DNA of 64,000 bases from Actinophytocola oryzae (GTDB lineage: Bacteria > Actinomycetota > Actinomycetes > Mycobacteriales > Pseudonocardiaceae). Positions 1 to 64,000 of this stretch are shown here, piece by piece. The position numbers and the translations under genes were made by a program. Position 1 is the first letter of the stretch; every line of letters starts with the position of its first letter. The stretch spans positions 62,001 to 126,000 of the forward strand of contig NZ_SOCP01000009.1 of the NCBI RefSeq assembly GCF_004364325.1. Direction: 5' to 3'. The notes under the pieces were generated by a model. The model worked only from the letters and a program-made list of their open reading frames with translations, did no database searches and was not told the DNA's origin.

Positions 1-1127
1 GCACCACGGGTGAGCGCGAACGCGAGGACCGCCGCGTTGTTGAGCACGTGCACCCAGTGCAGGTCGCCGTAGTCGGCGTGGATCGCGTCGAGTGCGTCCT
101 CGGTGGACCGAGCACTGTCCCCGAGCCCCGTCCCGCGCCGCACGGCCGTCGCGAAGCGGGACTGCGGCGGCACCACCGACAGCCCGGCCTCGACGACCGC
201 CGCCACGTCCGTGCCGACCACGGCCGCCGAGCAGGCCGCGGCGGCGAACATCGCGCCGTACAGGCCGTTGCGGCCGTGGGTGAGCCGGGCGTCGGTCCAC
301 GCGAGCCGCGCCGCGGCCACCGGGTCGCCGGGGTGGGTCCAGCCGTAGACGTCCGCGCGGATCTGCGCGCCGATCCAGTCCCGGAACGGGTTGCCGACCG
401 CGCCCGCCACGTCGGGCTCGTAGCCGTCGAGGAGGTTGCGGTAGGCGATCCGCTCGGCCGTGAACACCCGCCCACCCGGCAGGTTCGAAAGCCAGGACTG
501 TGCCACGTCCTCGGTGGTGAACGCGTCGCCGTGCCGTTCCAGCAGGTCGAGGGCGATGAGCGGGAAGTTGAGGTCGTCGTCCTCCGGCATCCCGTCGATG
601 TTCTCGTGAAGGCTCGTCGGGCGGCTGCGGCGGTTCCACGGGTACTGCGCGGCGAGCGCGGGGTCCAGGCCGATCTCCGTGAAATAGGTGGAGATCGGCC
701 AGTTGCCCGTGTCCTTCGCGATGGCCCGGATGCCCTCGCGGGGGATCTTCTCGACCGGTTTGCCGAGCAGGCAGCCCGCCGCACGTCCCAGCCACGCGCC
801 GTGGAGCCGGTCCTCGTCGACGACCCCGGGCAGCGACGGGACCGGCCCGGCCAGCGCCAGGATCGCGGCCAGGTCGTCGGGCTCGGCCGCCAGCAGTTCG
901 GGGGGCGGCTCGCGGTCGTCCACACGGGACAGTATCTCCCGGCCGAACGCCCGCAGCACGGCCGGAGCCGCCGTCGGGGTGGCGCCGGTGACCGGTGGCA
1001 CGAGCGAACCGCCCGCCGCCACCCACTCCCGCGCCAGGTCGTCGACCTCGATGCCGTCCAGGTGAGCCGCCCGGAGTGCGTGCGGCACCAGGTCCTCCGG
1101 CTGGGTCCACGTGAGACGAAGGCTCAT
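1..1127 (-). CDS. ADP-ribosylglycohydrolase-family protein, C-terminus beyond window
   Basis: About 375 N-terminal residues are visible; the gene runs off the window start. Translation begins MSLRLTWTQPEDLVPHAL and, after a roughly 95-residue leader, enters an ADP-ribosylglycohydrolase (ARH/DraG) fold: GAWLGRAAGCLLGKPVEKI is the family's first helix and MPEDDDLNFPLIALDLLE carries the first acidic (Mg-binding) cluster. The ATG sits in a 4-nt ATGA overlap with the stop of the upstream gene, so the two are translationally coupled. The family cleaves ADP-ribose or related ribosyl bonds; its position last in a sugar-importer operon suggests action on an imported N- or O-glycoside rather than on a modified protein. 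Family is seen; substrate is inference. The C-terminal metal motif cannot be checked here. Confidence 0.85.
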   Translation of the reverse strand, partial: MSLRLTWTQPEDLVPHALRAAHLDGIEVDDLAREWVAAGGSLVPPVTGATPTAAPAVLRAFGREILSRVDDREPPPELLAAEPDDLAAILALAGPVPSLPGVVDEDRLHGAWLGRAAGCLLGKPVEKIPREGIRAIAKDTGNWPISTYFTEIGLDPALAAQYPWNRRSRPTSLHENIDGMPEDDDLNFPLIALDLLERHGDAFTTEDVAQSWLSNLPGGRVFTAERIAYRNLLDGYEPDVAGAVGNPFRDWIGAQIRADVYGWTHPGDPVAAARLAWTDARLTHGRNGLYGAMFAAAACSAAVVGTDVAAVVEAGLSVVPPQSRFATAVRRGTGLGDSARSTEDALDAIHADYGDLHWVHVLNNAAVLAFALTRG

Positions 1128-2266
1128 GCCGCCTCGTCCAGCGACCCGAACAGCGTGGCCCGCGCGGCGAACCGCTCCTGGTCCTTCGCCCAGACGTCCT
1201 TCGCCACCGACGCCATCGTCGGGCCCGTCGCCGTGATGTCCATCCTGCTGGCCTCGCTGATCGCGGTGACCCACTCGTCCGGCACGACCGCCCGGCCGCC
1301 GAGCGCGCCGGCGATCGAGCCACCCATGACCGCGATCGAGTCCGAGTCGCGGCCGTAGTTCACCGCGCCGAGCACCGTCTCCCGGTAGTCGCCCCCGGCC
1401 ACCACGAGCATGCCCAGCGCGACCGGCAGCTCCTCGATCGACTTGGTACGACTGGGAATCCGCGCGTCACGGGCGGGCGCCCGGTAGTTCGGGCCGACCG
1501 TGTCGAACGGCTCCACCGCCGCCCGGATCGCCCGCAGCGACGTGCGCCAGTCGTCCAGGCCCGACGCGGCCGCGGTCACCGCCTCGATCGCGTCGCGGGT
1601 GCCGTCCTTCGCCAGCGCCAGCGCGACCTCCACCACCGACGACACCGACGCGCCCGGCCGCATCGCCTCCGCGACACACGCCGCGTAGACCCCGGCCGCC
1701 TCCCGGCCGTAGCTGGACTGGTGCGCGCCCGCGACGTCGACGGCCTCCGCGTACGCCCCCCTCGGCGAGCCGGCGTTCGCGATCCCGACGGGTGCCGCGT
1801 ACATGGCCGCACCACAGTTGACGATGTTCCCGACGCCTGCCTCACGCGGGTCCACGTGCCCGTAGTGCAGGCGCGCGACCAGCCACTTCTCGGCCAGGAA
1901 GATCCGCTGGAGCAGGATCGTCTCGGTCTCCAGCTCCGGGATCCACCGGCGCTCACCGATCAGCAGGGGTACCAGGTGGTCGGCGACCGCGTACGCGTCG
2001 AGGTGGTCGCGCACCCGGTCGTAGACCTCGACGAGTGCCCTCGTCATCAACGTGTCGTCGGTGACGTGCCCGTCGCCCTTGTGGTACGGCGCGATCGGGC
2101 GGGCATGCCGCCAGTCCGGCAGGAACGGCGGCACGATCCCCTCGATGAACCCGTCGTACCGCTCGCGGATGGCTTCGGGGGTGTTGCCCTCCGCGGCGCC
2201 GCCCAGCGCGTCGGCCACCGCGGCACCGGCCAACGCCCCCGTCGCCCTGTCCTCGAGCAGATCCAT
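1124..2266 (-). CDS. ADP-ribosylglycohydrolase-family protein
   Basis: A 380-residue full-length ARH/DraG-family enzyme. DRATGALAGAAVADALGG is the N-terminal helix, VTDDTLMTRALVE gives the DDT metal-binding motif, and NYGRDSDSIAVMGGSIAGAL near residue 310 is the C-terminal D-S-D-S metal motif, so both halves of the binuclear Mg site are present. No signal peptide, so cytoplasmic. It follows the ABC solute-binding gene by 48 nt and overlaps the next ARH gene by 4 nt; two different ARH paralogues in one transport operon imply sequential or complementary steps on one imported substrate. Family knowledge: ADP-ribosyl-protein, ADP-ribosyl-arginine or related hydrolase. The exact substrate is not deducible. 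Confidence 0.9.
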   Translation of the reverse strand: MDLLEDRATGALAGAAVADALGGAAEGNTPEAIRERYDGFIEGIVPPFLPDWRHARPIAPYHKGDGHVTDDTLMTRALVEVYDRVRDHLDAYAVADHLVPLLIGERRWIPELETETILLQRIFLAEKWLVARLHYGHVDPREAGVGNIVNCGAAMYAAPVGIANAGSPRGAYAEAVDVAGAHQSSYGREAAGVYAACVAEAMRPGASVSSVVEVALALAKDGTRDAIEAVTAAASGLDDWRTSLRAIRAAVEPFDTVGPNYRAPARDARIPSRTKSIEELPVALGMLVVAGGDYRETVLGAVNYGRDSDSIAVMGGSIAGALGGRAVVPDEWVTAISEASRMDITATGPTMASVAKDVWAKDQERFAARATLFGSLDEAA

Positions 2267-2314
2267 GGAAACACTCCCCTTTGTGAACGTGCGTGGCGCC
2301 GGTGGCCGTTCCGG

Positions 2315-3607
2315 TCAGCCGATGGACGACCAGCCGTCGGTCAGCTGCTTCTTCAGGTCGTCGACACTGATCGAGTTGGCGAAGTACTGCTGCAGCGCGG
2401 GAGTCGCGTACTGATCCTTCCACTGTGGATAGTTCTTCGCCTGCTGGAAGGGGGCGCCGGCCAGGTCCTCACCGGTACGCAGCATCGGCCCCCACACCGG
2501 GATGTTCTGCGTCTCCGTCGCCACCGCGCCACGCGCGGTCTTCGACGACGGGATCAGCCAGTCGCCCTGCGCGAGCTTCGACTGGTTCTCCGCGTTCATG
2601 AAGTAGTCGATGAACTTCGCGGCCTGCTCGGGTGCCTTGCTCTGCGCGGACACCGACATGGTCTGCGGGTTGGCCGCCTGCGTCGGTCCCGCCGAGCCGG
2701 CGAGCGGGGGCAGCACCGTCCACTGGAAACCCTGCGGCGCGGACTCGGTGATCTGCTGGGCCAGGAAGTTGCCGCCGACGTACATCGCGTACTTGCCGCC
2801 GAGGAAGCCGGGCAGGACGTCGGTGCCGGACTGCGTGAGCGACACCGGGTCGAGCGACTTGTCGTCGAACGCCATGGCGTGGATGCGTTCCGGCACCGCG
2901 AGCTCGCTCTCGCCGACGTGGATCGTGGCCGAGCCGTCGTCCTTGGTGTCGAAGAACGTGCCGTCGAAGCCCAACGCGGTGTTCATGACCGCGGCGGTCG
3001 GCTGCTTGAGGCCCCAGCCGATGCCGAACCTGCCGTTGCCGGTCAGCTTCTTGGCCATCGACTGCAGGTCGTCCCACGTGAGGGTCTCACCGGACGGGAC
3101 CTCGACACCCGCCTGGGCGAGCGCGTCGGTGTTGGCGAACACGACGTAGGTCTGCAGCAGGGTCGGCGCGGCCACGACCTTGCCGTCGGCCGTGGTGACG
3201 GTCTTCCACACGTCGTCGCTGACCGCGCTCGTGACGTCCTTGCTCAGGTACTTGCCGATGTCGGCGAGGTAGCCCTGCTGCGCGAAGCCCATGATGTCGC
3301 TGGACTCGTCGTGGATGATGTCCGGCGCCGTGTCGCCCTGGAACTGCGTGACGAGCTGGTCGTGCACGTTGTCCCAGGTACCCTGCGTGAGCTTGATCTG
3401 GATGTCGGGGTTGTCCTTGTTCCAGCTGTCCACGATGTTCTTCGTCGCGGCCACGGTGGAGTCCTGGTAGGCCAGGCTCTGGAACGTCAGTGTCACCGGG
3501 CCGTCGGCGGACCCGCCGTCGTCGCCGCTGTCACCGCTGTTGAGCGCACAGCCCGACAGCAGCAGGGCGGCCGCGGCGCCGATGCCGAGCAACGCCTTTC
3601 GGTTCAT
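2315..3607 (-). CDS. sugar ABC transporter solute-binding lipoprotein
   Basis: A 430-residue family-1 extracellular solute-binding protein. The N-terminus MNRKALLGIGAAAALLLSGC is a lipoprotein signal peptide with lipobox LSGC, followed by an acidic Gly/Ser linker and a cluster B (MalE-type) fold, with motifs such as DIIHDESSDIMGFAQQGYLADI and TWDDLQSMAKKL. It would be anchored outside the membrane and deliver a carbohydrate or glycoside to the two permeases encoded immediately upstream in the operon (19-nt gap). No ATPase gene is present, which is usual in actinomycetes where a shared MsiK-type ATPase serves such importers. Ligand unknown; the two downstream ADP-ribosylglycohydrolases are the best hint. 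Confidence 0.92.
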   Translation of the reverse strand: MNRKALLGIGAAAALLLSGCALNSGDSGDDGGSADGPVTLTFQSLAYQDSTVAATKNIVDSWNKDNPDIQIKLTQGTWDNVHDQLVTQFQGDTAPDIIHDESSDIMGFAQQGYLADIGKYLSKDVTSAVSDDVWKTVTTADGKVVAAPTLLQTYVVFANTDALAQAGVEVPSGETLTWDDLQSMAKKLTGNGRFGIGWGLKQPTAAVMNTALGFDGTFFDTKDDGSATIHVGESELAVPERIHAMAFDDKSLDPVSLTQSGTDVLPGFLGGKYAMYVGGNFLAQQITESAPQGFQWTVLPPLAGSAGPTQAANPQTMSVSAQSKAPEQAAKFIDYFMNAENQSKLAQGDWLIPSSKTARGAVATETQNIPVWGPMLRTGEDLAGAPFQQAKNYPQWKDQYATPALQQYFANSISVDDLKKQLTDGWSSIG

Positions 3608-3626
3608 GGAGATTCTCCTTAACTCG

Positions 3627-4541
3627 TCAGCCTTTGACGGCGCCGCTCATGAGCCCGGAGGTGAGCCGGCGTTGGATGATCAGGAAGAACAACAGGCTCG
3701 GGATCGTCGCGAGCAGCGAGGCCGCCGCGAGCTGTCCGAGCTGGACCTGCCCCTCCGCGCCGACGAACCGCGCGAGGGTCAGGGGAAGGGTCTGCTTCTC
3801 CGGGTCCTTCATCAGCACCAGAGCGAAGAAGAACTCGTTCCACGACGAGATGAACGTGAACATGCTCGTCGCCACGAGCCCGGGGGCCAGCAGGGGCAGC
3901 ACGATCGAGCGCAGCACCCGCAGTTTCCCCGCCCCGTCAATGGCACCTGCCTCCTCCAGGTCCACGGGGATGGCGGCGACGTAACCGCGCAACATCCACA
4001 ACGCGAACGGCAGGCACCATACCGTGTACACGAGAACGAGTCCGACCGGGTTGTTCACGAGCCCGACCTGCTTGAGGACGAGGAACACCGGGATCACGAT
4101 CAGGATGAACGGGAACACCTGGCTGAGCAGGATCCAGCCGGTCGCGATGCCCCGCAGCCTGGTCCGGAACCGTGCCAGCGCGTAGGCGGCAGGCAGCGAG
4201 ACGACCGTGACGATCACGGTCGTCAGCGCCGCGACCAGCAGGCTGTTCCCGGCCGCCTGCAACAGGTTCGCCTTCGTGACCGCGTTGCCGAAGTTGTCCC
4301 AGGTCAACGACTTCGGGAAGAACGACGGGTTCGGCGACTGCAGCTCCTGCGGCGTCTTGAGCGACGTGGACAGCAGGAACAGCAGCGGGAAGCCCAGGAA
4401 CACCACGTACGCCAGCAGAGCGAGGTACTGCAACGGCCTCGCGAACGTCGCGCCGCGCCGCACCGGCGGCTCGGCGACCTTGCGGATGGTCTGCCGGGGT
4501 GGCGGGGCCAGGGTCCGGGTCATCTGGTCGCTCCGTGTCAC
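3627..4541 (-). CDS. carbohydrate ABC transporter permease, MalG type
   Basis: 304 residues with about six membrane segments. The EAA loop that docks the ATPase is seen as PVDLEEAGAIDGAGKLRVLRSIVLPLLAPG near residues 190-220. The N-terminus is a basic, Pro-rich cytoplasmic tail, as in the MalG/CUT1 inner-membrane subunit. It overlaps the upstream permease gene by 4 nt, so the pair is translationally coupled, and is followed 19 nt later by the solute-binding gene. An internal ATG at codon 7 is an alternative start, but the 4-nt overlap favours the longer form. Confidence 0.9.
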   Translation of the reverse strand: MTRSDQMTRTLAPPPRQTIRKVAEPPVRRGATFARPLQYLALLAYVVFLGFPLLFLLSTSLKTPQELQSPNPSFFPKSLTWDNFGNAVTKANLLQAAGNSLLVAALTTVIVTVVSLPAAYALARFRTRLRGIATGWILLSQVFPFILIVIPVFLVLKQVGLVNNPVGLVLVYTVWCLPFALWMLRGYVAAIPVDLEEAGAIDGAGKLRVLRSIVLPLLAPGLVATSMFTFISSWNEFFFALVLMKDPEKQTLPLTLARFVGAEGQVQLGQLAAASLLATIPSLLFFLIIQRRLTSGLMSGAVKG

Positions 4542-5452
4542 GATTCACGGCTCCTCGCCTGGCCACGCAGGTAGAAGAACAGGAACGCGGTGATGACGAC
4601 GACCATGACGTTGCCCATCGCCGCCGCGTAGCCGAAGTTGCCGTAGCGGAACGCCTCGTTGTAGGCGAACAGCATCGGCAGCATGGTCTTTCCGCCCGGG
4701 CCGCCCGCCGTGAGCACGAAAACCAGCGCGAACGAGTTGAAGTTCCAGATCAGGTCCAGCGAGGTGATCGCGAGGATCACCGGCCGCAACGCGGGCAGCG
4801 TGACGTGCCAGAACCGCTGCCACGTGCCCGCACCGTCGATGGCCGCCGCCTCGTGCAGGTCGGCCGACACGTTCTGCAGGCCCGCCAACAGGGTCACGGT
4901 CGTCTGCGGCATGCCCGCCCACACGCCGACCACGATCACCGCCGGGAGCGCGGTCGAGAAGTCGCCGAGCCAGTTGATGTCGCCGGAGAGCCCGAGCGTC
5001 CGCATGGTCTCGTTCACCGGGCCGTACGTGGGATTGAGCATGAGCCGCCACATGATCGCGATGACGACCGGCGGCATGGCCCACGGCACGAGCGCGAGCG
5101 TGCGGGCGAGCCACCGCATCCGCAGGTTCAGGTCGAGCAGCAGCGCGAGTCCCAGCGAGGCGAGGAACTGCAGGATCGTGACGCCGAACGCCCACAGCAG
5201 GCCGATGCGGAAGCTGCTCCAGAACAGCTCGTTGTGAAGCAGTTTCGTGTAGTTGTCGACGCCGTTGAAGTTCACCGGCTGGTTGAGGCCCGCCTTGGCG
5301 TCGGTGAAACCGAGCAGGATGCCCTGCACCAGCGGGTAGACGCTGATCAGCACGACCGGGATCAGCGCGGGCAGCACGAGCAGCCACGCGTCGCGGCCGT
5401 CGCCGCGTCCGCGCTGCCTGCGGCGCGGGGCCCGCACGGCGATGGCGGTCAC
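4538..5452 (-). CDS. carbohydrate ABC transporter permease, MalF/UgpA type
   Basis: 304 residues; basic N-terminus, first membrane helix DAWLLVLPALIPVVLISVYP, and the EAA loop DLHEAAAIDGAGTWQRFWHVTLP near residues 198-220. This is the MalF-like partner of the downstream MalG-like permease in the CUT1 carbohydrate importer family. Its start overlaps the end of the LacI gene by 4 nt, so the repressor and the importer it probably controls are made from one transcript. Substrate is not determined by the sequence. Confidence 0.9.
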   Translation of the reverse strand: MTAIAVRAPRRRQRGRGDGRDAWLLVLPALIPVVLISVYPLVQGILLGFTDAKAGLNQPVNFNGVDNYTKLLHNELFWSSFRIGLLWAFGVTILQFLASLGLALLLDLNLRMRWLARTLALVPWAMPPVVIAIMWRLMLNPTYGPVNETMRTLGLSGDINWLGDFSTALPAVIVVGVWAGMPQTTVTLLAGLQNVSADLHEAAAIDGAGTWQRFWHVTLPALRPVILAITSLDLIWNFNSFALVFVLTAGGPGGKTMLPMLFAYNEAFRYGNFGYAAAMGNVMVVVITAFLFFYLRGQARSRES

Positions 5453-6462
5453 AGGTTCTCTTCCTTCGTGGACGAACCGCGGACGGTCAGCGTCGGCTCG
5501 ATGACGACCTGGCGCACCGGCGCGTCCGGCTTCTCCAGGCGCCGCAACAGGAGCCGGGCCGCCGTCCTGGCACGCCGTGTCGCGCCGAGGTCCACGCTGG
5601 TGATCGCGGGGTTCGCGAGGTCGGCGATGTCCGTGTCGTCCATGCCGACGATCGCGACGTCGTCCGGGATCTTGAGGCCGCGGCGGGTGGCCACGTTCAG
5701 CGCGGCGATGGCGAGGAGGTCGTTGGCGCAGACGATCGCGTCCGGAGTTCCCTTCTCAAGCAGCGTCGCCGCGGCCTTGAGGCCGGCCTGGTAGGTGAAG
5801 TCCCTGGCGTCGACCTGGGTCCTGTCCTCGATGCCCCTGGCCGCGAGCGCCTTCAGGTAACCGTCGCGCCGGGCCGCGCCCGGCACGGTGTCGACCGGTC
5901 CGTTGACGAACGCGATGCGCGTGCGGCCCTGCGCGGCGAGGTGGTCGACGGCGAGCGCCATGCCCGCCACGGAGTCCGCCCGGACGTTGTCCAGCTCCGC
6001 ACCGGGCGGCAGCGACCCGATGATCACGATCGGGAGCCTGCTCGACCGCAGCTGCGTGCCCAGCTCCTCCGGCACCCGCAGCGGGCTCATGATCAGCCCG
6101 TCCGCGTAGCCGCGGTTGAGGCTGACCAGCAGGTCGATCTGGTCCTTCGGGTCGATGCCGGTCGAGGACAGGACGAGCCGGTAGCCCGCCTTCGTCACGA
6201 CGCGCGAGATCTCCCGCATCATGCCGACGTACACCGGGTTGCCGACGTCCGCGACCGCGAGCGCGATCTGTTCGGTCCTCCCGACCTTGAGCGAGCGCGC
6301 GGTCGCGTCCGGGACGTAGCCCAGCTCGGCCGCCGCGGCACGCACGCGCTCGGTGACCCGCTCCGACGCCGGCAACCCGTTCATCACCCGTGACACGGAC
6401 GCGATGGACACCCCGGCACGCTCGGCGACCAGCACGAGCGTCGACTTCCTGGGGTCGGCCAT
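5449..6462 (-). CDS. LacI-family transcriptional regulator
   Basis: 337 residues. The N-terminal helix-turn-helix is VAERAGVSIASVSRVMNG (about residues 12-29) with the hinge helix TARSLKVGRT behind it, followed by a periplasmic-binding-protein-like sugar-sensing domain (SSRLPIVIIGSLPPG, VGMDDTDIADLANPAITSVDLG). It is first in the operon LacI - permease - permease - binding protein - two ADP-ribosylglycohydrolases. A double CG-centred palindrome of the LacI type lies 26 nt before the start codon, so negative autoregulation of the whole operon with release by an imported sugar is likely. Confidence 0.92.
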   Translation of the reverse strand: MADPRKSTLVLVAERAGVSIASVSRVMNGLPASERVTERVRAAAAELGYVPDATARSLKVGRTEQIALAVADVGNPVYVGMMREISRVVTKAGYRLVLSSTGIDPKDQIDLLVSLNRGYADGLIMSPLRVPEELGTQLRSSRLPIVIIGSLPPGAELDNVRADSVAGMALAVDHLAAQGRTRIAFVNGPVDTVPGAARRDGYLKALAARGIEDRTQVDARDFTYQAGLKAAATLLEKGTPDAIVCANDLLAIAALNVATRRGLKIPDDVAIVGMDDTDIADLANPAITSVDLGATRRARTAARLLLRRLEKPDAPVRQVVIEPTLTVRGSSTKEENL

Positions 6463-6487
6463 GGGTTCCTCGCGTCCTCGGAAGAGT

Positions 6488-6548
6488 CTGTAAACGTTTA
6501 CGAGAACGTTTACAGCCGGACCCTACGTCCGCTCGCCGACCTCCGCAA
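6488..6548 (-). promoter_or_regulatory. LacI operator pair and promoter of the sugar importer operon
   Basis: An inverted repeat with arms CTGTAAACGTT (6488-6498) and AACGTTTACAG (6505-6515) contains a perfect 12-bp palindrome GTAAACGTTTAC (6490-6501) plus a second partial copy, i.e. two overlapping CG-centred LacI-type sites. Just upstream on the minus strand a -35 like TTGCGG (6543-6548) and a -10 like TAGGGT (6520-6525) are 17 nt apart, so the operators would cover the transcription start. The operators are clear; the promoter hexamers are a weaker reading. Confidence 0.75.
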
Positions 6549-6595
6549 CCCGGGTCCGATAACGCCCGCGTCACAAGTGGACGATCGACCGGCGC

Positions 6596-6617
6596 CTTGA
6601 CAAATTAAGTTGTCAAG
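6596..6617. promoter_or_regulatory. palindromic operator before the ArsR-like gene
   Basis: Arms CTTGACAA (6596-6603) and TTGTCAAG (6610-6617) are perfect inverted repeats around ATTAAG. The site ends 15 nt before the GTG of the winged-helix regulator gene, a typical place for autoregulation by a dimeric ArsR-type repressor. It also holds a TTGACA hexamer, but no matching -10 is visible. Confidence 0.6.
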
Positions 6618-6632
6618 GGTTCCCTTGCGGTC

Positions 6633-7208
6633 GTGCAGGACATCGAGGTGATCGCCGACCCCGCCGCGGCCGTGGTGGTGCTGGACCCCGTGCGAGCCCG
6701 GCTGCTCGGTGCGCTCCGGGAGCCGGCCTCCGCCGCGACGCTCGCCACGAAGGTGGGTCTGACCAGGCAGAAGGTGAACTACCACCTGCGTCAGCTGGAG
6801 GCGCACGGTCTCGTCGAGGCGGCGGGCACCCGCGTCTGGGGTGGTCTCACCGAGCGGCTGCTCGTGGCCACCGCCGGCGGGTACGTCGTGGCGCCGGAAC
6901 CCCTCGGCGAGCCGGTCGGCGGTCCCGACCGGCTCTCGGCCGCGTACCTCATCGCGGTCGCGGCCAGGGCGGTCCGCGAGGTCGGCGCGCTCGCCAGACG
7001 AGCGGCCCGTGCCGACCGGACCCTGCCCGTGCTCGCGCTGGACGCCGAGATCCGCTTCGCCACCCCGGACGACCGTGCCGCGTTCGCCGACGAGCTGGCC
7101 GCCGCCGTGTCCACCCTGGCGGCGAAGTACCACGACGAGAAGGCCCCGGGCGGCCGGTGGCAGCGGCTGCTGGTCGCCGTCCACCCCCGACCGAAGGACG
7201 TCGCATGA
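6633..7208 (+). CDS. ArsR-like winged-helix transcriptional regulator
   Basis: 191 residues starting at GTG. The N-terminal half is a winged helix: PVRARLLGALREPASAATLA then KVGLTRQKVNYHLRQLEAHG as the recognition helix-turn-helix, and a wing at GLVEAAGTRVWGG. The C-terminal half is helical, without an obvious metal-binding Cys motif. It overlaps the next gene by 4 nt (ATGA), which encodes an SRPBCC-fold protein; ArsR plus SRPBCC pairs are common in actinobacteria. A 22-bp palindrome just before the start suggests autoregulation. The ligand is unknown. Shine-Dalgarno spacing is poor, so translation may start weakly or slightly elsewhere. Confidence 0.85.
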   Translation: MQDIEVIADPAAAVVVLDPVRARLLGALREPASAATLATKVGLTRQKVNYHLRQLEAHGLVEAAGTRVWGGLTERLLVATAGGYVVAPEPLGEPVGGPDRLSAAYLIAVAARAVREVGALARRAARADRTLPVLALDAEIRFATPDDRAAFADELAAAVSTLAAKYHDEKAPGGRWQRLLVAVHPRPKDVA

Positions 7209-7951
7209 CCGAGGAACACGTGACGAGCGCCGAGGCGATCGCGGCCGGTCCCGAGGAGGTCTGGGCGGCGATCACGACGGCGTCGGGCAGCGAGGCCTGG
7301 TCCTTCCGCGCCGACGTGGAACCGAACGAGGGCGGCGCGGTGCGGCTCCACAGGGGACCGTTCGCCCCGGACGCCGCCGCCACGGTGACCGCCTGGGAGC
7401 CGCCGCGCCGGTTCGCCTACGAGGAGCCCCCGAGCGCGACGGAGTACCTCGTGGAGGCGCGTGACCGGGGCAGCTGCGTGGTGCGGGTCGTGAGCACCTT
7501 CCCCGGCGGCACCGAATGGGACGACCTCGCCGAGGAGGCGGGCAACGGCTGGCGGATGTCGCTGCTCGTCCTGCGTGCCTACGTCACCCACTTCGCCGGC
7601 CTGCGCTCGGCCAGGCTGGACCTGACGGCGCCCGTGGACGCACCGGTGTCGGCACGCGCCGAGGTCGGCGCGGTCGTCGCGACGTCGCTGGGCGTAGGTG
7701 GTCTCACGGCGGGCGAGGAGTTCCACAACGCGCTCGCCGACGGCACGGTCGAGCACCTCGGCCCCTACTTCACGCTGCTGCGCGCGACACGCCCGTGCCC
7801 CGCGCTGTTCGCGATCTCCAGCTTCCCCATGGACGCCGTCACGCTCTCGGTCAACGTGACCGGACGCCTGTACGGCGCCGACGCCGAGGCGGTGGCCACG
7901 CGGGAACGCCCGCGCTGGCAGGACTGGCTCACCCGCCTCACCACACAGTGA
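7205..7951 (+). CDS. SRPBCC (AHSA1-like) domain protein
   Basis: 248 residues beginning MTEEHVTSAEAIAAGPEEVW; the ATG lies in a 4-nt overlap with the regulator's stop, which fixes the start. AIAAGPEEVWAAITTASGSEAW is the first strand and helix of a START/SRPBCC hydrophobic-cavity fold (AHSA1 subgroup), and RVVSTFPGGTEWDDLAEEAGNGWRMSLLVLRAYVTHF is the typical long C-terminal helix. The domain fills roughly residues 1-145; the remaining 100 residues look like a second, degraded copy or a lid. Such proteins bind small hydrophobic molecules or assist enzymes. Function here is not known; it is co-transcribed with an ArsR-like regulator and an SDR-fold protein. Confidence 0.8.
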   Translation: MTEEHVTSAEAIAAGPEEVWAAITTASGSEAWSFRADVEPNEGGAVRLHRGPFAPDAAATVTAWEPPRRFAYEEPPSATEYLVEARDRGSCVVRVVSTFPGGTEWDDLAEEAGNGWRMSLLVLRAYVTHFAGLRSARLDLTAPVDAPVSARAEVGAVVATSLGVGGLTAGEEFHNALADGTVEHLGPYFTLLRATRPCPALFAISSFPMDAVTLSVNVTGRLYGADAEAVATRERPRWQDWLTRLTTQ

Positions 7952-7963
7952 AGGAGCGAGAAC

Positions 7964-8725
7964 ATGTTGCTGGCAGGCAAGAACGCCATCGTCTACGGCG
8001 CCGCCGGTCAGGTCGGCACCGCACTGTCCACCGCGTTCGCCCGTGCGGGGGCGCGGGTCCACCTCGCGGGCCGCACGGCGAGGACGCTCGAGGACCTCGC
8101 CGAGCGCCTCCGCGGTGACGGCGGCCAGGCCGAGCCGTCCGTCGTGGACGCACTGGACGAGACGGCGGTGGACGCGCACACCGACGCGGTCGCGGCGACG
8201 TGGGGGAGTGTGGACATCTGCGTCAGTGTCATCGACATCGCCGACGCCCAGGGCACGCCGCTGGCCGAGATGTCCCTGGAGGACTTCGAACGTCCGGTCC
8301 GCATCGCGACGCGGTCCACGTTCCTCACCGCCCGCGCGGCGGCACGGCACATGGTGCGTCGGCGGTCGGGCGTCATCCTGACCTTCGGCGGTGACGGTGG
8401 CGGCGAGCCGATGCGCGATTACTCGATCGGCGGGCTGCAGGTCGCGCTCAACGCGGTCGACTTCCTCCGCCGCCAGCTCGCGGCCGAGCTGGGCTCGTAC
8501 GGCATCAGGGTGCTCGGGCTGCACACCGGCGGCGTCGTCGAGGGGCTGCCGGACGACTTCGGCGCCCGCCAGGAGGTCACGGACATGATCGTCGGGAAGA
8601 CCATGCTCGGGCGAGCGGCGACCTTCGCCGACGTCGGCAACGTGGCCGTGTTCGCCGCCTCCGACCTCGCCGCTTCGATGACGGCCACGTCACTCAACAT
8701 CACCTGCGGCGCGGTCGCCGACTAG
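7964..8725 (+). CDS. SDR-fold oxidoreductase-like protein lacking the catalytic Lys
   Basis: 253 residues with a Rossmann fold. The nucleotide motif is YGAAGQVGTALSTAF (about residues 10-25), and HLAGRT after the second strand suits NADP(H). In classical short-chain dehydrogenases the active site reads YxxxK; here the equivalent segment is DYSIGGLQVALNAVDFLRRQ, so Tyr is present but the Lys is Gly, and the preceding segment ILTFGGDGG lacks the usual Ser. The protein may be a divergent reductase or a binding protein without catalysis. It follows the SRPBCC gene by 12 nt with a GGAGCG-type Shine-Dalgarno, as the last gene of a three-gene operon. Confidence 0.8.
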   Translation: MLLAGKNAIVYGAAGQVGTALSTAFARAGARVHLAGRTARTLEDLAERLRGDGGQAEPSVVDALDETAVDAHTDAVAATWGSVDICVSVIDIADAQGTPLAEMSLEDFERPVRIATRSTFLTARAAARHMVRRRSGVILTFGGDGGGEPMRDYSIGGLQVALNAVDFLRRQLAAELGSYGIRVLGLHTGGVVEGLPDDFGARQEVTDMIVGKTMLGRAATFADVGNVAVFAASDLAASMTATSLNITCGAVAD

Positions 8726-8793
8726 GGGTTCGCCGAGAGTGAATGGCATCTCGGGTGGCGGCGCTTGTCGGGCGACCCGTGCAAGATAGGGCC

Positions 8794-9051
8794 ATGGCTG
8801 AATGCACGCACGTCGCCGAGCTGGGTGACGTCACGCCGAGTGACACCGAGGGCTGCACGGACTGCCTCGCGGTGGGGGGACACTGGGTCCACCTCCGCGA
8901 GTGCCTGACCTGCGGCCACGTCGGCTGCTGCGACTCGTCGCCCGCCAAGCACGCCACCGCCCACCACAACGCCACTCGGCACCCGGTGATCCGGTCGTTC
9001 GAGCCGGGCGAGGACTGGCGCTGGTGCTACGTCGACCAAGAGATCGTGTGA
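8794..9051 (+). CDS. UBP-type zinc finger protein
   Basis: 85 residues that are almost entirely one ZnF-UBP domain: MAECTHVAELGDV, EGCTDCLAVGGHWVHLRECLTC, GHVGCCDSSPAKHATAHH and a final HPVIRSFEPGEDWRWCY supply the Cys/His set that binds zinc. In eukaryotes the domain binds the free ubiquitin C-terminus; in actinobacteria the small stand-alone version is common and of unknown target. The next gene starts directly after the stop. It sits upstream of a receiver/reductase fusion and a cNMP-binding histidine kinase, a gene trio that suggests one signalling unit. The ATG at 8794 is chosen because upstream residues do not belong to the domain. Confidence 0.85.
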   Translation: MAECTHVAELGDVTPSDTEGCTDCLAVGGHWVHLRECLTCGHVGCCDSSPAKHATAHHNATRHPVIRSFEPGEDWRWCYVDQEIV

Positions 9052-10719
9052 GTGAATAGCGCCGTGAACAAACCGGTACTGCTGACCGTCGACGACGACC
9101 CGGGGGTGTCCCGGGCCGTGGCCCGCGACCTGCGCCGCCGCTACGGCGAGGGCCACCGCGTGGTGCGTGCGTCCTCCGGCCAGGAGGCGCTCGAGGCGCT
9201 GCGGGAGCTCAAGCTGCGTGGCGAGCAGGTCGCGGCCATGCTCGCCGACTACCGCATGCCCGAGATGAACGGCATCGAGTTCCTCGAGCAGGCGATGGAC
9301 CTGTTCCCGCGGGCCCGCCGCGCGCTGCTCACCGCCTACGCCGACACCGACGCCGCGATCCAGGCCATCAACCTGGTCGACGTCGACCACTACCTGCTCA
9401 AGCCGTGGGACCCGCCGGAGGAGAAGCTGTACCCGGTGGTCGACGCGCTGATCGAGACGTGGCGCGGCTCGGGCGCGACCGCGGTCGAGGAGATCAAGAT
9501 CGTCGGGCACCGGTGGTCGGCGCCGACGTACGCGGCGCGGGACTTCCTCGCCCGCAACGCCGTCCCGTACCGGTACTACACGATCGACGAGCCCGAGGGC
9601 CGCAGGCTGCTGGAGGCGGCGGGAGCCGACCCGACCGAGATCCCGGTGGTGATCACGACCGACGGGCAGGCACTGCTGGCCCCGAGCGACGCACGGATCG
9701 CCTCGGCCGTGGGGCTGACCGTGGACCCGGCCACCGACTTCTACGACCTGATCGTGGTCGGCGGCGGCCCGGCAGGCCTCGGTTCGGCCGTGTACGGCGC
9801 GTCCGAGGGCTTACGGACCGTCCTGGTGGAACGGCAGGCCGCGGGCGGTCAGGCCGGGACCAGCTCACGCATCGAGAACTACCTCGGCTTCCCGGACGGC
9901 GTGTCCGGTGCCCAGCTCACCGACCGGGCCCGCCGCCAGGCGGTGAAGTTCGGCGCGGAGATGCTCACCGCCCGTGACGTCGTCGCGCTGGAGGTGCAGG
10001 GCTCGGCGCGGGTGGTCCGCTTCGGCGACGGCAGCACCATCTCGGCGCACGCGGTGATCCTCGCGACCGGCGTGGACTACCGCAGCCTCATGGCACCCGG
10101 CTGCGACGACCTGACCGGCCGTGGCGTGTTCTACGGGTCGGCCAACACCGAGGCCCCCGAGTGCGTCGGGCGCGACGTCTACATCGTGGGCGGCGCGAAC
10201 TCCGCCGGTCAGGCGGCGGTGTTCTTCTCGAGGCACGCCCGGTCGGTCACGCTGGTGGTGCGGGGCGAGTCGCTGCACTCGTCGATGTCGCACTACCTCA
10301 TCCAGCAGCTCGAGGCCATCGAGAACGTGCACGTGCGCACCTGCACGACCGTCGGCGAGGCGAGCGGCGACGAGCACCTCGAGAAGATCCGGCTCGACCA
10401 CGTCGACGGCGCGACGGAGCTCGTCGAGACGAGCCATCTGTTCATCTTCATCGGCGCCCAGCCCCAGACCGACTGGCTCGACGGCGTGGTGGAACGGGAC
10501 GAGCGCGGGTTCATCTGGACCGGGCCGGACCTGCTGGTCGACGGCGAGCGGCCCGCGGGGTGGCAGCTGGACCGCGATCCGTTCTACCTTGAATCGAGCG
10601 TGCCTGGCGTCTTCGTCGCCGGCGATGTGCGGGCCCAGTCGGTGAAGCGGGTCGCGTCGGCGGTCGGGGAGGGCGCCATGGCGGTCACGCTCGTGCACCG
10701 CTACCTGGAGGAACAGTGA
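9052..10719 (+). CDS. fused response-regulator receiver / glutaredoxin-like / thioredoxin-reductase-like flavoprotein
   Basis: 555 residues in three parts. Residues 8-125 are a CheY-like receiver with acidic pocket D14-D16, phosphoacceptor D66 in LADYRMPEMNG, and LKPWD. Residues about 145-210 resemble a glutaredoxin fold, but the CPYC position reads SAPTYA. From about 228 there is an FAD/NADPH thioredoxin-reductase fold (DLIVVGGGPAGLGSAVYGAS, GGQAGTSSRIENYLGFPDG, VYIVGGANSAGQAA, VFVAGDVR). The redox-active CATC of thioredoxin reductase is replaced by GSANTEAPEC, so disulfide reduction by the classical route is not expected. The GTG directly follows the zinc-finger stop; a GTG at 9064 is an alternative. 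The 3' end overlaps the kinase gene by 4 nt. A role as a phosphorylation-controlled flavin redox sensor is inference. Confidence 0.9.
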   Translation: MNSAVNKPVLLTVDDDPGVSRAVARDLRRRYGEGHRVVRASSGQEALEALRELKLRGEQVAAMLADYRMPEMNGIEFLEQAMDLFPRARRALLTAYADTDAAIQAINLVDVDHYLLKPWDPPEEKLYPVVDALIETWRGSGATAVEEIKIVGHRWSAPTYAARDFLARNAVPYRYYTIDEPEGRRLLEAAGADPTEIPVVITTDGQALLAPSDARIASAVGLTVDPATDFYDLIVVGGGPAGLGSAVYGASEGLRTVLVERQAAGGQAGTSSRIENYLGFPDGVSGAQLTDRARRQAVKFGAEMLTARDVVALEVQGSARVVRFGDGSTISAHAVILATGVDYRSLMAPGCDDLTGRGVFYGSANTEAPECVGRDVYIVGGANSAGQAAVFFSRHARSVTLVVRGESLHSSMSHYLIQQLEAIENVHVRTCTTVGEASGDEHLEKIRLDHVDGATELVETSHLFIFIGAQPQTDWLDGVVERDERGFIWTGPDLLVDGERPAGWQLDRDPFYLESSVPGVFVAGDVRAQSVKRVASAVGEGAMAVTLVHRYLEEQ

Positions 10720-12137
10720 CCACCCCAGCACAGCTTCGCGAGCTGTTCCTGTTCGAGAACCTGACCGACGACCAGCTCGGGTGGGTGGCCGAGAACGGCG
10801 ACGTCGTCTCGTACAAGGCGGGTGAGACCGTCTCGGTGGAGGGCGAGCCAGCGGAGTGCTTCTACGTGCTGCTGTCCGGCGAGCTGGTCATGGTGCGTCT
10901 GGTCCGGGGCGACGAGGTCGAGATAACCCGCAGCGACAGTCGCGGCGCGTACTCGGGCGCGACCCAGTTCTACCTCGGTGACCAGGTCGACCAGGTGTAC
11001 GCGGCGACGATCCGCGCCGTCACCGACGCGACGTTCCTGGCGCTGCCCGCGGCGGAGTTCGCGGCCAGGTTCAACCAGTGGTTCCCGATGGCAGTGCACC
11101 TGCTGCAGGGCATGTTCGTCGGCCTGCAGAACGCCAACGTCCTGGTGGCGCAGCGGGAGCGGCTGCTCGCGCTCGGCAAGCTGACCGCCGGGCTCACCCA
11201 CGAGCTGAACAATCCCGCCGCCGCGGCCGTGCGCGCGACCGAGACGCTGCGGGAGCGGTTCTCCGGGATGCGCCACAAGCTGGCGATGCTGGCCGACGGC
11301 CACTTCGACGGGCTCCAGCTGCACCAGCTGACCAAGATCCAGGACAAGTTCGTCCAGCGGATGGCCGAGGCCGAGGACCTGACGCCGATGCAGGTGGCCG
11401 ACCGCGAGGACGAGCTGGGCGAGTGGTTCGACGACCGGAAGGTCAGCGGCGGCTGGGACCTCGCGCCGGTGTTCGTCGCCGCCGGGATCACGACCTCGGA
11501 CCTCGACGAGCTGTCCAACGTGGTCGACTCCGGGTTCCTGGAGCCCGCGCTGCGCTGGCTCGCCTACACGGTCGAGACGGAGAACCTGCTCATCGAGGTC
11601 AAGGAGAGCACGAAGCGGATCTCGGCCCTCGTCGGCGCGGCCAAGCAGTACTCCCAGCTGGACCGCACACCCCACCAGGAGGTGGACCTCCACGAGGGCC
11701 TGGTCGCGACCCTGGTCATGCTGGCGGGCAAGAAGCCCGAGGGCGTGCGGATCGTGAAGGAGTTCGACAAGTCGCTGCCCCGCGTGCCCGCCTACGCGGC
11801 CGAGCTGAACCAGGTGTGGACGAACCTGATCGAGAACGCGATCGACGCCGTCGCCGGAGACGGGACGATCACGGTCCGCACCGCCCGCGACGGCGACTCG
11901 GCCCTCGTCGAGGTGATCGACACCGGCCCCGGCGTCCCGGAGGAGCTGCGCCGCCGCGTGTTCGAGCCGTTCTTCACCACCAAGGGTGTCGGCCAGGGGA
12001 CCGGTCTGGGCCTGGACGTCTCCTACCGCGTGGTGGTCAACCGCCACGGCGGCGACCTGCGGGTGGTCTCCGAGCCGGGCGACACCCACTTCCAGGTCCG
12101 GTTGCCGCTGCGGGCTCACGACGCTGCCGGGGGCTGA
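10716..12137 (+). CDS. cNMP-binding-domain sensor histidine kinase
   Basis: 473 residues, no signal peptide or membrane helix, so a soluble kinase. Residues 1-125 form a cyclic-nucleotide-binding (Crp-like) beta-barrel: ENLTDDQLGWVAENGDVVSYKAGETVSVEGEPAECFYVLLSGEL. The dimerisation helix has LTAGLTHELNNPAAAAVRAT with phosphoacceptor H162, and the C-terminal ATPase domain shows NLIENAIDAV (N box), DTGPGVPEELRRRVFEPFFTTK (G1/F) and GTGLGLDVSYRVV (G2). It overlaps the receiver-reductase fusion gene by 4 nt, so phosphotransfer from H162 to D66 of that protein is the obvious hypothesis. It is followed by a converging epimerase gene with only 6 nt between. Confidence 0.92.
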   Translation: MTTPAQLRELFLFENLTDDQLGWVAENGDVVSYKAGETVSVEGEPAECFYVLLSGELVMVRLVRGDEVEITRSDSRGAYSGATQFYLGDQVDQVYAATIRAVTDATFLALPAAEFAARFNQWFPMAVHLLQGMFVGLQNANVLVAQRERLLALGKLTAGLTHELNNPAAAAVRATETLRERFSGMRHKLAMLADGHFDGLQLHQLTKIQDKFVQRMAEAEDLTPMQVADREDELGEWFDDRKVSGGWDLAPVFVAAGITTSDLDELSNVVDSGFLEPALRWLAYTVETENLLIEVKESTKRISALVGAAKQYSQLDRTPHQEVDLHEGLVATLVMLAGKKPEGVRIVKEFDKSLPRVPAYAAELNQVWTNLIENAIDAVAGDGTITVRTARDGDSALVEVIDTGPGVPEELRRRVFEPFFTTKGVGQGTGLGLDVSYRVVVNRHGGDLRVVSEPGDTHFQVRLPLRAHDAAGG

Positions 12138-12143
12138 GCGGGC

Positions 12144-14353
<2,210 letters not shown>

Positions 14354-14364
14354 TCGACCGGACC

Positions 14365-14398
14365 GAGGGCCGTCTCCCCGCGCCGGGAGGCGGCCCTC
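14365..14398 (+). terminator. hairpin terminator after the S1 protease gene
   Basis: Arms at 14365-14378 (GAGGGCCGTCTCCC) and 14385-14398 (GGGAGGCGGCCCTC) pair with one G-T wobble around a 6-nt loop, 12 nt after the stop codon. There is no U-tract, as is usual in high-GC actinomycetes. Confidence 0.75.
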
Positions 14399-14401
14399 GC
14401 T

Positions 14402-14554
14402 CGTCCACAGCCGGGGCCACGGGCTGACGCGACACCGGCGAGCGGCGATACCCAGCTGAGCGGCGGCGGCACGGACCTCGCCTCCGCGGGGTCGCCCGAC
14501 GTGACCGCCGGGCAGACCATCACCGGCATCGACCTCGGTCCCTGCCCCCGGTGA
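14402..14554 (+). pseudogene. possible C-terminal remnant of a secreted-protein gene
   Basis: The region after the protease terminator contains an open frame with no start codon that ends DLASAGSPDVTAGQTITGID then LGPCPR and a stop at 14552-14554. The composition resembles the end of a beta-sandwich repeat of secreted or carboxypeptidase-regulatory-like proteins, where TAGQTITGID-type strands are common. There is no promoter, start or upstream domain, so it may be the tail of a deleted gene, or chance in GC-rich DNA. Nothing else was found between 14399 and 14589. Confidence 0.25.
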
Positions 14555-14589
14555 GGCCGGTCCTGACCGCGTGGTCACGGCCGCGCCGG

Positions 14590-15318
14590 TCAGGTCGCCC
14601 GGATCTGCTCGATTCGGGCGTCCAGGTTGCGGAAGTGCTCGACCATCGCGTGTTCGGCCTTGGCCACGTCGTGCTTGCGCAGCGCGGTCACGATGGCCCG
14701 GTGCCTGCGGACCGTCTGGGCGGGGTTGGGGTCGGTGACGCCGAGGCGGTGGTTGACCCGGTGGAAGACGTCCCAGAAGGCCCTCAGCAGCTGTGTGACC
14801 AGGGCGTTGTTGAGCGACCGGTAGAGGATCTCGTGGAACTCGCGGTCCTCGTCGGCGAAGGTGGCGCCCGCCCTGGCCCGCTCGGCCATCCGCCTGGTGA
14901 CCTCGTCGAGGGCCGCGAGGTCCTCCTCCGGCACGGTCGCGGCCACCCGGCGGATCAGCGCGGCCTCCAGCGCCTCGCGGACCTCGAGGATCTCCTCCAT
15001 CGAGCGGAGGTCGCGGCCGATGTCGTGCAGTGCGCGGAAGGTCAGGCCGTCGGCGAGCGGGTCGAGCGACAGCCTGCCGACGTAGGTGCCGTAGCCGTGC
15101 CGGATCTCCACGATGTCCAGCGCCTGCAACGCCTTCAGCGCCTCGCGGATCGAGTTCCTGCTGACGCCGAGCGCCTCGACCAGCTCGGTCTCCGTCGGCA
15201 GCGGATCACCGGAACGCAGCCCTCGGTTGAGGATCAGCCCGGTGATCTCGTCCCGGATCGCCCTGCTCATCCTCGTGGCCACGCGGTTCATCGGCGCGGG
15301 TGTCTGCTGCTCTGTCAC
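14590..15318 (-). CDS. GntR/FadR-family transcriptional regulator (FCD domain)
   Basis: 242 residues. The N-terminal winged helix has SGDPLPTETELVEALGVSRN then SIREALKALQALDIVEIRHG, the GntR signature. The C-terminal FCD domain has LEVREALEAALIRRVA, the metal-ligand Asp/His pattern DREFHEILYRSLNN and a final HRAIVTALRKHD. It is co-transcribed with the upstream aldolase gene (24-nt gap). The ATGTCCTATG-type operators at 16300-16325 and 27047-27069 are its best candidate binding sites, making it the likely NanR-like regulator of the whole sialoglycan cluster. The link between this protein and these sites is inference. Confidence 0.9.
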   Translation of the reverse strand: MTEQQTPAPMNRVATRMSRAIRDEITGLILNRGLRSGDPLPTETELVEALGVSRNSIREALKALQALDIVEIRHGYGTYVGRLSLDPLADGLTFRALHDIGRDLRSMEEILEVREALEAALIRRVAATVPEEDLAALDEVTRRMAERARAGATFADEDREFHEILYRSLNNALVTQLLRAFWDVFHRVNHRLGVTDPNPAQTVRRHRAIVTALRKHDVAKAEHAMVEHFRNLDARIEQIRAT

Positions 15319-15342
15319 GGGGGACCTCCCAACGGGCCAACC

Positions 15343-16251
15343 TTAGAGGAGGCCGGCCTCGGCCAGACGGCTTCGCACGGCGCCGCGTTCCGTGTCGTCC
15401 AACGGGATCATCGGCGTGCTGGTCGTGCCGTTCGCGATGACACCGCGTGCCACGAGTCCCTCCTTGAACGCGCCGATCGCGGAGGAGTAGCGGCCCATCC
15501 GGCCGTCGCCCACGTTGATCAGCCTGAACAGCGTGCGCAGCCGCGTCTGTTCGGTCGCGGCCGTCGCCCAGTCGCCGCGTTTCGCCGCGTCGTAGAGGCG
15601 CCGGTAGCCTGCCGGGTCGACGTTGCCGAGGCCGGGCACCAGGCCGTGCGCCCCGAGGAACAGGCCCACGTCGGCCAGCACTTCCGAGCCGGAGAACACC
15701 CGCACCGGCACCGGGTCCTCGATCAGCGCGCGCAGGCCGTCGAGGTCGCCGCTGGAGTCCTTGACCGCGTCGATCGTGCCGTCCTCGGCGAGCGCCAGCA
15801 CGACGTCGGTCGGCAGCTTCTGGCCGACCGACACCGGGATGTCGTAGGCGATGAGCGGCAGGTCCACCGCGGCGCGGATGGCGCGGAAGTGGCCGGGGAA
15901 CTCCACCGGGTGCGTCGGGGCGTAGAAGGGGGCGGTCGCCACGAGCGCGTCCGCGCCCGCGGCCTTGGCGGCCTTCGCGTGCTCGACGACGCGCGGGGTG
16001 GTCGTGTCGATGATCCCGGCGAGCACCGGCACCTGTCCGGCCGCGACGCCTGCCACGACCTCGAGGGCCCGGTAGCGGGTCTCGTCCGGCAGGTAGGCGA
16101 CCTCACCGGTCGAGCCGGTGACGAACAACCCGTGCATGCCGTTCTCGATCAGGAACGCCGAGAGCCGTTCCAGGGACGGCACGTCGAGCTCACGTTCCGG
16201 GGTCAGGGGTGTGCACACGGGTGGCACCACGCCGCCGTCGAGCTGTGTCAA
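15343..16251 (-). CDS. dihydrodipicolinate synthase / N-acetylneuraminate lyase family aldolase
   Basis: 302 residues, a class I pyruvate-type aldolase TIM barrel. Key residues: GSTGE (residues 46-50) for the substrate carboxylate, Y136 in IAYDIP, and Schiff-base K164 in DAVKDSSGD. The family includes DapA, NanA and keto-deoxy-sugar-acid aldolases; the sequence alone does not separate them, and the YDIPVSVG segment differs from both textbook DapA and NanA. The neighbours (sialidase, beta-galactosidase, Opp-type importer, FadR-like regulator) favour a sialic acid lyase. The start is TTG with AGGGAGA 5 nt upstream; no ATG or GTG fits the family start. Confidence 0.85.
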   Translation of the reverse strand: MTQLDGGVVPPVCTPLTPERELDVPSLERLSAFLIENGMHGLFVTGSTGEVAYLPDETRYRALEVVAGVAAGQVPVLAGIIDTTTPRVVEHAKAAKAAGADALVATAPFYAPTHPVEFPGHFRAIRAAVDLPLIAYDIPVSVGQKLPTDVVLALAEDGTIDAVKDSSGDLDGLRALIEDPVPVRVFSGSEVLADVGLFLGAHGLVPGLGNVDPAGYRRLYDAAKRGDWATAATEQTRLRTLFRLINVGDGRMGRYSSAIGAFKEGLVARGVIANGTTSTPMIPLDDTERGAVRSRLAEAGLL

Positions 16252-16299
16252 GGCATCTCCCTTGCGGATGAGAGGCGGTTCGTCATACGGTCGCGCCCG

Positions 16300-16325
16300 A
16301 CATCCTACGTCCTATGTCCTATGTC
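16300..16325. promoter_or_regulatory. tandem CCTATGT repeats, candidate operator of the sialoglycan regulon
   Basis: Three head-to-tail heptads, CCTACGT (16304-16310), CCTATGT (16311-16317) and CCTATGT (16318-16324), lie in the divergent intergenic region between the aldolase-regulator operon and the GH42 gene. They contain the same half-site, ATGTCCTATG, that forms a perfect palindrome before the importer operon at 27047-27069. Both flanking transcripts would be controlled from here. Confidence 0.6.
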
Positions 16326-16350
16326 TTCGGTTGCGAGAGTGGGAATCGTC

Positions 16351-18444
16351 GTGGAGTCAGTAGTGCGGCACCGCCTCGGGGGGTTCGGGGCCGGGGCCGA
16401 CTACAACCCCGAGCAGTGGCCGGAGGCGGTGTGGGACGAGGACGTCACGCTGATGAGGACCGCGGGCGTCACCATGGTCTCGGTCGGCATCTTCGGCTGG
16501 GCGGCCACCGAGCCCACGCCGGGCTCGTACGACTTCTCGTGGCTCGACCGGGTCATGGACCTGCTGTCCGCGAACGGGATCGGCGCCTGTCTCGCCACCA
16601 TGACCGCGTCCCCGCCGCCGTGGCTCGCCCACGCGCACCCCGAGACCCTGCCGCGTCTCGCGGACGGGACCGTGCTGTGGCCGGGGGCCCGCCAGCACTA
16701 CTGCCCGTCCAGCCCCGTCTACCGCGAGCACGCCGCCCGCCTGGTCGAGGCACTCGCGGTCCGTTACGCAGACCATCCGGCGCTCGCCATGTGGCACGTC
16801 AACAACGAGTACGGCTGCCACGTGCCCGAGTGCTTCTGCGACGTGTCGGCGGCGGCGTTCCGCGACTGGCTCACCGACCGGTACGGGGAGGTGACCGCGC
16901 TGAACGACGCGTGGTCCACCACGTTCTGGTCCCAACGCTACGGCGACCTCGCCGAGGTGCTGCCGCCCCGGAGCGCGCCGACCTTCCGCAACCCCGCGCA
17001 GGTGCCGGACTTCAGACGGTTCTCCTCCCGCGCACTGCTCGACTGCTACCTCGTGGAGAAGGAGATCCTGCGCCGGGTCACACCGGACGTACCGGTCACG
17101 ACGAACTTCGTCGGCGCCTGGCACCGCGTCGACGTGGCCGACTGGGCACGGCACCTGGACGTCGTGTCCTACGACTCCTACCCGGACCCGCACGACCGCG
17201 ATACCGTAATCCAGGCGGCGTTCTCGTACGACTGGTCGCGTTCGCTGCACGGCAGGCCCTGGCTGCTGCTGGAGCAGGCGCCGAGCGCGGTGAACTGGCG
17301 GGAATGCAACGCGCCCAAGGCGCCGGGTGAGATGCGGCTGTGGAGCTACCAGGCCGTGGCACGTGGCGCGGACGCGGTGATGTACTTCCAGTGGCGCCAG
17401 TCCCGGGGTGGTGCGGAACGCTTCCACTCGGCGATCGTGCCGCACGGAGGGGCCGACACCAGGACGTTCAGGGAGACCGCGGCGCTCGGCGCGGAGCTGG
17501 CGAAGCTGGAACCGTTGCTGGGGACCGATGTGGACGCTCATGTCGCGCTGGTGACGGACTGGTCGAGCCGTTGGGCGCTGCAGGGTGCCGCACTGCCGGC
17601 GTCGGACCTCTCGCTGGAGGAGACCAACCTCGCGCACTACCGTCCACTGTGGAACGCGAACGTGGCGGTGGACGTGGTGGCGCCGACCGCGGACCTGACG
17701 CGTTACAAGCTGGTCGTGGTACCGAACCTGTACGCGGTGGACGTCGACGTGGCCGCCCGGCTGGTCGAGTACGTGCGTGGCGGTGGGCACCTGGTCATGT
17801 CGTACTTCTCGGGGATCGTGGACAGCAGTGAGCGAGTGCACCTCGGCGGCTATCCCGGACCGTTCCGTGAGATGCTGGGCCTGCTGGTGGAGGAGTTCTG
17901 GCCACTGCCTGCCGACGGCACGGTCGCACTCGGCTCCGGCGCGGTCGGCGCGCTGTGGTCCGAGTGGATCACCACCGAGGGCGCCGCGGTCCTGGACACG
18001 TTCACCGACGGCGCCCTGGACGGCCGACCGGCAATCACGAGACACACGTTCGGCGACGGCGTGGCCACCTACCTGGGCACCCGCCCGAACGACGCGGCAC
18101 TCGCGCAGGTCATGGCCCGAGCCCTCGCCGACGCGGGAGTCGAGGTGCCGGCCGTACCGGCCTGCGTCGAGCGCGTCCAACGTGGACAGTGGCTGTTCCT
18201 GCCGAACCACAACGAGACCGAGGTAGTGGTACCCGTCCCGGTCGGGGCGACCGACGCCCTCACCGGCGAGCCGCTCACGGAGCAGGAGCGGCTCGCCGGC
18301 AGAGGCGTGGTGGTTGCCCATCCGAGTCAGTCCACGTCCCGCATCGGCAGCTGGCGGAACGTGATCGTCTCGGACGAGCCGCTCACCCCGGTCTCGTACA
18401 GCAGGCCGACAGTGGACCCGGACAGCTGCACCAGGTCGGAGTAG
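16351..18444 (+). CDS. GH42 beta-galactosidase
   Basis: 697 residues. The GTG at 16351 is chosen because AGTGGGAA precedes it by 7 nt; the product then starts MESVVRHRLGGFGAGADYNP, and GADYNPEQWP is the usual GH42 N-terminus. Acid/base is E153 in WHVNNEYG; nucleophile is E308 in LLLEQAP. The Cys cluster CHVPECFCDVSAAAFRDW matches the zinc site of GH42 enzymes. The middle domain (DVDAHVALVTDWSSRWAL, SYFSGIVDSSERVHLGGYPG) is the glutamine-amidotransferase-like trimerisation domain. No signal peptide, so it acts inside on imported galactosides, e.g. after sialidase action. Oddity: the last 39 codons run antisense through the 3' end of the sialidase gene; a normal GH42 would end near GRGVVVAH. 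Confidence 0.93.
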   Translation: MESVVRHRLGGFGAGADYNPEQWPEAVWDEDVTLMRTAGVTMVSVGIFGWAATEPTPGSYDFSWLDRVMDLLSANGIGACLATMTASPPPWLAHAHPETLPRLADGTVLWPGARQHYCPSSPVYREHAARLVEALAVRYADHPALAMWHVNNEYGCHVPECFCDVSAAAFRDWLTDRYGEVTALNDAWSTTFWSQRYGDLAEVLPPRSAPTFRNPAQVPDFRRFSSRALLDCYLVEKEILRRVTPDVPVTTNFVGAWHRVDVADWARHLDVVSYDSYPDPHDRDTVIQAAFSYDWSRSLHGRPWLLLEQAPSAVNWRECNAPKAPGEMRLWSYQAVARGADAVMYFQWRQSRGGAERFHSAIVPHGGADTRTFRETAALGAELAKLEPLLGTDVDAHVALVTDWSSRWALQGAALPASDLSLEETNLAHYRPLWNANVAVDVVAPTADLTRYKLVVVPNLYAVDVDVAARLVEYVRGGGHLVMSYFSGIVDSSERVHLGGYPGPFREMLGLLVEEFWPLPADGTVALGSGAVGALWSEWITTEGAAVLDTFTDGALDGRPAITRHTFGDGVATYLGTRPNDAALAQVMARALADAGVEVPAVPACVERVQRGQWLFLPNHNETEVVVPVPVGATDALTGEPLTEQERLAGRGVVVAHPSQSTSRIGSWRNVIVSDEPLTPVSYSRPTVDPDSCTRSE

Positions 18445-21269
18445 GCCGCGGGCGCGTCGGACACCAGCAGGGTCTGCCGCCACGTCCGGCCGCCGTCCCC
18501 GCTCGCCCGGATCGCCAAAGCCCTACGGGCCGCCGGGTCCGACGGGCCGGCGAACAACAACAGATCCGGCCGCACCGTCTGCAGCAGGCTGCCCTCCACC
18601 TTCGGGACCGACAGCCCCGCCTGCGGCGCGTACGGCGCGGCCAGCGACCGGCCGCCGTCCGTGCTGTACGCGTCCACCCGGTTGGCGCCCGTGCCCTGGT
18701 TGCGGCTGTTGAAGTACACCCGCCCGTCGGGCAGCTGCGCCGCGGTCGTCTCGTTCGCCGCCACGACCGTGGCCGTCCGGTCCTCGGTGAAGCCGATCCG
18801 CCACGTACGGCCACCGTCGTCACTGATCAGGTCGTGGCCGCCGTAGTACTTCGCCTCCGTGCCCACGTCCGTCGAACCGGCGGGCGGCGCCGAGGAATGG
18901 TTCGCAGGCACGACGATCCGCCCGCTCCGCAACACGATCGCGTGACCCGGCCCCGTGGCGTACCAGCGCCAGTCGGCCTTCTTCGCGACGTTCGTGATCT
19001 CCTTCTCCCTCGACCACGAACGGCCCCCGTCGGTGCTGCGCTGCACGTACACCCGGCGGCTGTCCTGCGCGGACGCCGTGCCGGACATGATCTCCTTCTC
19101 GGTGACCCGCCCGTTGCGCGTGGTCAGCAACACGACGGTGCCGTCCGGCGACACGACGGGCGCGGGGTTACCGGCCGTCGCGTCGCCGTTGTCCGACACC
19201 ACGGTCATCGGACCCCACGTGCAGCCGCCGTCGGAAGAACGGCGTTGCACGACCCGGATCGCGCCGGTGTCACCGGCGGACTCGACCCGGCCTTCCGCGA
19301 ACGCCAGCACCGTGCCGTCCTTCGCACGAACCACGGCCGGGATACGGAAGGTGTTGTAACCCTGCGTGCCGGACACGAACGGCACCGAGGTGCAGCCCTG
19401 GCCCGGCAACGACCGCACGGAGTCGAGCGGCAACCGAAGTACCTCCCCGTCACGAATGTCCACATTGGACTGTCGAATCCGGTCAAGCTCCGAAGTGGAC
19501 AGAGCCCGGCGGTACAGGCGCACCTCGTCGAGCGAGCCGTCCCACCGCTGCAGGTAGTCCTGACGCTCACCGAGATGGACCTGCCACGCCACGCGCTCGC
19601 TGATCGACCCGGCCACCGCGGGCCCGGACGCCGCCTGCACGCCGTCGACCCACAGCGTCAGCCGGCCATCCGCCCGCTGCAACGCCACGTGGTGCCACTG
19701 GTTGTCCGCGTACGCCGAGGTGGTGGTGATCTGCGACGTGCCCTGCGCGGTCGTCATCAGCGCCACCAGGCGGTTGCCGGCGGGTTCACCACGCAACCAC
19801 AGCTGTGGCGCGGTGTTCATGCCACCCACCCACAGCAACGCCTGCTGGCCCGTCTGGGCGCCGTAACGGAACCACGCCGTGTAGGTGAGGTCGCCGTCGC
19901 CGGGCAGCTGCGCCGAGTCGTACGGCACCCGCAGGTAGTCGTCGGCTCCGTCGAGGTCGAGCGCGGTCCCGAACTTCCCTGCGACCTGCTGCGGACCACC
20001 CAGCACGTACGCGTCGGCGTGCGACTTCGACGTGTCCGGCGTGGTCGGGCCGACCGGCTTCCTGCCGCCCAGGTAGTCCTCGGTGAAGCGGGCGAACCGG
20101 ATCTCGTCGCGTGCGTCGACCGGACCACCCTCGTACAGCAGGCCGATCTCGGCGTCGCGCACGCGTGACGAGCTGATCTGCACGAGATCCGAGTAACCGG
20201 ACCAGTCCGAGGTGATCCGCGTGCCCTGCTCGGCCGCCTCGAAGCCGCGGCCGCCGTCGTAGGACGAGCGGATCATCATCCAGCGCCTGCGGTCGGTGTC
20301 GGACGGGGACGAGAACAGCATCCGGTCGGGGCCGGGGCGGTCGAGGCGCAACACCGCACCCTGCACGGTCGGCGTCACCAGGTCGGGAATCGACGTCCAC
20401 TGTGTACTGAAGGTGTTCCCGCCGTCCCTGCTGATCGCGTACGTGCGGTTGCCGACCGACGTGCCGCCCTGCTCGCGGGCGTTCGCGTACACCGAACCGT
20501 CCGCCAGCTCGGTGACCGTGATCTCCTGCGGCTTCTGGGTGAACGTGCCACCCTGCGGGAACCTCGTCCTCCCGTTCGCGCCGACGTGCCAGCTGCGGCC
20601 GTGGTCGTCGCTGTACACGAGCGCGCCGTCGTTGCGGTAGGACGCGGTGCCGTCGCTGACCTCACCGCTGATGCCGAACACGAGCCGACCCGCGTGACGC
20701 CCCCTGGTCAGCTGGATGCCGTGCACGGGACCGGTGGCGACCCACCAGTCCCACTCGGGCAGCTTCATCTGCGTACTCGTGTCGACCGGCGCGGACCAGG
20801 TGACGCCGTCGTCGTCGCTGTACTGCACGTGCGGGAAGCGTGGGCACGGCGTGTCACACGCCTTGTCGTCGGTGCGACCCTTGTTGTAGGTGCTGACCAG
20901 GATGATGCGACCGGTCGTCTGGTCGACGATCGGCACGGGGTTGCCGTGCGTGTCGCCGCCGCCCTCGTTGACCAGCCGCAGCGGCGACCACGTGCGGCCA
21001 CCGTCCGTGGAGCGCTTGACCACGAGGTCGATGTCCCCGGTGTCGCCGCAGTCGTTCACGCGGCCCTCGGCGAACGCCAGCAGGGTGCCCTTCTTGCTCC
21101 TGACGATCGCCGGGATGCGGAAGCAGGCGTAGCCCTGCTCATTCGCGGCCTTGAACAGCACCTGCTGGTCAAGGGTGGGCGGTGGGGCCGGTGCCGGCTC
21201 GGCGGCGGCGGACTGGGTGAGCCCGGCCGCCACCACAACGGACAACAGTCCTGCCAGTAACGCTTTCAC
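18327..21269 (-). CDS. secreted tandem-domain sialidase (GH33-LamG-GH33)
   Basis: 980 residues from GTG with AGAGGA 7 nt upstream; the product starts with signal peptide KALLAGLLSVVVAAGLTQSA. Two complete sialidase propellers are present: the first at about 30-420 with R51 in CFRIPAIV and Asp boxes STDGGRTW, SDDDGVTW and SRDGGNTF; the second at about 630-975 with TFRIPAVV and Asp boxes SSDGGCTW, STDGGRSW, SDDGGRTW and SGDGGRTW. Between them (about 435-600) is a LamG/concanavalin-like carbohydrate-binding domain (DGADDYLRVP, LTYTAWFRYG, QWHHVALQRADGRLTLWVDG). It would release sialic acid outside the cell. It is the last gene of the importer operon, 11 nt after the ATPase gene. Two catalytic propellers in one chain are unusual. 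Confidence 0.92.
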   Translation of the reverse strand: MKALLAGLLSVVVAAGLTQSAAAEPAPAPPPTLDQQVLFKAANEQGYACFRIPAIVRSKKGTLLAFAEGRVNDCGDTGDIDLVVKRSTDGGRTWSPLRLVNEGGGDTHGNPVPIVDQTTGRIILVSTYNKGRTDDKACDTPCPRFPHVQYSDDDGVTWSAPVDTSTQMKLPEWDWWVATGPVHGIQLTRGRHAGRLVFGISGEVSDGTASYRNDGALVYSDDHGRSWHVGANGRTRFPQGGTFTQKPQEITVTELADGSVYANAREQGGTSVGNRTYAISRDGGNTFSTQWTSIPDLVTPTVQGAVLRLDRPGPDRMLFSSPSDTDRRRWMMIRSSYDGGRGFEAAEQGTRITSDWSGYSDLVQISSSRVRDAEIGLLYEGGPVDARDEIRFARFTEDYLGGRKPVGPTTPDTSKSHADAYVLGGPQQVAGKFGTALDLDGADDYLRVPYDSAQLPGDGDLTYTAWFRYGAQTGQQALLWVGGMNTAPQLWLRGEPAGNRLVALMTTAQGTSQITTTSAYADNQWHHVALQRADGRLTLWVDGVQAASGPAVAGSISERVAWQVHLGERQDYLQRWDGSLDEVRLYRRALSTSELDRIRQSNVDIRDGEVLRLPLDSVRSLPGQGCTSVPFVSGTQGYNTFRIPAVVRAKDGTVLAFAEGRVESAGDTGAIRVVQRRSSDGGCTWGPMTVVSDNGDATAGNPAPVVSPDGTVVLLTTRNGRVTEKEIMSGTASAQDSRRVYVQRSTDGGRSWSREKEITNVAKKADWRWYATGPGHAIVLRSGRIVVPANHSSAPPAGSTDVGTEAKYYGGHDLISDDGGRTWRIGFTEDRTATVVAANETTAAQLPDGRVYFNSRNQGTGANRVDAYSTDGGRSLAAPYAPQAGLSVPKVEGSLLQTVRPDLLLFAGPSDPAARRALAIRASGDGGRTWRQTLLVSDAPAAYSDLVQLSGSTVGLLYETGVSGSSETITFRQLPMRDVD

Positions 21270-21280
21270 GACCACGTCCT

Positions 21281-22240
21281 CTACGACTCGGGGTGAATGC
21301 AGCGATAGGTGTGGCCCGCGCCTGCCGTGGTGAGCGGCGGCAGCTCTGCCGCACACTCCTCGGTCGCCTTCCAGCACCTGGTACGGAAGTTGCAGCCACT
21401 CGGCGGGTTCGTCGCCGACGGCACCGGTCCGGACAGGACGATCGGCGCCACGGCGTGCCGGAGGCTCGGGGTGGCTGAGAACAACGCACGCATGTAGGGG
21501 TGGTGCGTGCTCGCCGGCACAGCCGATGCCGGCGCCGCCTCGACGATCCTGCCGAGGTACATCGTGATGATCCGGTCGCTCATCCTGCGGACGGTCTGGA
21601 TGTCGTGCGACACGAACACCATCGCGAGACCGAGCCGCTCCCGCAGGTCGATGAGCAGGTTGAGGATCTGGGCACGCACCGAGACGTCCAGTGCGGAGGT
21701 CGGCTCGTCGGCGACGAGGAGCTTCGGGCGCAACGCCAGCGCGCGGGCGATCGCGACGCGTTGCCGCTGGCCGCCCGAAAGCTGGCCGGGCACCGCGTCG
21801 GCGACGCTGTCCGGCAGGCCCACCAACGACATCAGCTCACGGACCCGCTCGTCACGCTCGTCGGACGTGCCCACCCGGTGCACGTCGAGTGGATCGCGGA
21901 TGATCTTCGCGATCGAGAGGCGCCGGTTCAGCGCGGTCGTCGGGTCCTGGAAGATCATGCCGACGTCACGGCCGAACCGCTCGGCCCGCTGCGTCGTGCT
22001 CATGCCCCACAACGACTCGCCGCCGTACCGCACGGTGCCCTGCGTGGGTTGCTGCAAGCCGACGATCACCCTGGCCAAAGTGGACTTTCCGCACCCGGAC
22101 TCGCCGACAACGCCGACAGTCTCACCCGGGTCCAGCCTCAGGTGCGCGTCGGTGAGCGCGTACACGTCGTCATGCCCGAAGATCCGACGCGCCCTCACCT
22201 GGTGCACGACATGCACACCGTCCAGCTCAAGCAGACTCAT
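21281..22240 (-). CDS. Opp/Dpp-type ABC transporter ATPase (OppF-like)
   Basis: 319 residues. Walker A GESGCGKST (about 46-54), Q-loop FQDP, signature LSGGQRQRVAIARAL, Walker B LLVADEPTSALD and switch VSHD are intact. The C-terminal oligopeptide/dipeptide-transporter extension contains a Cys motif GCNFRTRCWKATEEC typical of the OppD/F family. It overlaps the upstream permease-ATPase fusion by 14 nt, supplying the second ATPase needed for the heterodimer. Confidence 0.93.
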   Translation of the reverse strand: MSLLELDGVHVVHQVRARRIFGHDDVYALTDAHLRLDPGETVGVVGESGCGKSTLARVIVGLQQPTQGTVRYGGESLWGMSTTQRAERFGRDVGMIFQDPTTALNRRLSIAKIIRDPLDVHRVGTSDERDERVRELMSLVGLPDSVADAVPGQLSGGQRQRVAIARALALRPKLLVADEPTSALDVSVRAQILNLLIDLRERLGLAMVFVSHDIQTVRRMSDRIITMYLGRIVEAAPASAVPASTHHPYMRALFSATPSLRHAVAPIVLSGPVPSATNPPSGCNFRTRCWKATEECAAELPPLTTAGAGHTYRCIHPES

Positions 22241-24176
22241 GACTCACCACCGGCTGTTCCGCGGGAAAGTGGCAGGCGAAGGCATGGTCGGGATCGCCGG
22301 TGTGTGCGGGCGCCTTCTCGTGGCAGATCGCCTGAGCGGCCGGGCAGCGGTCGGAGAACCGGCAGCCGGGCGAGAAATCGGCGGGGGAAGGCACGACACC
22401 CTTGATCTGGGTGAGCCGCGCCTGGTTCTCCTCCAACGACAACACGGCCGACAGCAGCCCACGCGTGTAGTGGTGGCGTGGCTCGCCGACCACCCGGGCG
22501 ATCGCACCCGTCTCCGCGACCTGCCCGCCATACATGACCACGACACGATCGGCCACTTCGGACACGAGCGCGAGGTCGTGCGACACCAGGACCAACGCGA
22601 ACCCCAGCTCCTCCTGCAGGCGCAGCAGCAACGTCATGATCTGCGCCTGCACCGTCACGTCGAGCGCGGTGGTCGGCTCGTCGGCGACGATCAGCCTGGG
22701 GCTGCGGGACAACGCCATCGCGATCAGCACCCGCTGCCGCTGCCCGCCGGACAGCTCGTGCGGGTAGGACCGCAGCGTCCGCTGCGGGTCGAGGTTCACC
22801 AGTTCGAGCAGCTCGGCCGGGGTGCGGGTGCCGCCGCGCCTCGTGAACTGCCTGAGCTGCGCGCGGATCGTCATCGCCGGGTTGAGCGAGCTGAGCGCGT
22901 CCTGGTAGACCATCGCCAGGTCGTTGCCCAGGTAGCGTCGCCGCTCGCGGGTCCTCAGGGCGAGCAGATCCCGTTGCGCGAAGCGGATCTGACCCGAGAC
23001 CCGGGCCGTCTCCGGCAGCAGACCCATGATCGACAGCGCGGTGATCGTCTTGCCGCAGCCGGACTCGCCGATCAGACCGAGCACCTCGCCAGCCCGCACC
23101 GAGAACGACACGTCGTCGACCACCCGGACACCGTTGTGCCGGTCCCTGAAGGAGATCGCCAGGTGCTCGACGTCCAGCACACTCGGCCTGTCGTCGAGAT
23201 CGCGTGCGTTGGCCGCGAGCCGCTCACCCGTCTCACGCAGGCCCGCGATCGGCAGCACCGGCTCGGCCGGCTTCTCGGCGGGTGCCGCGGCGGCCTTCCT
23301 CGCCTCCCTGCCCGCCTTCGCGCGGCGTGCCGACGGTGTGGCCCACGCGTCGGAGATGCCCTCGGACAGGATGTTCAGTGCCAGCACCGTGATCAGGATC
23401 AACAGGCCGGGGAACAGCGTCGCCCACCAGCCGCCGGTGAGCACCAGGTCCTTGCCGTCGGACAACACCGCGCCCCAGGACGGGTCGGGTGGCTGGATAC
23501 CGGCGCCCACGAACGACAGCGACGCCTCGAACACGATCGCGTCCGCCACCATCACCGTGCAGAACACCAGGATCGGCGCGGCGCAGTTGACCGCGACGTG
23601 CCTGGTCAGGATGTAACGCCGCTTGGCGCCGATGATCCGCTCGGCGTCGACGTAGTCCTCGCCGTACTGGGCAAGGACGTTGGCGCGCACGACACGAGCG
23701 ATCGGTGGTGTGTAGAGGAAGCCGATCGCGAGGATCAGCACCGGGAGACCCCGCCCGAACACCGCGACCAGCACGGCCGCGAGCGCGATGCCGGGGAACG
23801 CCATGACGACGTCGAGGACCCGCATGATCGCCTCGCCGACCCGGCGGTTCGAGGTGGCCGCGACGGCGCCGACCACCGCACCCGCCACCAGGGCGATCGC
23901 GACCGCGCCGAGGCCGACGGCGAGCGACCAGCGGGCGCCGTAGATCAGGCGGGTGTAGATGTCGCGGCCGGAGGAGTCGGTGCCGAACCAGAAGCTCCCG
24001 CCCGGCCCCGCGACGCTGTCGCCGGTGAGGTACGGGTCGTGGTTGGTGACCAGCGGCGCGAGTGCGGCAGCGAGGACCAGCAGCACGAGCACGCCAAGCG
24101 CCACCCAGGACGGCAGGCGCAGCCTCTGGAACCGGGCGCCCCTGCTCAGCCGCCCGGTCAGTCCGGGGCGCATCAC
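22227..24176 (-). CDS. fused Opp/Dpp-type permease and ATPase (OppC-OppD-like)
   Basis: 649 residues combining two usual separate subunits. Residues 1-285 are a DppC-type permease with about six membrane helices and loop AERIIGAKRRYILTRHV; a linker rich in Ala/Lys/Glu (about 285-335) leads to an ATPase with Walker A GESGCGKTI, LSGGQRQRVLIAMAL, LIVADEPTTALD, VSHD and the Cys motif CRFSDRCPAAQAIC. It overlaps the DppB-like gene by 4 nt and the OppF-like gene by 14 nt. From memory, sialic-acid ABC importers of the Opp type (Haemophilus ducreyi Sat, corynebacterial Sia) include such architectures, which supports a sialic acid role but does not prove it. Confidence 0.92.
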   Translation of the reverse strand: MMRPGLTGRLSRGARFQRLRLPSWVALGVLVLLVLAAALAPLVTNHDPYLTGDSVAGPGGSFWFGTDSSGRDIYTRLIYGARWSLAVGLGAVAIALVAGAVVGAVAATSNRRVGEAIMRVLDVVMAFPGIALAAVLVAVFGRGLPVLILAIGFLYTPPIARVVRANVLAQYGEDYVDAERIIGAKRRYILTRHVAVNCAAPILVFCTVMVADAIVFEASLSFVGAGIQPPDPSWGAVLSDGKDLVLTGGWWATLFPGLLILITVLALNILSEGISDAWATPSARRAKAGREARKAAAAPAEKPAEPVLPIAGLRETGERLAANARDLDDRPSVLDVEHLAISFRDRHNGVRVVDDVSFSVRAGEVLGLIGESGCGKTITALSIMGLLPETARVSGQIRFAQRDLLALRTRERRRYLGNDLAMVYQDALSSLNPAMTIRAQLRQFTRRGGTRTPAELLELVNLDPQRTLRSYPHELSGGQRQRVLIAMALSRSPRLIVADEPTTALDVTVQAQIMTLLLRLQEELGFALVLVSHDLALVSEVADRVVVMYGGQVAETGAIARVVGEPRHHYTRGLLSAVLSLEENQARLTQIKGVVPSPADFSPGCRFSDRCPAAQAICHEKAPAHTGDPDHAFACHFPAEQPVVSHESA

Positions 24177-25129
24177 GAGCGGCTCCTCAGCCGTGGGTTC
24201 GCGATCACGTAGAGGATGTCGACAACTAGGTTGACCAGCACGAAGATCGCGGCGATCGTGATCACGAAGCCCTGCACCTTCGCCGTGTCACCGTCCTTGA
24301 CGGCCTGGATCATGTTCTGCCCCATGCCGGGCAGGGCGAACATCGTCTCGATGACCACCGCGCCGCCGAGGAGGAAGCCGACCCGCAGGCCGAGCACGGT
24401 GAGCGGGTTGACCAGGGCGTTCCGCAGCACGTTGCGGCCGACCACCACGACGGGCGGCAGGCCGCCGCCCCTCGCCGTGCGCACGTAGTCCTTGTCCAGC
24501 TCCTCCACCATGGACGTGCGGATGATCCGGGTCAGCTGCGCGGCGACCGGTGCCGCGAGCGCGATCGCAGGCAGTGTCATCGAGTTCAGCCAGCCGCCGA
24601 ACGAGTCCTGCGGGCTGATATAGCCGCTGGTGGGGAAGAGCCCCTGCCCGACGGCCAGCCACTGCACGAGCAGCAGCGCGATCCAGAACGCCGGAGCCGC
24701 CACCCCCGCGAGCGACACGATCCGGATCACCTGGTCGGGCCACCGGTCCCGGAAGATCGCCGACACGACGCCGAACAGCAGCCCGAACACGACCGCGATG
24801 ACGAGGCCCATCAGCGTGAGCTGGATGGTCAGCGGCAGTGCCGTCGAGATGGTGGCGCCCACCGACTGCTTGGTGATGACGCTGGTCCCGAAGTCACCGT
24901 GCAGCAGCTGCCACACGAATCGTCCGTACTGGACCGGCCACGGGTCGAGCAGCCCGTTCTCGCTGCGGAACTGGTCGAGCTGTGCCTCCGTGGGGTTGCT
25001 GTCCCCGAGTGCGGCGATCGCCGGGTCCACCGGCGAGAACCGCATCACGACGAACACGAACAGCGTCACGCCGAGCAGCAGCGGCACCAGCGAGAGCACA
25101 CGCCCGAGCAGCATCCGCAGGATGATCAC
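24173..25129 (-). CDS. Opp/Dpp-type ABC permease (DppB-like)
   Basis: 318 residues, six membrane segments; LLGRVLSLVPLLLGVTLFVF is the first, and the coupling loop is KDYVRTARGGGLPPVVVVGRNVLRNAL near residues 210-240. The C-terminal motif GGAVVIETMFALPGMGQ is the DppB signature. It forms the channel together with the permease half of the fused downstream protein (4-nt overlap). It is separated from the upstream binding-protein gene by 262 nt containing repeats and a strong hairpin, unlike the tight spacing of the rest of the operon. Confidence 0.92.
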   Translation of the reverse strand: MIILRMLLGRVLSLVPLLLGVTLFVFVVMRFSPVDPAIAALGDSNPTEAQLDQFRSENGLLDPWPVQYGRFVWQLLHGDFGTSVITKQSVGATISTALPLTIQLTLMGLVIAVVFGLLFGVVSAIFRDRWPDQVIRIVSLAGVAAPAFWIALLLVQWLAVGQGLFPTSGYISPQDSFGGWLNSMTLPAIALAAPVAAQLTRIIRTSMVEELDKDYVRTARGGGLPPVVVVGRNVLRNALVNPLTVLGLRVGFLLGGAVVIETMFALPGMGQNMIQAVKDGDTAKVQGFVITIAAIFVLVNLVVDILYVIANPRLRSRS

Positions 25130-25208
25130 GAGGCCCCCTCGCCCGCCCTGCCCGACGCTATCAACATGGCAACGAGCGGAGCGTCCGTTCTGCTCCCCGG
25201 ACCCTTAC

Positions 25209-25257
25209 GAGAGTCCCACTCGTGGCCGCATGAACCGGTGTGAGAGTCCCACTCGTG
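25209..25257. repeat. 16-bp direct repeat pair
   Basis: GAGAGTCCCACTCGTG occurs at 25209-25224 and again at 25242-25257, period 33 bp, in the gap between the binding-protein and DppB-like genes. Each copy has a short internal dyad (GAGT-CCC-ACTC). The function is unknown. Farther on, 25299-25317 carries a GCTCCGCGAGCTTCGCTC stretch of the kind also seen near 42317. Confidence 0.6.
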
Positions 25258-25321
25258 CATCGAGCCGCAGGTGGCGCGCCATCCCGGGTGTCTCTGGTTC
25301 GCTCCGCGAGCTTCGCTCACA

Positions 25322-25367
25322 CCGGCGGGCACCGTCCCCTCACCCGCTCGGTGACGGTGCTCGCCGG
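25322..25367 (-). terminator. intra-operon hairpin after the solute-binding gene
   Basis: Arms CCGGCGGGCACCGTC (25322-25336) and GACGGTGCTCGCCGG (25353-25367) pair over 14 of 15 positions with a 16-nt loop. On the minus-strand transcript it lies 24 nt after the binding-protein stop and before the permease genes. It could be a partial terminator or a stabilising 3' end giving more binding protein than permease, a common arrangement in importer operons. Confidence 0.65.
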
Positions 25368-25391
25368 CGTGCTGCCCGCGGTGCGCTCCGA

Positions 25392-27011
25392 TCACGCCCC
25401 GCTCCCCGGCTTCGCCTGGTTGACGTTGAGACCCGGGTAGCCCTGCGCCCGGACCCCGCCGATGGTCTTCGGGTCCCAGGCCGTGCCCAGCTGCGTGAAC
25501 ACCAGCGGGTACACGACGGCCTGGTCGGCGAGCAGGTCGAGCACCTTCTTGGTGGTCTTGTCCCGCTTGCCTGCGTCGGTCTCCGAGGCAGCCTCGTCCA
25601 GCAGTGACGTCAGCTTCTGCTGGTCGGGGCCGGACCACCTGGCGTACTTGGTGGCCACGCCGGCACCCGTGTAGTAGTAACGCACCTGCAGGTCGGGGTC
25701 GTTGCCGAACTGCTGCGCGTTCTGCGTCGTGGCGACGGCCTGGAAGTCGAAACCGCTGTCGAGCTTGGAGAACAACGCCTTGGTGTCCTGGCTGTCCAGA
25801 GTGGTCGTGACGCCGATCGCGTCCCAACCCTCCTTGATGACGTTCACGCAGTCGGCCACCAGCGTGGTGTTCGTCGTGGACAGCGTCACCGAGAGGTTCG
25901 TGACACCGGCCTGCGCCAGCAGGTCCTTCGCCTTGTCGGGGTCGTAGGCCAGGGCGTTGGCCGCCGGCTGGGACTCCGGCAGCTTCGGGTTGATGAACGA
26001 CGTGCCGACCGAGCCCTTGCCCTTCAGGCCCACCTTGAGCATCTTCTCGCGGTCGACCGCGAGGTGGAGTGCCTGGCGCACCAGCTTGTTGTCGAACGGC
26101 GCGTGCGTGGTGTTGAACATCAGCCACAGGTTGTTGCCGCCGTCCGCGAACTGGACCGTGCGACCGTCCTTCTGCAGCTGCTCCGCGTTGGCAGGCGGGA
26201 TGTTCTCGGCGATCTGCGCGGCAGGCCTGGCACCGGAGATCTTCGCGACGCGCGGCGCGGCCTCGACGATCGAGTTCCACAGCATCTTCTTGTACACGGC
26301 GGGACGCGGGCCGTTGTAGTCGTCGAACTTCTCGAAGCGGGTGAACGACAACGGCGCCTGCTCGACCACCTTGTACGGGCCGGAGCCGACGGCCTTGCCC
26401 GCGATCGCGTCGGCCCACCTGCCGTCGAAGACGTGCCTGGGGCAGATCTTGACGGTCTGGAGCCGTTCCAGGACATACGGGAACGGCTTGCTGAGCACGA
26501 ACTCGACCTTCGCGTCGTCGACCTTCCTGACCTCCGTCAGCCACGGCACCAGGAAGGTACGGACCAGGACGTTCTCCTTGGGGTCGAGCGCGCGGGTGAA
26601 CGTGAACACGACGTCGTCCGCGGTGACGGGCTCTCCGTCGTGCCACGTGGCGCCGGCACGCAGCTCGATCTCGAAGGACGTGCCGGTCACGTCCTTCGGC
26701 AGCTCCTTGGCGAGGCCCGCGTAGGACTCGCGGGTGATGGCGTCACCCTCCACAAGGGACTCGTAGCTGTGCAGGATCGCGGCCATCGAGAAGGCCGACG
26801 CGGTCTGCAGCGGGTCCCAGGTCTGGTTGTTGCCGTACCCGATCACCGCGGTGATCGAGTCGACCGTGCTGCCTGTGGCGTTTGTGGACGCCGGACCGCC
26901 ACAAGCGGCGAGACTGGACGAGAAGGCGGCCGCGACCCCGGCGAAACCGGTGAAGCGCAACATGTCCCGACGGCTGAAGGACGGACCGGACCCGGGCGGA
27001 GTTTTCGACAC
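25392..27011 (-). CDS. Opp/Dpp-type ABC solute-binding lipoprotein, Tat signal
   Basis: 539 residues of the SBP family 5. The N-terminus MSKTPPGSGPSFSRRDMLRF carries a twin-arginine motif, followed by a hydrophobic stretch and lipobox SLAAC, so it is a Tat-exported lipoprotein. SYESLVEGDAITRESYAGLA and ATWHDGEPVTADDVVFTFTRALDPK are the family signatures. The second GTG (27011) is chosen as start because the Shine-Dalgarno AGGAGGT (27016-27022) overlaps the first GTG at 27017. Family members bind peptides, nickel, or sugars such as sialic acid; the sialidase at the operon end suggests sialic acid or sialo-oligosaccharide. Confidence 0.92.
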   Translation of the reverse strand: MSKTPPGSGPSFSRRDMLRFTGFAGVAAAFSSSLAACGGPASTNATGSTVDSITAVIGYGNNQTWDPLQTASAFSMAAILHSYESLVEGDAITRESYAGLAKELPKDVTGTSFEIELRAGATWHDGEPVTADDVVFTFTRALDPKENVLVRTFLVPWLTEVRKVDDAKVEFVLSKPFPYVLERLQTVKICPRHVFDGRWADAIAGKAVGSGPYKVVEQAPLSFTRFEKFDDYNGPRPAVYKKMLWNSIVEAAPRVAKISGARPAAQIAENIPPANAEQLQKDGRTVQFADGGNNLWLMFNTTHAPFDNKLVRQALHLAVDREKMLKVGLKGKGSVGTSFINPKLPESQPAANALAYDPDKAKDLLAQAGVTNLSVTLSTTNTTLVADCVNVIKEGWDAIGVTTTLDSQDTKALFSKLDSGFDFQAVATTQNAQQFGNDPDLQVRYYYTGAGVATKYARWSGPDQQKLTSLLDEAASETDAGKRDKTTKKVLDLLADQAVVYPLVFTQLGTAWDPKTIGGVRAQGYPGLNVNQAKPGSGA

Positions 27012-27046
27012 CCGCACCTCCTGAACACGCGTACGTCATCGGACGA

Positions 27047-27107
27047 CATAGGACATGGGATGTCCTATGAATGGCAGAACCATAGGGCGGTGGTCCCGCG
27101 TGGTCAA
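27047..27107 (-). promoter_or_regulatory. promoter and palindromic operator of the importer-sialidase operon
   Basis: A perfect inverted repeat, CATAGGACAT (27047-27056) and ATGTCCTATG (27060-27069) with spacer GGG, sits just downstream of a good minus-strand promoter: -35 TTGACC (27102-27107) and -10 TATGGT (27079-27084) with 17 nt between. The operator would cover the transcription start. The same half-site recurs in tandem at 16304-16324, so both promoters are probably controlled by the FadR/GntR regulator encoded at 14590-15318. Confidence 0.75.
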
Positions 27108-27119
27108 GTAGGTGAGGGT

Positions 27120-28076
27120 CTAGCGCGCCAGCCAGTGCAGGGACTGACCGTGACCGGCCGCGTACGCGACGGGCTCGCCGTTGTGCGTGACCAGGAACAG
27201 CGCCTTGTCCGGTTCCGGCGACGGCGGCGCGTCGGCGAGGACCACGCCCATGCCCTCGTTGGCGATCCAGTGCGCGTCGAGGCCCTTGACGGTGGCGATG
27301 AACCTCTCGCGCTCGTCGGCGCTGAGGTAGGGGAGGACCGCGCTGTGGAAGACGACCAGCGTCGCGTCCTCGGGCGCGGTGGCGGCGACGGCCGTGAGCT
27401 GCTCGTTGAGGTCACCGGCGACGATGAGCGGCGGGTGCTCCCTGACGATCCCGATGGCGGCGGCGAGACGCGTGCGGCGGTAGTCGTGCTCTGGCCAGAT
27501 CAGCGTCTCGAGCCAACGGACGGTGTCGGGGTCGCCGACGTCGAGCGGGTTGAGGTCGATGCCGGCACGCCAGGCGATCTCGGGGACCTTCGTCGGGAAC
27601 GGCACCGGGCCGGTGGTCTCGCATTCGAGGACCGCCGGGCTGGGGCCGTCGGCGGGGTCGAGCTGGTCGCGGCCGGGGTAGCGGTAGCTGTAGCGGTCCG
27701 GGAACAGGCACAGGCCCGCGGAGGCGCCGACCTCGAGGAGTGCCAGCGGCTGGGGGAGCGCGGCGAGCAGGGGGAGCAGGACCGCGCACCGGCCGGGCTC
27801 GTTGGTCTGCGTCCGCTTGGCGAGCATGACGGCCGCGACCTCGGGCCACCGTTCGAGGACCGCCCGCCGGAAGCCTGCGAAGGGGCCGGCCGGGACACCG
27901 AGGTAGCGGGCGGCGGCGAACAGGAGGTTGGGCTGGCGTTTGGGCTCGGGCAGCTCGTCGAGCAGGGCGATCAGCTCGACGTCGTCCGCGACGCCCAGCG
28001 ACCACTCCTCGTAGCACGGTGAGGTGGCGCGGGTCTCGAGCACACCGAAGCGCCGGTACTCCTCAGCGGTCGACAC
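27120..28076 (-). CDS. DUF2332 family protein
   Basis: 318 residues matching the actinobacterial DUF2332 family: LPEPKRQPNLLFAAARYLG near the N-terminus, TQTNEPGRCAVLLPLLA, LLEVGASAGLCLFPDRY, and RAGIDLNPLDVGDPDTVRWL. The fold is thought to be methyltransferase-like (EVGASAGL resembles a SAM-binding loop), but no activity is established. Its start overlaps the end of the next upstream gene by 14 nt, so it is last in the operon containing the ESX-substrate-like genes. Confidence 0.88.
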   Translation of the reverse strand: MSTAEEYRRFGVLETRATSPCYEEWSLGVADDVELIALLDELPEPKRQPNLLFAAARYLGVPAGPFAGFRRAVLERWPEVAAVMLAKRTQTNEPGRCAVLLPLLAALPQPLALLEVGASAGLCLFPDRYSYRYPGRDQLDPADGPSPAVLECETTGPVPFPTKVPEIAWRAGIDLNPLDVGDPDTVRWLETLIWPEHDYRRTRLAAAIGIVREHPPLIVAGDLNEQLTAVAATAPEDATLVVFHSAVLPYLSADERERFIATVKGLDAHWIANEGMGVVLADAPPSPEPDKALFLVTHNGEPVAYAAGHGQSLHWLAR

Positions 28077-28374
28077 GCTTGGCCTTGTCCCGCATTTCGA
28101 TCATCTCGTCGAACGTCAGTTGCTTCATCCGCCGCAGGGGTTTGCTGAGCTCTCCGGGCCGCTCGCCTGCGATGTTCGCGGCCGCTTCCTCGCACAGACG
28201 ATCCATCTGCTCGTCGATGGCCGCGAATTCCTCGGGGCTCGCCGCCCGCCGAGTGGTGATGAGATCTTGCATGCGCGTCAACCAGCCCAACAGAAGTTCA
28301 GAGACACCCTCCAGAGTGCCACCGACGAGCACGGGAGGTCTCGGTCTCGGCTTCGGTCGTGGGAATCCCCACAC
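28063..28374 (-). CDS. hypothetical protein in ESX-substrate-like locus
   Basis: 103 residues from a GTG preceded by AGGGGG; the reading frame stays open far upstream, but that part is antisense-like shadow of the neighbouring gene. The protein is mostly helical with WLTRMQDLITTRRAASPEEFAAIDEQMDR and a charged C-terminus KQLTFDEMIEMRDKAKRVDR. No family recognised. It lies 8 nt after the WXG-like gene and overlaps the DUF2332 gene by 14 nt. Position suggests a chaperone, immunity protein or accessory factor for the substrate encoded upstream, but nothing in the sequence proves it. An internal ATG at 28272 would give a 69-residue form. Confidence 0.65.
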   Translation of the reverse strand: MWGFPRPKPRPRPPVLVGGTLEGVSELLLGWLTRMQDLITTRRAASPEEFAAIDEQMDRLCEEAAANIAGERPGELSKPLRRMKQLTFDEMIEMRDKAKRVDR

Positions 28375-28382
28375 AGCGCCCC

Positions 28383-29342
28383 CTACAGTTTGTCCTGGTC
28401 GACCGGTTCGGGCGGTCCTGGTGGGGTGGCGGCACCCGCCGCGGCCTTGCCGCTCTCGAGGCCGACGGTCTGTCCCAGTTCTCCCGGTATCTCCTTCACG
28501 GCCTGTTTCAGCGCGCCCTTGGCGAGGATCCCGATCTCTTCGCCGAGGGCGGTCAACATCCCGGTGCTGAACGCCCGGTCTCCATAGGTGCCGGCCATCC
28601 CCACCGTGGTCTTCACCGCGCGGAAGATGCCCACGCTCCGCCGCAGCAGTCGCTGGGCGTTCTCGAAGGCGGCCTTCAGTTTGCGCAGCCACTGGACGAT
28701 CTTGTTGCCGGTCGCGGTGATCGTCTGCGTGATCTCCGGCACGGCGGCGGGCGTCACGGGTGGCGGGTTGCGGCAGAGGATGCTGACGGCCTTGCCGACG
28801 GCGTCGGTGATCAGCCCGCGGACGATCTCGCGCACCATGGTCAGCAGGAGACCGGACATCCGGGCGTTGACGGACACGGACTGGGCCGCGGCGGCCCCTG
28901 CCCGGTACAGCTCGACCTGGTTGGCGCAGAACAGCCGGTACTGGGTCACCGCCGGCCCCGACCAGCTCGCGGAGTCCCTCGTGTAGTGGTCGTGCAGGTC
29001 GTCGGCGGACTTGGTCATCTCGGCGGCGACGCCGGACCAGGTCTCGACGACCAGGTTGAGCTGCTGCTGGTCGCCGGTCAGCTGGTCGAGCACCCAGCGC
29101 AGGGGCCCGAACAGCTCGATGACCCAGCCGAGCCCGAGGCTGACGAGCTTCGCGAGCGGGTCGGCGAGGAGGTCCCTGACCTCGAAGGCGAGGGAACCGG
29201 CCGAGACGAGGCCCGCGGTCCAGTCGCCGCTGGAGACCTTCGCGCACAGGTCGTAGGCGTCCTTGGCCAGGCCGAACCCCTCGAGCGACGAGCGTTCGGC
29301 GCGTGCCGCGGCGGCGTCGGCGACCGGGTTACCGTCCGGCAT
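28383..29342 (-). CDS. WXG100-like type VII secretion target with C-terminal extension
   Basis: 319 residues. A long helical N-terminal region (about 60-160) contains ETWSGVAAEMTKSADDLHDH and SASWSGPAVTQYRLFCANQ, with the W-x-G turn between two amphipathic helices, as in ESX/type VII substrates. The remaining 150 residues are helical (ENAQRLLRRSVGIFRAVKTT) with a Gly/Ala/Pro-rich tail ending PEPVDQDKL. It may be a secreted effector or structural partner. It overlaps the EspC-like gene by 14 nt. No toxin fold is recognisable in the C-terminal part. Confidence 0.75.
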   Translation of the reverse strand: MPDGNPVADAAAARAERSSLEGFGLAKDAYDLCAKVSSGDWTAGLVSAGSLAFEVRDLLADPLAKLVSLGLGWVIELFGPLRWVLDQLTGDQQQLNLVVETWSGVAAEMTKSADDLHDHYTRDSASWSGPAVTQYRLFCANQVELYRAGAAAAQSVSVNARMSGLLLTMVREIVRGLITDAVGKAVSILCRNPPPVTPAAVPEITQTITATGNKIVQWLRKLKAAFENAQRLLRRSVGIFRAVKTTVGMAGTYGDRAFSTGMLTALGEEIGILAKGALKQAVKEIPGELGQTVGLESGKAAAGAATPPGPPEPVDQDKL

Positions 29343-29646
29343 CGCGCAGCTCCGGCGAGGTGGAGAACATGTCGGTGATGTCGCTTTCGTTGGCGTCCAC
29401 GTCGCCGGCCCACACGCCGACCCTGACGCGGTGGTCGTCGGCGGCCTCGTGGGCGGCGCCGAGCATGTCGAGCCCTTCGGCGGCCGCGTCGGCGCACTCG
29501 ATGGCGAGGAAGTAACCGAAGATGCCGAAGGCGTCCCGGCCGACGGGCGCGCCGGCCGCCCGGTGTGCGGCGTCGATCCGGTCGGCGACGTCGGCGACGC
29601 GGCCCTGGTGCGCCCGCAGCTCGCGGACGTCGATCTCCACGGTCAT
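29329..29646 (-). CDS. EspC-like type VII secretion target
   Basis: 105 residues. MTVEIDVRELRAHQGRVADV starts an amphipathic helix and VGRDAFGIFGYFLAIECADA is the hallmark turn of the actinobacterial EspC (DUF2580) family, followed by DDHRVRVGVWAGDVDANESD. Such proteins are co-secreted with PPE-like partners through ESX systems. The ATG at 29646 has a strong GAGGAGG 5 nt upstream. It lies 10 nt after the YbaB/EbfC gene and overlaps the WXG-like gene by 14 nt. Confidence 0.85.
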   Translation of the reverse strand: MTVEIDVRELRAHQGRVADVADRIDAAHRAAGAPVGRDAFGIFGYFLAIECADAAAEGLDMLGAAHEAADDHRVRVGVWAGDVDANESDITDMFSTSPELRDAGR

Positions 29647-29656
29647 GGGTGCCTCC

Positions 29657-30115
29657 TCAGCGCAGCAGGGTGCGGTCGCCGAACTCGGTGTCGTCGTCGG
29701 GGCGCGGGGGCCGGGTTCGTTTCGGTGCCTGCCGTTCCTCCTGGGCGCCGAGCCGCATCGATCGCCGCAGGTGCTGCTGGACCGGGGGCGGTGCCGGGTA
29801 GGCGGCGCGGTACTGGGCGTCGAGCTCGGCCATGATGTCGCTACCGGCGAGCGCGGGCATCGTGGCACGGGCGGCGTCGGCCAGTTGGCTCTGCGCCTGC
29901 CGCACGGTGTTGACGATGAGCGCGGCCAGTTCGGGGTCGGGCAGCCGCAGGTCGACGAGGTTCCCACCCGAGTCGACGGTGACGGCGACCTTCCCGTCGG
30001 CCGAACGGGCGGTGGCCCTGAGCGCGGCGAGGCCGGTCCTGACCTGTTCGGCTGTGCGGGTGGTCTCGGCCAGGCGTTCCTCGAAACCGGCGATGACGTC
30101 GTCGGGGTGGGTCAT
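29657..30115 (-). CDS. YbaB/EbfC family nucleoid-associated-like protein
   Basis: 152 residues. The central part matches the YbaB/EbfC fold: VIAGFEERLAETTRTAEQVR, a strand pair KVAVTVDSGGNLVDLRLPDP and a C-terminal helix LIVNTVRQAQSQLADAARAT. The family binds DNA as a dimer in other bacteria, but in ESX-type loci of actinomycetes divergent copies are frequent and may be secretion partners. The tail after residue 110 is basic and Pro/Arg-rich. The start overlaps the stop of the PPE-like gene by one base. Confidence 0.82.
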   Translation of the reverse strand: MTHPDDVIAGFEERLAETTRTAEQVRTGLAALRATARSADGKVAVTVDSGGNLVDLRLPDPELAALIVNTVRQAQSQLADAARATMPALAGSDIMAELDAQYRAAYPAPPPVQQHLRRSMRLGAQEERQAPKRTRPPRPDDDTEFGDRTLLR

Positions 30116-31311
30116 CAGTCGTCCTCGTACTCGTCGTCACCGATCACCTGGGGTGCGGTGAGCACATCACTGCCGAACATTCCCTCGGAGTCCTCCTCGA
30201 TGAGGACCTTCCGCTGGTGTTCTTCGTCCTTGTCGTCGCGGCCTCGGCCGCCTACGGGTGCGCCACCCATCATGCCGGGGCCGGTTCCTCGCGCCATGGC
30301 TGCCGCAGCGCCTCGCCTGAGGGCCGCTTCCTCGGCGGCCAGTGCGCCAGCGCCGGGCGCGAGGGGGTTGCGCCCGGCTGGTCCCGGTCCGGTATCGCGT
30401 CCACCGGGGCCTGGTCCACCTTCGCCGGGGCCGCGGTAGGCGCCACCGCGAGCCCCCGGATCAGGGGTGCTTCCCAGGGTGCCGAAACGTGCGACGGGTA
30501 GTTCGGGACCGCCTCCGCCGACCCTTGGGGCATCCGGCGCGGGTACCAACGGTCCCGGGGTCCTGCCCGAGGGGGAGAAGTCGTTTGGGCTGGTCAGGCC
30601 GGGTTGGTGCCATGGTGTCGGCTGTACGGGGGGTTCGTTCCCGAGGTCGGGGGTCCCGAACGGTCGGGGTTCGCCGCCGCCTCGGGGGCCGGGTCCGCCG
30701 CTTCGTGGGGGCGGGTCGTCGCCGTTGCGGGGCTGCCCATCCGGGACGTGGATGTAGTCGTCGGTGTCCTCGCCGGTCACGGCTACCGTGTCGCCGGAGT
30801 GGTTGACGGTCCTGTACTCGGCGGGCATCTCGGTCTCGTTGTACTGGCTGGCGTGGTCGTAGCCGCGGTAGACCTCGAGGTTGTGGTGGGCGTCGGCCTG
30901 GTAGGCGCTGACCTGCTCCTCGTAGTCGGCGAACGGCGCCATTCGGTCGAAGATGTCCATCTTGGGCGGTTCGGGTGGGACTGGGACCACGCTGTTGGCC
31001 GCTCGGTGGAATGACCCGCTCTGCCGGTCGAGCAGATCCTCGGCTCGGCTCAGCAGGTCGGCACCGTGGATCGCGGACTCGGCGAGTGGCTGCGCCGCGC
31101 CGAACGCGCTCTCGCTGGCCGCTCCCTGCCATCCATCTCGGATCAGCTCTCCCTGCTTGCGGATCATCGCCGCTCGATCTTTTTCCAGCTCCCACTCGGA
31201 CCGGGTGGCGTACTGCGCGTCGTCGAGCATCCCGGTGCCGCGCCCGTTCGTCATGTACTCGTAGATCTCGTGAGGCGATATTCCGTGCTTGGTGAACTCG
31301 CCCACGGTCAC
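30115..31311 (-). CDS. PPE-like/WXG-type protein with Pro/Gly-rich tail
   Basis: 398 residues from a GTG lying in a 4-nt overlap with the lipoprotein stop. Residues 1-110 are helical with DGWQGAASESAFGAAQPLAE, a W-x-G turn like that of PPE/WXG proteins. Residues about 180-360 are low-complexity Pro/Gly/Arg (PPRSGGPGPRGGGEPRPFG and similar), followed by an acidic end EDSEGMFGSDVLTAPQVIGD. This is the architecture of ESX substrates in Pseudonocardiales. No core ESX components are in the window, so it must use a secretion system encoded elsewhere, if secreted at all. Confidence 0.78.
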   Translation of the reverse strand: MTVGEFTKHGISPHEIYEYMTNGRGTGMLDDAQYATRSEWELEKDRAAMIRKQGELIRDGWQGAASESAFGAAQPLAESAIHGADLLSRAEDLLDRQSGSFHRAANSVVPVPPEPPKMDIFDRMAPFADYEEQVSAYQADAHHNLEVYRGYDHASQYNETEMPAEYRTVNHSGDTVAVTGEDTDDYIHVPDGQPRNGDDPPPRSGGPGPRGGGEPRPFGTPDLGNEPPVQPTPWHQPGLTSPNDFSPSGRTPGPLVPAPDAPRVGGGGPELPVARFGTLGSTPDPGARGGAYRGPGEGGPGPGGRDTGPGPAGRNPLAPGAGALAAEEAALRRGAAAAMARGTGPGMMGGAPVGGRGRDDKDEEHQRKVLIEEDSEGMFGSDVLTAPQVIGDDEYEDD

Positions 31312-31949
31312 GCCCCCTTCATCGTCTGCAACGCCATCCCCGCGATGTCGGAGGCGGTCTTGCATGGATCTTTCTGTCCGACATTCGCCGTCGACAGGGA
31401 CAGCTCGGTCGCGAATGCCATGTCGTCGGCCACCCCTACGATAACGACGCAATTGCCCTTGGCCCGGTCGTCGATTCCGCGGACTATCGCCGGGTATCCC
31501 TCGATGTCAGGTAGCTCCTCGAAGAGTTCGTACTCACCTCGGTTGTTGGCGTCGTACTCCGGGCTCAGTCCTCGCGGATCGTCGACAATGAAGACGATTC
31601 TGACCTTGCCGCGAGTTTCCTCGTTGAGCCAGACGCAGCCAATGCTGAGAGGAATTTTGTCATCGATCGTTCCCACTCGGGGCAGGTTGAGCGACTCTGC
31701 CTGGTCGGCGGTCAGTGATCGGCAGGGGTCCCGCTCGTATCGGGAGGTGTCCAGCGGATTCTCAACCTTCGGTGCCCCGGCGAACGGGAGTTCCTCATCC
31801 CCGTTGTCAGACGAGGGGGGCGCCGAATCCGAAGCCGTTTTCTCGGTGGACGGGATCGGCAGGGGATCGCCCTTGCTCGTCGTCGTGCATCCGGCAACGA
31901 CTGCGAGCGCGAGCAAGCTCGCCACGGCTACCAAAGGCCGGATTTGCAT
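31308..31949 (-). CDS. DUF3558 lipoprotein
   Basis: 213 residues. MQIRPLVAVASLLALAVVAG followed by Cys is a lipoprotein signal with lipobox VAGC, then a Ser/Pro/Asp linker and the DUF3558 domain: DPCRSLTADQAESLNLPRVG, SIGCVWLNEETRGKVRI, KDPCKTASDIAGMALQTM. Four domain Cys residues are conserved and probably form two disulfides. The family is surface-anchored and often next to ESX-substrate genes in actinomycetes. It overlaps the downstream PPE-like gene by 4 nt and follows the upstream hypothetical gene by 3 nt. Confidence 0.88.
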   Translation of the reverse strand: MQIRPLVAVASLLALAVVAGCTTTSKGDPLPIPSTEKTASDSAPPSSDNGDEELPFAGAPKVENPLDTSRYERDPCRSLTADQAESLNLPRVGTIDDKIPLSIGCVWLNEETRGKVRIVFIVDDPRGLSPEYDANNRGEYELFEELPDIEGYPAIVRGIDDRAKGNCVVIVGVADDMAFATELSLSTANVGQKDPCKTASDIAGMALQTMKGA

Positions 31950-31952
31950 GGC

Positions 31953-32363
31953 TCAAACCCCGGGTTGTGGGCCCTGGGGGGCCGTGGCCTTGGTGATGTC
32001 AGTGACGTTGGTGTGCTCGACGCCCAGATAGTCGTCGAGCGCGTTCTGAAACAACTGCGCCTGCTGTCGGCAATAGTCACGATTGTGTTCCAGATATCGC
32101 CCGTACGACTCGCCTGACCGGTTGGCCGAGGAGGTGTGTGCACGGCTGGCGAAGTCCTCAGCCGGTGGCCGGATCCGTGACATGTAACCCGAGTTGTACA
32201 GCGAATCGTGATAGCTGTCCGCCAGCTCGAGCCAGTTCTTGATGATGGTGCGCAGGTCCGGCTCGAAGTAGGTGAAGCTGCCACCACCGGTTGACGTCGG
32301 CTCGGTGGTGTGGCCGGTGAACATGTCGCCCAGTCGGGCCTCGATGTCGTCGCGGTTGGTCAT
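31953..32363 (-). CDS. hypothetical helical protein, first gene of the ESX-substrate-like operon
   Basis: 136 residues, mostly helical: FEPDLRTIIKNWLELADSYH and YLEHNRDYCRQQAQLFQNAL suggest a helical hairpin of WXG-like size. No signal peptide and no named family. It is the first of eight tightly packed genes (31953 down to 27120) whose other members are DUF3558, PPE-like, YbaB-like, EspC-like and WXG-like proteins, so it probably belongs to the same secretion-related set. Confidence 0.75.
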   Translation of the reverse strand: MTNRDDIEARLGDMFTGHTTEPTSTGGGSFTYFEPDLRTIIKNWLELADSYHDSLYNSGYMSRIRPPAEDFASRAHTSSANRSGESYGRYLEHNRDYCRQQAQLFQNALDDYLGVEHTNVTDITKATAPQGPQPGV

Positions 32364-32477
32364 GTCGGCTCCCCCGGGGTTCCGAAGGGGTTCGGAACGC
32401 TCGGTAGCTGAGCATACGACAGGCGTGATTTCCCCGAGCGATGTTCCGGGGGAAAGGAGGCAGGTGACTACCTGTCG

Positions 32478-35400
32478 TCAGCAGCAGTAACGGTGTGCCC
32501 GCTCCGGTTCGTGCCACCAGTACTCGGGGTCGTGTTCGTGCGTCGCCGGGACTGATGTCGTCGCCAGTGCGGGCGTTGCCGCCGCCACCGGCGTTCTGAA
32601 CGGGGTCAGCAGGTCGTCGACCGTGTGCAGTCTGCCCTTCACCATCACGCGGTCCACCGCCGCCGCCGCGTTGATGTCCGCCAGTGGGTTGCCGGTCACG
32701 AACGACAGATCGGCCTGCGCGCCCCGGCGCACCTCGCCCAGGTTGCCCGACTGGCCCAGCCACCGGGCCGGGTTCGTGGTCGCCGTCGTCAGGGCCTCGT
32801 ACGGGGTGAAGCCGAAGTGGACCTTCGCGCGGAGGTTCGTGTGCAGGGACACCGCGGGGTTGTCCAGTGGGGCGTCCGTCCCGGAGATCACGTAGCCGCC
32901 CGCTCGGTGGATCCTCAGCACCATGTCCACGTTCGCCGCCAGCATGGCCAGCGCCGGCTCGTTCGCCGGGGTCTGGGCGGCGTCCGCCTTTGTCACCAGT
33001 GCCGCGTACTCCCACGCGGGATACAGGGTTCTCGTTCGCTCGTCCTCCACCAGCGCGCGGTCGAACGCGTACATCGCCGCCGAGTTGAACAGTGTCGGGG
33101 TCAGCGACATGCCCGACCTCACGAACAGCGTCACCGCGTCCTCGTACGCCCGGCCCAGCCTCGACACCGTGTGCGAGTAGCCCAGGCGGTTCGTCGCGCC
33201 CGTGTGCTCCATGCCGTCCATGCCGATGTGCTCTGCCGGGTACAGGTAGTGCGACGACAGCGGCATGCCCGCCCGGTGCGCCGCCGCCACCACTCGCCTC
33301 TGGTACGCCACCGGCAGGCGCACGTACGTCTTCACCATGTCGTAGCCCAGCGCCTTCGCCCGTGCCAGCTCCAACCCCAGCTGCGCCACCGACCTGGTCG
33401 GGCGCATGAAGTTGTAGTACACGCGCGAACCGTCGATCGCCTCGCCTGTGCCGAAGTACCGTGGGCCCACCCGCGCACCCGACTCCAGCGCCTCCCTCGT
33501 CTCCACGAACTGGTACGCCGGGTCACCGGGCGAACGGGTCGTCGTGATGCCGTACGTCAACCACAGCCTGCCCTGCCGGTCGCCCCACTGACGCCCCCTC
33601 AGGTGCCAGTGCACGTGGGCGTCGACCAGGCCCGGCATCACCGTCGACGTTCGGGCGTCCACCGTGTACCGCCTGCCGCCCGCCCTCAGCACGTCGACGA
33701 TCTTTCCCTTGTCCACCACGATGTCCACCGACTCGCGTAGACGTTGGGCCCGGCCGTCCCACAGGGCGCCCGCCCGGATCACCTCGTGCTCGTGGACCTC
33801 TGTCGGGCGCCAGTGCAGCGTCAGCGGGATGTCCTTCGGCCTGCCTCCGTCGACGCTCACCGAGCGCAGGGTGCCGTTGTGCAGGTACAGCAACCGGTCC
33901 GCGCCCAGCCACGACAGCGAGTCCGTCACCTCGGTCGTCACCTGGCGGGCCGGGCCGGTGAACGCGCCCGTCGGGCTCACCGGGACCACCCACGCGCACG
34001 ACTCCACCACGAACGCCAGGTACTTCCCGTCCGGGGACCACGCCGGGCCGTCGTCACCGCGGGTGGCCAGCGACGCGTGCGGCATCGGTTCGGTGTAGGT
34101 CAGGGCGCCGGACGCCAGGTCCACCGACAGGATCTGGCTCGTCCCCTCGCGGAAGCGCCTCGAGTACGGCTTCACCGCCGCCAGCGCCACCGTCCGGCCG
34201 TCCGGCGACCACGTCGGCCGCCCCGGCATGAACAGCGACGGCGTCACCTGCGTCGGCGTGCCGCTCGCCAGGTCCAGCACCCACGTCACGCCGTCCTGGT
34301 CGTTGTAGGCCACCCGGCCCCCGTCGGGGGACAGGCGTGGCGCCACCTGCGCGCCCGGCAGGCCGGACAGGCGCCGCTCGCGCCCCGACGCCAGATCGTG
34401 CTGCCACAGGTCCGCGTCGCCCGCGCGGTCGGACGCGTACACGATCGCGCGGCCGTCCGGGGTGAAGTCCGGGTCGGAGTTGAAGTAGCCGTCCGCCACC
34501 AGCCGCACGGGACGTGGGTCGCCGATCTTCAGCAGCCACAACGCGTTCAGTGCCCGGAACGCCACCTTCGTGCCGTCGCGGGACGCCACCGGGGACGCGA
34601 TGCCCAGTGCCCGCTGCTCCTTCGTCGAGTCGAGGTCGCGGACCGAGTGCCGGTAGTGCTGCCGGGGCACCACCGGCACCTCGGCGGTGAACGCCACCGC
34701 CGTCGCCGCCCCGCCCAGGGTCCTGCGCTTCGGCACGCCGTCCGCCGTGTACACGAGCGTCGTGGGGGACGGCCACGACGCCGCGAAGCCGAACACGTCC
34801 TCGCCCCGGTCACTGACCACGCGGTCGCCCACCACCAGCTCCGCCGTCGCACCCGCGACACGCACGTACGCGAGCGTGCCGTCCGGCGCGAAGGACGGGC
34901 CGAACAGTGACGCACCCGCGGGGGCGGTCACCGCACGCGTGATCACGCCGGTGGACAGGTCCAGCACGTCCACCGCCGTGGCGTCGACCGTGTAGGCGAG
35001 GCGGCGGCCATCCGGTGACCACGCGGGCATCGCCTCGTCGGCCGCCGTGTCGACGCGCGTCGTGATCGCACCCGTCGCCGCGGACAGGGTGTGGACGCCG
35101 TAGCTGCCGCCTCGGTCCGACGCGAACGCGATCATCGTGCCGTCGGGCGAGAAGCGTGGCTCACGGTGGTCGTAGGGGCCGGTCGTCAGCTGTTCGAGCG
35201 ATGAGCCGTCGGGGCGGATCGTGTACAGGTGGTAGTTGCCGTCCCGGTACGCCTGGAAGACGAGCCTGCGGCCGTCCGGCGACCACGAGGGCTGCGTCGC
35301 GTCGGTGTCGTCGCCGGTCAGCCTGCGTGCCCGGCCGCCGGTGACCGCCACCGTCCAGATCGCCGTGACCAGGTCGAACGCCACCGTCCGGCCGTCGGGG

Positions 35401-35549
35401 GAGAGGTGCGCGGCGATGTTGGTGCCCTGGCTGACCGCCACCCCGCCGTCGGCGGTGGCCTCGGCTGCCGCGGCCGTGCCGGTCAGGGCCGTGGCGCCGG
35501 CCAGCACACCGGCACTCCGCAGTACGTCCCGCCGAGTCAGCTCCACCAT
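32478..35549 (-). CDS. Tat-exported WD40/TolB-like propeller fused to amidohydrolase
   Basis: 1023 residues. The ATG at 35549 is preceded by GGGAGGT and gives MVELTRRDVLRSAGVLAGAT, a twin-arginine signal peptide. Residues about 50-640 hold repeated PD40 (TolB/tricorn) blades: AHLSPDGRTVAFDL, SWSPDGRRLVFQAYRD, RFSPDGTMIAFASDRG, DFTPDGRAIVYASDRA. Residues about 690-1000 are a metal-dependent amidohydrolase: VMPGLVDAHVHWHLRGRQWG (H-x-H site), MPLSSHYLYPAEHIGMDGME and VISGTDAPLDNPAVSLHTN. Exported enzymes of this fusion class act on unknown substrates, likely cyclic amides or peptides, with the propeller as a binding domain. Confidence 0.88.
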   Translation of the reverse strand: MVELTRRDVLRSAGVLAGATALTGTAAAAEATADGGVAVSQGTNIAAHLSPDGRTVAFDLVTAIWTVAVTGGRARRLTGDDTDATQPSWSPDGRRLVFQAYRDGNYHLYTIRPDGSSLEQLTTGPYDHREPRFSPDGTMIAFASDRGGSYGVHTLSAATGAITTRVDTAADEAMPAWSPDGRRLAYTVDATAVDVLDLSTGVITRAVTAPAGASLFGPSFAPDGTLAYVRVAGATAELVVGDRVVSDRGEDVFGFAASWPSPTTLVYTADGVPKRRTLGGAATAVAFTAEVPVVPRQHYRHSVRDLDSTKEQRALGIASPVASRDGTKVAFRALNALWLLKIGDPRPVRLVADGYFNSDPDFTPDGRAIVYASDRAGDADLWQHDLASGRERRLSGLPGAQVAPRLSPDGGRVAYNDQDGVTWVLDLASGTPTQVTPSLFMPGRPTWSPDGRTVALAAVKPYSRRFREGTSQILSVDLASGALTYTEPMPHASLATRGDDGPAWSPDGKYLAFVVESCAWVVPVSPTGAFTGPARQVTTEVTDSLSWLGADRLLYLHNGTLRSVSVDGGRPKDIPLTLHWRPTEVHEHEVIRAGALWDGRAQRLRESVDIVVDKGKIVDVLRAGGRRYTVDARTSTVMPGLVDAHVHWHLRGRQWGDRQGRLWLTYGITTTRSPGDPAYQFVETREALESGARVGPRYFGTGEAIDGSRVYYNFMRPTRSVAQLGLELARAKALGYDMVKTYVRLPVAYQRRVVAAAHRAGMPLSSHYLYPAEHIGMDGMEHTGATNRLGYSHTVSRLGRAYEDAVTLFVRSGMSLTPTLFNSAAMYAFDRALVEDERTRTLYPAWEYAALVTKADAAQTPANEPALAMLAANVDMVLRIHRAGGYVISGTDAPLDNPAVSLHTNLRAKVHFGFTPYEALTTATTNPARWLGQSGNLGEVRRGAQADLSFVTGNPLADINAAAAVDRVMVKGRLHTVDDLLTPFRTPVAAATPALATTSVPATHEHDPEYWWHEPERAHRYCC

Positions 35550-35742
35550 GGGACCTCCCCAGAACACGGGGCGCAGTCGCCCCGTCACTCCATGACAAGA
35601 TCCACCCTGTCGAACACGGGCGCGGGTGTCTACCCTCCGCCGATACGTGTCGTCTCCACCACGGGGTGTAACACAGGCGGGTGACGTCGCGACCGTAAGC
35701 TCTGGGCCGCCCGAACCCCCGCCGAAACGGAGCTCTCCCGTC

Positions 35743-36585
35743 ATGAGACCGCAGCCGCCGACCAACGTCCGCGACCTGGACCTCGAGAAGCCCAACGCCG
35801 CCCGCATGTACGACTACTACCTGGGCGGCTCGCACAACTTCGAGTCGGACCGGGCACTCGCCGGGCAGGTCGAGCAGGTAGCCCCCTGGGTGAAGCACGT
35901 CGCCGGGATCAACCGGGCCTGGCTGCGCCGTGCGGTGGACTTCCTCATGGCACAGGGCATCCGCCAGTACCTCGACCTCGGCTCCGGCATCCCGACCGTC
36001 GGCAACGTGCACGAGATCGCGCAGCGCCGCCACCCCGACACCCGAGTCGTCTACGTCGACTACGAGGCCGTCGCCGTGCACCACAGCTTCGAGCTGTTGC
36101 GCGACAACGACAACGCGGCGGTCGTGTGGGCCGACGTCCGCGACGCGAAGGCCGTCCTCGAGCACGAGGAGACCCGGCGGCTCATCGACTTCAGCCAGCC
36201 GGTCGGCCTGCTGTGCGCGGGGCTGTTGCTGTTCATCGGCGACGAGTACGACCCCGCCGGGCTGGTCGCCGCCTACCGCGACGCCTGCGCGCCGGGCAGC
36301 TACCTCGCGATCTCGACCATGAGCCGGGACGAGGCCGACCCGAGGACCGCCGAGCAGCTCGCCGGACTGCTGAAGCTCTACGAGATGGCCGACGAGCGCG
36401 TCTACCCGCGCACCAAGGAGGAGATCGCGGCCTGGTTCGCGGGCACCGAGTTGGTCGAGCCGGGGCTGGTGCCGCTGCACAGGTGGCGCCCGGAGCGGTC
36501 CTCGGACGGCGACCCGATGTGGACGCAGCACGAGTCCTCACCCGCGCGTCTGCTCGGTTACGCGGCGCTCGGCCGCGTGCTCTGA
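35743..36585 (+). CDS. DUF574-type SAM-dependent methyltransferase
   Basis: 280 residues starting MRPQPPTNVRDLDLEKPNAA; the ATG at 35743 has ACGGAG upstream. ARMYDYYLGGSHNFESDRAL is the hallmark of the actinobacterial DUF574 (Methyltransf_19) family, with AGINRAWLRRAVDFLMAQGI and the SAM loop YLDLGSGIPTVGNVHEIA, VVYVDYEAVAVHH and VWADVRDA following. The substrate of the family is unknown. It is transcribed divergently from the exported amidohydrolase (193-nt gap) and followed by the penicillin-binding protein gene after 93 nt. Confidence 0.9.
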   Translation: MRPQPPTNVRDLDLEKPNAARMYDYYLGGSHNFESDRALAGQVEQVAPWVKHVAGINRAWLRRAVDFLMAQGIRQYLDLGSGIPTVGNVHEIAQRRHPDTRVVYVDYEAVAVHHSFELLRDNDNAAVVWADVRDAKAVLEHEETRRLIDFSQPVGLLCAGLLLFIGDEYDPAGLVAAYRDACAPGSYLAISTMSRDEADPRTAEQLAGLLKLYEMADERVYPRTKEEIAAWFAGTELVEPGLVPLHRWRPERSSDGDPMWTQHESSPARLLGYAALGRVL

Positions 36586-36678
36586 CTTTCCCCGGGTTCC
36601 CTCAGCGCCGTCTCAGGCTGCCCTCAGGTTCGCGGTGAATCGTGGCCGACGGGAGCGCGGGGCGACGAGGGGTGGCAC

Positions 36679-38706
36679 ATGCGTGGAATCGTGCGGTTGG
36701 TCGGGGGGTGCCTGCTGGCCGGGGTCCTGGTCGCCGCACTGATGGCGCCGTTCGTGGTCGGGAGCGGGCTGGCGGCGGGGCGGGTCGCCGCCACCGCCGC
36801 CAGCATCTCGCCGACCTCGCTCGACGGTGAGACGCCGTTGGTGACCACGGTCACGGACCGCAACGGCGCCCCGATCGCCACGGTGTTCGACCAGTACCGG
36901 CTGCCGCTGTCGGCGAAACAGGTGCCGGACACCCTGAAGGCCGCGATCATCTCCATCGAGGACCGGCACTTCTACACCGAGCACGGCGTCGACCCCACGG
37001 CCGTGCTGCGTGCGCTGGTGAACGACATCGACGGCGGTCCGACCCAGGGCGGCTCGACGATCACCCAGCAGCTCGTGAAGAACTACCTGATCAATGTGGT
37101 CGACCGGAACGACCCCGCGGCCCAGCAGGCCGACCGCGCCGACACGCTGACCCGCAAGATCCGCGAGGCACGCTCGGCGATCGAGCTGGACCAGTCGACG
37201 GACAAGGACGACATCCTCACCGACTACCTGAACGTCGTGGAGTTCACCGGCCGCGTCTACGGGGCGGCGGCAGCAGCGCAGGCGTACTTCGGGGTGTCAG
37301 TCGACAAGCTGAACCTGCAGCAGGCCGCGCTGCTGGCCGGCATGGTCAACAACCCGACGCTCTTCGACCCCTACAACCACCCCGAAGCCGCGCTGAAACG
37401 GCGCAACCAGGTGCTCGACGCCATGGCGGGCACCGGGTCCGTCGACCGGCACACCGCGGACGAGACCAAGCAGACGCCGCTCGGGGTGGTGCCCGGCGGC
37501 CCGAACGTGCCGGCGAGCACGTGTGCGGGCGCCGCGCCGGACGCGGGTTTCCTGTGCCAGTACGCCCTCACCTACCTGACCTCGGCGGCCGGGCTGTCGT
37601 CGGACCAGCTCGCGACCGGCGGGTACACGGTCCGCACGACACTGGACCCGACCGTGAGCCAGGCCGCGAAGGACGCGGTGAACGCGAACGTGCCGACCAC
37701 ACAGGACGGTGTGGCCAACACGATGGCGATCGTCTCGCCGGGGTCGGACAGGCACGAGGTCCTCGCCATGGTCGCGAACCGGAACCTCGGCACGGACGCG
37801 GGGCAGGGGCAGACGTCGAGCAACATCGTGTCCGAGGTGTCCGACCCGTTCGGCGCGGGCTCGGTGTTCAAGATCTTCACCTCGGCCGCGGCGGTCGAGT
37901 CGGGCAAGGCCGAACTGGACACGCAGCTGCCCAACCCGTCGACGGGATGCTTCGCGCTGTCCGGCCGGAAGTGCTACACCGTGCACAACGACGGCGACTA
38001 TCCCGATCCGATCACCCTCGCGGACGGCCTGGCCACGTCGCCGAACACCGCGTTCGTCGGCCTGGAGACCAGGGTGGGCATGCCCGCGGTGCTCGACATG
38101 GCGAGCAGGCTGGGCCTGCGGACGACGATGAAGTCCAACGACGAGGGCAAGGCACCGGACACCTCATCGGACGACACCCAGCTCAACCAGCCGCAGTCGC
38201 AGTACTTCCTGGACAAGCCGTCGTTCACGCTCGGCAACAGCCCGGTGAGCCCGCTGGAGCTGGCGAACGTGTCGGCGACGCTGATGTCGGACGGCACGTG
38301 GTGCCCGCCGGACCCGGTCCAGTCCCTGACGGACCGCTTCGGCCACGACGTGGCCCTGCACCGGGAGGCCTGCTCGCAGGCGGTGACACCGGACGTGGCG
38401 AGGACGATCGTGGCGGGGCTCGGCAAGGACACGACGATCGGCACGTCCGCGCAGGCCGCGCGCAACGCGCGGTGGACCCGGCCGGGCATCGGCAAGACGG
38501 GTACGACACAGACGAGCGAGTCGGTGGCCTTCGTCGGCGGCAGCGGGCCGTACGCGGTGTCGTCGCTGGTCTTCGCCGACGGGTCCGAGCCGGGTGAGCT
38601 GTGCCCGGGGCCGCCGGTCCACCTCGGCAACTGCGGCCACGGCGCGTTCGGCGGGACCGCAGCCGCACCGCCGTACTTCCACGCGTTGAACGAACTCCTG
38701 GGCTGA
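36679..38706 (+). CDS. class A penicillin-binding protein (glycosyltransferase/transpeptidase)
   Basis: 675 residues with one N-terminal membrane anchor (GGCLLAGVLVAALMAPFVVG). The glycosyltransferase-51 domain (about 65-240) has catalytic E94 in SIEDRHFYTEHGVD and GGSTITQQLVKNYL. The transpeptidase domain has SxxK at S395 (GSVFK), SxN at S454 (SPN) and KTGT at K606, so all three penicillin-binding motifs are intact. It polymerises and cross-links peptidoglycan outside the membrane. No PASTA domain. It lies just upstream of the phage-tail operon but is an ordinary chromosomal cell-wall gene. Confidence 0.93.
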   Translation: MRGIVRLVGGCLLAGVLVAALMAPFVVGSGLAAGRVAATAASISPTSLDGETPLVTTVTDRNGAPIATVFDQYRLPLSAKQVPDTLKAAIISIEDRHFYTEHGVDPTAVLRALVNDIDGGPTQGGSTITQQLVKNYLINVVDRNDPAAQQADRADTLTRKIREARSAIELDQSTDKDDILTDYLNVVEFTGRVYGAAAAAQAYFGVSVDKLNLQQAALLAGMVNNPTLFDPYNHPEAALKRRNQVLDAMAGTGSVDRHTADETKQTPLGVVPGGPNVPASTCAGAAPDAGFLCQYALTYLTSAAGLSSDQLATGGYTVRTTLDPTVSQAAKDAVNANVPTTQDGVANTMAIVSPGSDRHEVLAMVANRNLGTDAGQGQTSSNIVSEVSDPFGAGSVFKIFTSAAAVESGKAELDTQLPNPSTGCFALSGRKCYTVHNDGDYPDPITLADGLATSPNTAFVGLETRVGMPAVLDMASRLGLRTTMKSNDEGKAPDTSSDDTQLNQPQSQYFLDKPSFTLGNSPVSPLELANVSATLMSDGTWCPPDPVQSLTDRFGHDVALHREACSQAVTPDVARTIVAGLGKDTTIGTSAQAARNARWTRPGIGKTGTTQTSESVAFVGGSGPYAVSSLVFADGSEPGELCPGPPVHLGNCGHGAFGGTAAAPPYFHALNELLG

Positions 38707-38731
38707 TCCCGCCGGTGCGCATACGTTGCGT

Positions 38732-38768
38732 GTGGTGTTTTCACCACCGTGAATTCGTCCTGGACGAA
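38732..38768 (+). terminator. two small hairpins between the PBP gene and the tail operon
   Basis: GTGGTG-TTTT-CACCAC (38732-38747) and TTCGTCC-T-GGACGAA (38754-38768) are perfect short inverted repeats in the 112-nt gap. The first may end the PBP transcript; the second may be an operator or 5' element of the tail operon, whose first gene starts at 38819 after GGGGAGG. The promoter is not clearly readable. Confidence 0.4.
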
Positions 38769-38818
38769 CGAAGATCACTGCGTTAGCGTCCTTCCTGGGT
38801 CCCGACCTGGGGAGGCAA

Positions 38819-39253
38819 ATGGGACAGTCCTCAGCTGATGGTGCGTTGTTCTTTCCCGATGTCGAAAATCTTGTCGCCGCCTTTCTCGGCACGCGGGGCG
38901 AGCTCGACGGGGTTTATGTCGGCGTCGCACTCCCGACGGGTTTCGACGGCGGTTCTCGGGCCGTTGTCGTCAACAGGCTCGGCGGCGGGTTTCGGTCGGA
39001 TGATTTTCTCGACGACGTCATCGCGCTGGTGGACGCGTACGGCGGTGACAAGACCTCGGCACACGCGGTGGCCAACGCCGTGCGGGGCGTACTGCCCCTG
39101 ATCACGGTGGCAGGCCACGCGGGCGGCGTGGTCGTGAGCGAAGTGGAAGAAAGCCAGGGGCCGTGCTGGTCGCCGGACCGGCGCAACGGTGGCGCCAGCC
39201 GCTATGTCATGCGATACCGGTTCGTCGTCCCCGTTCGTCCCGTTTCGGCCTGA
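38819..39253 (+). CDS. phage tail terminator-like protein
   Basis: 144 residues, first gene of the tail operon, with GGGGAGG before the ATG. Pattern: FFPDVENLVAAFLG near the start, RAVVVNRLGGGFRSDDFLDD, VIALVDAYGGDKTSAHAVAN, and a C-terminal strand pair SRYVMRYRFVVPVRP. This matches small actinophage tail-completion (terminator) proteins that cap the tail tube on the head side. The match is by size, pattern and position directly before the tube protein; no head-side connector genes precede it. Confidence 0.65.
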   Translation: MGQSSADGALFFPDVENLVAAFLGTRGELDGVYVGVALPTGFDGGSRAVVVNRLGGGFRSDDFLDDVIALVDAYGGDKTSAHAVANAVRGVLPLITVAGHAGGVVVSEVEESQGPCWSPDRRNGGASRYVMRYRFVVPVRPVSA

Positions 39254-39267
39254 GTCAGGAGGATTCC

Positions 39268-39855
39268 GTGGCTGGACTCAATGCCAGTGAAATTCGGGTG
39301 GCCGGTACCGGGACGATCTATGTCGCGCCGGTGCACACGGCCGCCCCGGCCGATTTCTCGGCGGGCGCCTGGGACGCGCCGTGGGTGAATCTCGGGTACA
39401 CCACGTCCGACGGCGTCAAATTCATCAGGAAGGACAAGCTGGATCCGGTCGACACGTGGCAGTCGGTGGCGCCGATCCGGTTCGTGTTCAGCGACCGCGA
39501 CTTCTCCGTGAAGTTCGCGCTGCTGCAGATCAACGCCGACACGCTGCCGTTCTTCTTCAGCGGCAGGGCACTGGACGCGGGCGCCACCTCGTTCGCCCTC
39601 GCCGCGGCGCCGACCGTCGAGGAGCGGGCGCTCGGCATCGAGTTCCACGACGGCCCGGACGTCACGCACCGCCTCCACATCCCGAGGGGCGCGGTGACCG
39701 AGACCGACGAGACGGCGGTGACCCGCACCTCCGCGATCAAGCTCGGCGTCACCTTCACCGCGCTCACCCCGATCAACGGCGAGTTCGAGCCGCTCGCCGT
39801 CTGGTCGATGAAACCGCCCGCCACCGCGTCCGAGGACGCGGAGCAACCGGCCTAG
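39268..39855 (+). CDS. major tail (tube) protein
   Basis: 195 residues from a GTG preceded by CAGGAGG. MAGLNASEIRVAGTGTIYVA followed by APWVNLGYTTSDGVKFIRKD is the typical start of siphophage tube proteins, and the remainder is beta-rich (FVFSDRDFSVKFALLQ, RTSAIKLGVTFTALTPING). The protein polymerises into the tail tube around the tape measure. Position between the terminator-like and chaperone genes fits the conserved siphophage tail order. No immunoglobulin-like C-terminal domain is visible. Confidence 0.82.
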   Translation: MAGLNASEIRVAGTGTIYVAPVHTAAPADFSAGAWDAPWVNLGYTTSDGVKFIRKDKLDPVDTWQSVAPIRFVFSDRDFSVKFALLQINADTLPFFFSGRALDAGATSFALAAAPTVEERALGIEFHDGPDVTHRLHIPRGAVTETDETAVTRTSAIKLGVTFTALTPINGEFEPLAVWSMKPPATASEDAEQPA

Positions 39856-39877
39856 CGACGAGGGGAAGAGCGAACAC

Positions 39878-40186
39878 ATGGGGCGGTACAACGTCAACGC
39901 GGCCAGGGCCCAGCGCCTGGAGGCCCACGGCGAGCGCTGGGACTTCGAGGTCGACGGCGAGCTGTTCTGGCTGCCGACCGAGCTGCCGAGGCACGTCGTG
40001 GGCAAGCTCGCCGAGCTGGACCAGTCCGACCTGGACGGTCTGCTGACCCTGCTGCTGGGCGAGGAGCAGGTCAAGCGTCTCGACCAGCACGTCGTGAGCG
40101 TGCAGGACATCCAGGGGCTGCTGGAGGCCTACGGCCGCGACACCGGCATGACCCTGGGGGAATCCTCGGCCTCGACGCGCTCCTGA
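39878..40186 (+). CDS. tail assembly chaperone gpG-like
   Basis: 102 residues: MGRYNVNAARAQRLEAHGER then WDFEVDGELFWLPTELPRHV and LLTLLLGEEQVKRLDQHVVS. It is the short partner of a gpG/gpGT pair: small, placed between tube and tape-measure genes, and its end overlaps a -1 open frame encoding the second half. Near its 3' end the run GGGGG (40156-40160) offers a slip site. The proteins bind the tape measure during tail assembly and are absent from the finished tail in known phages. Confidence 0.8.
   Translation: MGRYNVNAARAQRLEAHGERWDFEVDGELFWLPTELPRHVVGKLAELDQSDLDGLLTLLLGEEQVKRLDQHVVSVQDIQGLLEAYGRDTGMTLGESSASTRS
40156..40162 (+). promoter_or_regulatory. probable programmed -1 ribosomal frameshift site
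   Basis: The sequence GGGGGAA is read as ctG GGG GAA in the gpG frame. A one-base backward slip on GGG leads into the next frame, giving G-I-L-G-L-D-A-L-L-T-E-H-G and onward without a stop to 40551. The zero-frame stop follows at 40184-40186. Position, direction and gene context match the -1 frameshift conserved in tail assembly chaperones of long-tailed phages. Confidence 0.65.
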
Positions 40187-40551
40187 CCGAGCACGGCGAG
40201 GCCGTGGAAGCCGACCTGCTCCGCTACTACGGCGTGGATCTGCTGGACTACCACCGCGGCACGCTGTCCGCCCGCCGGGTCCGCGTCCTCGTCGAGCACC
40301 TGCCCCGCGACGCGGCGCTCGTGCGTGAGCTGCACGGCGAGACCGCCGACTGGGGGCTGTCCGAACACCTCCTCGCGGCCGTCGTCGACGAGCTGGCCGC
40401 GGGTAACTGGCTGTTCGCCACGGCCAACCGCGACGAACACGCCGACCCGCCCGAGCGGCCCAAACCCGTGCCCCGGCCGGGGATCGAGACCGAGACACCG
40501 GCGGCGACCCCCGCGGAGATCGCGGCGTTCTTCGTGGGAGGCGGACCGTGA
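40159..40551 (+). CDS. tail assembly chaperone T part (made as gpGT fusion)
   Basis: From the slip site the -1 frame reads GILGLDALLTEHGEAVEADL and then RYYGVDLLDYHRGTLSARRV, the conserved actinophage gpT-type motif in which a DLLxxYGVDLLD core precedes LP. About 130 residues are encoded; with the gpG part the fusion is about 224 residues. A GTG at 40204 could start a shorter protein, but it lies inside the conserved motif and has no good Shine-Dalgarno, so the frameshift product is preferred. The stop overlaps the tape-measure GTG by 4 nt. Confidence 0.78.
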   Translation, partial: GILGLDALLTEHGEAVEADLLRYYGVDLLDYHRGTLSARRVRVLVEHLPRDAALVRELHGETADWGLSEHLLAAVVDELAAGNWLFATANRDEHADPPERPKPVPRPGIETETPAATPAEIAAFFVGGGP

Positions 40552-42317
40552 CCGGCGCCTTCGGCGACATCGCCGCCGACGCCCGCGCCGCGATGGAGAG
40601 CGTCGTCGCGGAGGCACGCAACGCCGCCACCGAGCTGGTCACGAGCGTCAGGACCTCGGCTGTCGGCGTGGTGACCGATGCGCGGACCGCCGTCAGCGGG
40701 ATGATCACCGGCGTCACGCAGGCGGTGACGGGTGCGGTGACGGGCGCCGCCAACCAGATCTCGCAGAACTTCACCGAGCACGTCAACGCCCAGCTCGGCG
40801 AGATGACGGAGAAGTTCAAGGAGACCCACCCCGCCGTCACCGGTGCCGTCACCGACGTCGTCGGCTACGCGGACGCGGTGAACACGGCCGCGACCGCCGT
40901 GCAGGGCACCGTCGGCCACGTCAGGGACGCGGCCACGGCCATGCAGGAGCTGCCGGGCGCGATCGGCGACATCCGCACCGGCCTGCGTGACACGGCCACC
41001 GAGGCCGCCGAGCTCGGCCGCGAGGTCAAGGACCTCGCGGCCAAGGCACCCGGTGCGGTCCGCGACCTCGCGTCCTCGGTGAGCGGCAACCTGAAGAGCG
41101 CGTTCGACACCGCACGCGAGAGCGCCACCAAAGCGGCAGGCGCCGTCGGCACGTTCGCGACCAGCGCCAGGACCATGGCCACCAACGCGGCCACCGCCGT
41201 GCGGAGCCTGGTGCAGCTCGCCGCGAGCTACGCCAGAGCGGCGATCCAGGCGGCTCTCGCCGCGGCGAGAACCGTGGCGGTGGCGGTGGCACAACGCGTG
41301 GTCGCGATCGCGACCCGCGCGTGGGCGATCGTGCAGGCCGTGCTGAACGCGGTGATGTCGCTCAACCCCATCGCTCTCGTCGTCATCGCCATCGGGCTGC
41401 TCGTCGCGGCGATCGTGTTGGCGTACAACCGGAGCACGACGTTCCGCACCATCGTCAACGCGGTGTTCACGGCGGTGAAGAACGTCGTCGTGGCCGCGGT
41501 GAACGCGGTGCGCAACGTCATCGCCGTGGTGTGGCCCTACATCGCGCGGGTCGTCCAGGTCGCGGTCACGGCCATCAGGACCTACGTCACCACCTACTTC
41601 ACGATCGTCCGCACCGTGATCACCACCGTGTTCAACGCGGTCCGCGCGGTGGTGCTGGCGGTGTGGAACGCGATCCGCGCGATCATCACCGGCGCGGTCA
41701 ACGCGGTGGTGAGCGTGATCCGCGGCATCAGCCGGGTCGTCGGGATCGTCAGGGACGCGTTCAACCAGGCCAGGAATGCCGTCAGCGGCGCGATCTCCGG
41801 CATGGTCGAGTTCGTGCGCGGCCTGCCGGGCCGCGCGGTGGGCGCGCTCACCAACATCGGCAGGACGCTCTACGAGAAGGGCAAGGACCTCATCCGGGGC
41901 TTCGTCAACGGGATCCGCGACATGGCGGACAACGTCGTGTCGACCATCAAGAACTCGATCATCGACCGGATCCCGGGGCCGATCAAGAGCGCGCTGGGCA
42001 TCTTCTCGCCGTCACGGGTGATGGCCGGCATCGGCCGCGAGATCGGCGCCGGGCTGGCGGTCGGCATCGACGCCTCCGGCGACGAGGTGGCCGGCGCCAT
42101 GAAGAAGCTGGTCCCGGTGCCCAAGGCCGCCACGGTCGCGCCCGCGTTCGCGGCCCTGGCCGCGTCCGTCGGGGGATCGACCCTCGTCCAGGCCGCCCGC
42201 CGGGCCGCCGCGACGTCGCAGGTGACGGTCAACGTCCACCCACGCGAAGGGCAGTCGGAGTACGAGATCGGGCGCGTCGCCGCCCGCGAGGTGGCGTGGG
42301 CGGCGAAGACGTCATGA
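40548..42317 (+). CDS. tail tape measure protein
   Basis: 589 residues, Ala/Val/Thr-rich and almost entirely helical, with one strongly hydrophobic segment NPIALVVIAIGLLVAAIVLA near residue 280, typical of tape measures. The C-terminal region IPGPIKSALGIFSPSRVMAG is the hallmark motif of phage tape-measure tails. Length sets tail length; using about 1.5 angstrom per residue, 589 residues would give a tail near 90 nm, short compared with most siphophages. Repeats of AVxNAVRxVxxAV character run from about 300 to 410. The GTG overlaps the chaperone stop by 4 nt. Confidence 0.9.
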   Translation: MTGAFGDIAADARAAMESVVAEARNAATELVTSVRTSAVGVVTDARTAVSGMITGVTQAVTGAVTGAANQISQNFTEHVNAQLGEMTEKFKETHPAVTGAVTDVVGYADAVNTAATAVQGTVGHVRDAATAMQELPGAIGDIRTGLRDTATEAAELGREVKDLAAKAPGAVRDLASSVSGNLKSAFDTARESATKAAGAVGTFATSARTMATNAATAVRSLVQLAASYARAAIQAALAAARTVAVAVAQRVVAIATRAWAIVQAVLNAVMSLNPIALVVIAIGLLVAAIVLAYNRSTTFRTIVNAVFTAVKNVVVAAVNAVRNVIAVVWPYIARVVQVAVTAIRTYVTTYFTIVRTVITTVFNAVRAVVLAVWNAIRAIITGAVNAVVSVIRGISRVVGIVRDAFNQARNAVSGAISGMVEFVRGLPGRAVGALTNIGRTLYEKGKDLIRGFVNGIRDMADNVVSTIKNSIIDRIPGPIKSALGIFSPSRVMAGIGREIGAGLAVGIDASGDEVAGAMKKLVPVPKAATVAPAFAALAASVGGSTLVQAARRAAATSQVTVNVHPREGQSEYEIGRVAAREVAWAAKTS

Positions 42318-42391
42318 GCGGAGCTTGCGAAGCGAGTCATCGAGGTTCAGGTCGTCGTCGAGTCCGCGGAGCGGCGGAGGTGGCGTCATGA
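42314..42391 (+). CDS. 25-codon coupled micro-ORF between tape measure and Dit-like genes
   Basis: An ATG in a 4-nt overlap with the tape-measure stop opens a frame MSGACEASHRGSGRRRVRGA that ends in a TGA overlapping the ATG of the next gene. Both junctions are ATGA overlaps. It may be a spacer that keeps ribosomes coupled across an inserted repeat-like GAGCGGAGCTTGCGAAGCGA segment, rather than a functional peptide. Confidence 0.3.
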   Translation: MSGACEASHRGSGRRRVRGAAEVAS

Positions 42392-43239
42392 CCTCGGATC
42401 TGGTGCTTCCGGTGTTCACCGTGGACGGCTGGTCGGGGAACGTGGTCGACGACGAGGGCGTCGAGTGGTGGGTGACCAGGGAGGATGGCTGGGCGAGCGG
42501 CCCGGACGTCCGCCTGTCGCTCGCCAGCCGGCCGCAACGCGACGGCGGGTTCGACGCGGAGTCGTTCCGTTCGGTCCGCGTGATCACCCTCGAAGGCCTG
42601 GCGATCGCCCCGGACCGGGACGCCAAGGAACGCGCCAAGAACCGCATGGGTGCCGTCCTGGCGGACGGCTCGACGCTGTCGGAGCTGACCGTCCGGGAAC
42701 GCACGGTGGTCCGCCGCGCGATGGTCAGGCTGTCGGCAGGCACCAAGATCGTCGACAGGGGCCCGCACGGCTTCGAGTTCTCGCTGCAGGTCACCGCGCC
42801 GGACCCGCTCCGGCAGGCCGTCGAACCACGCACGGCCCGCTGCGGCCTGCCGCGACCAGGCCCCGGCGTGACGTTCCCGCTGGGGTTCCCCCTGGCGTTC
42901 GGTGAGCCGGTGGACGGGTCGCTGTCGATGACCAACGCGGGAACCGCCGTCGCGTGGCCGGTGTGGACGATCACCGGACCGGTCAACCAGCCGGTGATCC
43001 GCAACGACTCCACCGGGCAGCGGCTCGCGTTCAGCCTGCGGCTGGCCGAGGGCGACACGCTCACCGTCGACGTGGCCGCCCGCACGGTCACCCTCGGCGG
43101 CGCGTCACGGCGCTCGATGCTGCTGCCGGGCTCGACGTGGTTCGGCCTGCCGCCCGGCACCACCGCCGTCGGCTTCGACGCGACCGACACCACCGCCGCG
43201 GGCACGCTCGCGGTGTCGTGGCGGGATTCCTGGATCTGA
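42388..43239 (+). CDS. distal tail (Dit-like) protein
   Basis: 283 residues. The ATG at 42388 has CGGAGG upstream and starts MTSDLVLPVFTVDGWSGNVV. It shows the siphophage distal-tail family pattern: SVRVITLEGLAIAPDRDAKE in the N-terminal beta-barrel, HGFEFSLQVTAPDPLRQAVE and a C-terminal beta-sandwich with NAGTAVAWPVWTITGPVNQP, as in tail proteins of family PF05709. It forms the hub that closes the tube and holds the baseplate or fibre. Position right after the tape measure is canonical. Confidence 0.8.
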   Translation: MTSDLVLPVFTVDGWSGNVVDDEGVEWWVTREDGWASGPDVRLSLASRPQRDGGFDAESFRSVRVITLEGLAIAPDRDAKERAKNRMGAVLADGSTLSELTVRERTVVRRAMVRLSAGTKIVDRGPHGFEFSLQVTAPDPLRQAVEPRTARCGLPRPGPGVTFPLGFPLAFGEPVDGSLSMTNAGTAVAWPVWTITGPVNQPVIRNDSTGQRLAFSLRLAEGDTLTVDVAARTVTLGGASRRSMLLPGSTWFGLPPGTTAVGFDATDTTAAGTLAVSWRDSWI

Positions 43240-43256
43240 ACGGAGAGGGGACCACC

Positions 43257-44249
43257 ATGGCCGAACGCCATCCCGGCTGGGTCGACGGCATCGACGCGGC
43301 CGAGGCACGTCTGGCCACCGGCCTGCTCGTGGCGGCGAACGGTGTCGCCGACGCGCTCGGCCCGATGCGGGTCCGGTCGGGCATCCGGGACGCACCGGGT
43401 TATCCCGGCCGGGTCGCCGTGAGCGGCACGAAGGCGACGGTCAACGCGTTCCAGGCGGTGATCGCGGACGACGCCCGCCCGGCGGGTGGCGCCTACCTCG
43501 TCACCATGGACACGCAGAAGGAGCTGACCCTCGGCGCCGCGCACCAGTCGCTGTACCGGATGGACCTCGTCGTGGCCGAGGTCCTCGACACCGACCCGGG
43601 GTTGCTCGTCAGCGTCTACCCCGGCGACAACAGCGCGAGTGCGACGCCGCCCAGGCCCGCGGTGACCAACCCGCTGTCGTTGGTGCTCGGCGAGGTCACG
43701 GTGCCGCCCGCCACGACCGGTGCGCCGTCGGCGAAGGACACCCGGTGGTTCACGGCCGCGCTCAACGCGATCATCCCGGTGCTCGGCGAGGCGGACCGGC
43801 CACCCAACCCGCACGGCAGCATGATCATCTTCCGGTTGGACACGCGCAAGCTCGAGGTGCGCACGAGCGAGGGCTGGACGACCTACCGCCCGCCGCGCGG
43901 CAGCGTCGACACCTGGCACACCCCGAGCGCACTGTCCAACGGGTGGGTCAACTACAACGCCGGCTACCCGCAGTTCGGCTACACCATCACCGAGGACGGC
44001 TGGGTCCACCTGCGGGGGCTGATCAAGAGCGGGGTCTTCGACACGACCGCCACCAAACAGATCTTCACGCTCCCGAACACGCCGATCAACTACCGGCCGG
44101 TGACCCACCACCTGTTCCCGGCGGCCGTGCCGCCCGCGGGCAACCCGCCGACCGGCCGGATCGACGTCTGGCCGGACGGCAAGGTCGTCGCCGTCCACGG
44201 CACCAACGGCTACCTGTCACTCGACGGCATCTCGTTCGCCACGTACTGA
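43257..44249 (+). CDS. putative tail fibre / receptor-binding protein
   Basis: 330 residues, ATG with GGAGAGGGG upstream. The N-terminal half (about 1-215) is a tail-associated domain with DAPGYPGRVAVSGTKATVNA and DMVVAEVLDT-like strands (actual: RMDLVVAEVLDTDPGLLVSV) found in actinophage minor tail proteins. The C-terminal half is beta-rich with aromatic and Gly residues (WVNYNAGYPQFGYTITEDGW, VHLRGLIKSG), typical of receptor-binding tips. No collagen repeats, no glycanase motif. It is the best candidate for target recognition by the particle. Confidence 0.65.
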   Translation: MAERHPGWVDGIDAAEARLATGLLVAANGVADALGPMRVRSGIRDAPGYPGRVAVSGTKATVNAFQAVIADDARPAGGAYLVTMDTQKELTLGAAHQSLYRMDLVVAEVLDTDPGLLVSVYPGDNSASATPPRPAVTNPLSLVLGEVTVPPATTGAPSAKDTRWFTAALNAIIPVLGEADRPPNPHGSMIIFRLDTRKLEVRTSEGWTTYRPPRGSVDTWHTPSALSNGWVNYNAGYPQFGYTITEDGWVHLRGLIKSGVFDTTATKQIFTLPNTPINYRPVTHHLFPAAVPPAGNPPTGRIDVWPDGKVVAVHGTNGYLSLDGISFATY

Positions 44250-44251
44250 CC

Positions 44252-45337
44252 ATGGGGGCCACCTACACGTACCTGATCGCGGACCTGCGCGGCGGCGACA
44301 TCCTCGACGAGCTGCCGCTCTCCGGCGTCACGTTCGACAAGAAGCTCAACGACACCGGGTCCTTGCGCGCGCAGCTCTACGTCGGCGACCCGGAGATCCG
44401 GGTGAGGGAACCACGGCTGCTCACCGAGCCGGGCCGCACGGCTGTCTACGTCGACCGCGACGGTGAGCTGCTGTGGGGCGGGATCGTCTGGACCAGCCGG
44501 TACTCCGGCGCCTCCAACGTGCTGGAGCTGGGTGCCGCCGACCTGCTGTCGTACTTCGAGCACCGGCTCGTGCTCGACCCGGAGGACCCCACCGCAGGCG
44601 TGCCGCTGGCAGGCGACCAGCTCGCGGTCGCCAGGAGCCTCGTCACGGGTGCGCAGTCCCATCCCGGCGGCGACCTCGGGATCGTGTTCACCGGCGCCGA
44701 GTCCTCCGGCGTCACCCGCACGGTCACCTACTCGCCGGGCGACCTCAAGCCGGTCGCCGACGCGCTGCGGGACCTCGCCAACGCCGACGACGGCTTCGAC
44801 TTCACCGTCGACGTCCGGTACGGCGAAAGTGGGGAGCCGCAACGGTTCCTGCGGTTCGGCTTCCCGCGCCTCGGGCAGCCGGGCGCACCGTACGTCTGGG
44901 AGTACGGCGCGAACCTCGTCGACTACGTCTGGCCGAGCGACGCCGCGAGCATGGCCACCCGCGTGCTGGCGCCGGGCGGCGCACCCGTCGTGACCGACCC
45001 GACCGCCCTCACCGCGGGCTGGCCGCTGCTGGACGCACAGGTGTCGCCGTCGGACACCACCGACGCCGCGATGCTCGACGCACAGGTGAAGGGTGAGCTG
45101 GCCGCACGTCGCAGACCGGTCGTGCTGCCCGAGCTGACCGTGCGTGCGGACCTGGACCCGGTGGTGGGCAGCTACTCCGTCGGCGACGACGCGCGGATCG
45201 TCATCGACGACCCGTTCTTCGCCGGCGAGCAGCTCGACGTCACCGTGCGGATACTCGGCCTCGAGGTCACCCCGGGCGACGACGCCGGTCAGGAACAGGT
45301 CACGCTCACCGTCGCGCCGTTCCTGGAGCAGTCATGA
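44252..45337 (+). CDS. Gp37-like minor tail protein (Tal-type hub)
   Basis: 361 residues starting MGATYTYLIADLRGGDILDE two bases after the preceding stop. The pattern matches the siphovirus ReqiPepy6 Gp37-like family: LPLSGVTFDKKLNDTGSLRA, GRTAVYVDRDGELLWGGIVW, EYGANLVDYVWPSDAASMAT and RADLDPVVGSYSVGDDARIV. These proteins form the tail-tip hub below Dit. No peptidoglycan hydrolase domain is fused. Its stop overlaps the start of the last tail gene by 4 nt. Confidence 0.8.
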   Translation: MGATYTYLIADLRGGDILDELPLSGVTFDKKLNDTGSLRAQLYVGDPEIRVREPRLLTEPGRTAVYVDRDGELLWGGIVWTSRYSGASNVLELGAADLLSYFEHRLVLDPEDPTAGVPLAGDQLAVARSLVTGAQSHPGGDLGIVFTGAESSGVTRTVTYSPGDLKPVADALRDLANADDGFDFTVDVRYGESGEPQRFLRFGFPRLGQPGAPYVWEYGANLVDYVWPSDAASMATRVLAPGGAPVVTDPTALTAGWPLLDAQVSPSDTTDAAMLDAQVKGELAARRRPVVLPELTVRADLDPVVGSYSVGDDARIVIDDPFFAGEQLDVTVRILGLEVTPGDDAGQEQVTLTVAPFLEQS

Positions 45338-45765
45338 CGAGGGTCAACCGGCCGGACACGCTCCTGACCCGGCTGCGGGAGATCGAGCGTCGCCTTCGGC
45401 TGCTCGAAGGCCGCGGACCCGCGATGACCATGGCCTCGGTCTCGCCCCCGCCACCGAGGCCCGTGCCGCTCACACCCGCACGGCCCAGGGACTGGCCGGG
45501 TACCGACTCTCCCGAGTGGACGGACCTCGTCCTCACCCTCGCACAGCCGGGCGAGTTCCGGGTCGTGGTCGACGCCGTCGCGGACACCGGGGCGTCGGGG
45601 GAGGCACGGGTGCTGGTGAACGGGACACCGGTCGGCGCGGGGTTCGCCGTGGGGGAGTGGCACGTCGTCGACATCACCGTCGGGGAGGAACTGAGCGAGG
45701 TCGTCGTGCAGGCACGCAGGACGGGTGGCGGCGGCCTCGTCCGCGTCAGCGCGACGCTGGTGTAG
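45334..45765 (+). CDS. small tail-tip protein with N-terminal coiled coil
   Basis: 143 residues. LLTRLREIERRLRLLEGRGP (about 10-29) is a short coiled coil of the kind that trimerises tail fibres; a Pro-rich linker PPPPRPVPLTPARPRDWPG leads to a beta-rich C-terminal domain (LTLAQPGEFRVVVDAVADTG). It is the last gene of the tail operon, coupled by ATGA to the Gp37-like gene and followed 1 nt later by a strong bidirectional hairpin. A role as tip or adhesin subunit is inferred. Confidence 0.6.
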   Translation: MTRVNRPDTLLTRLREIERRLRLLEGRGPAMTMASVSPPPPRPVPLTPARPRDWPGTDSPEWTDLVLTLAQPGEFRVVVDAVADTGASGEARVLVNGTPVGAGFAVGEWHVVDITVGEELSEVVVQARRTGGGGLVRVSATLV

Positions 45766-45766
45766 G

Positions 45767-45796
45767 CCGGTGGGACACCTCGCGGTGCCCCACCGG
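45767..45796. terminator. bidirectional terminator between tail operon and ThuA-type gene
   Basis: Arms CCGGTGGGACACC (45767-45779) and GGTGCCCCACCGG (45784-45796) pair over 12 of 13 positions around a 4-nt loop. The two operons converge here with 38 nt between stops, so it serves both. Confidence 0.75.
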
Positions 45797-45803
45797 TCAC
45801 CCA

Positions 45804-48800
45804 CTATGACCGGGTGAACTCCACCCAGTTCAGGTTGAACAGGCCCGTCGTCGGGCCACCGGCCACCGGCCGGAACACCAGGTACAGCGCGTGCGCCCCG
45901 GCCGGTTGGGACACCGGCACGCTCTGGCTCGCCCACGCACTCGTCCCTGCCGTCGCCGCCAGGGTGGCCGTCGTGACGACCGGTCCCGTCGGCGAGTCGA
46001 GCCGCAGCTCGACCGCGGCCCTCGGCTGGCCGACCGTGCCCGCCGAGCCACCGGCGTACCGGAACGTCACCGCGGACGCGTCACCCAGGTTGATCGGGTC
46101 GAACGCGACGTAGTCCCCGGCGTCCACACCCGACAGTGCGTTGCCGCCGCCGGTGTCGTTGCTGACCGTGATCTCCACACCCTGCTTGACCTGGGCGTTC
46201 TCGGCCTGCTGACGCGGTGTCTGGATCACCGTCTGGCCGATCGTGGTCAGCGCGGGCTGACCGCCGCCGCCGAGGTCGGTGTACTGCGCGGAGATCCCGC
46301 CGTACAGGTACCCGCCAGCATGGTCGGCGCCGTCAGCCGGGGTCGGCAGCACACCCGTGCACCCGGTCGTCGAGCCCTGGCCGTGGCCATGGCCGTCGTG
46401 ACCGAGCACGAACGTCACCGTGACCCGCGAGCAGTCGATGGCGCCGTCCTCCGGGTCGGTGACCGTCACCTCGAACGGGACGTTCTCGCCCCAGTCGAAG
46501 AACGAGCCGCCGACCGGCGAGGTGACCGTGACCGTCGGCGCGGTGTTCCCGACGGTGATCACACGCGTGAGCACCGCCGTCCTGCCGCTGGAGTCGGTCA
46601 CCGTCAGCTTCGCCGTGTACTGGCCGTTCACGGTGTAGGTGTGCGACGGGTTCGGGTCCGCCGAGTCCACCGTGCCGTCGTTGTCGAAGTCCCACGCGTA
46701 GGAGATCGACTCGCCGGGGTCGGGGTCGTACGTGCCCGCGCTCGAGAACTGCACCGTGAGCGGCGCCGTGCCGGACGTCGGTGTCGCGTTCAGGACGGCC
46801 ACCGGCGAGCGGGTGCCCTTCACGTACCGGATCACCGACAGCTGGGCGTCCGGGTTCGGGCGGAAGAACCCGTCGCCGTACTCCAGCATGTACAGGCTGC
46901 CGTCCGGTCCGAACTCCATCTCCATGGGGTTGTCGAAGACGAAGCCCGGCAGGAACTGCTCCACGCCGACGAGGTTGCCCTTGCCGTCGGTGCGCATCAT
47001 GAACAGCTTGTCCCGGGTGAACTCGCCGAACACCACCGAGTCCTGGTAGTACTCGGGGAACTTGGTCTCCGACGTGGACTCGCTGTCGTAGTCGTAGATG
47101 GGTCCGCCGTGGGGGCCGACGCCACCCGTGCCGATCACCGGCCACGTGAAGTCGCACGGGATCGGCGGGTTCTCCAGGTACGCGCTCGCGCACGGGGTCC
47201 GTGCCTCGTACGTGTACCAGAACTGCGGCTGCTGCACCGCCGGGAGCACGCGCAGGCCCGTGTTGTGGCGCGAGTCGTTCACCGGCGCACCGCAGTTGAA
47301 CCGCGAGCCCGGCGTCAGCGTGCCGAAGTCGTAGTCGACGTACGCGAGGCTCGGCGACACGCACAGCGGCCAGCCGTAGTTGCCCGCCTTGTTGGTGCTG
47401 AACCACCGGCCCGTGCCCTCCGGACCCCGGGTGGGGCTCGGCGTGCGTGAGTCGGGGGAGTAGTCCCCGACGTACACCCGGCCCGACGCGTCCACGTCGT
47501 ACCGGAACGGGTTGCGCAGGCCCATCAGGAAGATCTCCGGACGGGTCTTGCCGTCCGTGTCCTGCGCCTCCGGGAACAGGTTCCCCTTCGGGCTCGTGTA
47601 GGTGCCGTTGGCCTTCACCTTGATCCGCAGCAGCTTGCCCCGCAGGTCGTTGGTGTTGGCCGCGGACCGCCGCGCGTCCAGGCCCGGCGCGGCGTTCGCC
47701 GAGTCGTTGATCGGCGTGAACCCGTCCGAGCCGCCGGCGTTGGTGTCGTCGCCGGTGATCAGGAACAGGTTGCCCTTGCCGTCGAACTTCACCTTGCCCG
47801 CCACGTGGCAGCAGATGCCCCGGTCGGTGCCGACCCGGATGATCTGCTGCTCGGTGGACAGGTCGAGGTGCGGTGTCGGGGTTTCCACCATCTTCACGCG
47901 CGAGAGCTGGTTGTAGCCCTCGAACTTGTCCCACACCGTCGGGTCGGTGGACGACAGCGGCGCGTCACCCTCGTTGACCCCCGGCGTCGACGGGTCGTCG
48001 ACCGGGGTGTTCAGCACGGGTGCGTAGTAGATGTAGACCCACTTGTTCGTGGCGAAGTCCGGGTCGATGGACAGTGTCTGCAGGCCCTCCTCGTCGTGGC
48101 TGTAGACGGGGACCGTGGTGATGACCGGGCTGGCGCCGGTGGCAGGGTCGTAGAGCCTGACCTCGCCGCCTCGGGTGTTGTGCAGCACCCGGCCGTCCGG
48201 CAGGACCGCGAGCGACATCGGCTCGCCGGGCTCGTCGTTGAGGGTGACCTTCTCGTAGTTGCCGAGCACGGTCGCGCCGCAGTCACCCTCGACCACGCCC
48301 GCCGCCCACTCGATGCCACCGAGCAGGTGCTCGCGGACATTGCTGTTGCGGTAGGACTCGATCGAGTGGCCGAGACCGGTGTACCAGCTCCGGCCGCCGA
48401 CGTGGTCCTGGCACCAGGCCACGGGGTGGTCGTAACCCATCGTTCCGCCGCTGAACGAACTCTCCTCGGCGGTGGCCAGCACGTGCTCCTGGCCGCGCAC
48501 GTTGGCCGCGAAGTTGTACCACTCCTCGGTCAGCGTGAGGGTGCGTGGCACGGTCTCGGTCGACGGGTGGACGCGGTCGGCGACGGACACGGTGCCCCTG
48601 CCGACGCCGGCCACGCTCGCGACCTTCGCGCCGACCAGCTCCTGGTAGAACGGCCAGTCCGGCTCGGTCTCGGCGGCCGCGTGCACGCCGACGTAGCCGC
48701 CGCCGGCCCGGATGTAGCCCTCGAAGGCACCCTGCTGGGCGTCGTTGAGGACGTTGCCGACGGTGTTGAGGAAGACGACCGCGCGGAAGTTCGCGAGGTT

Positions 48801-49133
48801 GTCGGTGGTGAAGGCGTTGGCGTCCTGGGTGGCGGTGACACCGAAGCCGTTGGCGGCGGCCAGGTCCCTGATGGTCTGGACGCCGTCCTTGATCGACGGC
48901 CTGCGCTCGCCGTCGGTCTTGGTGAACACGAGCACGCGGAATGTGTCGGGTTGGCGGTTCTCGGACCGCAGGGCGGCCGGACCGTTCTCCTGTACGGAGA
49001 GGTCGCGGTCGCCCTGCTCGCCCGGGGCGGCGGCGCTGGACGCGCCGCCGGTGAGGGTCATCGCTGCCGCGGCCACCAGGCCGGTGGCCGCGGCGATCCA
49101 TCTGTGTGCTGCGCGTTGTGCCGAAGTTGCCAT
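45804..49133 (-). CDS. secreted ThuA / sugar dehydrogenase-like / PKD / CBM6 protein
   Basis: 1109 residues with a signal peptide (HRWIAAATGLVAAAAMTLTG, cleavage after ASSAAA). Order: ThuA domain (about 62-290; FRVLVFTKTDGERRPSIKDG, YIRAGGGYVGVHAAAETEPD, MGYDHPVAWCQDHVGGRSWY); glucose/sorbosone-dehydrogenase-type six-bladed propeller (about 300-780; EPMSLAVLPDGRVLHNTRGG, DLRGKLLRIKVKANGTYTSP, RNPFRYDVDASGRVYVGDYS, DNPMEMEFGPDGSLYMLEYG); PKD (AWDFDNDGTVDSADPNPSHT); a beta domain with His-rich HDGHGHGQG near residue 912; and a C-terminal CBM6-like domain. ThuA is linked to trehalose/3-keto-sugar use, and the propeller family oxidises sugars. It follows the isomerase gene by 36 nt. Catalysis by the propeller is assumed, not proven. 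Confidence 0.9.
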   Translation of the reverse strand: MATSAQRAAHRWIAAATGLVAAAAMTLTGGASSAAAPGEQGDRDLSVQENGPAALRSENRQPDTFRVLVFTKTDGERRPSIKDGVQTIRDLAAANGFGVTATQDANAFTTDNLANFRAVVFLNTVGNVLNDAQQGAFEGYIRAGGGYVGVHAAAETEPDWPFYQELVGAKVASVAGVGRGTVSVADRVHPSTETVPRTLTLTEEWYNFAANVRGQEHVLATAEESSFSGGTMGYDHPVAWCQDHVGGRSWYTGLGHSIESYRNSNVREHLLGGIEWAAGVVEGDCGATVLGNYEKVTLNDEPGEPMSLAVLPDGRVLHNTRGGEVRLYDPATGASPVITTVPVYSHDEEGLQTLSIDPDFATNKWVYIYYAPVLNTPVDDPSTPGVNEGDAPLSSTDPTVWDKFEGYNQLSRVKMVETPTPHLDLSTEQQIIRVGTDRGICCHVAGKVKFDGKGNLFLITGDDTNAGGSDGFTPINDSANAAPGLDARRSAANTNDLRGKLLRIKVKANGTYTSPKGNLFPEAQDTDGKTRPEIFLMGLRNPFRYDVDASGRVYVGDYSPDSRTPSPTRGPEGTGRWFSTNKAGNYGWPLCVSPSLAYVDYDFGTLTPGSRFNCGAPVNDSRHNTGLRVLPAVQQPQFWYTYEARTPCASAYLENPPIPCDFTWPVIGTGGVGPHGGPIYDYDSESTSETKFPEYYQDSVVFGEFTRDKLFMMRTDGKGNLVGVEQFLPGFVFDNPMEMEFGPDGSLYMLEYGDGFFRPNPDAQLSVIRYVKGTRSPVAVLNATPTSGTAPLTVQFSSAGTYDPDPGESISYAWDFDNDGTVDSADPNPSHTYTVNGQYTAKLTVTDSSGRTAVLTRVITVGNTAPTVTVTSPVGGSFFDWGENVPFEVTVTDPEDGAIDCSRVTVTFVLGHDGHGHGQGSTTGCTGVLPTPADGADHAGGYLYGGISAQYTDLGGGGQPALTTIGQTVIQTPRQQAENAQVKQGVEITVSNDTGGGNALSGVDAGDYVAFDPINLGDASAVTFRYAGGSAGTVGQPRAAVELRLDSPTGPVVTTATLAATAGTSAWASQSVPVSQPAGAHALYLVFRPVAGGPTTGLFNLNWVEFTRS

Positions 49134-49169
49134 GGTCTCTCCAGGTGCGACGGTGAACGCGGGAGATGG

Positions 49170-50273
49170 TTACTTGCGGTAGATCGTCAGCTCGGACATG
49201 TTGGTGTAGCTGATCTGCGCCTGCTGCAGCGACTGGCCGGGGTTGGCCGCGCCGCCGGGTGCGTTGTCGTTCTCCCAGTTGGCGTGGTGGAAGTTCTGCT
49301 CGCCGATGACCTCGAAGAACTGCTGGAAGTTGATGTCACCCACGCCCAGCGCGGTCATGTCGTAGCCGTCGCCCGCGGCCGGGTTCCTGACGCCGTCCTT
49401 GGCGTGGAACAGCGGGAACCGGGTCGTCTGCGGGGCGACCGTGAGGATCGGGTCGAACAGGTCGGTCTGGGTGTTGCCGCGCTTGTCGGTGTAGGTCTGG
49501 TGGCGGAAACGCGCGACGTAGGCCCAGTAGATGTCCATCTCGAAGAACACGTACCGGGGGTCGGTGATGCCGAAGAAGTACTCGAGCTTGCGCAGGCCGG
49601 TGCTGCGGGTCGGCCTGCCGTTCGCGTCGAGGGGGCCCGCGTCGAGCAGGAAGTCGTAGGCGTCGTGGTGGTTGTGCGTGTAGAGGCGCAGACCACGCTT
49701 CTTGGCCTTGCGGCCCAGGTCGTTCCACACGTCGGCCGCGGCGTCCCAGTCGGCCTTGTACCGGCTGCCGGACGGGTCGCCACCGGTACCGATGTTCTTC
49801 ATGCCCAACGTCTGGGCGATGTCCATCTCCTGCTCGAACGTCGTCGGGTTGATGGTCGTGTGGGTGCCGTTCGCGACCAGGCCGTTGGCGTCGAGGAGCG
49901 CGCGGATCTCGGTGGGGGTGATCTGGCGGCCCAGGATCGACTCGTGCTGGGTGTAGCCCGCGAACTCGACCTCCTTGTAGCCGCACTTGGCCACTGCCTC
50001 GAGGACCTGCGCGAACCCGTACGGCACACCGGTGTTGTCCGGCGCGGCGGTGATCCGGTCACGCACGCTGTAGAGGATCATGCCCCGGTTGCGCGCGGGG
50101 ATCAGCGGCTCGGCGTGCAGCGTGCTGCCGGGCAGTCCCTGGCCCTTGTCGGCGAGCGCGGGAGCGGCTGTCGCGATGATCGGCGCACCGGCGGCCGCGA
50201 GCACGGCCGCCGCGCCTGCGGAGGCCCTGAACACGTCGCGCCGGGTGACGCGGGAGGGGGTCTTCTCGTCCAT
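49170..50273 (-). CDS. Tat-exported TIM-barrel sugar isomerase/epimerase-like protein
   Basis: 367 residues. The ATG at 50273 gives MDEKTPSRVTRRDVFRASAG, a twin-arginine signal, so it is exported unlike most members of the sugar phosphate isomerase/epimerase (AP-endonuclease-2-type) family. Motifs: QVLEAVAKCGYKEVEFAGYT, THTTINPTTFEQEMDIAQTL, RGLRLYTHNHHDAYDFLLDA, VFFEMDIYWAYVARFR and RFPLFHAKDGVRN, where the His/Glu/Asp residues build the divalent metal site. Family relatives epimerise or eliminate 3-keto-sugars. A frame extension to a GTG at 50303 exists but adds residues in front of the Tat motif. It is first in the minus-strand operon with the ThuA-type gene. Confidence 0.88.
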   Translation of the reverse strand: MDEKTPSRVTRRDVFRASAGAAAVLAAAGAPIIATAAPALADKGQGLPGSTLHAEPLIPARNRGMILYSVRDRITAAPDNTGVPYGFAQVLEAVAKCGYKEVEFAGYTQHESILGRQITPTEIRALLDANGLVANGTHTTINPTTFEQEMDIAQTLGMKNIGTGGDPSGSRYKADWDAAADVWNDLGRKAKKRGLRLYTHNHHDAYDFLLDAGPLDANGRPTRSTGLRKLEYFFGITDPRYVFFEMDIYWAYVARFRHQTYTDKRGNTQTDLFDPILTVAPQTTRFPLFHAKDGVRNPAAGDGYDMTALGVGDINFQQFFEVIGEQNFHHANWENDNAPGGAANPGQSLQQAQISYTNMSELTIYRK

Positions 50274-50439
50274 GAGAGGTTCGCACCTTTCGGGGTTGAG
50301 CACTGGCGCACGCCGCGAACGGTCCAGCGAGGCGGGTCCTGGCGTGGGGGGTCTGTGGGGACGGTCGGGTTAGCCGCTTGTGACAGCCGTATGAAGACTT
50401 CCGCGCGGAGTATTACATGCTTTTACTCAAGAACGACAT

Positions 50440-50473
50440 ACTTTTGTCGACCAATGACAAAAGTTGGTACTAG
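50440..50473 (+). promoter_or_regulatory. ACTTTTGTC-type operator overlapping a plus-strand promoter
   Basis: Perfect inverted repeat ACTTTTGTC (50440-50448) and GACAAAAGT (50456-50464) with 7-nt spacer GACCAAT. TTGTCG (50444-50449) and TACTAG (50468-50473), 18 nt apart, form a plausible promoter toward the NTF2-like gene at 50571; the site also lies 167 nt upstream of the divergent isomerase start. The same 25-bp layout recurs at 51289-51313. No other gene is seen in 50274-50570. Confidence 0.65.
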
Positions 50474-50570
50474 TGGGGGATGGGTGGCTCCTCCCGGTCC
50501 TCGAGGGCGCATGAAGATCAAATGAGAACACGTTCTTGTCTATCGGGTCGATGTGGCGTTGGCTTGACGC

Positions 50571-51047
50571 ATGGACCTCGTCGCACTCGAAGAGATCAAG
50601 CGCCTCAAGCACCGCTACCTCCGCTGCGTCGACACGAAGGACTGGGACGGCCTCGCGGACGTCCTCACGGCCGACGCGGTCGCCGACTACGGCACCCCGA
50701 CCTACGGCAGACCGCTCAAGCTCGAGGGGAGGGCCGCGATCGTCGGCTTCATGCGTGAACAGCTCGGTCCCGGGTTGATCACCACGCACTTCGCGACCCA
50801 GCCGGAGATCGAGATCGACGGCGACACCGCGACGGGGACCTGGGCGTTCCAGGACACGGTCATCGCGGTCGAGTACGGCGTGGTGATCATCGGCGCCGCG
50901 TTCTACGAGGACCGCTACCGCCGCGAGGACGACGCCTGGCGCATCGCGCACACGGGCTACGAGCGCACCTACGAGGCGACGCTCAAGCTCGAGGACCTGC
51001 CGAGCTTCCGGCTGACCGCCAACCGGTGGGCGCCGCAACCGGCGTAG
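50571..51047 (+). CDS. SnoaL-like NTF2-fold protein
   Basis: 158 residues. VALEEIKRLKHRYLRCVDTK followed by DWDGLADVLTADAVADYGTP is the classic start of the SnoaL_4 NTF2-like cone fold, and EDRYRREDDAWRIAHTGYER is its conserved C-terminal strand pair. Members are small cyclases, isomerases, dehydratases or binding proteins; Asp/His residues lining the cavity (DTKDWD, TTHFATQPE) would suit an acid-base role. No signal peptide, so cytoplasmic. It stands alone between two promoters bearing the same operator. The frame from 50571 has no strong Shine-Dalgarno. Confidence 0.85.
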   Translation: MDLVALEEIKRLKHRYLRCVDTKDWDGLADVLTADAVADYGTPTYGRPLKLEGRAAIVGFMREQLGPGLITTHFATQPEIEIDGDTATGTWAFQDTVIAVEYGVVIIGAAFYEDRYRREDDAWRIAHTGYERTYEATLKLEDLPSFRLTANRWAPQPA

Positions 51048-51077
51048 AACACGTTTCGCGCCACGCGGAGGTGCGGT

Positions 51078-51113
51078 TGAGCTGGGCTGTGGCAAGGGGT
51101 CGCGCCCAGCTCA
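51078..51113 (+). terminator. hairpin terminator after the NTF2-like gene
   Basis: Perfect 10-bp arms TGAGCTGGGC (51078-51087) and GCCCAGCTCA (51104-51113) with a 16-nt loop, 31 nt after the stop codon. Confidence 0.7.
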
Positions 51114-51288
51114 CGGTGCATGTTGCGATCGTCAAGCTCGCCGGACGTCGCGCTGGTCGCCGATTCGAGTCGAACAAGCGTGCGGTCCGGTCGTCGTGAG
51201 GTGCGCTCTACCTGCGGCTTGTCGGCTGACTTCGGACGCCCGTCGAACTATTGCGTCCATTCGACGTAACTTTGCATATTCTCGACAA
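51114..51288. other. gene-free stretch upstream of the 1119-residue secreted protein
   Basis: The gap between stop 51047 and start 51377 is 329 nt. It holds the hairpin at 51078-51113 and the operator-promoter at 51289-51324. Between them I see no convincing open frame; 51157-51178 (CGCCGATTCGAGTCG) recalls a tRNA T-arm but lacks the other arms. AT content rises at 51268-51295, as expected for a promoter region. Confidence 0.5.
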
Positions 51289-51326
51289 ACTTTCGTTGAC
51301 CGCCAGCGAAAGTGGTCCTACTTTCG
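51289..51326 (+). promoter_or_regulatory. second ACTTTYG-type operator with promoter
   Basis: ACTTTCGTT (51289-51297) and AGCGAAAGT (51305-51313), 8 of 9 positions inverted, spacer 7 nt GACCGCC, the same 9-7-9 layout as 50440-50464. TTGACC (51296-51301) and TACTTT (51319-51324) are 17 nt apart and make a good promoter for the gene at 51377. A further half-site ACTTTCG follows at 51320-51326. Confidence 0.7.
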
Positions 51327-51376
51327 GCAACGCGGCTGTGATCCCCCTGCTTCCAACCGCTTCCCCGGGAGAAGAC

Positions 51377-54300
51377 ATGCGTCTGTCATCCCTCGCAGCG
51401 CTGTGCGCTGCGCTGGTCCTGTCCGGAGTCACGAGCGTGCCGGCCCAGGCGGCCGTGCCGCCCCAAGAGCCGGGGGTGACATTACGGGTCTACGACGTCC
51501 AGGTCGAGCTTGACCGGCTGTGCACCCTCAAACCCGGCCAGACCCCCAACATCGACAAGCTGATGCCGACGATCGACTGGAGCGGCAGCGCGTTCGGCAT
51601 CGAGGACTTCTTCATGTCGGAGGCGATCGGCAACATCAACATCGCCACCGCGGGCAGCTACACGTTCCGCCTCACCAGTGACGACGGGTCGCGCATGCGG
51701 CTCGACAACAACCTCCTGATCAACAACGACGGCCTGCACGGGTCGACGCCGGTCGAGGCCACCGTCTCGCTGACCACCGGCTACCACGGGTTCAAGATCG
51801 AGCACTTCGACCGGGCGGGCGGCCAGCAGGTCACGCTCGAGTGGCGGCCACCGGGTGCGAGTGGTTTCAGCGTCGTGCCGAACTCGGTGCTGAGCACCGA
51901 CGCCGGGGTCGTGCGGGTGACCGCGCCGGGCCGCAAGGAGTGCGAGGGCGGCGCCGACACCCCCGGCGACGGCCTGCCGCTCACCGGCGTGCACCCGGAC
52001 CTGACGCTGACCAACCTGCGCCCCAACGGTTTCCAGCCGCAGGTGACCGGCATGGACTGGCTGCCGGACGGCCGCCTGGCCATCACCACCTGGGGCGGTT
52101 CCAACAACGTGCTCGGTGAGGTCTACCTGCTGAGCAACGTCACCGGCACCACCAGCCCGTCGCGGGTCACCACGCAGCGGATCGCCAGTGGGCTCAAGGA
52201 GCCGATGGGCATCAAGTACGTCGACGGCAAGCTCTACGTGTCGCAGAAGACCGGGCTCACCGAGCTGAACGACACCAACGGCGACTGGGTCACCGACAAC
52301 TACCGCACCGTCGCGACCTGGCCGTTCGGCAACAACTTCCACGAGTTCGCGTTCGGACTGCTCTACAAGGACGGGTTCTTCTACCTCAACCTGTCCGTGG
52401 CGATCGACGAGGGCGGCAACACCACGAACCCGCAGCCCGCGCCGAACCGCGGCTCGACGCTGAAGATCAACAAGACCACGGGCGCGGTGTCCTATGTGGC
52501 CGGTGGGCTGCGCACGCCGCACGGCATCGGCTGGGGCCCGGACGGCGACATCTTCGTCACCGACAACCAGGGTGGCTGGCTGCCGTCGTCGAAGCTCGTG
52601 CACATCAAGCAGAACCGCTTCTTCAACCACTACATGAACCCGCCGGGGCCGTTCGAGTCGCAGCCGGTGACCCAGCCGGTGCTGTGGCTGCCGCAGAACG
52701 AGATCGCGAACTCGCCGAGCAACCCGATCCTGTTGTCGCAGGGGCCGTTCGCCGGCCAGTTCGTCTTCGGTGACGTCACCTACGGCGGCATCCAGCGCGG
52801 TTTCGTCGAGAAGGTCAACGGCGAGTACCAGGGCGCGGTCTTCCGCATGACGCAGGGCCTCGAGTCCGGCGTGAGCCGCATGACGCTCGGTCCGGACGGC
52901 GCGCTGTACACCGGCGGCATCGGTGCGGGCGGCAACTGGGGCCAGGAGGGCAAACTGACCTACGGCCTGCAGAAGGTCGCGTTCAACGGCAACAACGCGT
53001 TCGACATCAAGGCCATGCGGGCGGTCGCGGGTGGCTTCGAGCTGGAGTACACGCAGCCGCTGTCCACCGCGACCGCGCAGGAGGTGGCGTCGAAGTACCA
53101 GGCACAGCAGTGGCGCTACGTCCCGACCTCCGCCTACGGCGGCCCGAAGGTCGACGCGGAGACCGTGCCCGTGACCTCGGCGACGGTGTCTGCGGACCGC
53201 CGCAAGGTGACGCTGAAGATGTCCAACCTGAAGGCAGGCCGCGTGGTGTACGTCCGCTCGCCCCGCTCGTTCACCTCGGAGAGCGGTGAGCAGCTGTGGA
53301 GCACCGAGGCGTGGTACACGCTGAACGCGTTGGTCGGCGGCTTCCAGGACACCGACCTCGAGGCGGAGGCCTCGGCGCTCGGCGGCGGCGCGGTGACGGC
53401 GACCGACCACACGGGATACTCGGGCACCGGTTTCGTCGCCGGGTACTGGAACCAGGGCGCGTCGACGACGTTCACCGTGAGCGTGCCCACCGCGGGCTCC
53501 TACCAGGCGCGGCTGCGGTACGCGAACGGCCCTGACCCGGTCGCGGGCGCCAAGACGGTCAGCCTCTACGTGAACGGGACGAAGGTGCGGCAGGTCTCGT
53601 TGGCCAGCACCGGGAACTGGGACACGTGGGCCACGAAGACCGACGCGGTGACCCTCGCCGCGGGCACGAACTCGATCTCCTACCGCTACGACGCGGGCGA
53701 CGGTGGCAACGTCAACCTCGACCGGCTCACCGTCGGCGCGACGACGCAGATCCTCGACACCGACCTCGAGGCGGAGTCGTCGGGTCTCGGCGGTGGTGCC
53801 GAGGTCGCGACCGATCACGCAGGCTACTCGGGCAGTGGTTTCGTGGCCGGGTACTGGAACCAGGGCGCGTCCACGACGTTCACCGTGACCGTGCCGACCG
53901 CGGGCACGTACCAGTCGCGGCTGCGGTACTCCAACGGCCCGAACCCGTTCGCGGGCAACAAGAGGGTGAGCCTGTACGTCAACAACGCGAAGGTGCGGCA
54001 GATCTCCCTGGCCAGCACCGGCAACTGGGACACGTGGGCGATCCAGACCGACGTGGTGACGCTGAACGCGGGCGCCAACACCGTGTCCTACCGGTACGAC
54101 GCGGGTGACGACGGCAACGTGAACCTCGACAAGCTCACGGTCGGGGCCGGCTCGCGGATCGTGCTGTTCGACGGCACCGGGCTCGGTGCGTGGGAGGCCC
54201 GCTCGGGTGGCGCGGCGAACTGGCCGATCTCGGGTGGTTCGGTCGAGTCGCTCGGCGGTGACATCCGCACGAAGCAGAAGTTCGGCGACTTCCGGCTGCA

Positions 54301-54736
54301 CGTCGAGTGGTACGAGCCGGAGTACCCGCCGGAGGTGACCGGTCAGGCCCGCGGCAACAGCGGCGTGTTCCTGCAGGAACGGTACGAGGTGCAGGTGCTG
54401 GAGTCCTACGGCAAGCCGGCGGCCGACAACGAGGCGGGCAGCATCTACTCGAAGCGCGCGCCGGACGCGAACGTGGCCACCCCGTCGGGCACGTGGCAGA
54501 CCTACGACATCACCTTCCGCGCGGCGAGGTTCGACAGCGCGGGCAACAAGACCGCGAACGCCCGCGTGACGGTGGTGTGGAACGGCGTGACCGTGCACGA
54601 CAACGTGGAGATCAACGGCGGCACCGGCGACAACCTCCCCGAGGACGCCACACCGCAGTCGATCCGGCTCCAGGACCACGGCGACGCCGGCGCGAACCCC
54701 CGCTACCGCAACATCTGGATCGAGCCGCTGACCTGA
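51377..54736 (+). CDS. secreted PA14 / sugar dehydrogenase-like / CBM / DUF1080 multidomain protein
   Basis: 1119 residues; GGGAGAAG precedes the ATG; signal peptide RLSSLAALCAALVLSGVTSV with cleavage near AQAA. Order: PA14 domain (about 40-185; TAGSYTFRLTSDDGSRMRLD, GYHGFKIEHFDRAGGQQVTL); sugar-dehydrogenase-type propeller (about 205-545; GMDWLPDGRLAITTWGGSNN, PHGIGWGPDGDIFVTDNQGG, FVFGDVTYGG); two near-identical carbohydrate-binding domains (658-788 and 794-925; LEAEASALGGG / LEAESSGLGGG, GFVAGYWNQGASTTF in both); and a C-terminal DUF1080 domain (about 930-1119; FDGTGLGAWEARSGG, GNSGVFLQERYEVQVLESYG, RYRNIWIEPL). DUF1080 (Pfam 3keto-disac_hyd) hydrolyses 3-keto-disaccharides in characterised cases. 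With the ThuA-type and isomerase proteins it suggests extracellular oxidation and cleavage of a disaccharide; pathway is inference. Confidence 0.9.
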   Translation: MRLSSLAALCAALVLSGVTSVPAQAAVPPQEPGVTLRVYDVQVELDRLCTLKPGQTPNIDKLMPTIDWSGSAFGIEDFFMSEAIGNINIATAGSYTFRLTSDDGSRMRLDNNLLINNDGLHGSTPVEATVSLTTGYHGFKIEHFDRAGGQQVTLEWRPPGASGFSVVPNSVLSTDAGVVRVTAPGRKECEGGADTPGDGLPLTGVHPDLTLTNLRPNGFQPQVTGMDWLPDGRLAITTWGGSNNVLGEVYLLSNVTGTTSPSRVTTQRIASGLKEPMGIKYVDGKLYVSQKTGLTELNDTNGDWVTDNYRTVATWPFGNNFHEFAFGLLYKDGFFYLNLSVAIDEGGNTTNPQPAPNRGSTLKINKTTGAVSYVAGGLRTPHGIGWGPDGDIFVTDNQGGWLPSSKLVHIKQNRFFNHYMNPPGPFESQPVTQPVLWLPQNEIANSPSNPILLSQGPFAGQFVFGDVTYGGIQRGFVEKVNGEYQGAVFRMTQGLESGVSRMTLGPDGALYTGGIGAGGNWGQEGKLTYGLQKVAFNGNNAFDIKAMRAVAGGFELEYTQPLSTATAQEVASKYQAQQWRYVPTSAYGGPKVDAETVPVTSATVSADRRKVTLKMSNLKAGRVVYVRSPRSFTSESGEQLWSTEAWYTLNALVGGFQDTDLEAEASALGGGAVTATDHTGYSGTGFVAGYWNQGASTTFTVSVPTAGSYQARLRYANGPDPVAGAKTVSLYVNGTKVRQVSLASTGNWDTWATKTDAVTLAAGTNSISYRYDAGDGGNVNLDRLTVGATTQILDTDLEAESSGLGGGAEVATDHAGYSGSGFVAGYWNQGASTTFTVTVPTAGTYQSRLRYSNGPNPFAGNKRVSLYVNNAKVRQISLASTGNWDTWAIQTDVVTLNAGANTVSYRYDAGDDGNVNLDKLTVGAGSRIVLFDGTGLGAWEARSGGAANWPISGGSVESLGGDIRTKQKFGDFRLHVEWYEPEYPPEVTGQARGNSGVFLQERYEVQVLESYGKPAADNEAGSIYSKRAPDANVATPSGTWQTYDITFRAARFDSAGNKTANARVTVVWNGVTVHDNVEINGGTGDNLPEDATPQSIRLQDHGDAGANPRYRNIWIEPLT
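53348..54149 (+). repeat. tandem duplication of a carbohydrate-binding domain
   Basis: Two in-frame copies of about 394 nt, at 53348-53741 and 53756-54149, period 408 nt, encode CBM35/CBM6-like domains that are nearly identical through long stretches (GFVAGYWNQGASTTF, SLASTGNWDTWA, SYRYDAGD). The high identity suggests recent duplication or ongoing gene conversion. Confidence 0.85.
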
Positions 54737-54801
54737 CGGTCACGGCGGGCACGAACCCGAGCCCGGGGTCGACGCGGCGGAACAGCGCCGGGTCGACCCC
54801 G
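54728..54801 (-). repeat. partial copy of the amidase gene 3' end (copy A)
   Basis: This stretch repeats 54953-55026, the 3' end of the amidase gene, with about six differences including a 1-nt indel. Translated on the minus strand it reads VDPALFRRVDPGLGF next to the amidase's VNPALFRYVDPGSGS. It is a duplicated gene fragment; the last codons of the PA14/DUF1080 gene lie inside the repeat. Otherwise 54812-54952 holds nothing I can identify. Confidence 0.7.
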
Positions 54802-54811
54802 GGCTCGGGTT
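54754..54811 (+). terminator. very strong hairpin after the PA14/DUF1080 gene
   Basis: Perfect 20-bp inverted repeat, 54754-54773 (starting AACCCGAGCCCGGGG) and 54792-54811, with an 18-nt loop, 17 nt after the stop. One arm lies in the duplicated amidase fragment, so the terminator seems to have been built from duplicated coding sequence. Confidence 0.8.
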
Positions 54812-54964
54812 TCCCGCTGTCCACGAGGTGGTGGACACTACCGTCGAGGACCGGTCGGACCTCTCGGCGGACGGATCGACCTCGGTGCCGACCGGGAGCG
54901 GCTGATCATGGCGTTGAAGCCGCGCGACTCGCGATCCGACTCCCGAGTGGGTCTGACCTGACGG

Positions 54965-56455
54965 TCACGGCGGGCACGAGCCCGAGCCGGGGTCGACGTA
55001 GCGGAACAGCGCCGGGTTGACCCGGGTCGGGGGTTGGCGCAGGCCGCTGGCCTGCTCGTACGCGTACGCGTAACCGATCAGTGTCGGTTCGGTCCACGCC
55101 TGGCCCAGCAGGGTGATGCCGAACGGGTGGCGGTTCGTCGTGCGGTAGCCGGCGGGCACGGTGATCGAGGGGTAGCCGGCCAGGGCGCCGAGTGACGCGC
55201 TGCCGGAGCCGGTGAACAGCAGCGCGGTCAGGTCGTGGCGGTCCAGGACGGCGTCGACGCGGTCGCGGCTGTCCACCAGGTCCTTCGCCCGGTCCGCGGC
55301 GTGGCGGGCGGTGTCGGCGCTGTCGGGGGAGAGGTCCATGGCCTGTGCCGTCAGCGCGCGGGCCTGGCCGTACTTGAGCGTCGCCGCGGCGTTGGCCTCG
55401 TTGTGGGAGATCACCTCGGCCAGCGTGCGGACCGGGGCGCCCGCCGGGAGACGCGCCAGGTACTCGTTCAGGTCCCGTTTGAACTCGTAGTGCAGGACCG
55501 TCGAGTCGTCGCCGCAGCCGCTGTCCAGGTCGACGTCCACCAGGGTCGCGCCCTGTTCCCGGAGCACGGTGCACGCCGCGTCCCACAGCGGTCGCCCGTC
55601 ACCGTCCGGGACCTGGTCCGCGACCACGCCGATCCTCGCGCCCCGCAGGGCATCCGGGTGCAGTGAGCGGGTGAGATCGCGGTCCGCCAACGGGTTTCCG
55701 GCCGTCGCCGGGTCGTCGGGGTCGATGCCTGCCATGGCGCTCAGCAGGACGGCCGCGTCGGTGACGGTTCTCGTCATCGGGCCCGCGGTGTCCTGGCTCG
55801 CCGCGATCGGGAGGATGCCGCCCCGGCTGGCCAGGCCCAGCGTCGGTTTGACGCCCACCACCGAGTTCGCCGCCGCGGGGCTCAGGATCGAGCCGTTGGT
55901 CTCCGTGCCCACGGCGAGCGCGGCCAGACCCGCGGCCACCGCCGACGCCGAGCCCGCGCTCGAGCCGCTCGGCGACCGGGAGGCGTCGTAGGGGTTGCGG
56001 ACCTGGCCGCCGAGCGAGCTGTACCCACCGGGCATGCCCTCGGCCAGGAAGTTCGCGAACTCCGTCAGGTTCGTCTTGCCGATGATCACCGCCCCGGCGC
56101 GGCGCAGGTTCGTGACCAGTGCGGCATCTGCCGCGGGGTAGGCGTGCTCCAGCGCGACCGACCCCGCGGTCGTCGGCATGCCCCGCACGTCGATGTTGTC
56201 CTTGACCAGCACGGGTATCCCGAGCAGCCGACCGTGCGGACCGCCGCGCAGCCGGTCGGCCTCGGCCGCATCGGCGAGCGCGTCCGGGTTGAGCGCGCGC
56301 ACCGCGTTGAGCGCAGGCCCCCGCGAGTTGAACACCTCGATGCGGCCCAGGTACGCCTGGACGAGGTCCACGCTGGTGATCGTCCCGGCGTCGAGCAGCG
56401 TCGCCAGCTGCCGGACGGACGCGACCTCGAGGTCGACGGCGCTACCCATGATCAC
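54965..56455 (-). CDS. amidase-signature family hydrolase
   Basis: 496 residues. The Ser-cisSer-Lys triad is intact: K85 in VLVKDNID, S165 in SPSGSSAGSA and nucleophile S189 in GTETNGSI. ALNAVRALNPDALADAAEAD and RTVTDAAVLLSAMAGIDPDD are further family signatures. It hydrolyses an amide of unknown kind; no signal peptide, so cytoplasmic, and a GatA role is unlikely without GatB/C. It follows the enolase-superfamily gene by 27 nt in one operon. Its last ~25 codons are duplicated at 54728-54801. Confidence 0.9.
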   Translation of the reverse strand: MIMGSAVDLEVASVRQLATLLDAGTITSVDLVQAYLGRIEVFNSRGPALNAVRALNPDALADAAEADRLRGGPHGRLLGIPVLVKDNIDVRGMPTTAGSVALEHAYPAADAALVTNLRRAGAVIIGKTNLTEFANFLAEGMPGGYSSLGGQVRNPYDASRSPSGSSAGSASAVAAGLAALAVGTETNGSILSPAAANSVVGVKPTLGLASRGGILPIAASQDTAGPMTRTVTDAAVLLSAMAGIDPDDPATAGNPLADRDLTRSLHPDALRGARIGVVADQVPDGDGRPLWDAACTVLREQGATLVDVDLDSGCGDDSTVLHYEFKRDLNEYLARLPAGAPVRTLAEVISHNEANAAATLKYGQARALTAQAMDLSPDSADTARHAADRAKDLVDSRDRVDAVLDRHDLTALLFTGSGSASLGALAGYPSITVPAGYRTTNRHPFGITLLGQAWTEPTLIGYAYAYEQASGLRQPPTRVNPALFRYVDPGSGSCPP

Positions 56456-56482
56456 GAGCGTGGCGGTCCGGGGCGGCCCCGG

Positions 56483-57619
56483 TCAACCACCCACCGTGCT
56501 CTTCTCCACGGTCCATTCCCGCGCCCGGTCGCTCAGCGTGATGCCGAGACCGGGCCGAGCGGACAGGTGCATGCGCCCGTCCACACATTCCAGGCGCTCG
56601 TTGAACAACGGGTACAGCCAGTCGAAGTGCTCGACCCACGGCTCGGCCGGGTACGCGGCGGCGAGGTGGACGTGGATCTCCATCGCGTAGTGCGGTGCCA
56701 GCCCGAGGTTCGCGTGCTCGGCGAGCGTCGCGAGCTTCAGGAACTGCGTGATGCCACCGATCCTCGGCGCGTCCGGCTGCAGGATGTCGACCGCGCGGTG
56801 GCGGATCAGCTCGTGGTGCTCACCGACGCTCGTCAGCATCTCGCCCGACGCGACCGCCGTGGTCAGCGCCCGGGTGAGGTCCGCGTGGCCCTCCGCGTCG
56901 TAGGCGTCCAGCGGCTCCTCGATCCACACCAGGCCGAACTCCTCCAGCGCCCTGCCCATCCGCATGGCCGTCGGCCGGTCCCACTGCTGGTTGGCGTCCA
57001 CCATCAGCGGCACCGCGTCGCCGAGGTGCTCGCGCACGGCCGCGACCCGCCGCAGGTCCTCGCGCCAGTCCGGCTGGCCCACCTTGACCTTGATGCCGCC
57101 GATGCCGGACGCCAGTGTCGCGGTCGCGTTGTCCTTGACCTGCTCCACCGACTCGTGCAGGAACCCACCGGAGGTGTCGTAGCACCGCACCGAGTCCCGG
57201 TGCGCGCCGAGGAGCTTCGCCAGCGGCAGGCCCGCGCGCTTCGCCTTCAGGTCCCACAGCGCCACGTCGATCGCGGCCAGCGCCTGGGTCGCGGCGCCGC
57301 TGCGGCCCACCGACGCACCCGCCCACACGAGCTTGGTCCACAGGCGGCCGATGTCGCTCGGGTCCTCGCCGAGGAGGTCCGGCGCGACCTCCCGGGCGTG
57401 CGCGAACTGGGCGGGGCCGCCCGCGCGCTTGGCGTAGCCGAAGCCGACACCCTCGTGCCCCGACTCGGTCGTGATCTCCGCGAACAGGAACGCGACCTCG
57501 GTCATGGGTCGCTGCCGCCCGGTGAACACCTTGGCGTCGCTGATGCCGGTCGGCAGCGGGAGGGTCACCGAGGACAGCGTGACCGAGGCGATCCGGTCGA
57601 GAACGGCGGCGTTGCTCAT
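56483..57619 (-). CDS. enolase-superfamily acid-sugar dehydratase-like enzyme
   Basis: 378 residues; ATG at 57619 gives MSNAAVLDRIASVTLSSVTL. Mandelate racemase/muconate lactonising subgroup: K-x-K base in GGIKVKVG, metal ligands D in MVDANQQW, E in VWIEEP and E in ASGEMLTSVGEH, and a His base in LAPHYAMEIHVH. The capping-domain sequence RQRPMTEVAFLFAEITTESG and GFGYAKRAGGPAQFAHAREV resembles L-talarate/galactarate dehydratases. It probably dehydrates an aldaric or aldonic acid sugar. It heads an operon with the amidase and is divergent from the DUF4190 gene. Confidence 0.85.
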   Translation of the reverse strand: MSNAAVLDRIASVTLSSVTLPLPTGISDAKVFTGRQRPMTEVAFLFAEITTESGHEGVGFGYAKRAGGPAQFAHAREVAPDLLGEDPSDIGRLWTKLVWAGASVGRSGAATQALAAIDVALWDLKAKRAGLPLAKLLGAHRDSVRCYDTSGGFLHESVEQVKDNATATLASGIGGIKVKVGQPDWREDLRRVAAVREHLGDAVPLMVDANQQWDRPTAMRMGRALEEFGLVWIEEPLDAYDAEGHADLTRALTTAVASGEMLTSVGEHHELIRHRAVDILQPDAPRIGGITQFLKLATLAEHANLGLAPHYAMEIHVHLAAAYPAEPWVEHFDWLYPLFNERLECVDGRMHLSARPGLGITLSDRAREWTVEKSTVGG

Positions 57620-57757
57620 GCGCCCAACGTAGGAACGGCGTGTGATCGCTGTCCAACGCTTGTTTCGCATCGGGTGATACCCGCCGCGCATGACGCACGA
57701 GGGGTATCGGGCGATGCCGTACACTCCGCTCCTTCGTTCGAACACTGGGGGAGAGAC

Positions 57758-58372
57758 ATGTCCGAGCCAGACGGGCCGACAACGGCCGAGCGGAGACAGG
57801 CCGCGTTCGACGAGCTGATGCGCATCGAGAACGACCGGAACAGGGCGCCGGTCAGCGGGCTCGCGGTCGCCACACTGGTGTTCGGGATCCTCGGTGGTGT
57901 CCTCGCACTGGTCTTCGGGTTCTTCGCGATCTCGCAGATCCGCGACGGGCAGCGGCGCGGCACGGGCTTCGTGGTCGCGGGGTTCGCCGCGTTCGTGGCG
58001 TGGGTGGTCTACCTCACGGTCCTCGCCACCTCACCGGCCGGACCCCAGCCGGTGAACGGGGTGGACCTGAAGGCGGGGGAGTGCTTCCAGGCACCGGGCA
58101 TGTCCGGTGAGGTCTCCGTGGTCCGGACGGACTGCACCGAGCCGCACACCGGTGAGGCGTTCACGGTCTTCACCGTGCCGGACGGCACCTATCCCGGCAG
58201 CGTCGAGCTGTTCGACGAGAGCATCGCGCGGTGCCAGAGCGAGGTCGCCGGGATGCCCGCGGACGGGCGTGTGCAGGTCATGACGCCCAGCCCCGAGACG
58301 TGGGAGAAGCGGAAGTCCCACACGGTCGTGTGTTACTTCCGCTTCTCCGACGAGGTGACCCACCCGCTCTGA
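57758..58372 (+). CDS. DUF4190 / septum-formation-like membrane protein
   Basis: 204 residues. Two membrane helices (about 35-60 APVSGLAVATLVFGILGGVL and about 68-92 FVVAGFAAFVAWVVYLTVLA) form the DUF4190 part; the C-terminal 110 residues outside match the actinobacterial septum-formation domain: GVDLKAGECFQAPGMSGEVS, VVRTDCTEPHTGEAFTVFTV and a closing VVCYFRF, with three Cys expected to pair. GGGGGAGA precedes the ATG. It converges on the GH10 gene with 5 nt between stops. Role uncertain. Confidence 0.82.
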   Translation: MSEPDGPTTAERRQAAFDELMRIENDRNRAPVSGLAVATLVFGILGGVLALVFGFFAISQIRDGQRRGTGFVVAGFAAFVAWVVYLTVLATSPAGPQPVNGVDLKAGECFQAPGMSGEVSVVRTDCTEPHTGEAFTVFTVPDGTYPGSVELFDESIARCQSEVAGMPADGRVQVMTPSPETWEKRKSHTVVCYFRFSDEVTHPL

Positions 58373-58377
58373 GGGCG

Positions 58378-60048
58378 TTACGCCGTCGTGCAGGCCGCGC
58401 CGTTCAGCGTGAACGTCGTCGGCGCCGTGTTGGTGCCGCTGTAGGTGCCGTTGAAGCCGATCTGCACCGACGCGTTCGCGGAGAGGGTGCCGTTGTAGGA
58501 CATGTTGGTCGCGGTCACGTTCGCGCTGCCGGAGGCCTGCGTCCACGTCGCGTTCCAGCCCTGACTCACCCGCTGCCCGGACGGGAACGCGAACGCCAGC
58601 GTCCAGCCGTTGACCGTCGCCGTGCCGGTGTTGGTGATCGTCACGCTCCCGCTGAAGCCACCGCCGTCACCCCAGTTCGACGCCGTGTACGCGACCCGGC
58701 AGGGGCCCGCGGCAGGGCCGGACGCGGTCGTGAACGTCACCGTCGCCGACGGGGTCGACAGGTTCCCCGCGCCGTCCCTCGCCCGCACGTACACCTGGTA
58801 CTGGGTGCTCGGGGTCAACCCGGTCAACGTCGTCGAGGCCGAAGTGGACTGACCGAGCAGCGGGTCGGTCGTGCCCTGCTCCCGGTAGACGTTGTAGCCG
58901 GACAGACCACTGCCGCCCGAGTCCGTCGACGCCGACCACGACAGTGCCGCGGTGCTCGACGTCACGCCGGACGCGGTCGGCGTACCGGGTGTGGTCGGCG
59001 CGGTGGTGTCCGGAGTGGACCCGCCCGCCAGCGCGTCGTGCACGGCCGTGTACGCGGGCTTCTGCCGGAAGCTCTCGTCGACCAGCAGTGCGGCGCCCTC
59101 GCCGGGGAAGGTGTTCGGCACCCACGAGTACTTGTCCGTGTAGCCCCAGGTGGTGATGCCGACGCAACGGGTGACCGCGAGACACGCGTCGATCACGTTC
59201 TTGAAGTACGTCGCCTGGGTCGCGAGCTTCGTCGAGTCCGACGGCAGCTGCATGCGCACGTCCAGCTCGGTGATCGCCACGTCGAGTCCGAGGTCGGCGA
59301 ACCGCTGCAGGTTCTGCTGCATCTGCGACGGGAACCCGTACTGGATCGCCAGGTGCGCCTGGAAGCCGACGCCGTCGATCGGCACGCCCTGCGACAGCAG
59401 CGACTGCACCAGCGTGTACATGGCGTTGCTCTTCGCGCCCATGCCGTCGGTGTTGTAGTCGTTGATGTACAGCTTCACGTCCGGGTCGGCCGCCCTGGCC
59501 GCGCGGAACGCGTCGGCGATGTAGCTGGACCCGAGCTTGGCGTACCAGAACGAGTTCCGCATCGTGCCGTCGTCGTTGAGCGCCTCGTTCACGACGTCCC
59601 ACGCGTACAGCTGGCCCTCGTAGTGGTTCACCACGTTGGTGATGTGGTTCTGCAGGGCCGAACGCAGCGCGGTCGCGTCGAGGTTCTGCACCCAGTTCGG
59701 TGTCTGCTGGTGCCACACCAGCGTGTGGCCGCGGACGGTCTGGCCGTTGGCGCGGGCCAGGCTCACGATCTCGTCGCCCCTGGTGTAGCTGAACTGGCCC
59801 TGCGTCGGCTCGGTCGAGTCCCACTTCATCGCGTTGCCGGGCGTCAGCTGGCTGAACTCGCTCGCGATGAGCGGCCGGTACTGCGCGTCGGTGATCTCGT
59901 TGTTGTCCACCGCGTCGCCGAAGTACTTGCCGCGCGCGGCGGCGTGCACCTTCAGCGGGTCCGCGGAGGCGGGTGCGGCCAGCACGACCACCCCGGCGAG
60001 CCCCGACAGGACGACGAGCGTGGCGGCGAGTGCTCTTCTCACGAACAT
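58378..60048 (-). CDS. secreted GH10 endo-xylanase with FnIII and CBM2
   Basis: 556 residues with signal peptide (RALAATLVVLSGLAGVVVLA, cleavage ASA-DP). GH10 barrel at about 33-345 with acid/base E155 in DVVNEALND and nucleophile E261 in ITELDVRM; HTLVWHQQTP is also diagnostic. A fibronectin III domain (about 355-445; TPGTPTASGVTSSTAALSWS, GLTPSTQYQVYVRARDGAGN) leads to a C-terminal family 2 cellulose-binding module ([39 protein letters not shown]). It cuts xylan backbones while anchored to plant wall. It is last in the GH48-GH5-GH10 operon, after a strong hairpin. Confidence 0.95.
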   Translation of the reverse strand: MFVRRALAATLVVLSGLAGVVVLAAPASADPLKVHAAARGKYFGDAVDNNEITDAQYRPLIASEFSQLTPGNAMKWDSTEPTQGQFSYTRGDEIVSLARANGQTVRGHTLVWHQQTPNWVQNLDATALRSALQNHITNVVNHYEGQLYAWDVVNEALNDDGTMRNSFWYAKLGSSYIADAFRAARAADPDVKLYINDYNTDGMGAKSNAMYTLVQSLLSQGVPIDGVGFQAHLAIQYGFPSQMQQNLQRFADLGLDVAITELDVRMQLPSDSTKLATQATYFKNVIDACLAVTRCVGITTWGYTDKYSWVPNTFPGEGAALLVDESFRQKPAYTAVHDALAGGSTPDTTAPTTPGTPTASGVTSSTAALSWSASTDSGGSGLSGYNVYREQGTTDPLLGQSTSASTTLTGLTPSTQYQVYVRARDGAGNLSTPSATVTFTTASGPAAGPCRVAYTASNWGDGGGFSGSVTITNTGTATVNGWTLAFAFPSGQRVSQGWNATWTQASGSANVTATNMSYNGTLSANASVQIGFNGTYSGTNTAPTTFTLNGAACTTA

Positions 60049-60073
60049 GGCCTGTTCCTGGCTTTCTGTGAGG

Positions 60074-60130
60074 TTCCCGGGGGTGCCCGTGCGGGGGTGC
60101 CTGCGAAGGGGCGGCGGGCACCCCCGGGAA
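60074..60130 (-). terminator. intra-operon hairpin between GH5 and GH10 genes
   Basis: Perfect 16-bp arms TTCCCGGGGGTGCCCG (60074-60089) and CGGGCACCCCCGGGAA (60115-60130) with a 25-nt loop, 9 nt after the GH5 stop. It either ends the GH48-GH5 transcript, leaving GH10 to its own promoter, or protects the upstream mRNA. Confidence 0.75.
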
Positions 60131-60139
60131 GGTGCAGCG

Positions 60140-61669
<1,530 letters not shown>

Positions 61670-61676
61670 TCACTCA

Positions 61677-64000
61677 TCAGGGAAAGAGCCTGCCGTACTC
61701 GGCCATGGCCATCGCGACGTCGGCCTGCGCCCAGAACCGGTGGTACCGGAACGTGGGTGCGGAGCCACCGTTGAGATAGGACTGGACCGAGGACCACGCC
61801 GGGTCCTGCTTGTACCAGGACCGGAGGCCGACGAACGTCGACGACGAGTTGATCGGGTCGCCGTTCGACATGGTGCCGGTGAAGTTGCTCGGCACGTAGA
61901 CGGGGTCGTCGAACCGGTTGTAGTCGGCCCGGGACTCGACGGTCGAGATGCCGCGCGTGTCCTGGTTCGGCGTGGCCCACATGGCGTCGAGGAGGTTCTT
62001 CGCCATGTCGCGAGCGGCCGTGTTGCCGGACTCGGACGCGTAGTGCGCCAGGGTCTTCACCAGCGCCGCGGTGACGCCGACATCCTGCCCACGGCTGGTG
62101 ACCGTGACGTGCAGGTTGGTGTTGGCGGCCGGGTTCGACGGGTTCCACGTGGCCGGTGCGCCCGACCACGACAGGTCGCTCGGGACGGCCCAGGTGCCCG
62201 CCGACGGGTTCGCCGTCGTGTTCGCGAGCGCCCACGGCACCCACTTGTCCAGCACGGCCTTGGCCGCGGCGTTGCCGGTCTGGTTGTACAACTCGGCGAC
62301 GCGCTCCATCGACCACACCTGCATGCCGAACCACTGGTTGCTCGGCGGGTCGTGGTAGACGGGCTGGACGTCGTAGTACATGCCGTAGAACGTCGACGAC
62401 CCGGACGGCGGGGTCGCGTAGCGGCCCGCCCAGCTGTTGGTCGCGCCACCGGCGATGCCGCCCTCGGCGGACTGCAGCCACCGGTAGAACTCCAGCTGCC
62501 TGGTCAGGCTCGCGGACCAGTCGGCCTGCGCGCTCGGCGACTGCGGCTTCAGTGCGGGCACGTTCGCCAGCGCGTACGCGGCGAGCGGGTTCTGGTAGCC
62601 GAAGTGCGCCTGACCGGAGCCGATGCGCCACGCCCAGCCGCCCTCGGTCGCACCACCCCACGCGTAGTACCACGTGAGCAGGCCGGTCGAACTGTTCTTC
62701 CCGCTGCCCGCCGGGCAGGTGGTCGGACCGACGCAGTTGCCGACCTGCTTGAAGTACTTGTCGTAGAACGCGTACCGCAGGTAGTCACCCATCTTGGCCG
62801 CCTTGGCCATGGTGGACGCGACGTCGGCCTGCTTGCCCTGCTGTGTCGCCCAGACGTTGGCCCAGTAGGCCGCCTGCACGGCACGCGCGTCGGCGTCGGG
62901 CGCGTTCGTGTAGCGCCACTGCCGTGCGTACTGGGAGTCCTGGATGTACAGCGGCAGGAACCCGTTCGGGCCACCCTGCCCGGAGTTGAACGGCTCCCAC
63001 GACGGCTGCGGCACCGTCTCCCACACCGACTCCTGCGGGCCGCGCTGGAAGGTGTTGATGTAGGAGGGGCTGCCGGTGCGGTCGCCGCGGCGACCGTAGC
63101 CGTAGCGGTTGTCCACGTCGAGCAACCAGTGCATGCCGTAGATGTCACTCGTGCCGTAGGCGCTGGACAGCTCGCTCGCCAGCGGGTCGTTGCCGGTGGA
63201 CACGTTGGCGTCCAACGGAACCGGGTACTGGTTCGGGGTGTCCTGCTCCGGCGCGTACGTCGCCGTGTCGTTCGGGTTGTACGCGGAGTTGGTCGGCTGG
63301 TCGGCGTGCGTCGGGATGATGTTGGTCTCCATGGACGTCCAGGCGGTGTTGAACCTGGACCAGTCCTGGGTCGCCTGCCCGTACTGCGCCTCGAGCCAGA
63401 GCCAGTAGCTGAACGCCTCGGACGTCGTCACGTGCCCGTAGTCCGGTGCCTCGACGATCAGCGTTTCCACGGAGTGGTAGGGAATCGGCGGGTTGTGGCT
63501 GGAGAAGTAGCCGTTCGCCGGATTCTTGATCTTGTTGTACAGGTCCATGAACCGTTGCGCGTAGCTCGACAGGTCGTTGTCGCCCTCGGTGGCGGTGATC
63601 GTCGCCGAGGTCTGGCCGGTCGCGCTCGCGGTGAACGTGGCGGTGCCCGCGGCACTGTCGGTGTCCTCCGCCGCGTTCAGCGTCACGGTCTGCGCGGTGT
63701 TCCAGTTCGACGTGGTGAACGTGCGCGTCGCGCCCGTGCCGACGGTCAGGTCGGTGTCGCCGCTCGTGCGTGCCGTCGTCACCGTCACGCTTGAGGACGG
63801 TTGCGCGGACAGGCGCAGTGACACCGTCGCGCTGCCGCCCTCGGCCACGGTGACCGCGGTCGGGGTCGCGACGACCGACGGACCCGTGTTGGCGCCCACC
63901 GTCACGTCGGCGGGTGCCGAGTTGGTGAAGGCTCCCGAGTTGTCGTAGGCGCGGGCCACCACCACGTAGTTGCCCGCTGCCACGTTGCTCCACGTGCCCG
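61677..64000 (-). CDS. GH48 exo-cellulase with N-terminal Ig/Calx-like domains (5' end beyond window)
   Basis: The visible 774 residues are the C-terminal part; the reading frame continues past 64000. After the end of a beta-domain (AAGNYVVVARAYDNSGAFTN) there is a Calx-beta-like domain (PTAVTVAEGGSATVSLRLSA), then from about 140 the GH48 catalytic domain to the C-terminus: FMDLYNKIKNPANGYFSSHN, PYHSVETLIVEAPDYGHVTT (EAPDYGH with the catalytic Glu region), GYGRRGDRTGSPSYINTFQR and the closing FRYHRFWAQADVAMAMAEYG. GH48 enzymes are processive reducing-end cellobiohydrolases, the key exo-enzyme of actinomycete cellulase systems. The signal peptide and probably a CBM2 lie outside the window. Confidence 0.95.
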   Translation of the reverse strand, partial: GTWSNVAAGNYVVVARAYDNSGAFTNSAPADVTVGANTGPSVVATPTAVTVAEGGSATVSLRLSAQPSSSVTVTTARTSGDTDLTVGTGATRTFTTSNWNTAQTVTLNAAEDTDSAAGTATFTASATGQTSATITATEGDNDLSSYAQRFMDLYNKIKNPANGYFSSHNPPIPYHSVETLIVEAPDYGHVTTSEAFSYWLWLEAQYGQATQDWSRFNTAWTSMETNIIPTHADQPTNSAYNPNDTATYAPEQDTPNQYPVPLDANVSTGNDPLASELSSAYGTSDIYGMHWLLDVDNRYGYGRRGDRTGSPSYINTFQRGPQESVWETVPQPSWEPFNSGQGGPNGFLPLYIQDSQYARQWRYTNAPDADARAVQAAYWANVWATQQGKQADVASTMAKAAKMGDYLRYAFYDKYFKQVGNCVGPTTCPAGSGKNSSTGLLTWYYAWGGATEGGWAWRIGSGQAHFGYQNPLAAYALANVPALKPQSPSAQADWSASLTRQLEFYRWLQSAEGGIAGGATNSWAGRYATPPSGSSTFYGMYYDVQPVYHDPPSNQWFGMQVWSMERVAELYNQTGNAAAKAVLDKWVPWALANTTANPSAGTWAVPSDLSWSGAPATWNPSNPAANTNLHVTVTSRGQDVGVTAALVKTLAHYASESGNTAARDMAKNLLDAMWATPNQDTRGISTVESRADYNRFDDPVYVPSNFTGTMSNGDPINSSSTFVGLRSWYKQDPAWSSVQSYLNGGSAPTFRYHRFWAQADVAMAMAEYGRLFP

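Follow-up and report, generated by a model that had tools for sequence, protein, structure and literature searches.

A stand-alone siphophage-type tail cassette in Actinophytocola oryzae, a candidate tailocin-like system

The F-type tailocins named as known in 2024 are F-pyocin, monocin, and rhizoviticin (excerpts of PMC10811719). Monocin is encoded by 18 genes including a holin-lysin cassette, and its killing activity has been demonstrated (excerpts of PMC7076858). Rhizoviticin is SOS-dependent and comes with regulators and lysis genes, according to passages of PMC10811719. In Streptomyces, contractile systems remain cytoplasmic and act in cell death, as described in sections of PMC10066040 and PMC12237407. 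Searches of the open-licence literature listed no F-type tailocin from an actinomycete.

Here we describe a tail cassette in a window of 64,000 nucleotides from A. oryzae (contig NZ_SOCP01000009.1, positions 62,001 to 126,000). It shares with the F-type tailocins a sheath-free siphophage-type tail set, a receptor-binding protein (RBP, by predicted fold) and the absence of detectable head and packaging genes near the cassette. It contains no holin-lysin cassette and is therefore not a full member of this class; a LexA box indicative of SOS control was not found in the 500 bp upstream either.

Gene content of the cassette

The region 38819-45765 of the window contains nine intact open reading frames, all co-directional, with intergenic gaps of -4 to 70 bp. 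Protein families were assigned with PHROGs and Pfam profiles, and the genes follow the canonical siphophage order of terminator, tube, G/GT chaperones, tape measure, Dit, RBP, hub, and coiled-coil protein. The nine coupled tail genes reported in the initial annotation are thus confirmed.

38779..38796, + strand: TGCGTTAGCGT, a promoter-like motif whose -10-like element is TAGCGT, 22 bp upstream of the gene 1 start
38819..39253, + strand: gene 1, tail terminator (phrog_123, 1e-18; Pfam terminator model below cut-off only)
39268..39855, + strand: gene 2, tail tube protein (PF25681, 3e-54; phrog_117, 3e-35)
39878..40186, + strand: gene 3, tail assembly chaperone G (phrog_10551, 1e-15)
40156..40162, + strand: slippery site G GGG GAA, at which a -1 frameshift would join genes 3 and 4 into a fusion
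40204..40551, + strand: gene 4, GT chaperone part (phrog_5813, 1e-27; the alignment covers positions 157-261 of 318)
40548..42317, + strand: gene 5, tape measure of 589 aa (phrog_58, 9e-52)
42388..43239, + strand: gene 6, Dit/minor tail protein (PF22768, 1e-14; phrog_5577, 4e-52)
43257..44249, + strand: gene 7, RBP by predicted fold (N-terminal part conserved and C-terminal head variable in the alignment)
44252..45337, + strand: gene 8, hub/minor tail protein (phrog_1885, 1e-68; AF2 pLDDT 75)
45334..45765, + strand: gene 9, coiled-coil and beta-domain protein (phrog_9849, 2e-10, a family of unknown function)
45758..45803, + strand: terminator-like hairpin without U-tract at the 3' end of gene 9 (-32.4 kcal/mol, z -4.2)

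Refinement of the start codons places the most likely starts of genes 2 and 6 at 39268 and 42388, respectively. By sequence, gene 7 matches phrog_3398 ('virion structural protein', 6e-15), which is filed under head and packaging in PHROGs. In the AF2 model of its product (pLDDT 72), the predicted fold of residues 215-330 matches gp15 of Listeria phage PSA with a Z of 14.1 and an rmsd of 1.6 over 101 residues, and the C-terminus is predicted to be a siphophage receptor-binding head. Foldseek matched the gene 8 model to tail hubs, diffocin, and monocin, all with low TM-scores. The gene 9 product is probably a tip protein. No contractile sheath family, as expected of an R-tailocin or eCIS, occurs among the PHROGs and Pfam matches of the nine proteins. 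Defence-system models gave no match in the seven (out of nine) cassette proteins scanned, nor did a solved-structure sequence search with the RBP and tube profiles.

Relative to gene 3, gene 4 is in the -1 frame, which is open far upstream; judging from the sequence, the gene 4 product most likely arises as part of a G-GT fusion. The slippery site is identical in all 16 type A cassettes, with frozen codons, whereas the codons of most other invariant residues vary. GGG GAA is also found in all 33 related headless clusters examined, which belong to two other families. Two apparently head-bearing loci (L315 and L327) contain the site as well, and it is therefore a trait of the tail family.

Genomic surroundings and regulation

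The cassette is flanked on the left by a class A PBP gene and on the right, on the opposite strand, by a gene for a ThuA/GSDH/CBM6 protein. A profile scan revealed no phage families in ten further genes of the window, and no integrase or lysis family among the scanned cassette neighbours and window genes. Attachment-like exact repeats were not found around the cassette. The capsid family PF05065 and the portal family PF04860, the two head families scanned, have no match in the whole 10.7-Mb genome (assembly 98.6% complete, 52 contigs). The earlier remark that head genes are missing nearby was thus borne out and extends genome-wide for these two families; a prophage with its integrase, flanking repeats, capsid, and portal is not what we see. 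Phrog_2, which we take to be a terminase family, gave one match of 21.7 bits in the genome, a result that is not decisive because 11 out of 14 control genomes match too.

The 42 proteins adjoining 15 cassettes matched 17 PHROGs at 1e-5, of which 12 have no description; none of the five described ones refers to head, packaging, or lysis functions. We relied on these nearest proteins rather than on a wider set of 116 flanking proteins, for which the best 25 of 87 matched families were available. As a positive control, 44 proteins upstream in seven out of 11 prophages, hand-picked from 110 listed, revealed portal, terminase, protease, and major head families.

These searches bear on whether the cassette supplies tails to capsid-only elements, or is part of a gene transfer agent, with heads encoded elsewhere. 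Capsid-forming islands that borrow tails exist, and the terminator protein has been retained at the head-proximal end. The two head families are nevertheless absent from the genome, which makes the gene-transfer remnant suggested in the initial annotation unlikely. Head genes might still arrive with a visiting element, but overall we consider either role very improbable.

Several A1 cassettes share the promoter-like motif in front of their first gene (score 175 versus a maximum of 140 in eight mononucleotide shuffles, a weak comparison since the motif copies are related). A scan for a sigma-70 consensus promoter gave none. SOS control of the window cassette was rejected for the 500 bp upstream, where the best LexA candidate has four mismatches out of 12; SOS control could still act from afar. 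LexA boxes with zero or one mismatch precede the tube gene in five out of 25 f33 loci (L303, L304, L306, L312, and L326), and two more loci (L314 and L325) have boxes inside the cluster; among the 25 loci are L316, which is head-bearing, and L326, which is decayed, and the null, a mononucleotide shuffle of four loci, is weak. The S. venezuelae genes vnz_21525 to vnz_21550 are known to be induced by mitomycin (PMC9380542).

No recognised lysis or regulatory gene is present in the window cassette. In two other families, many of the related headless clusters do have a lysin, regulators, and small genes resembling holins, and the puzzle of particle release raised earlier is therefore justified. 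Alternatively, the tail might not be a released weapon but serve the producing cell itself, inside it or at its surface, with a part in development, cell death, or adhesion. Such a role would fit the lysis-free window cassette, the WhiB- and BldC-like regulators present in related clusters, and the cytoplasmic cell-death role of the Streptomyces contractile systems (sections of PMC10066040 and PMC12237407). An RBP with a variable head, however, points outward, and many relatives have lysis genes, so that we regard an in-cell device as rather unlikely.

Relatives in Pseudonocardiaceae and other families

A close relative of the hub (at least 346 bits) was found in 16 out of 390 Pseudonocardiaceae genomes, the window strain included, and in Actinophytocola the cassette is present in one out of six genomes. 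All 16 cassettes are tail-only and occupy several different sites. No head genes were found in the upstream DNA inspected, amounting to 4.2-8.2 kb for 14 cassettes, the whole left part of the window, and 0.4 kb for L017, which is truncated upstream by a contig end. The nine-gene set is complete in nine out of 11 A1 cassettes; of the other two, one has no detected gene 9 and the other is truncated at a contig end. Gene 9 is present in ten. Genes were called with our own all-frame caller, which missed small genes (e.g., an ORF of 51-54 aa) and low-GC loci; with these calls, L094 has no tail gene. L200 is a decayed case in which the hub alone was detected.

A conserved site between the PBP and ThuA-type genes, which the initial annotation proposed to check, is not supported. 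Two genomes of the same genus have a close PBP orthologue without the cassette, and the DNA homology stops where the PBP gene does. In Amycolatopsis, whose carriers include A. pretoriensis DSM 44654, the cassette has diverged at a fixed site while under purifying selection (omega 0.03-0.44), with dS values in three pairs of 0.10-0.51 for the cassette versus 0.06-0.38 for flanking genes. We should note that purifying selection is expected in phages as well.

Among the second-type relatives, an endolysin-like gene adjoins the hub in L063, and a tRNA gene, a usual site of prophages, lies within 0.9 kb of L064 and L066.

A decaying prophage remnant that lost its head, lysis, and integration genes would account for the sporadic presence at differing sites and for these tRNA genes closely upstream, and Pseudonocardiaceae genomes commonly contain prophages whose tail genes are homologous. 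It is at odds with the intact frames in the window, the full gene set in most A1 cassettes, selection at a fixed site in Amycolatopsis, the recurrence of an identical gene cut-off in 16 genomes, and the lack of attachment-like repeats around the window cassette. We thus judge a remnant improbable, in line with the initial annotation, for which a single-strain locus with att sites would have marked a remnant and which preferred a domesticated headless non-contractile tail to a decay product.

The tube and hub trees give different pictures. The tube tree of all 67 rows needs two changes of the headless label. Without two very long branches and one decayed row (L201, L027, and L326), one branch separates 49 headless rows from 15 others (support 93/71, not starred). 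The hub tree, which took in only part of the f31/f33 loci, rejects the headless loci as one group. The head status of L027, L029, L092, L201, L257, L258, L315, L316, and L327 was judged from gene sizes and order only, as was that of several hub-tree prophages. Given the conflict, either the tips were exchanged between loci or the headless state has more than one origin. Tentatively, the loci may represent an old domesticated lineage of headless siphophage-type tails in at least three actinomycete families, comprising lysis-bearing and stripped forms. The form of one family, probably Streptomycetaceae, would often lie beside rpoC or rpsL and come with lysis genes of its own and with XRE, WhiB-, and BldC-like regulators; the Pseudonocardiaceae form would be a nine-gene, lysis-free core of changing site, released by or acting through the cell-death programme of the host.

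A tailocin-like reading and known systems

The best of these readings, which is unproven, is a domesticated stand-alone non-contractile tail cassette, most likely F-type-tailocin-like and with host-dependent release; we hold it to be somewhat probable. Since relatives in other genera have the same tail set, the cassette seems to have been retained for use, most likely as a tail-like weapon, and not to be viral debris. Tail length follows a rule of 0.15 nm per tape-measure residue. A terminator-capped tube assembled on the 589-residue tape measure would accordingly give a short headless tail of about 90 nm, ending distally in a Dit ring, the hub, the coiled-coil protein, and the RBP, the folds of the RBP and the hub being predicted ones. 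The gene 7 head would bind the envelope of related bacteria, whose membrane would then be damaged. With no recognised lysis or regulatory gene in the cassette, exit would need lysis provided by the host, for example through the death of old hyphae. This assembly, target, killing, and release are inferred, and the initial interpretation as a whole is partly supported.

Several observations count against the tailocin-like reading: the sporadic presence in the family and the genus, the window cassette without lysis gene, regulator, or LexA box, and, further, the endolysin-like gene of L063, the tRNA proximity of L064 and L066, and the conflict between tube and hub trees. If true, an actinomycete tail lineage would add a class of protein particles to well-studied, antibiotic-producing bacteria, and its lysis-free form poses a testable question, namely how headless tails exit multicellular hyphae, or whether they act inside them.

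Actinomycete siphophages and prophages have the same tail gene order as the window cassette, but the homology is distant. Among the matches listed, the best phage homologues share 35% identity with the hub and 32% with the tube, and the best hub match in IMG/VR reaches 44%; these phages have heads or are fragments. For the tube, IMG/VR gave no confirmed match in a scan limited to degenerate exact patterns, which does not prove absence. The Streptomyces contractile injection systems (CIS-Sc, SLP) are likewise phage-tail-derived and kept in actinomycetes, but they are contractile, whereas the window cassette has no recognised sheath. Rhizoviticin and F-pyocin of Proteobacteria resemble the window cassette in having non-contractile tail genes without head genes; unlike rhizoviticin, the window cassette has no LexA box in the 500 bp upstream, no regulators, and no lysis genes. 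Compared with monocin, it is smaller, with nine genes and no lysis genes. The monocin tip structure 9j1k matches the gene 8 hub model in Foldseek (1e-4, TM about 0.3, for a predicted structure), and monocin, encoded by the ftb cluster of Listeria monocytogenes, is like the window cassette a headless siphophage-type tail of a Gram-positive host.

The window cassette and its neighbors

38819-45765, forward strand: nine-gene headless siphophage-type tail cassette (gene 1, terminator; 2, tube; 3 and 4, chaperones G and GT; 5, tape measure; 6, Dit; 7, predicted receptor-binding protein, RBP; 8, predicted hub; 9, coiled-coil protein)

The nine open reading frames are all intact, tightly packed and oriented in one direction. 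Profiles name a tail terminator, a tube, two assembly chaperones, a tape measure, a Dit and a minor tail protein, with general matches only for genes 7 and 9. The intact nine-gene tail operon of the initial annotation is thus confirmed. A class A PBP gene lies on the left side and a gene for a ThuA/GSDH/CBM6 protein, on the opposite strand, on the right; ten more window genes scanned are metabolic, secreted or unknown.

As to the claimed lack of head genes, profile searches of the whole genome (10.7 Mb) gave no match to capsid PF05065 or portal PF04860, and none of the described families among the cassette neighbors is a head family. A terminase model gave a single weak and unspecific match in this genome. 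The neighbor scan (PHROGs, 1e-5) covered 42 proteins around 15 cassettes, taking the nearest two or three upstream genes per cassette and, for the window, two upstream genes and one downstream gene. It returned 17 PHROGs, 12 without description and five described as DNA binding, two ABC transporter families, elongation factor and partition. A control scan of 44 upstream proteins of seven prophages (PHROGs, 1e-3) recovered portal, terminase and protease families with 6 members each and major head families with 4.

In gene 7, conservation is higher over the N-terminal part, and the C-terminal third is variable. The AlphaFold2 model of its product (pLDDT 72) resembles siphophage RBPs (lactococcal p2 by Foldseek at 2e-6, low TM), and residues 215-330 align with gp15 of Listeria phage PSA at Z 14.1 and, across 101 residues, an rmsd of 1.6, the next match being a Pseudomonas phage tail needle (13.5). 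For the hub, the model (pLDDT 75, against 53-67 for the other four) matches tail hubs including those of diffocin and monocin, at a TM of ~0.3. No lytic domain was detected.

Related cassettes, prophages and phages

The hub protein was used as query against 390 genomes of Pseudonocardiaceae, 38 of which contain a match at 1e-30 or better. All 16 genomes with at least 346 bits carry a tail-only cassette over the flanking sequence examined; three carriers have names (Amycolatopsis pretoriensis, A. eburnea, and A. sp. NBRC 101858), which assign the searched family to Pseudonocardiaceae. Eleven cassettes are of the window type (A1), with tape measures of 486-589 residues. Nine of them have all nine genes, the exceptions being locus L059, without a detected gene 9, and L017, interrupted upstream by a contig end. 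The other five (A2) lack gene 9 and have two gene-7-like genes as well as an additional gene ahead of the tape measure. With the tube as query, these 390 genomes gave at least 302 bits at 15 loci and at one divided between two contigs, and less than 127 bits for the rest, which is the same gap as in the hub search. Nine loci of the lower class were opened and appear to be full prophages, with head genes confirmed by PHROGs in seven. The weaker hub matches opened are mostly long co-directional arrays resembling complete prophages, but also comprise two more tail-only cassettes, L020:4666-12087 and L071 (G024:C6, G174:C1). These are of a second, unrelated-looking kind, and greA- and mca-like genes (named by eye) lie near both.

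Several loci show further features. L200 (G747:C22) has a hub gene (400 bits) and no other tail gene detected on its contig, being either a decayed cassette or one with genes overlooked by the gene caller. DNA-binding regulators adjoin gene 1 in three A1 cassettes (L019:15863-16906, L061:12037-13029, L062:11972-12400), two with DUF5937 and an ArsR-type HTH and one with HTH_31. All five A2 cassettes (L063-L067) contain a conserved ORF of 51-54 aa (MPRIRLTYWWDGHAPGD...) overlapping the start of gene 1; its sole PHROG match is weak and to a family without known function. In L063 (A2), an endolysin-like protein directly follows the hub gene (5098-5994, minus strand; phrog_13480, 1e-35; Rv2525c-like domain).

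Headless clusters in a second family (f33, probably Streptomycetaceae) are fuller relatives of the window cassette. The tube matched 29 of 200 genomes at 1e-30 and all 29 loci were opened: L315, L316, and L327 appear head-bearing, L326 is decayed, L307 is interrupted by a contig end, and L204, L205, L297-L314, L325, and L328-L331 are headless. Many of these remaining clusters have XRE, WhiB-like and BldC-like genes upstream, and each encodes zero to four RBP-like proteins. An amidase occurs in 16 of the 29 loci (L204 and L205 included), and small genes were called holin-like, their PHROGs being of unknown function. In L205, HTH, WhiB and amidase are backed by Pfam, as is RpoC in L204; no fewer than 13 of the 29 genomes show rpoC or rpsL-rpsG at the cluster edge, with both in three. 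In a third family (f31), 12 of 298 genomes gave a tube match at 1e-20, six from one genus, and nine of the 11 loci opened appear headless. L255 has the same layout as the window cassette, and the headless clusters L248-L254 and L320-L322 carry WhiB and BldC-like genes. Of four f31 clusters examined further downstream, three end in peptidoglycan-binding proteins, one of which has a CHAP domain.

In the tube tree, one branch separates 49 headless rows from 15 when three rows are dropped (93/71, not starred); all 67 rows require two changes of the headless label. The hub tree places the window type and L255 in a group of 17 (SH-aLRT 91) and twelve f33 loci with one f31 locus in a group of 13 (100), with prophages between both groups and L020/L071 nested among prophages. 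This pattern implies an exchange of tips or repeated origins of headless loci. In neither tree does a head-bearing row fall inside the A1 or A2 group. The best phage identities among the matches listed are 35% (hub) and 32% (tube); IMG/VR yielded a hub match of 44% identity and no confirmed tube match. The parent of the cassette may be an unsampled phage.

Genomic site, inheritance and selection

Four Amycolatopsis genomes carry the cassette between a shared pair of neighbor genes. Pfam assigns the upstream one of L016 to GH92, and its counterparts in the other three are 95-96% alike; two additional genomes have the downstream neighbor in common with them. Three Amycolatopsis pairs show a dS of 0.10-0.51 for the cassette and 0.06-0.38 for the flanks, with a cassette omega of 0.03-0.44, indicating in-place divergence under purifying selection. 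Omega in A2 pairs is 0.06-0.58. A conserved site between PBP and ThuA-type genes, raised in the initial annotation, was not found: the PBP orthologues in genomes G005 and G003 have no cassette beside them, homology breaking off at most 30 bp from the PBP stop codon, and the sites are unlike one another across genera. Only one of six genomes of the window's own genus has the cassette. The cassette is thus passed on by inheritance in one group, with relocation or loss at wider scales.

tRNA genes are a common site of phage integration. The sole tRNA gene of the window lies 37 kb from the cassette. Exact repeats were not seen on either side of the cassette, and none of the A1 loci has a tRNA gene. 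Two A2 cassettes have a tRNA-Leu gene ~0.9 kb upstream, at L064:4827-4902 and L066:14139-14214, and a third A2 locus has a tRNA-Pro elsewhere within its 20 kb.

Relative to gene 3, gene 4 occupies the -1 frame, which is already open ahead of the gene 4 start. The junction reads (C/T)TG GGG GAA in all 16 cassettes, and GGG GAA recurs in 33/33 related headless clusters with gene 3 called. This pair shows zero variation, although GGG makes up 22% of the Gly codons and GAA 26% of the Glu codons of the cassettes; elsewhere in gene 3 of the 16, two or three codons occur at each of the other invariant glycines, and both Glu codons at three of the four other invariant glutamates. The slippery site is also present in two loci of head-bearing appearance, which argues for a tail-family trait under selection rather than a mark of domestication.

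Comparison with known systems

The matches listed from the open-licence PMC literature include none that describes non-contractile headless tails for an actinomycete. According to PMC9380542, mitomycin C raises the Streptomyces venezuelae ‘phage tail fiber’ gene vnz_21525, which has a LexA site, 526-fold, and its cluster is a predicted prophage according to the authors. We note this cluster as a candidate member of the window tail family, as a lead.

The cassette encodes what is plausibly a complete short headless tail that includes an aiming protein and that hosts have retained. A tailocin-like weapon is the best fit to this combination. Full membership in the F-type tailocins is withheld because lysis genes are missing, unlike in monocin (PMC7076858) and rhizoviticin (PMC10811719).
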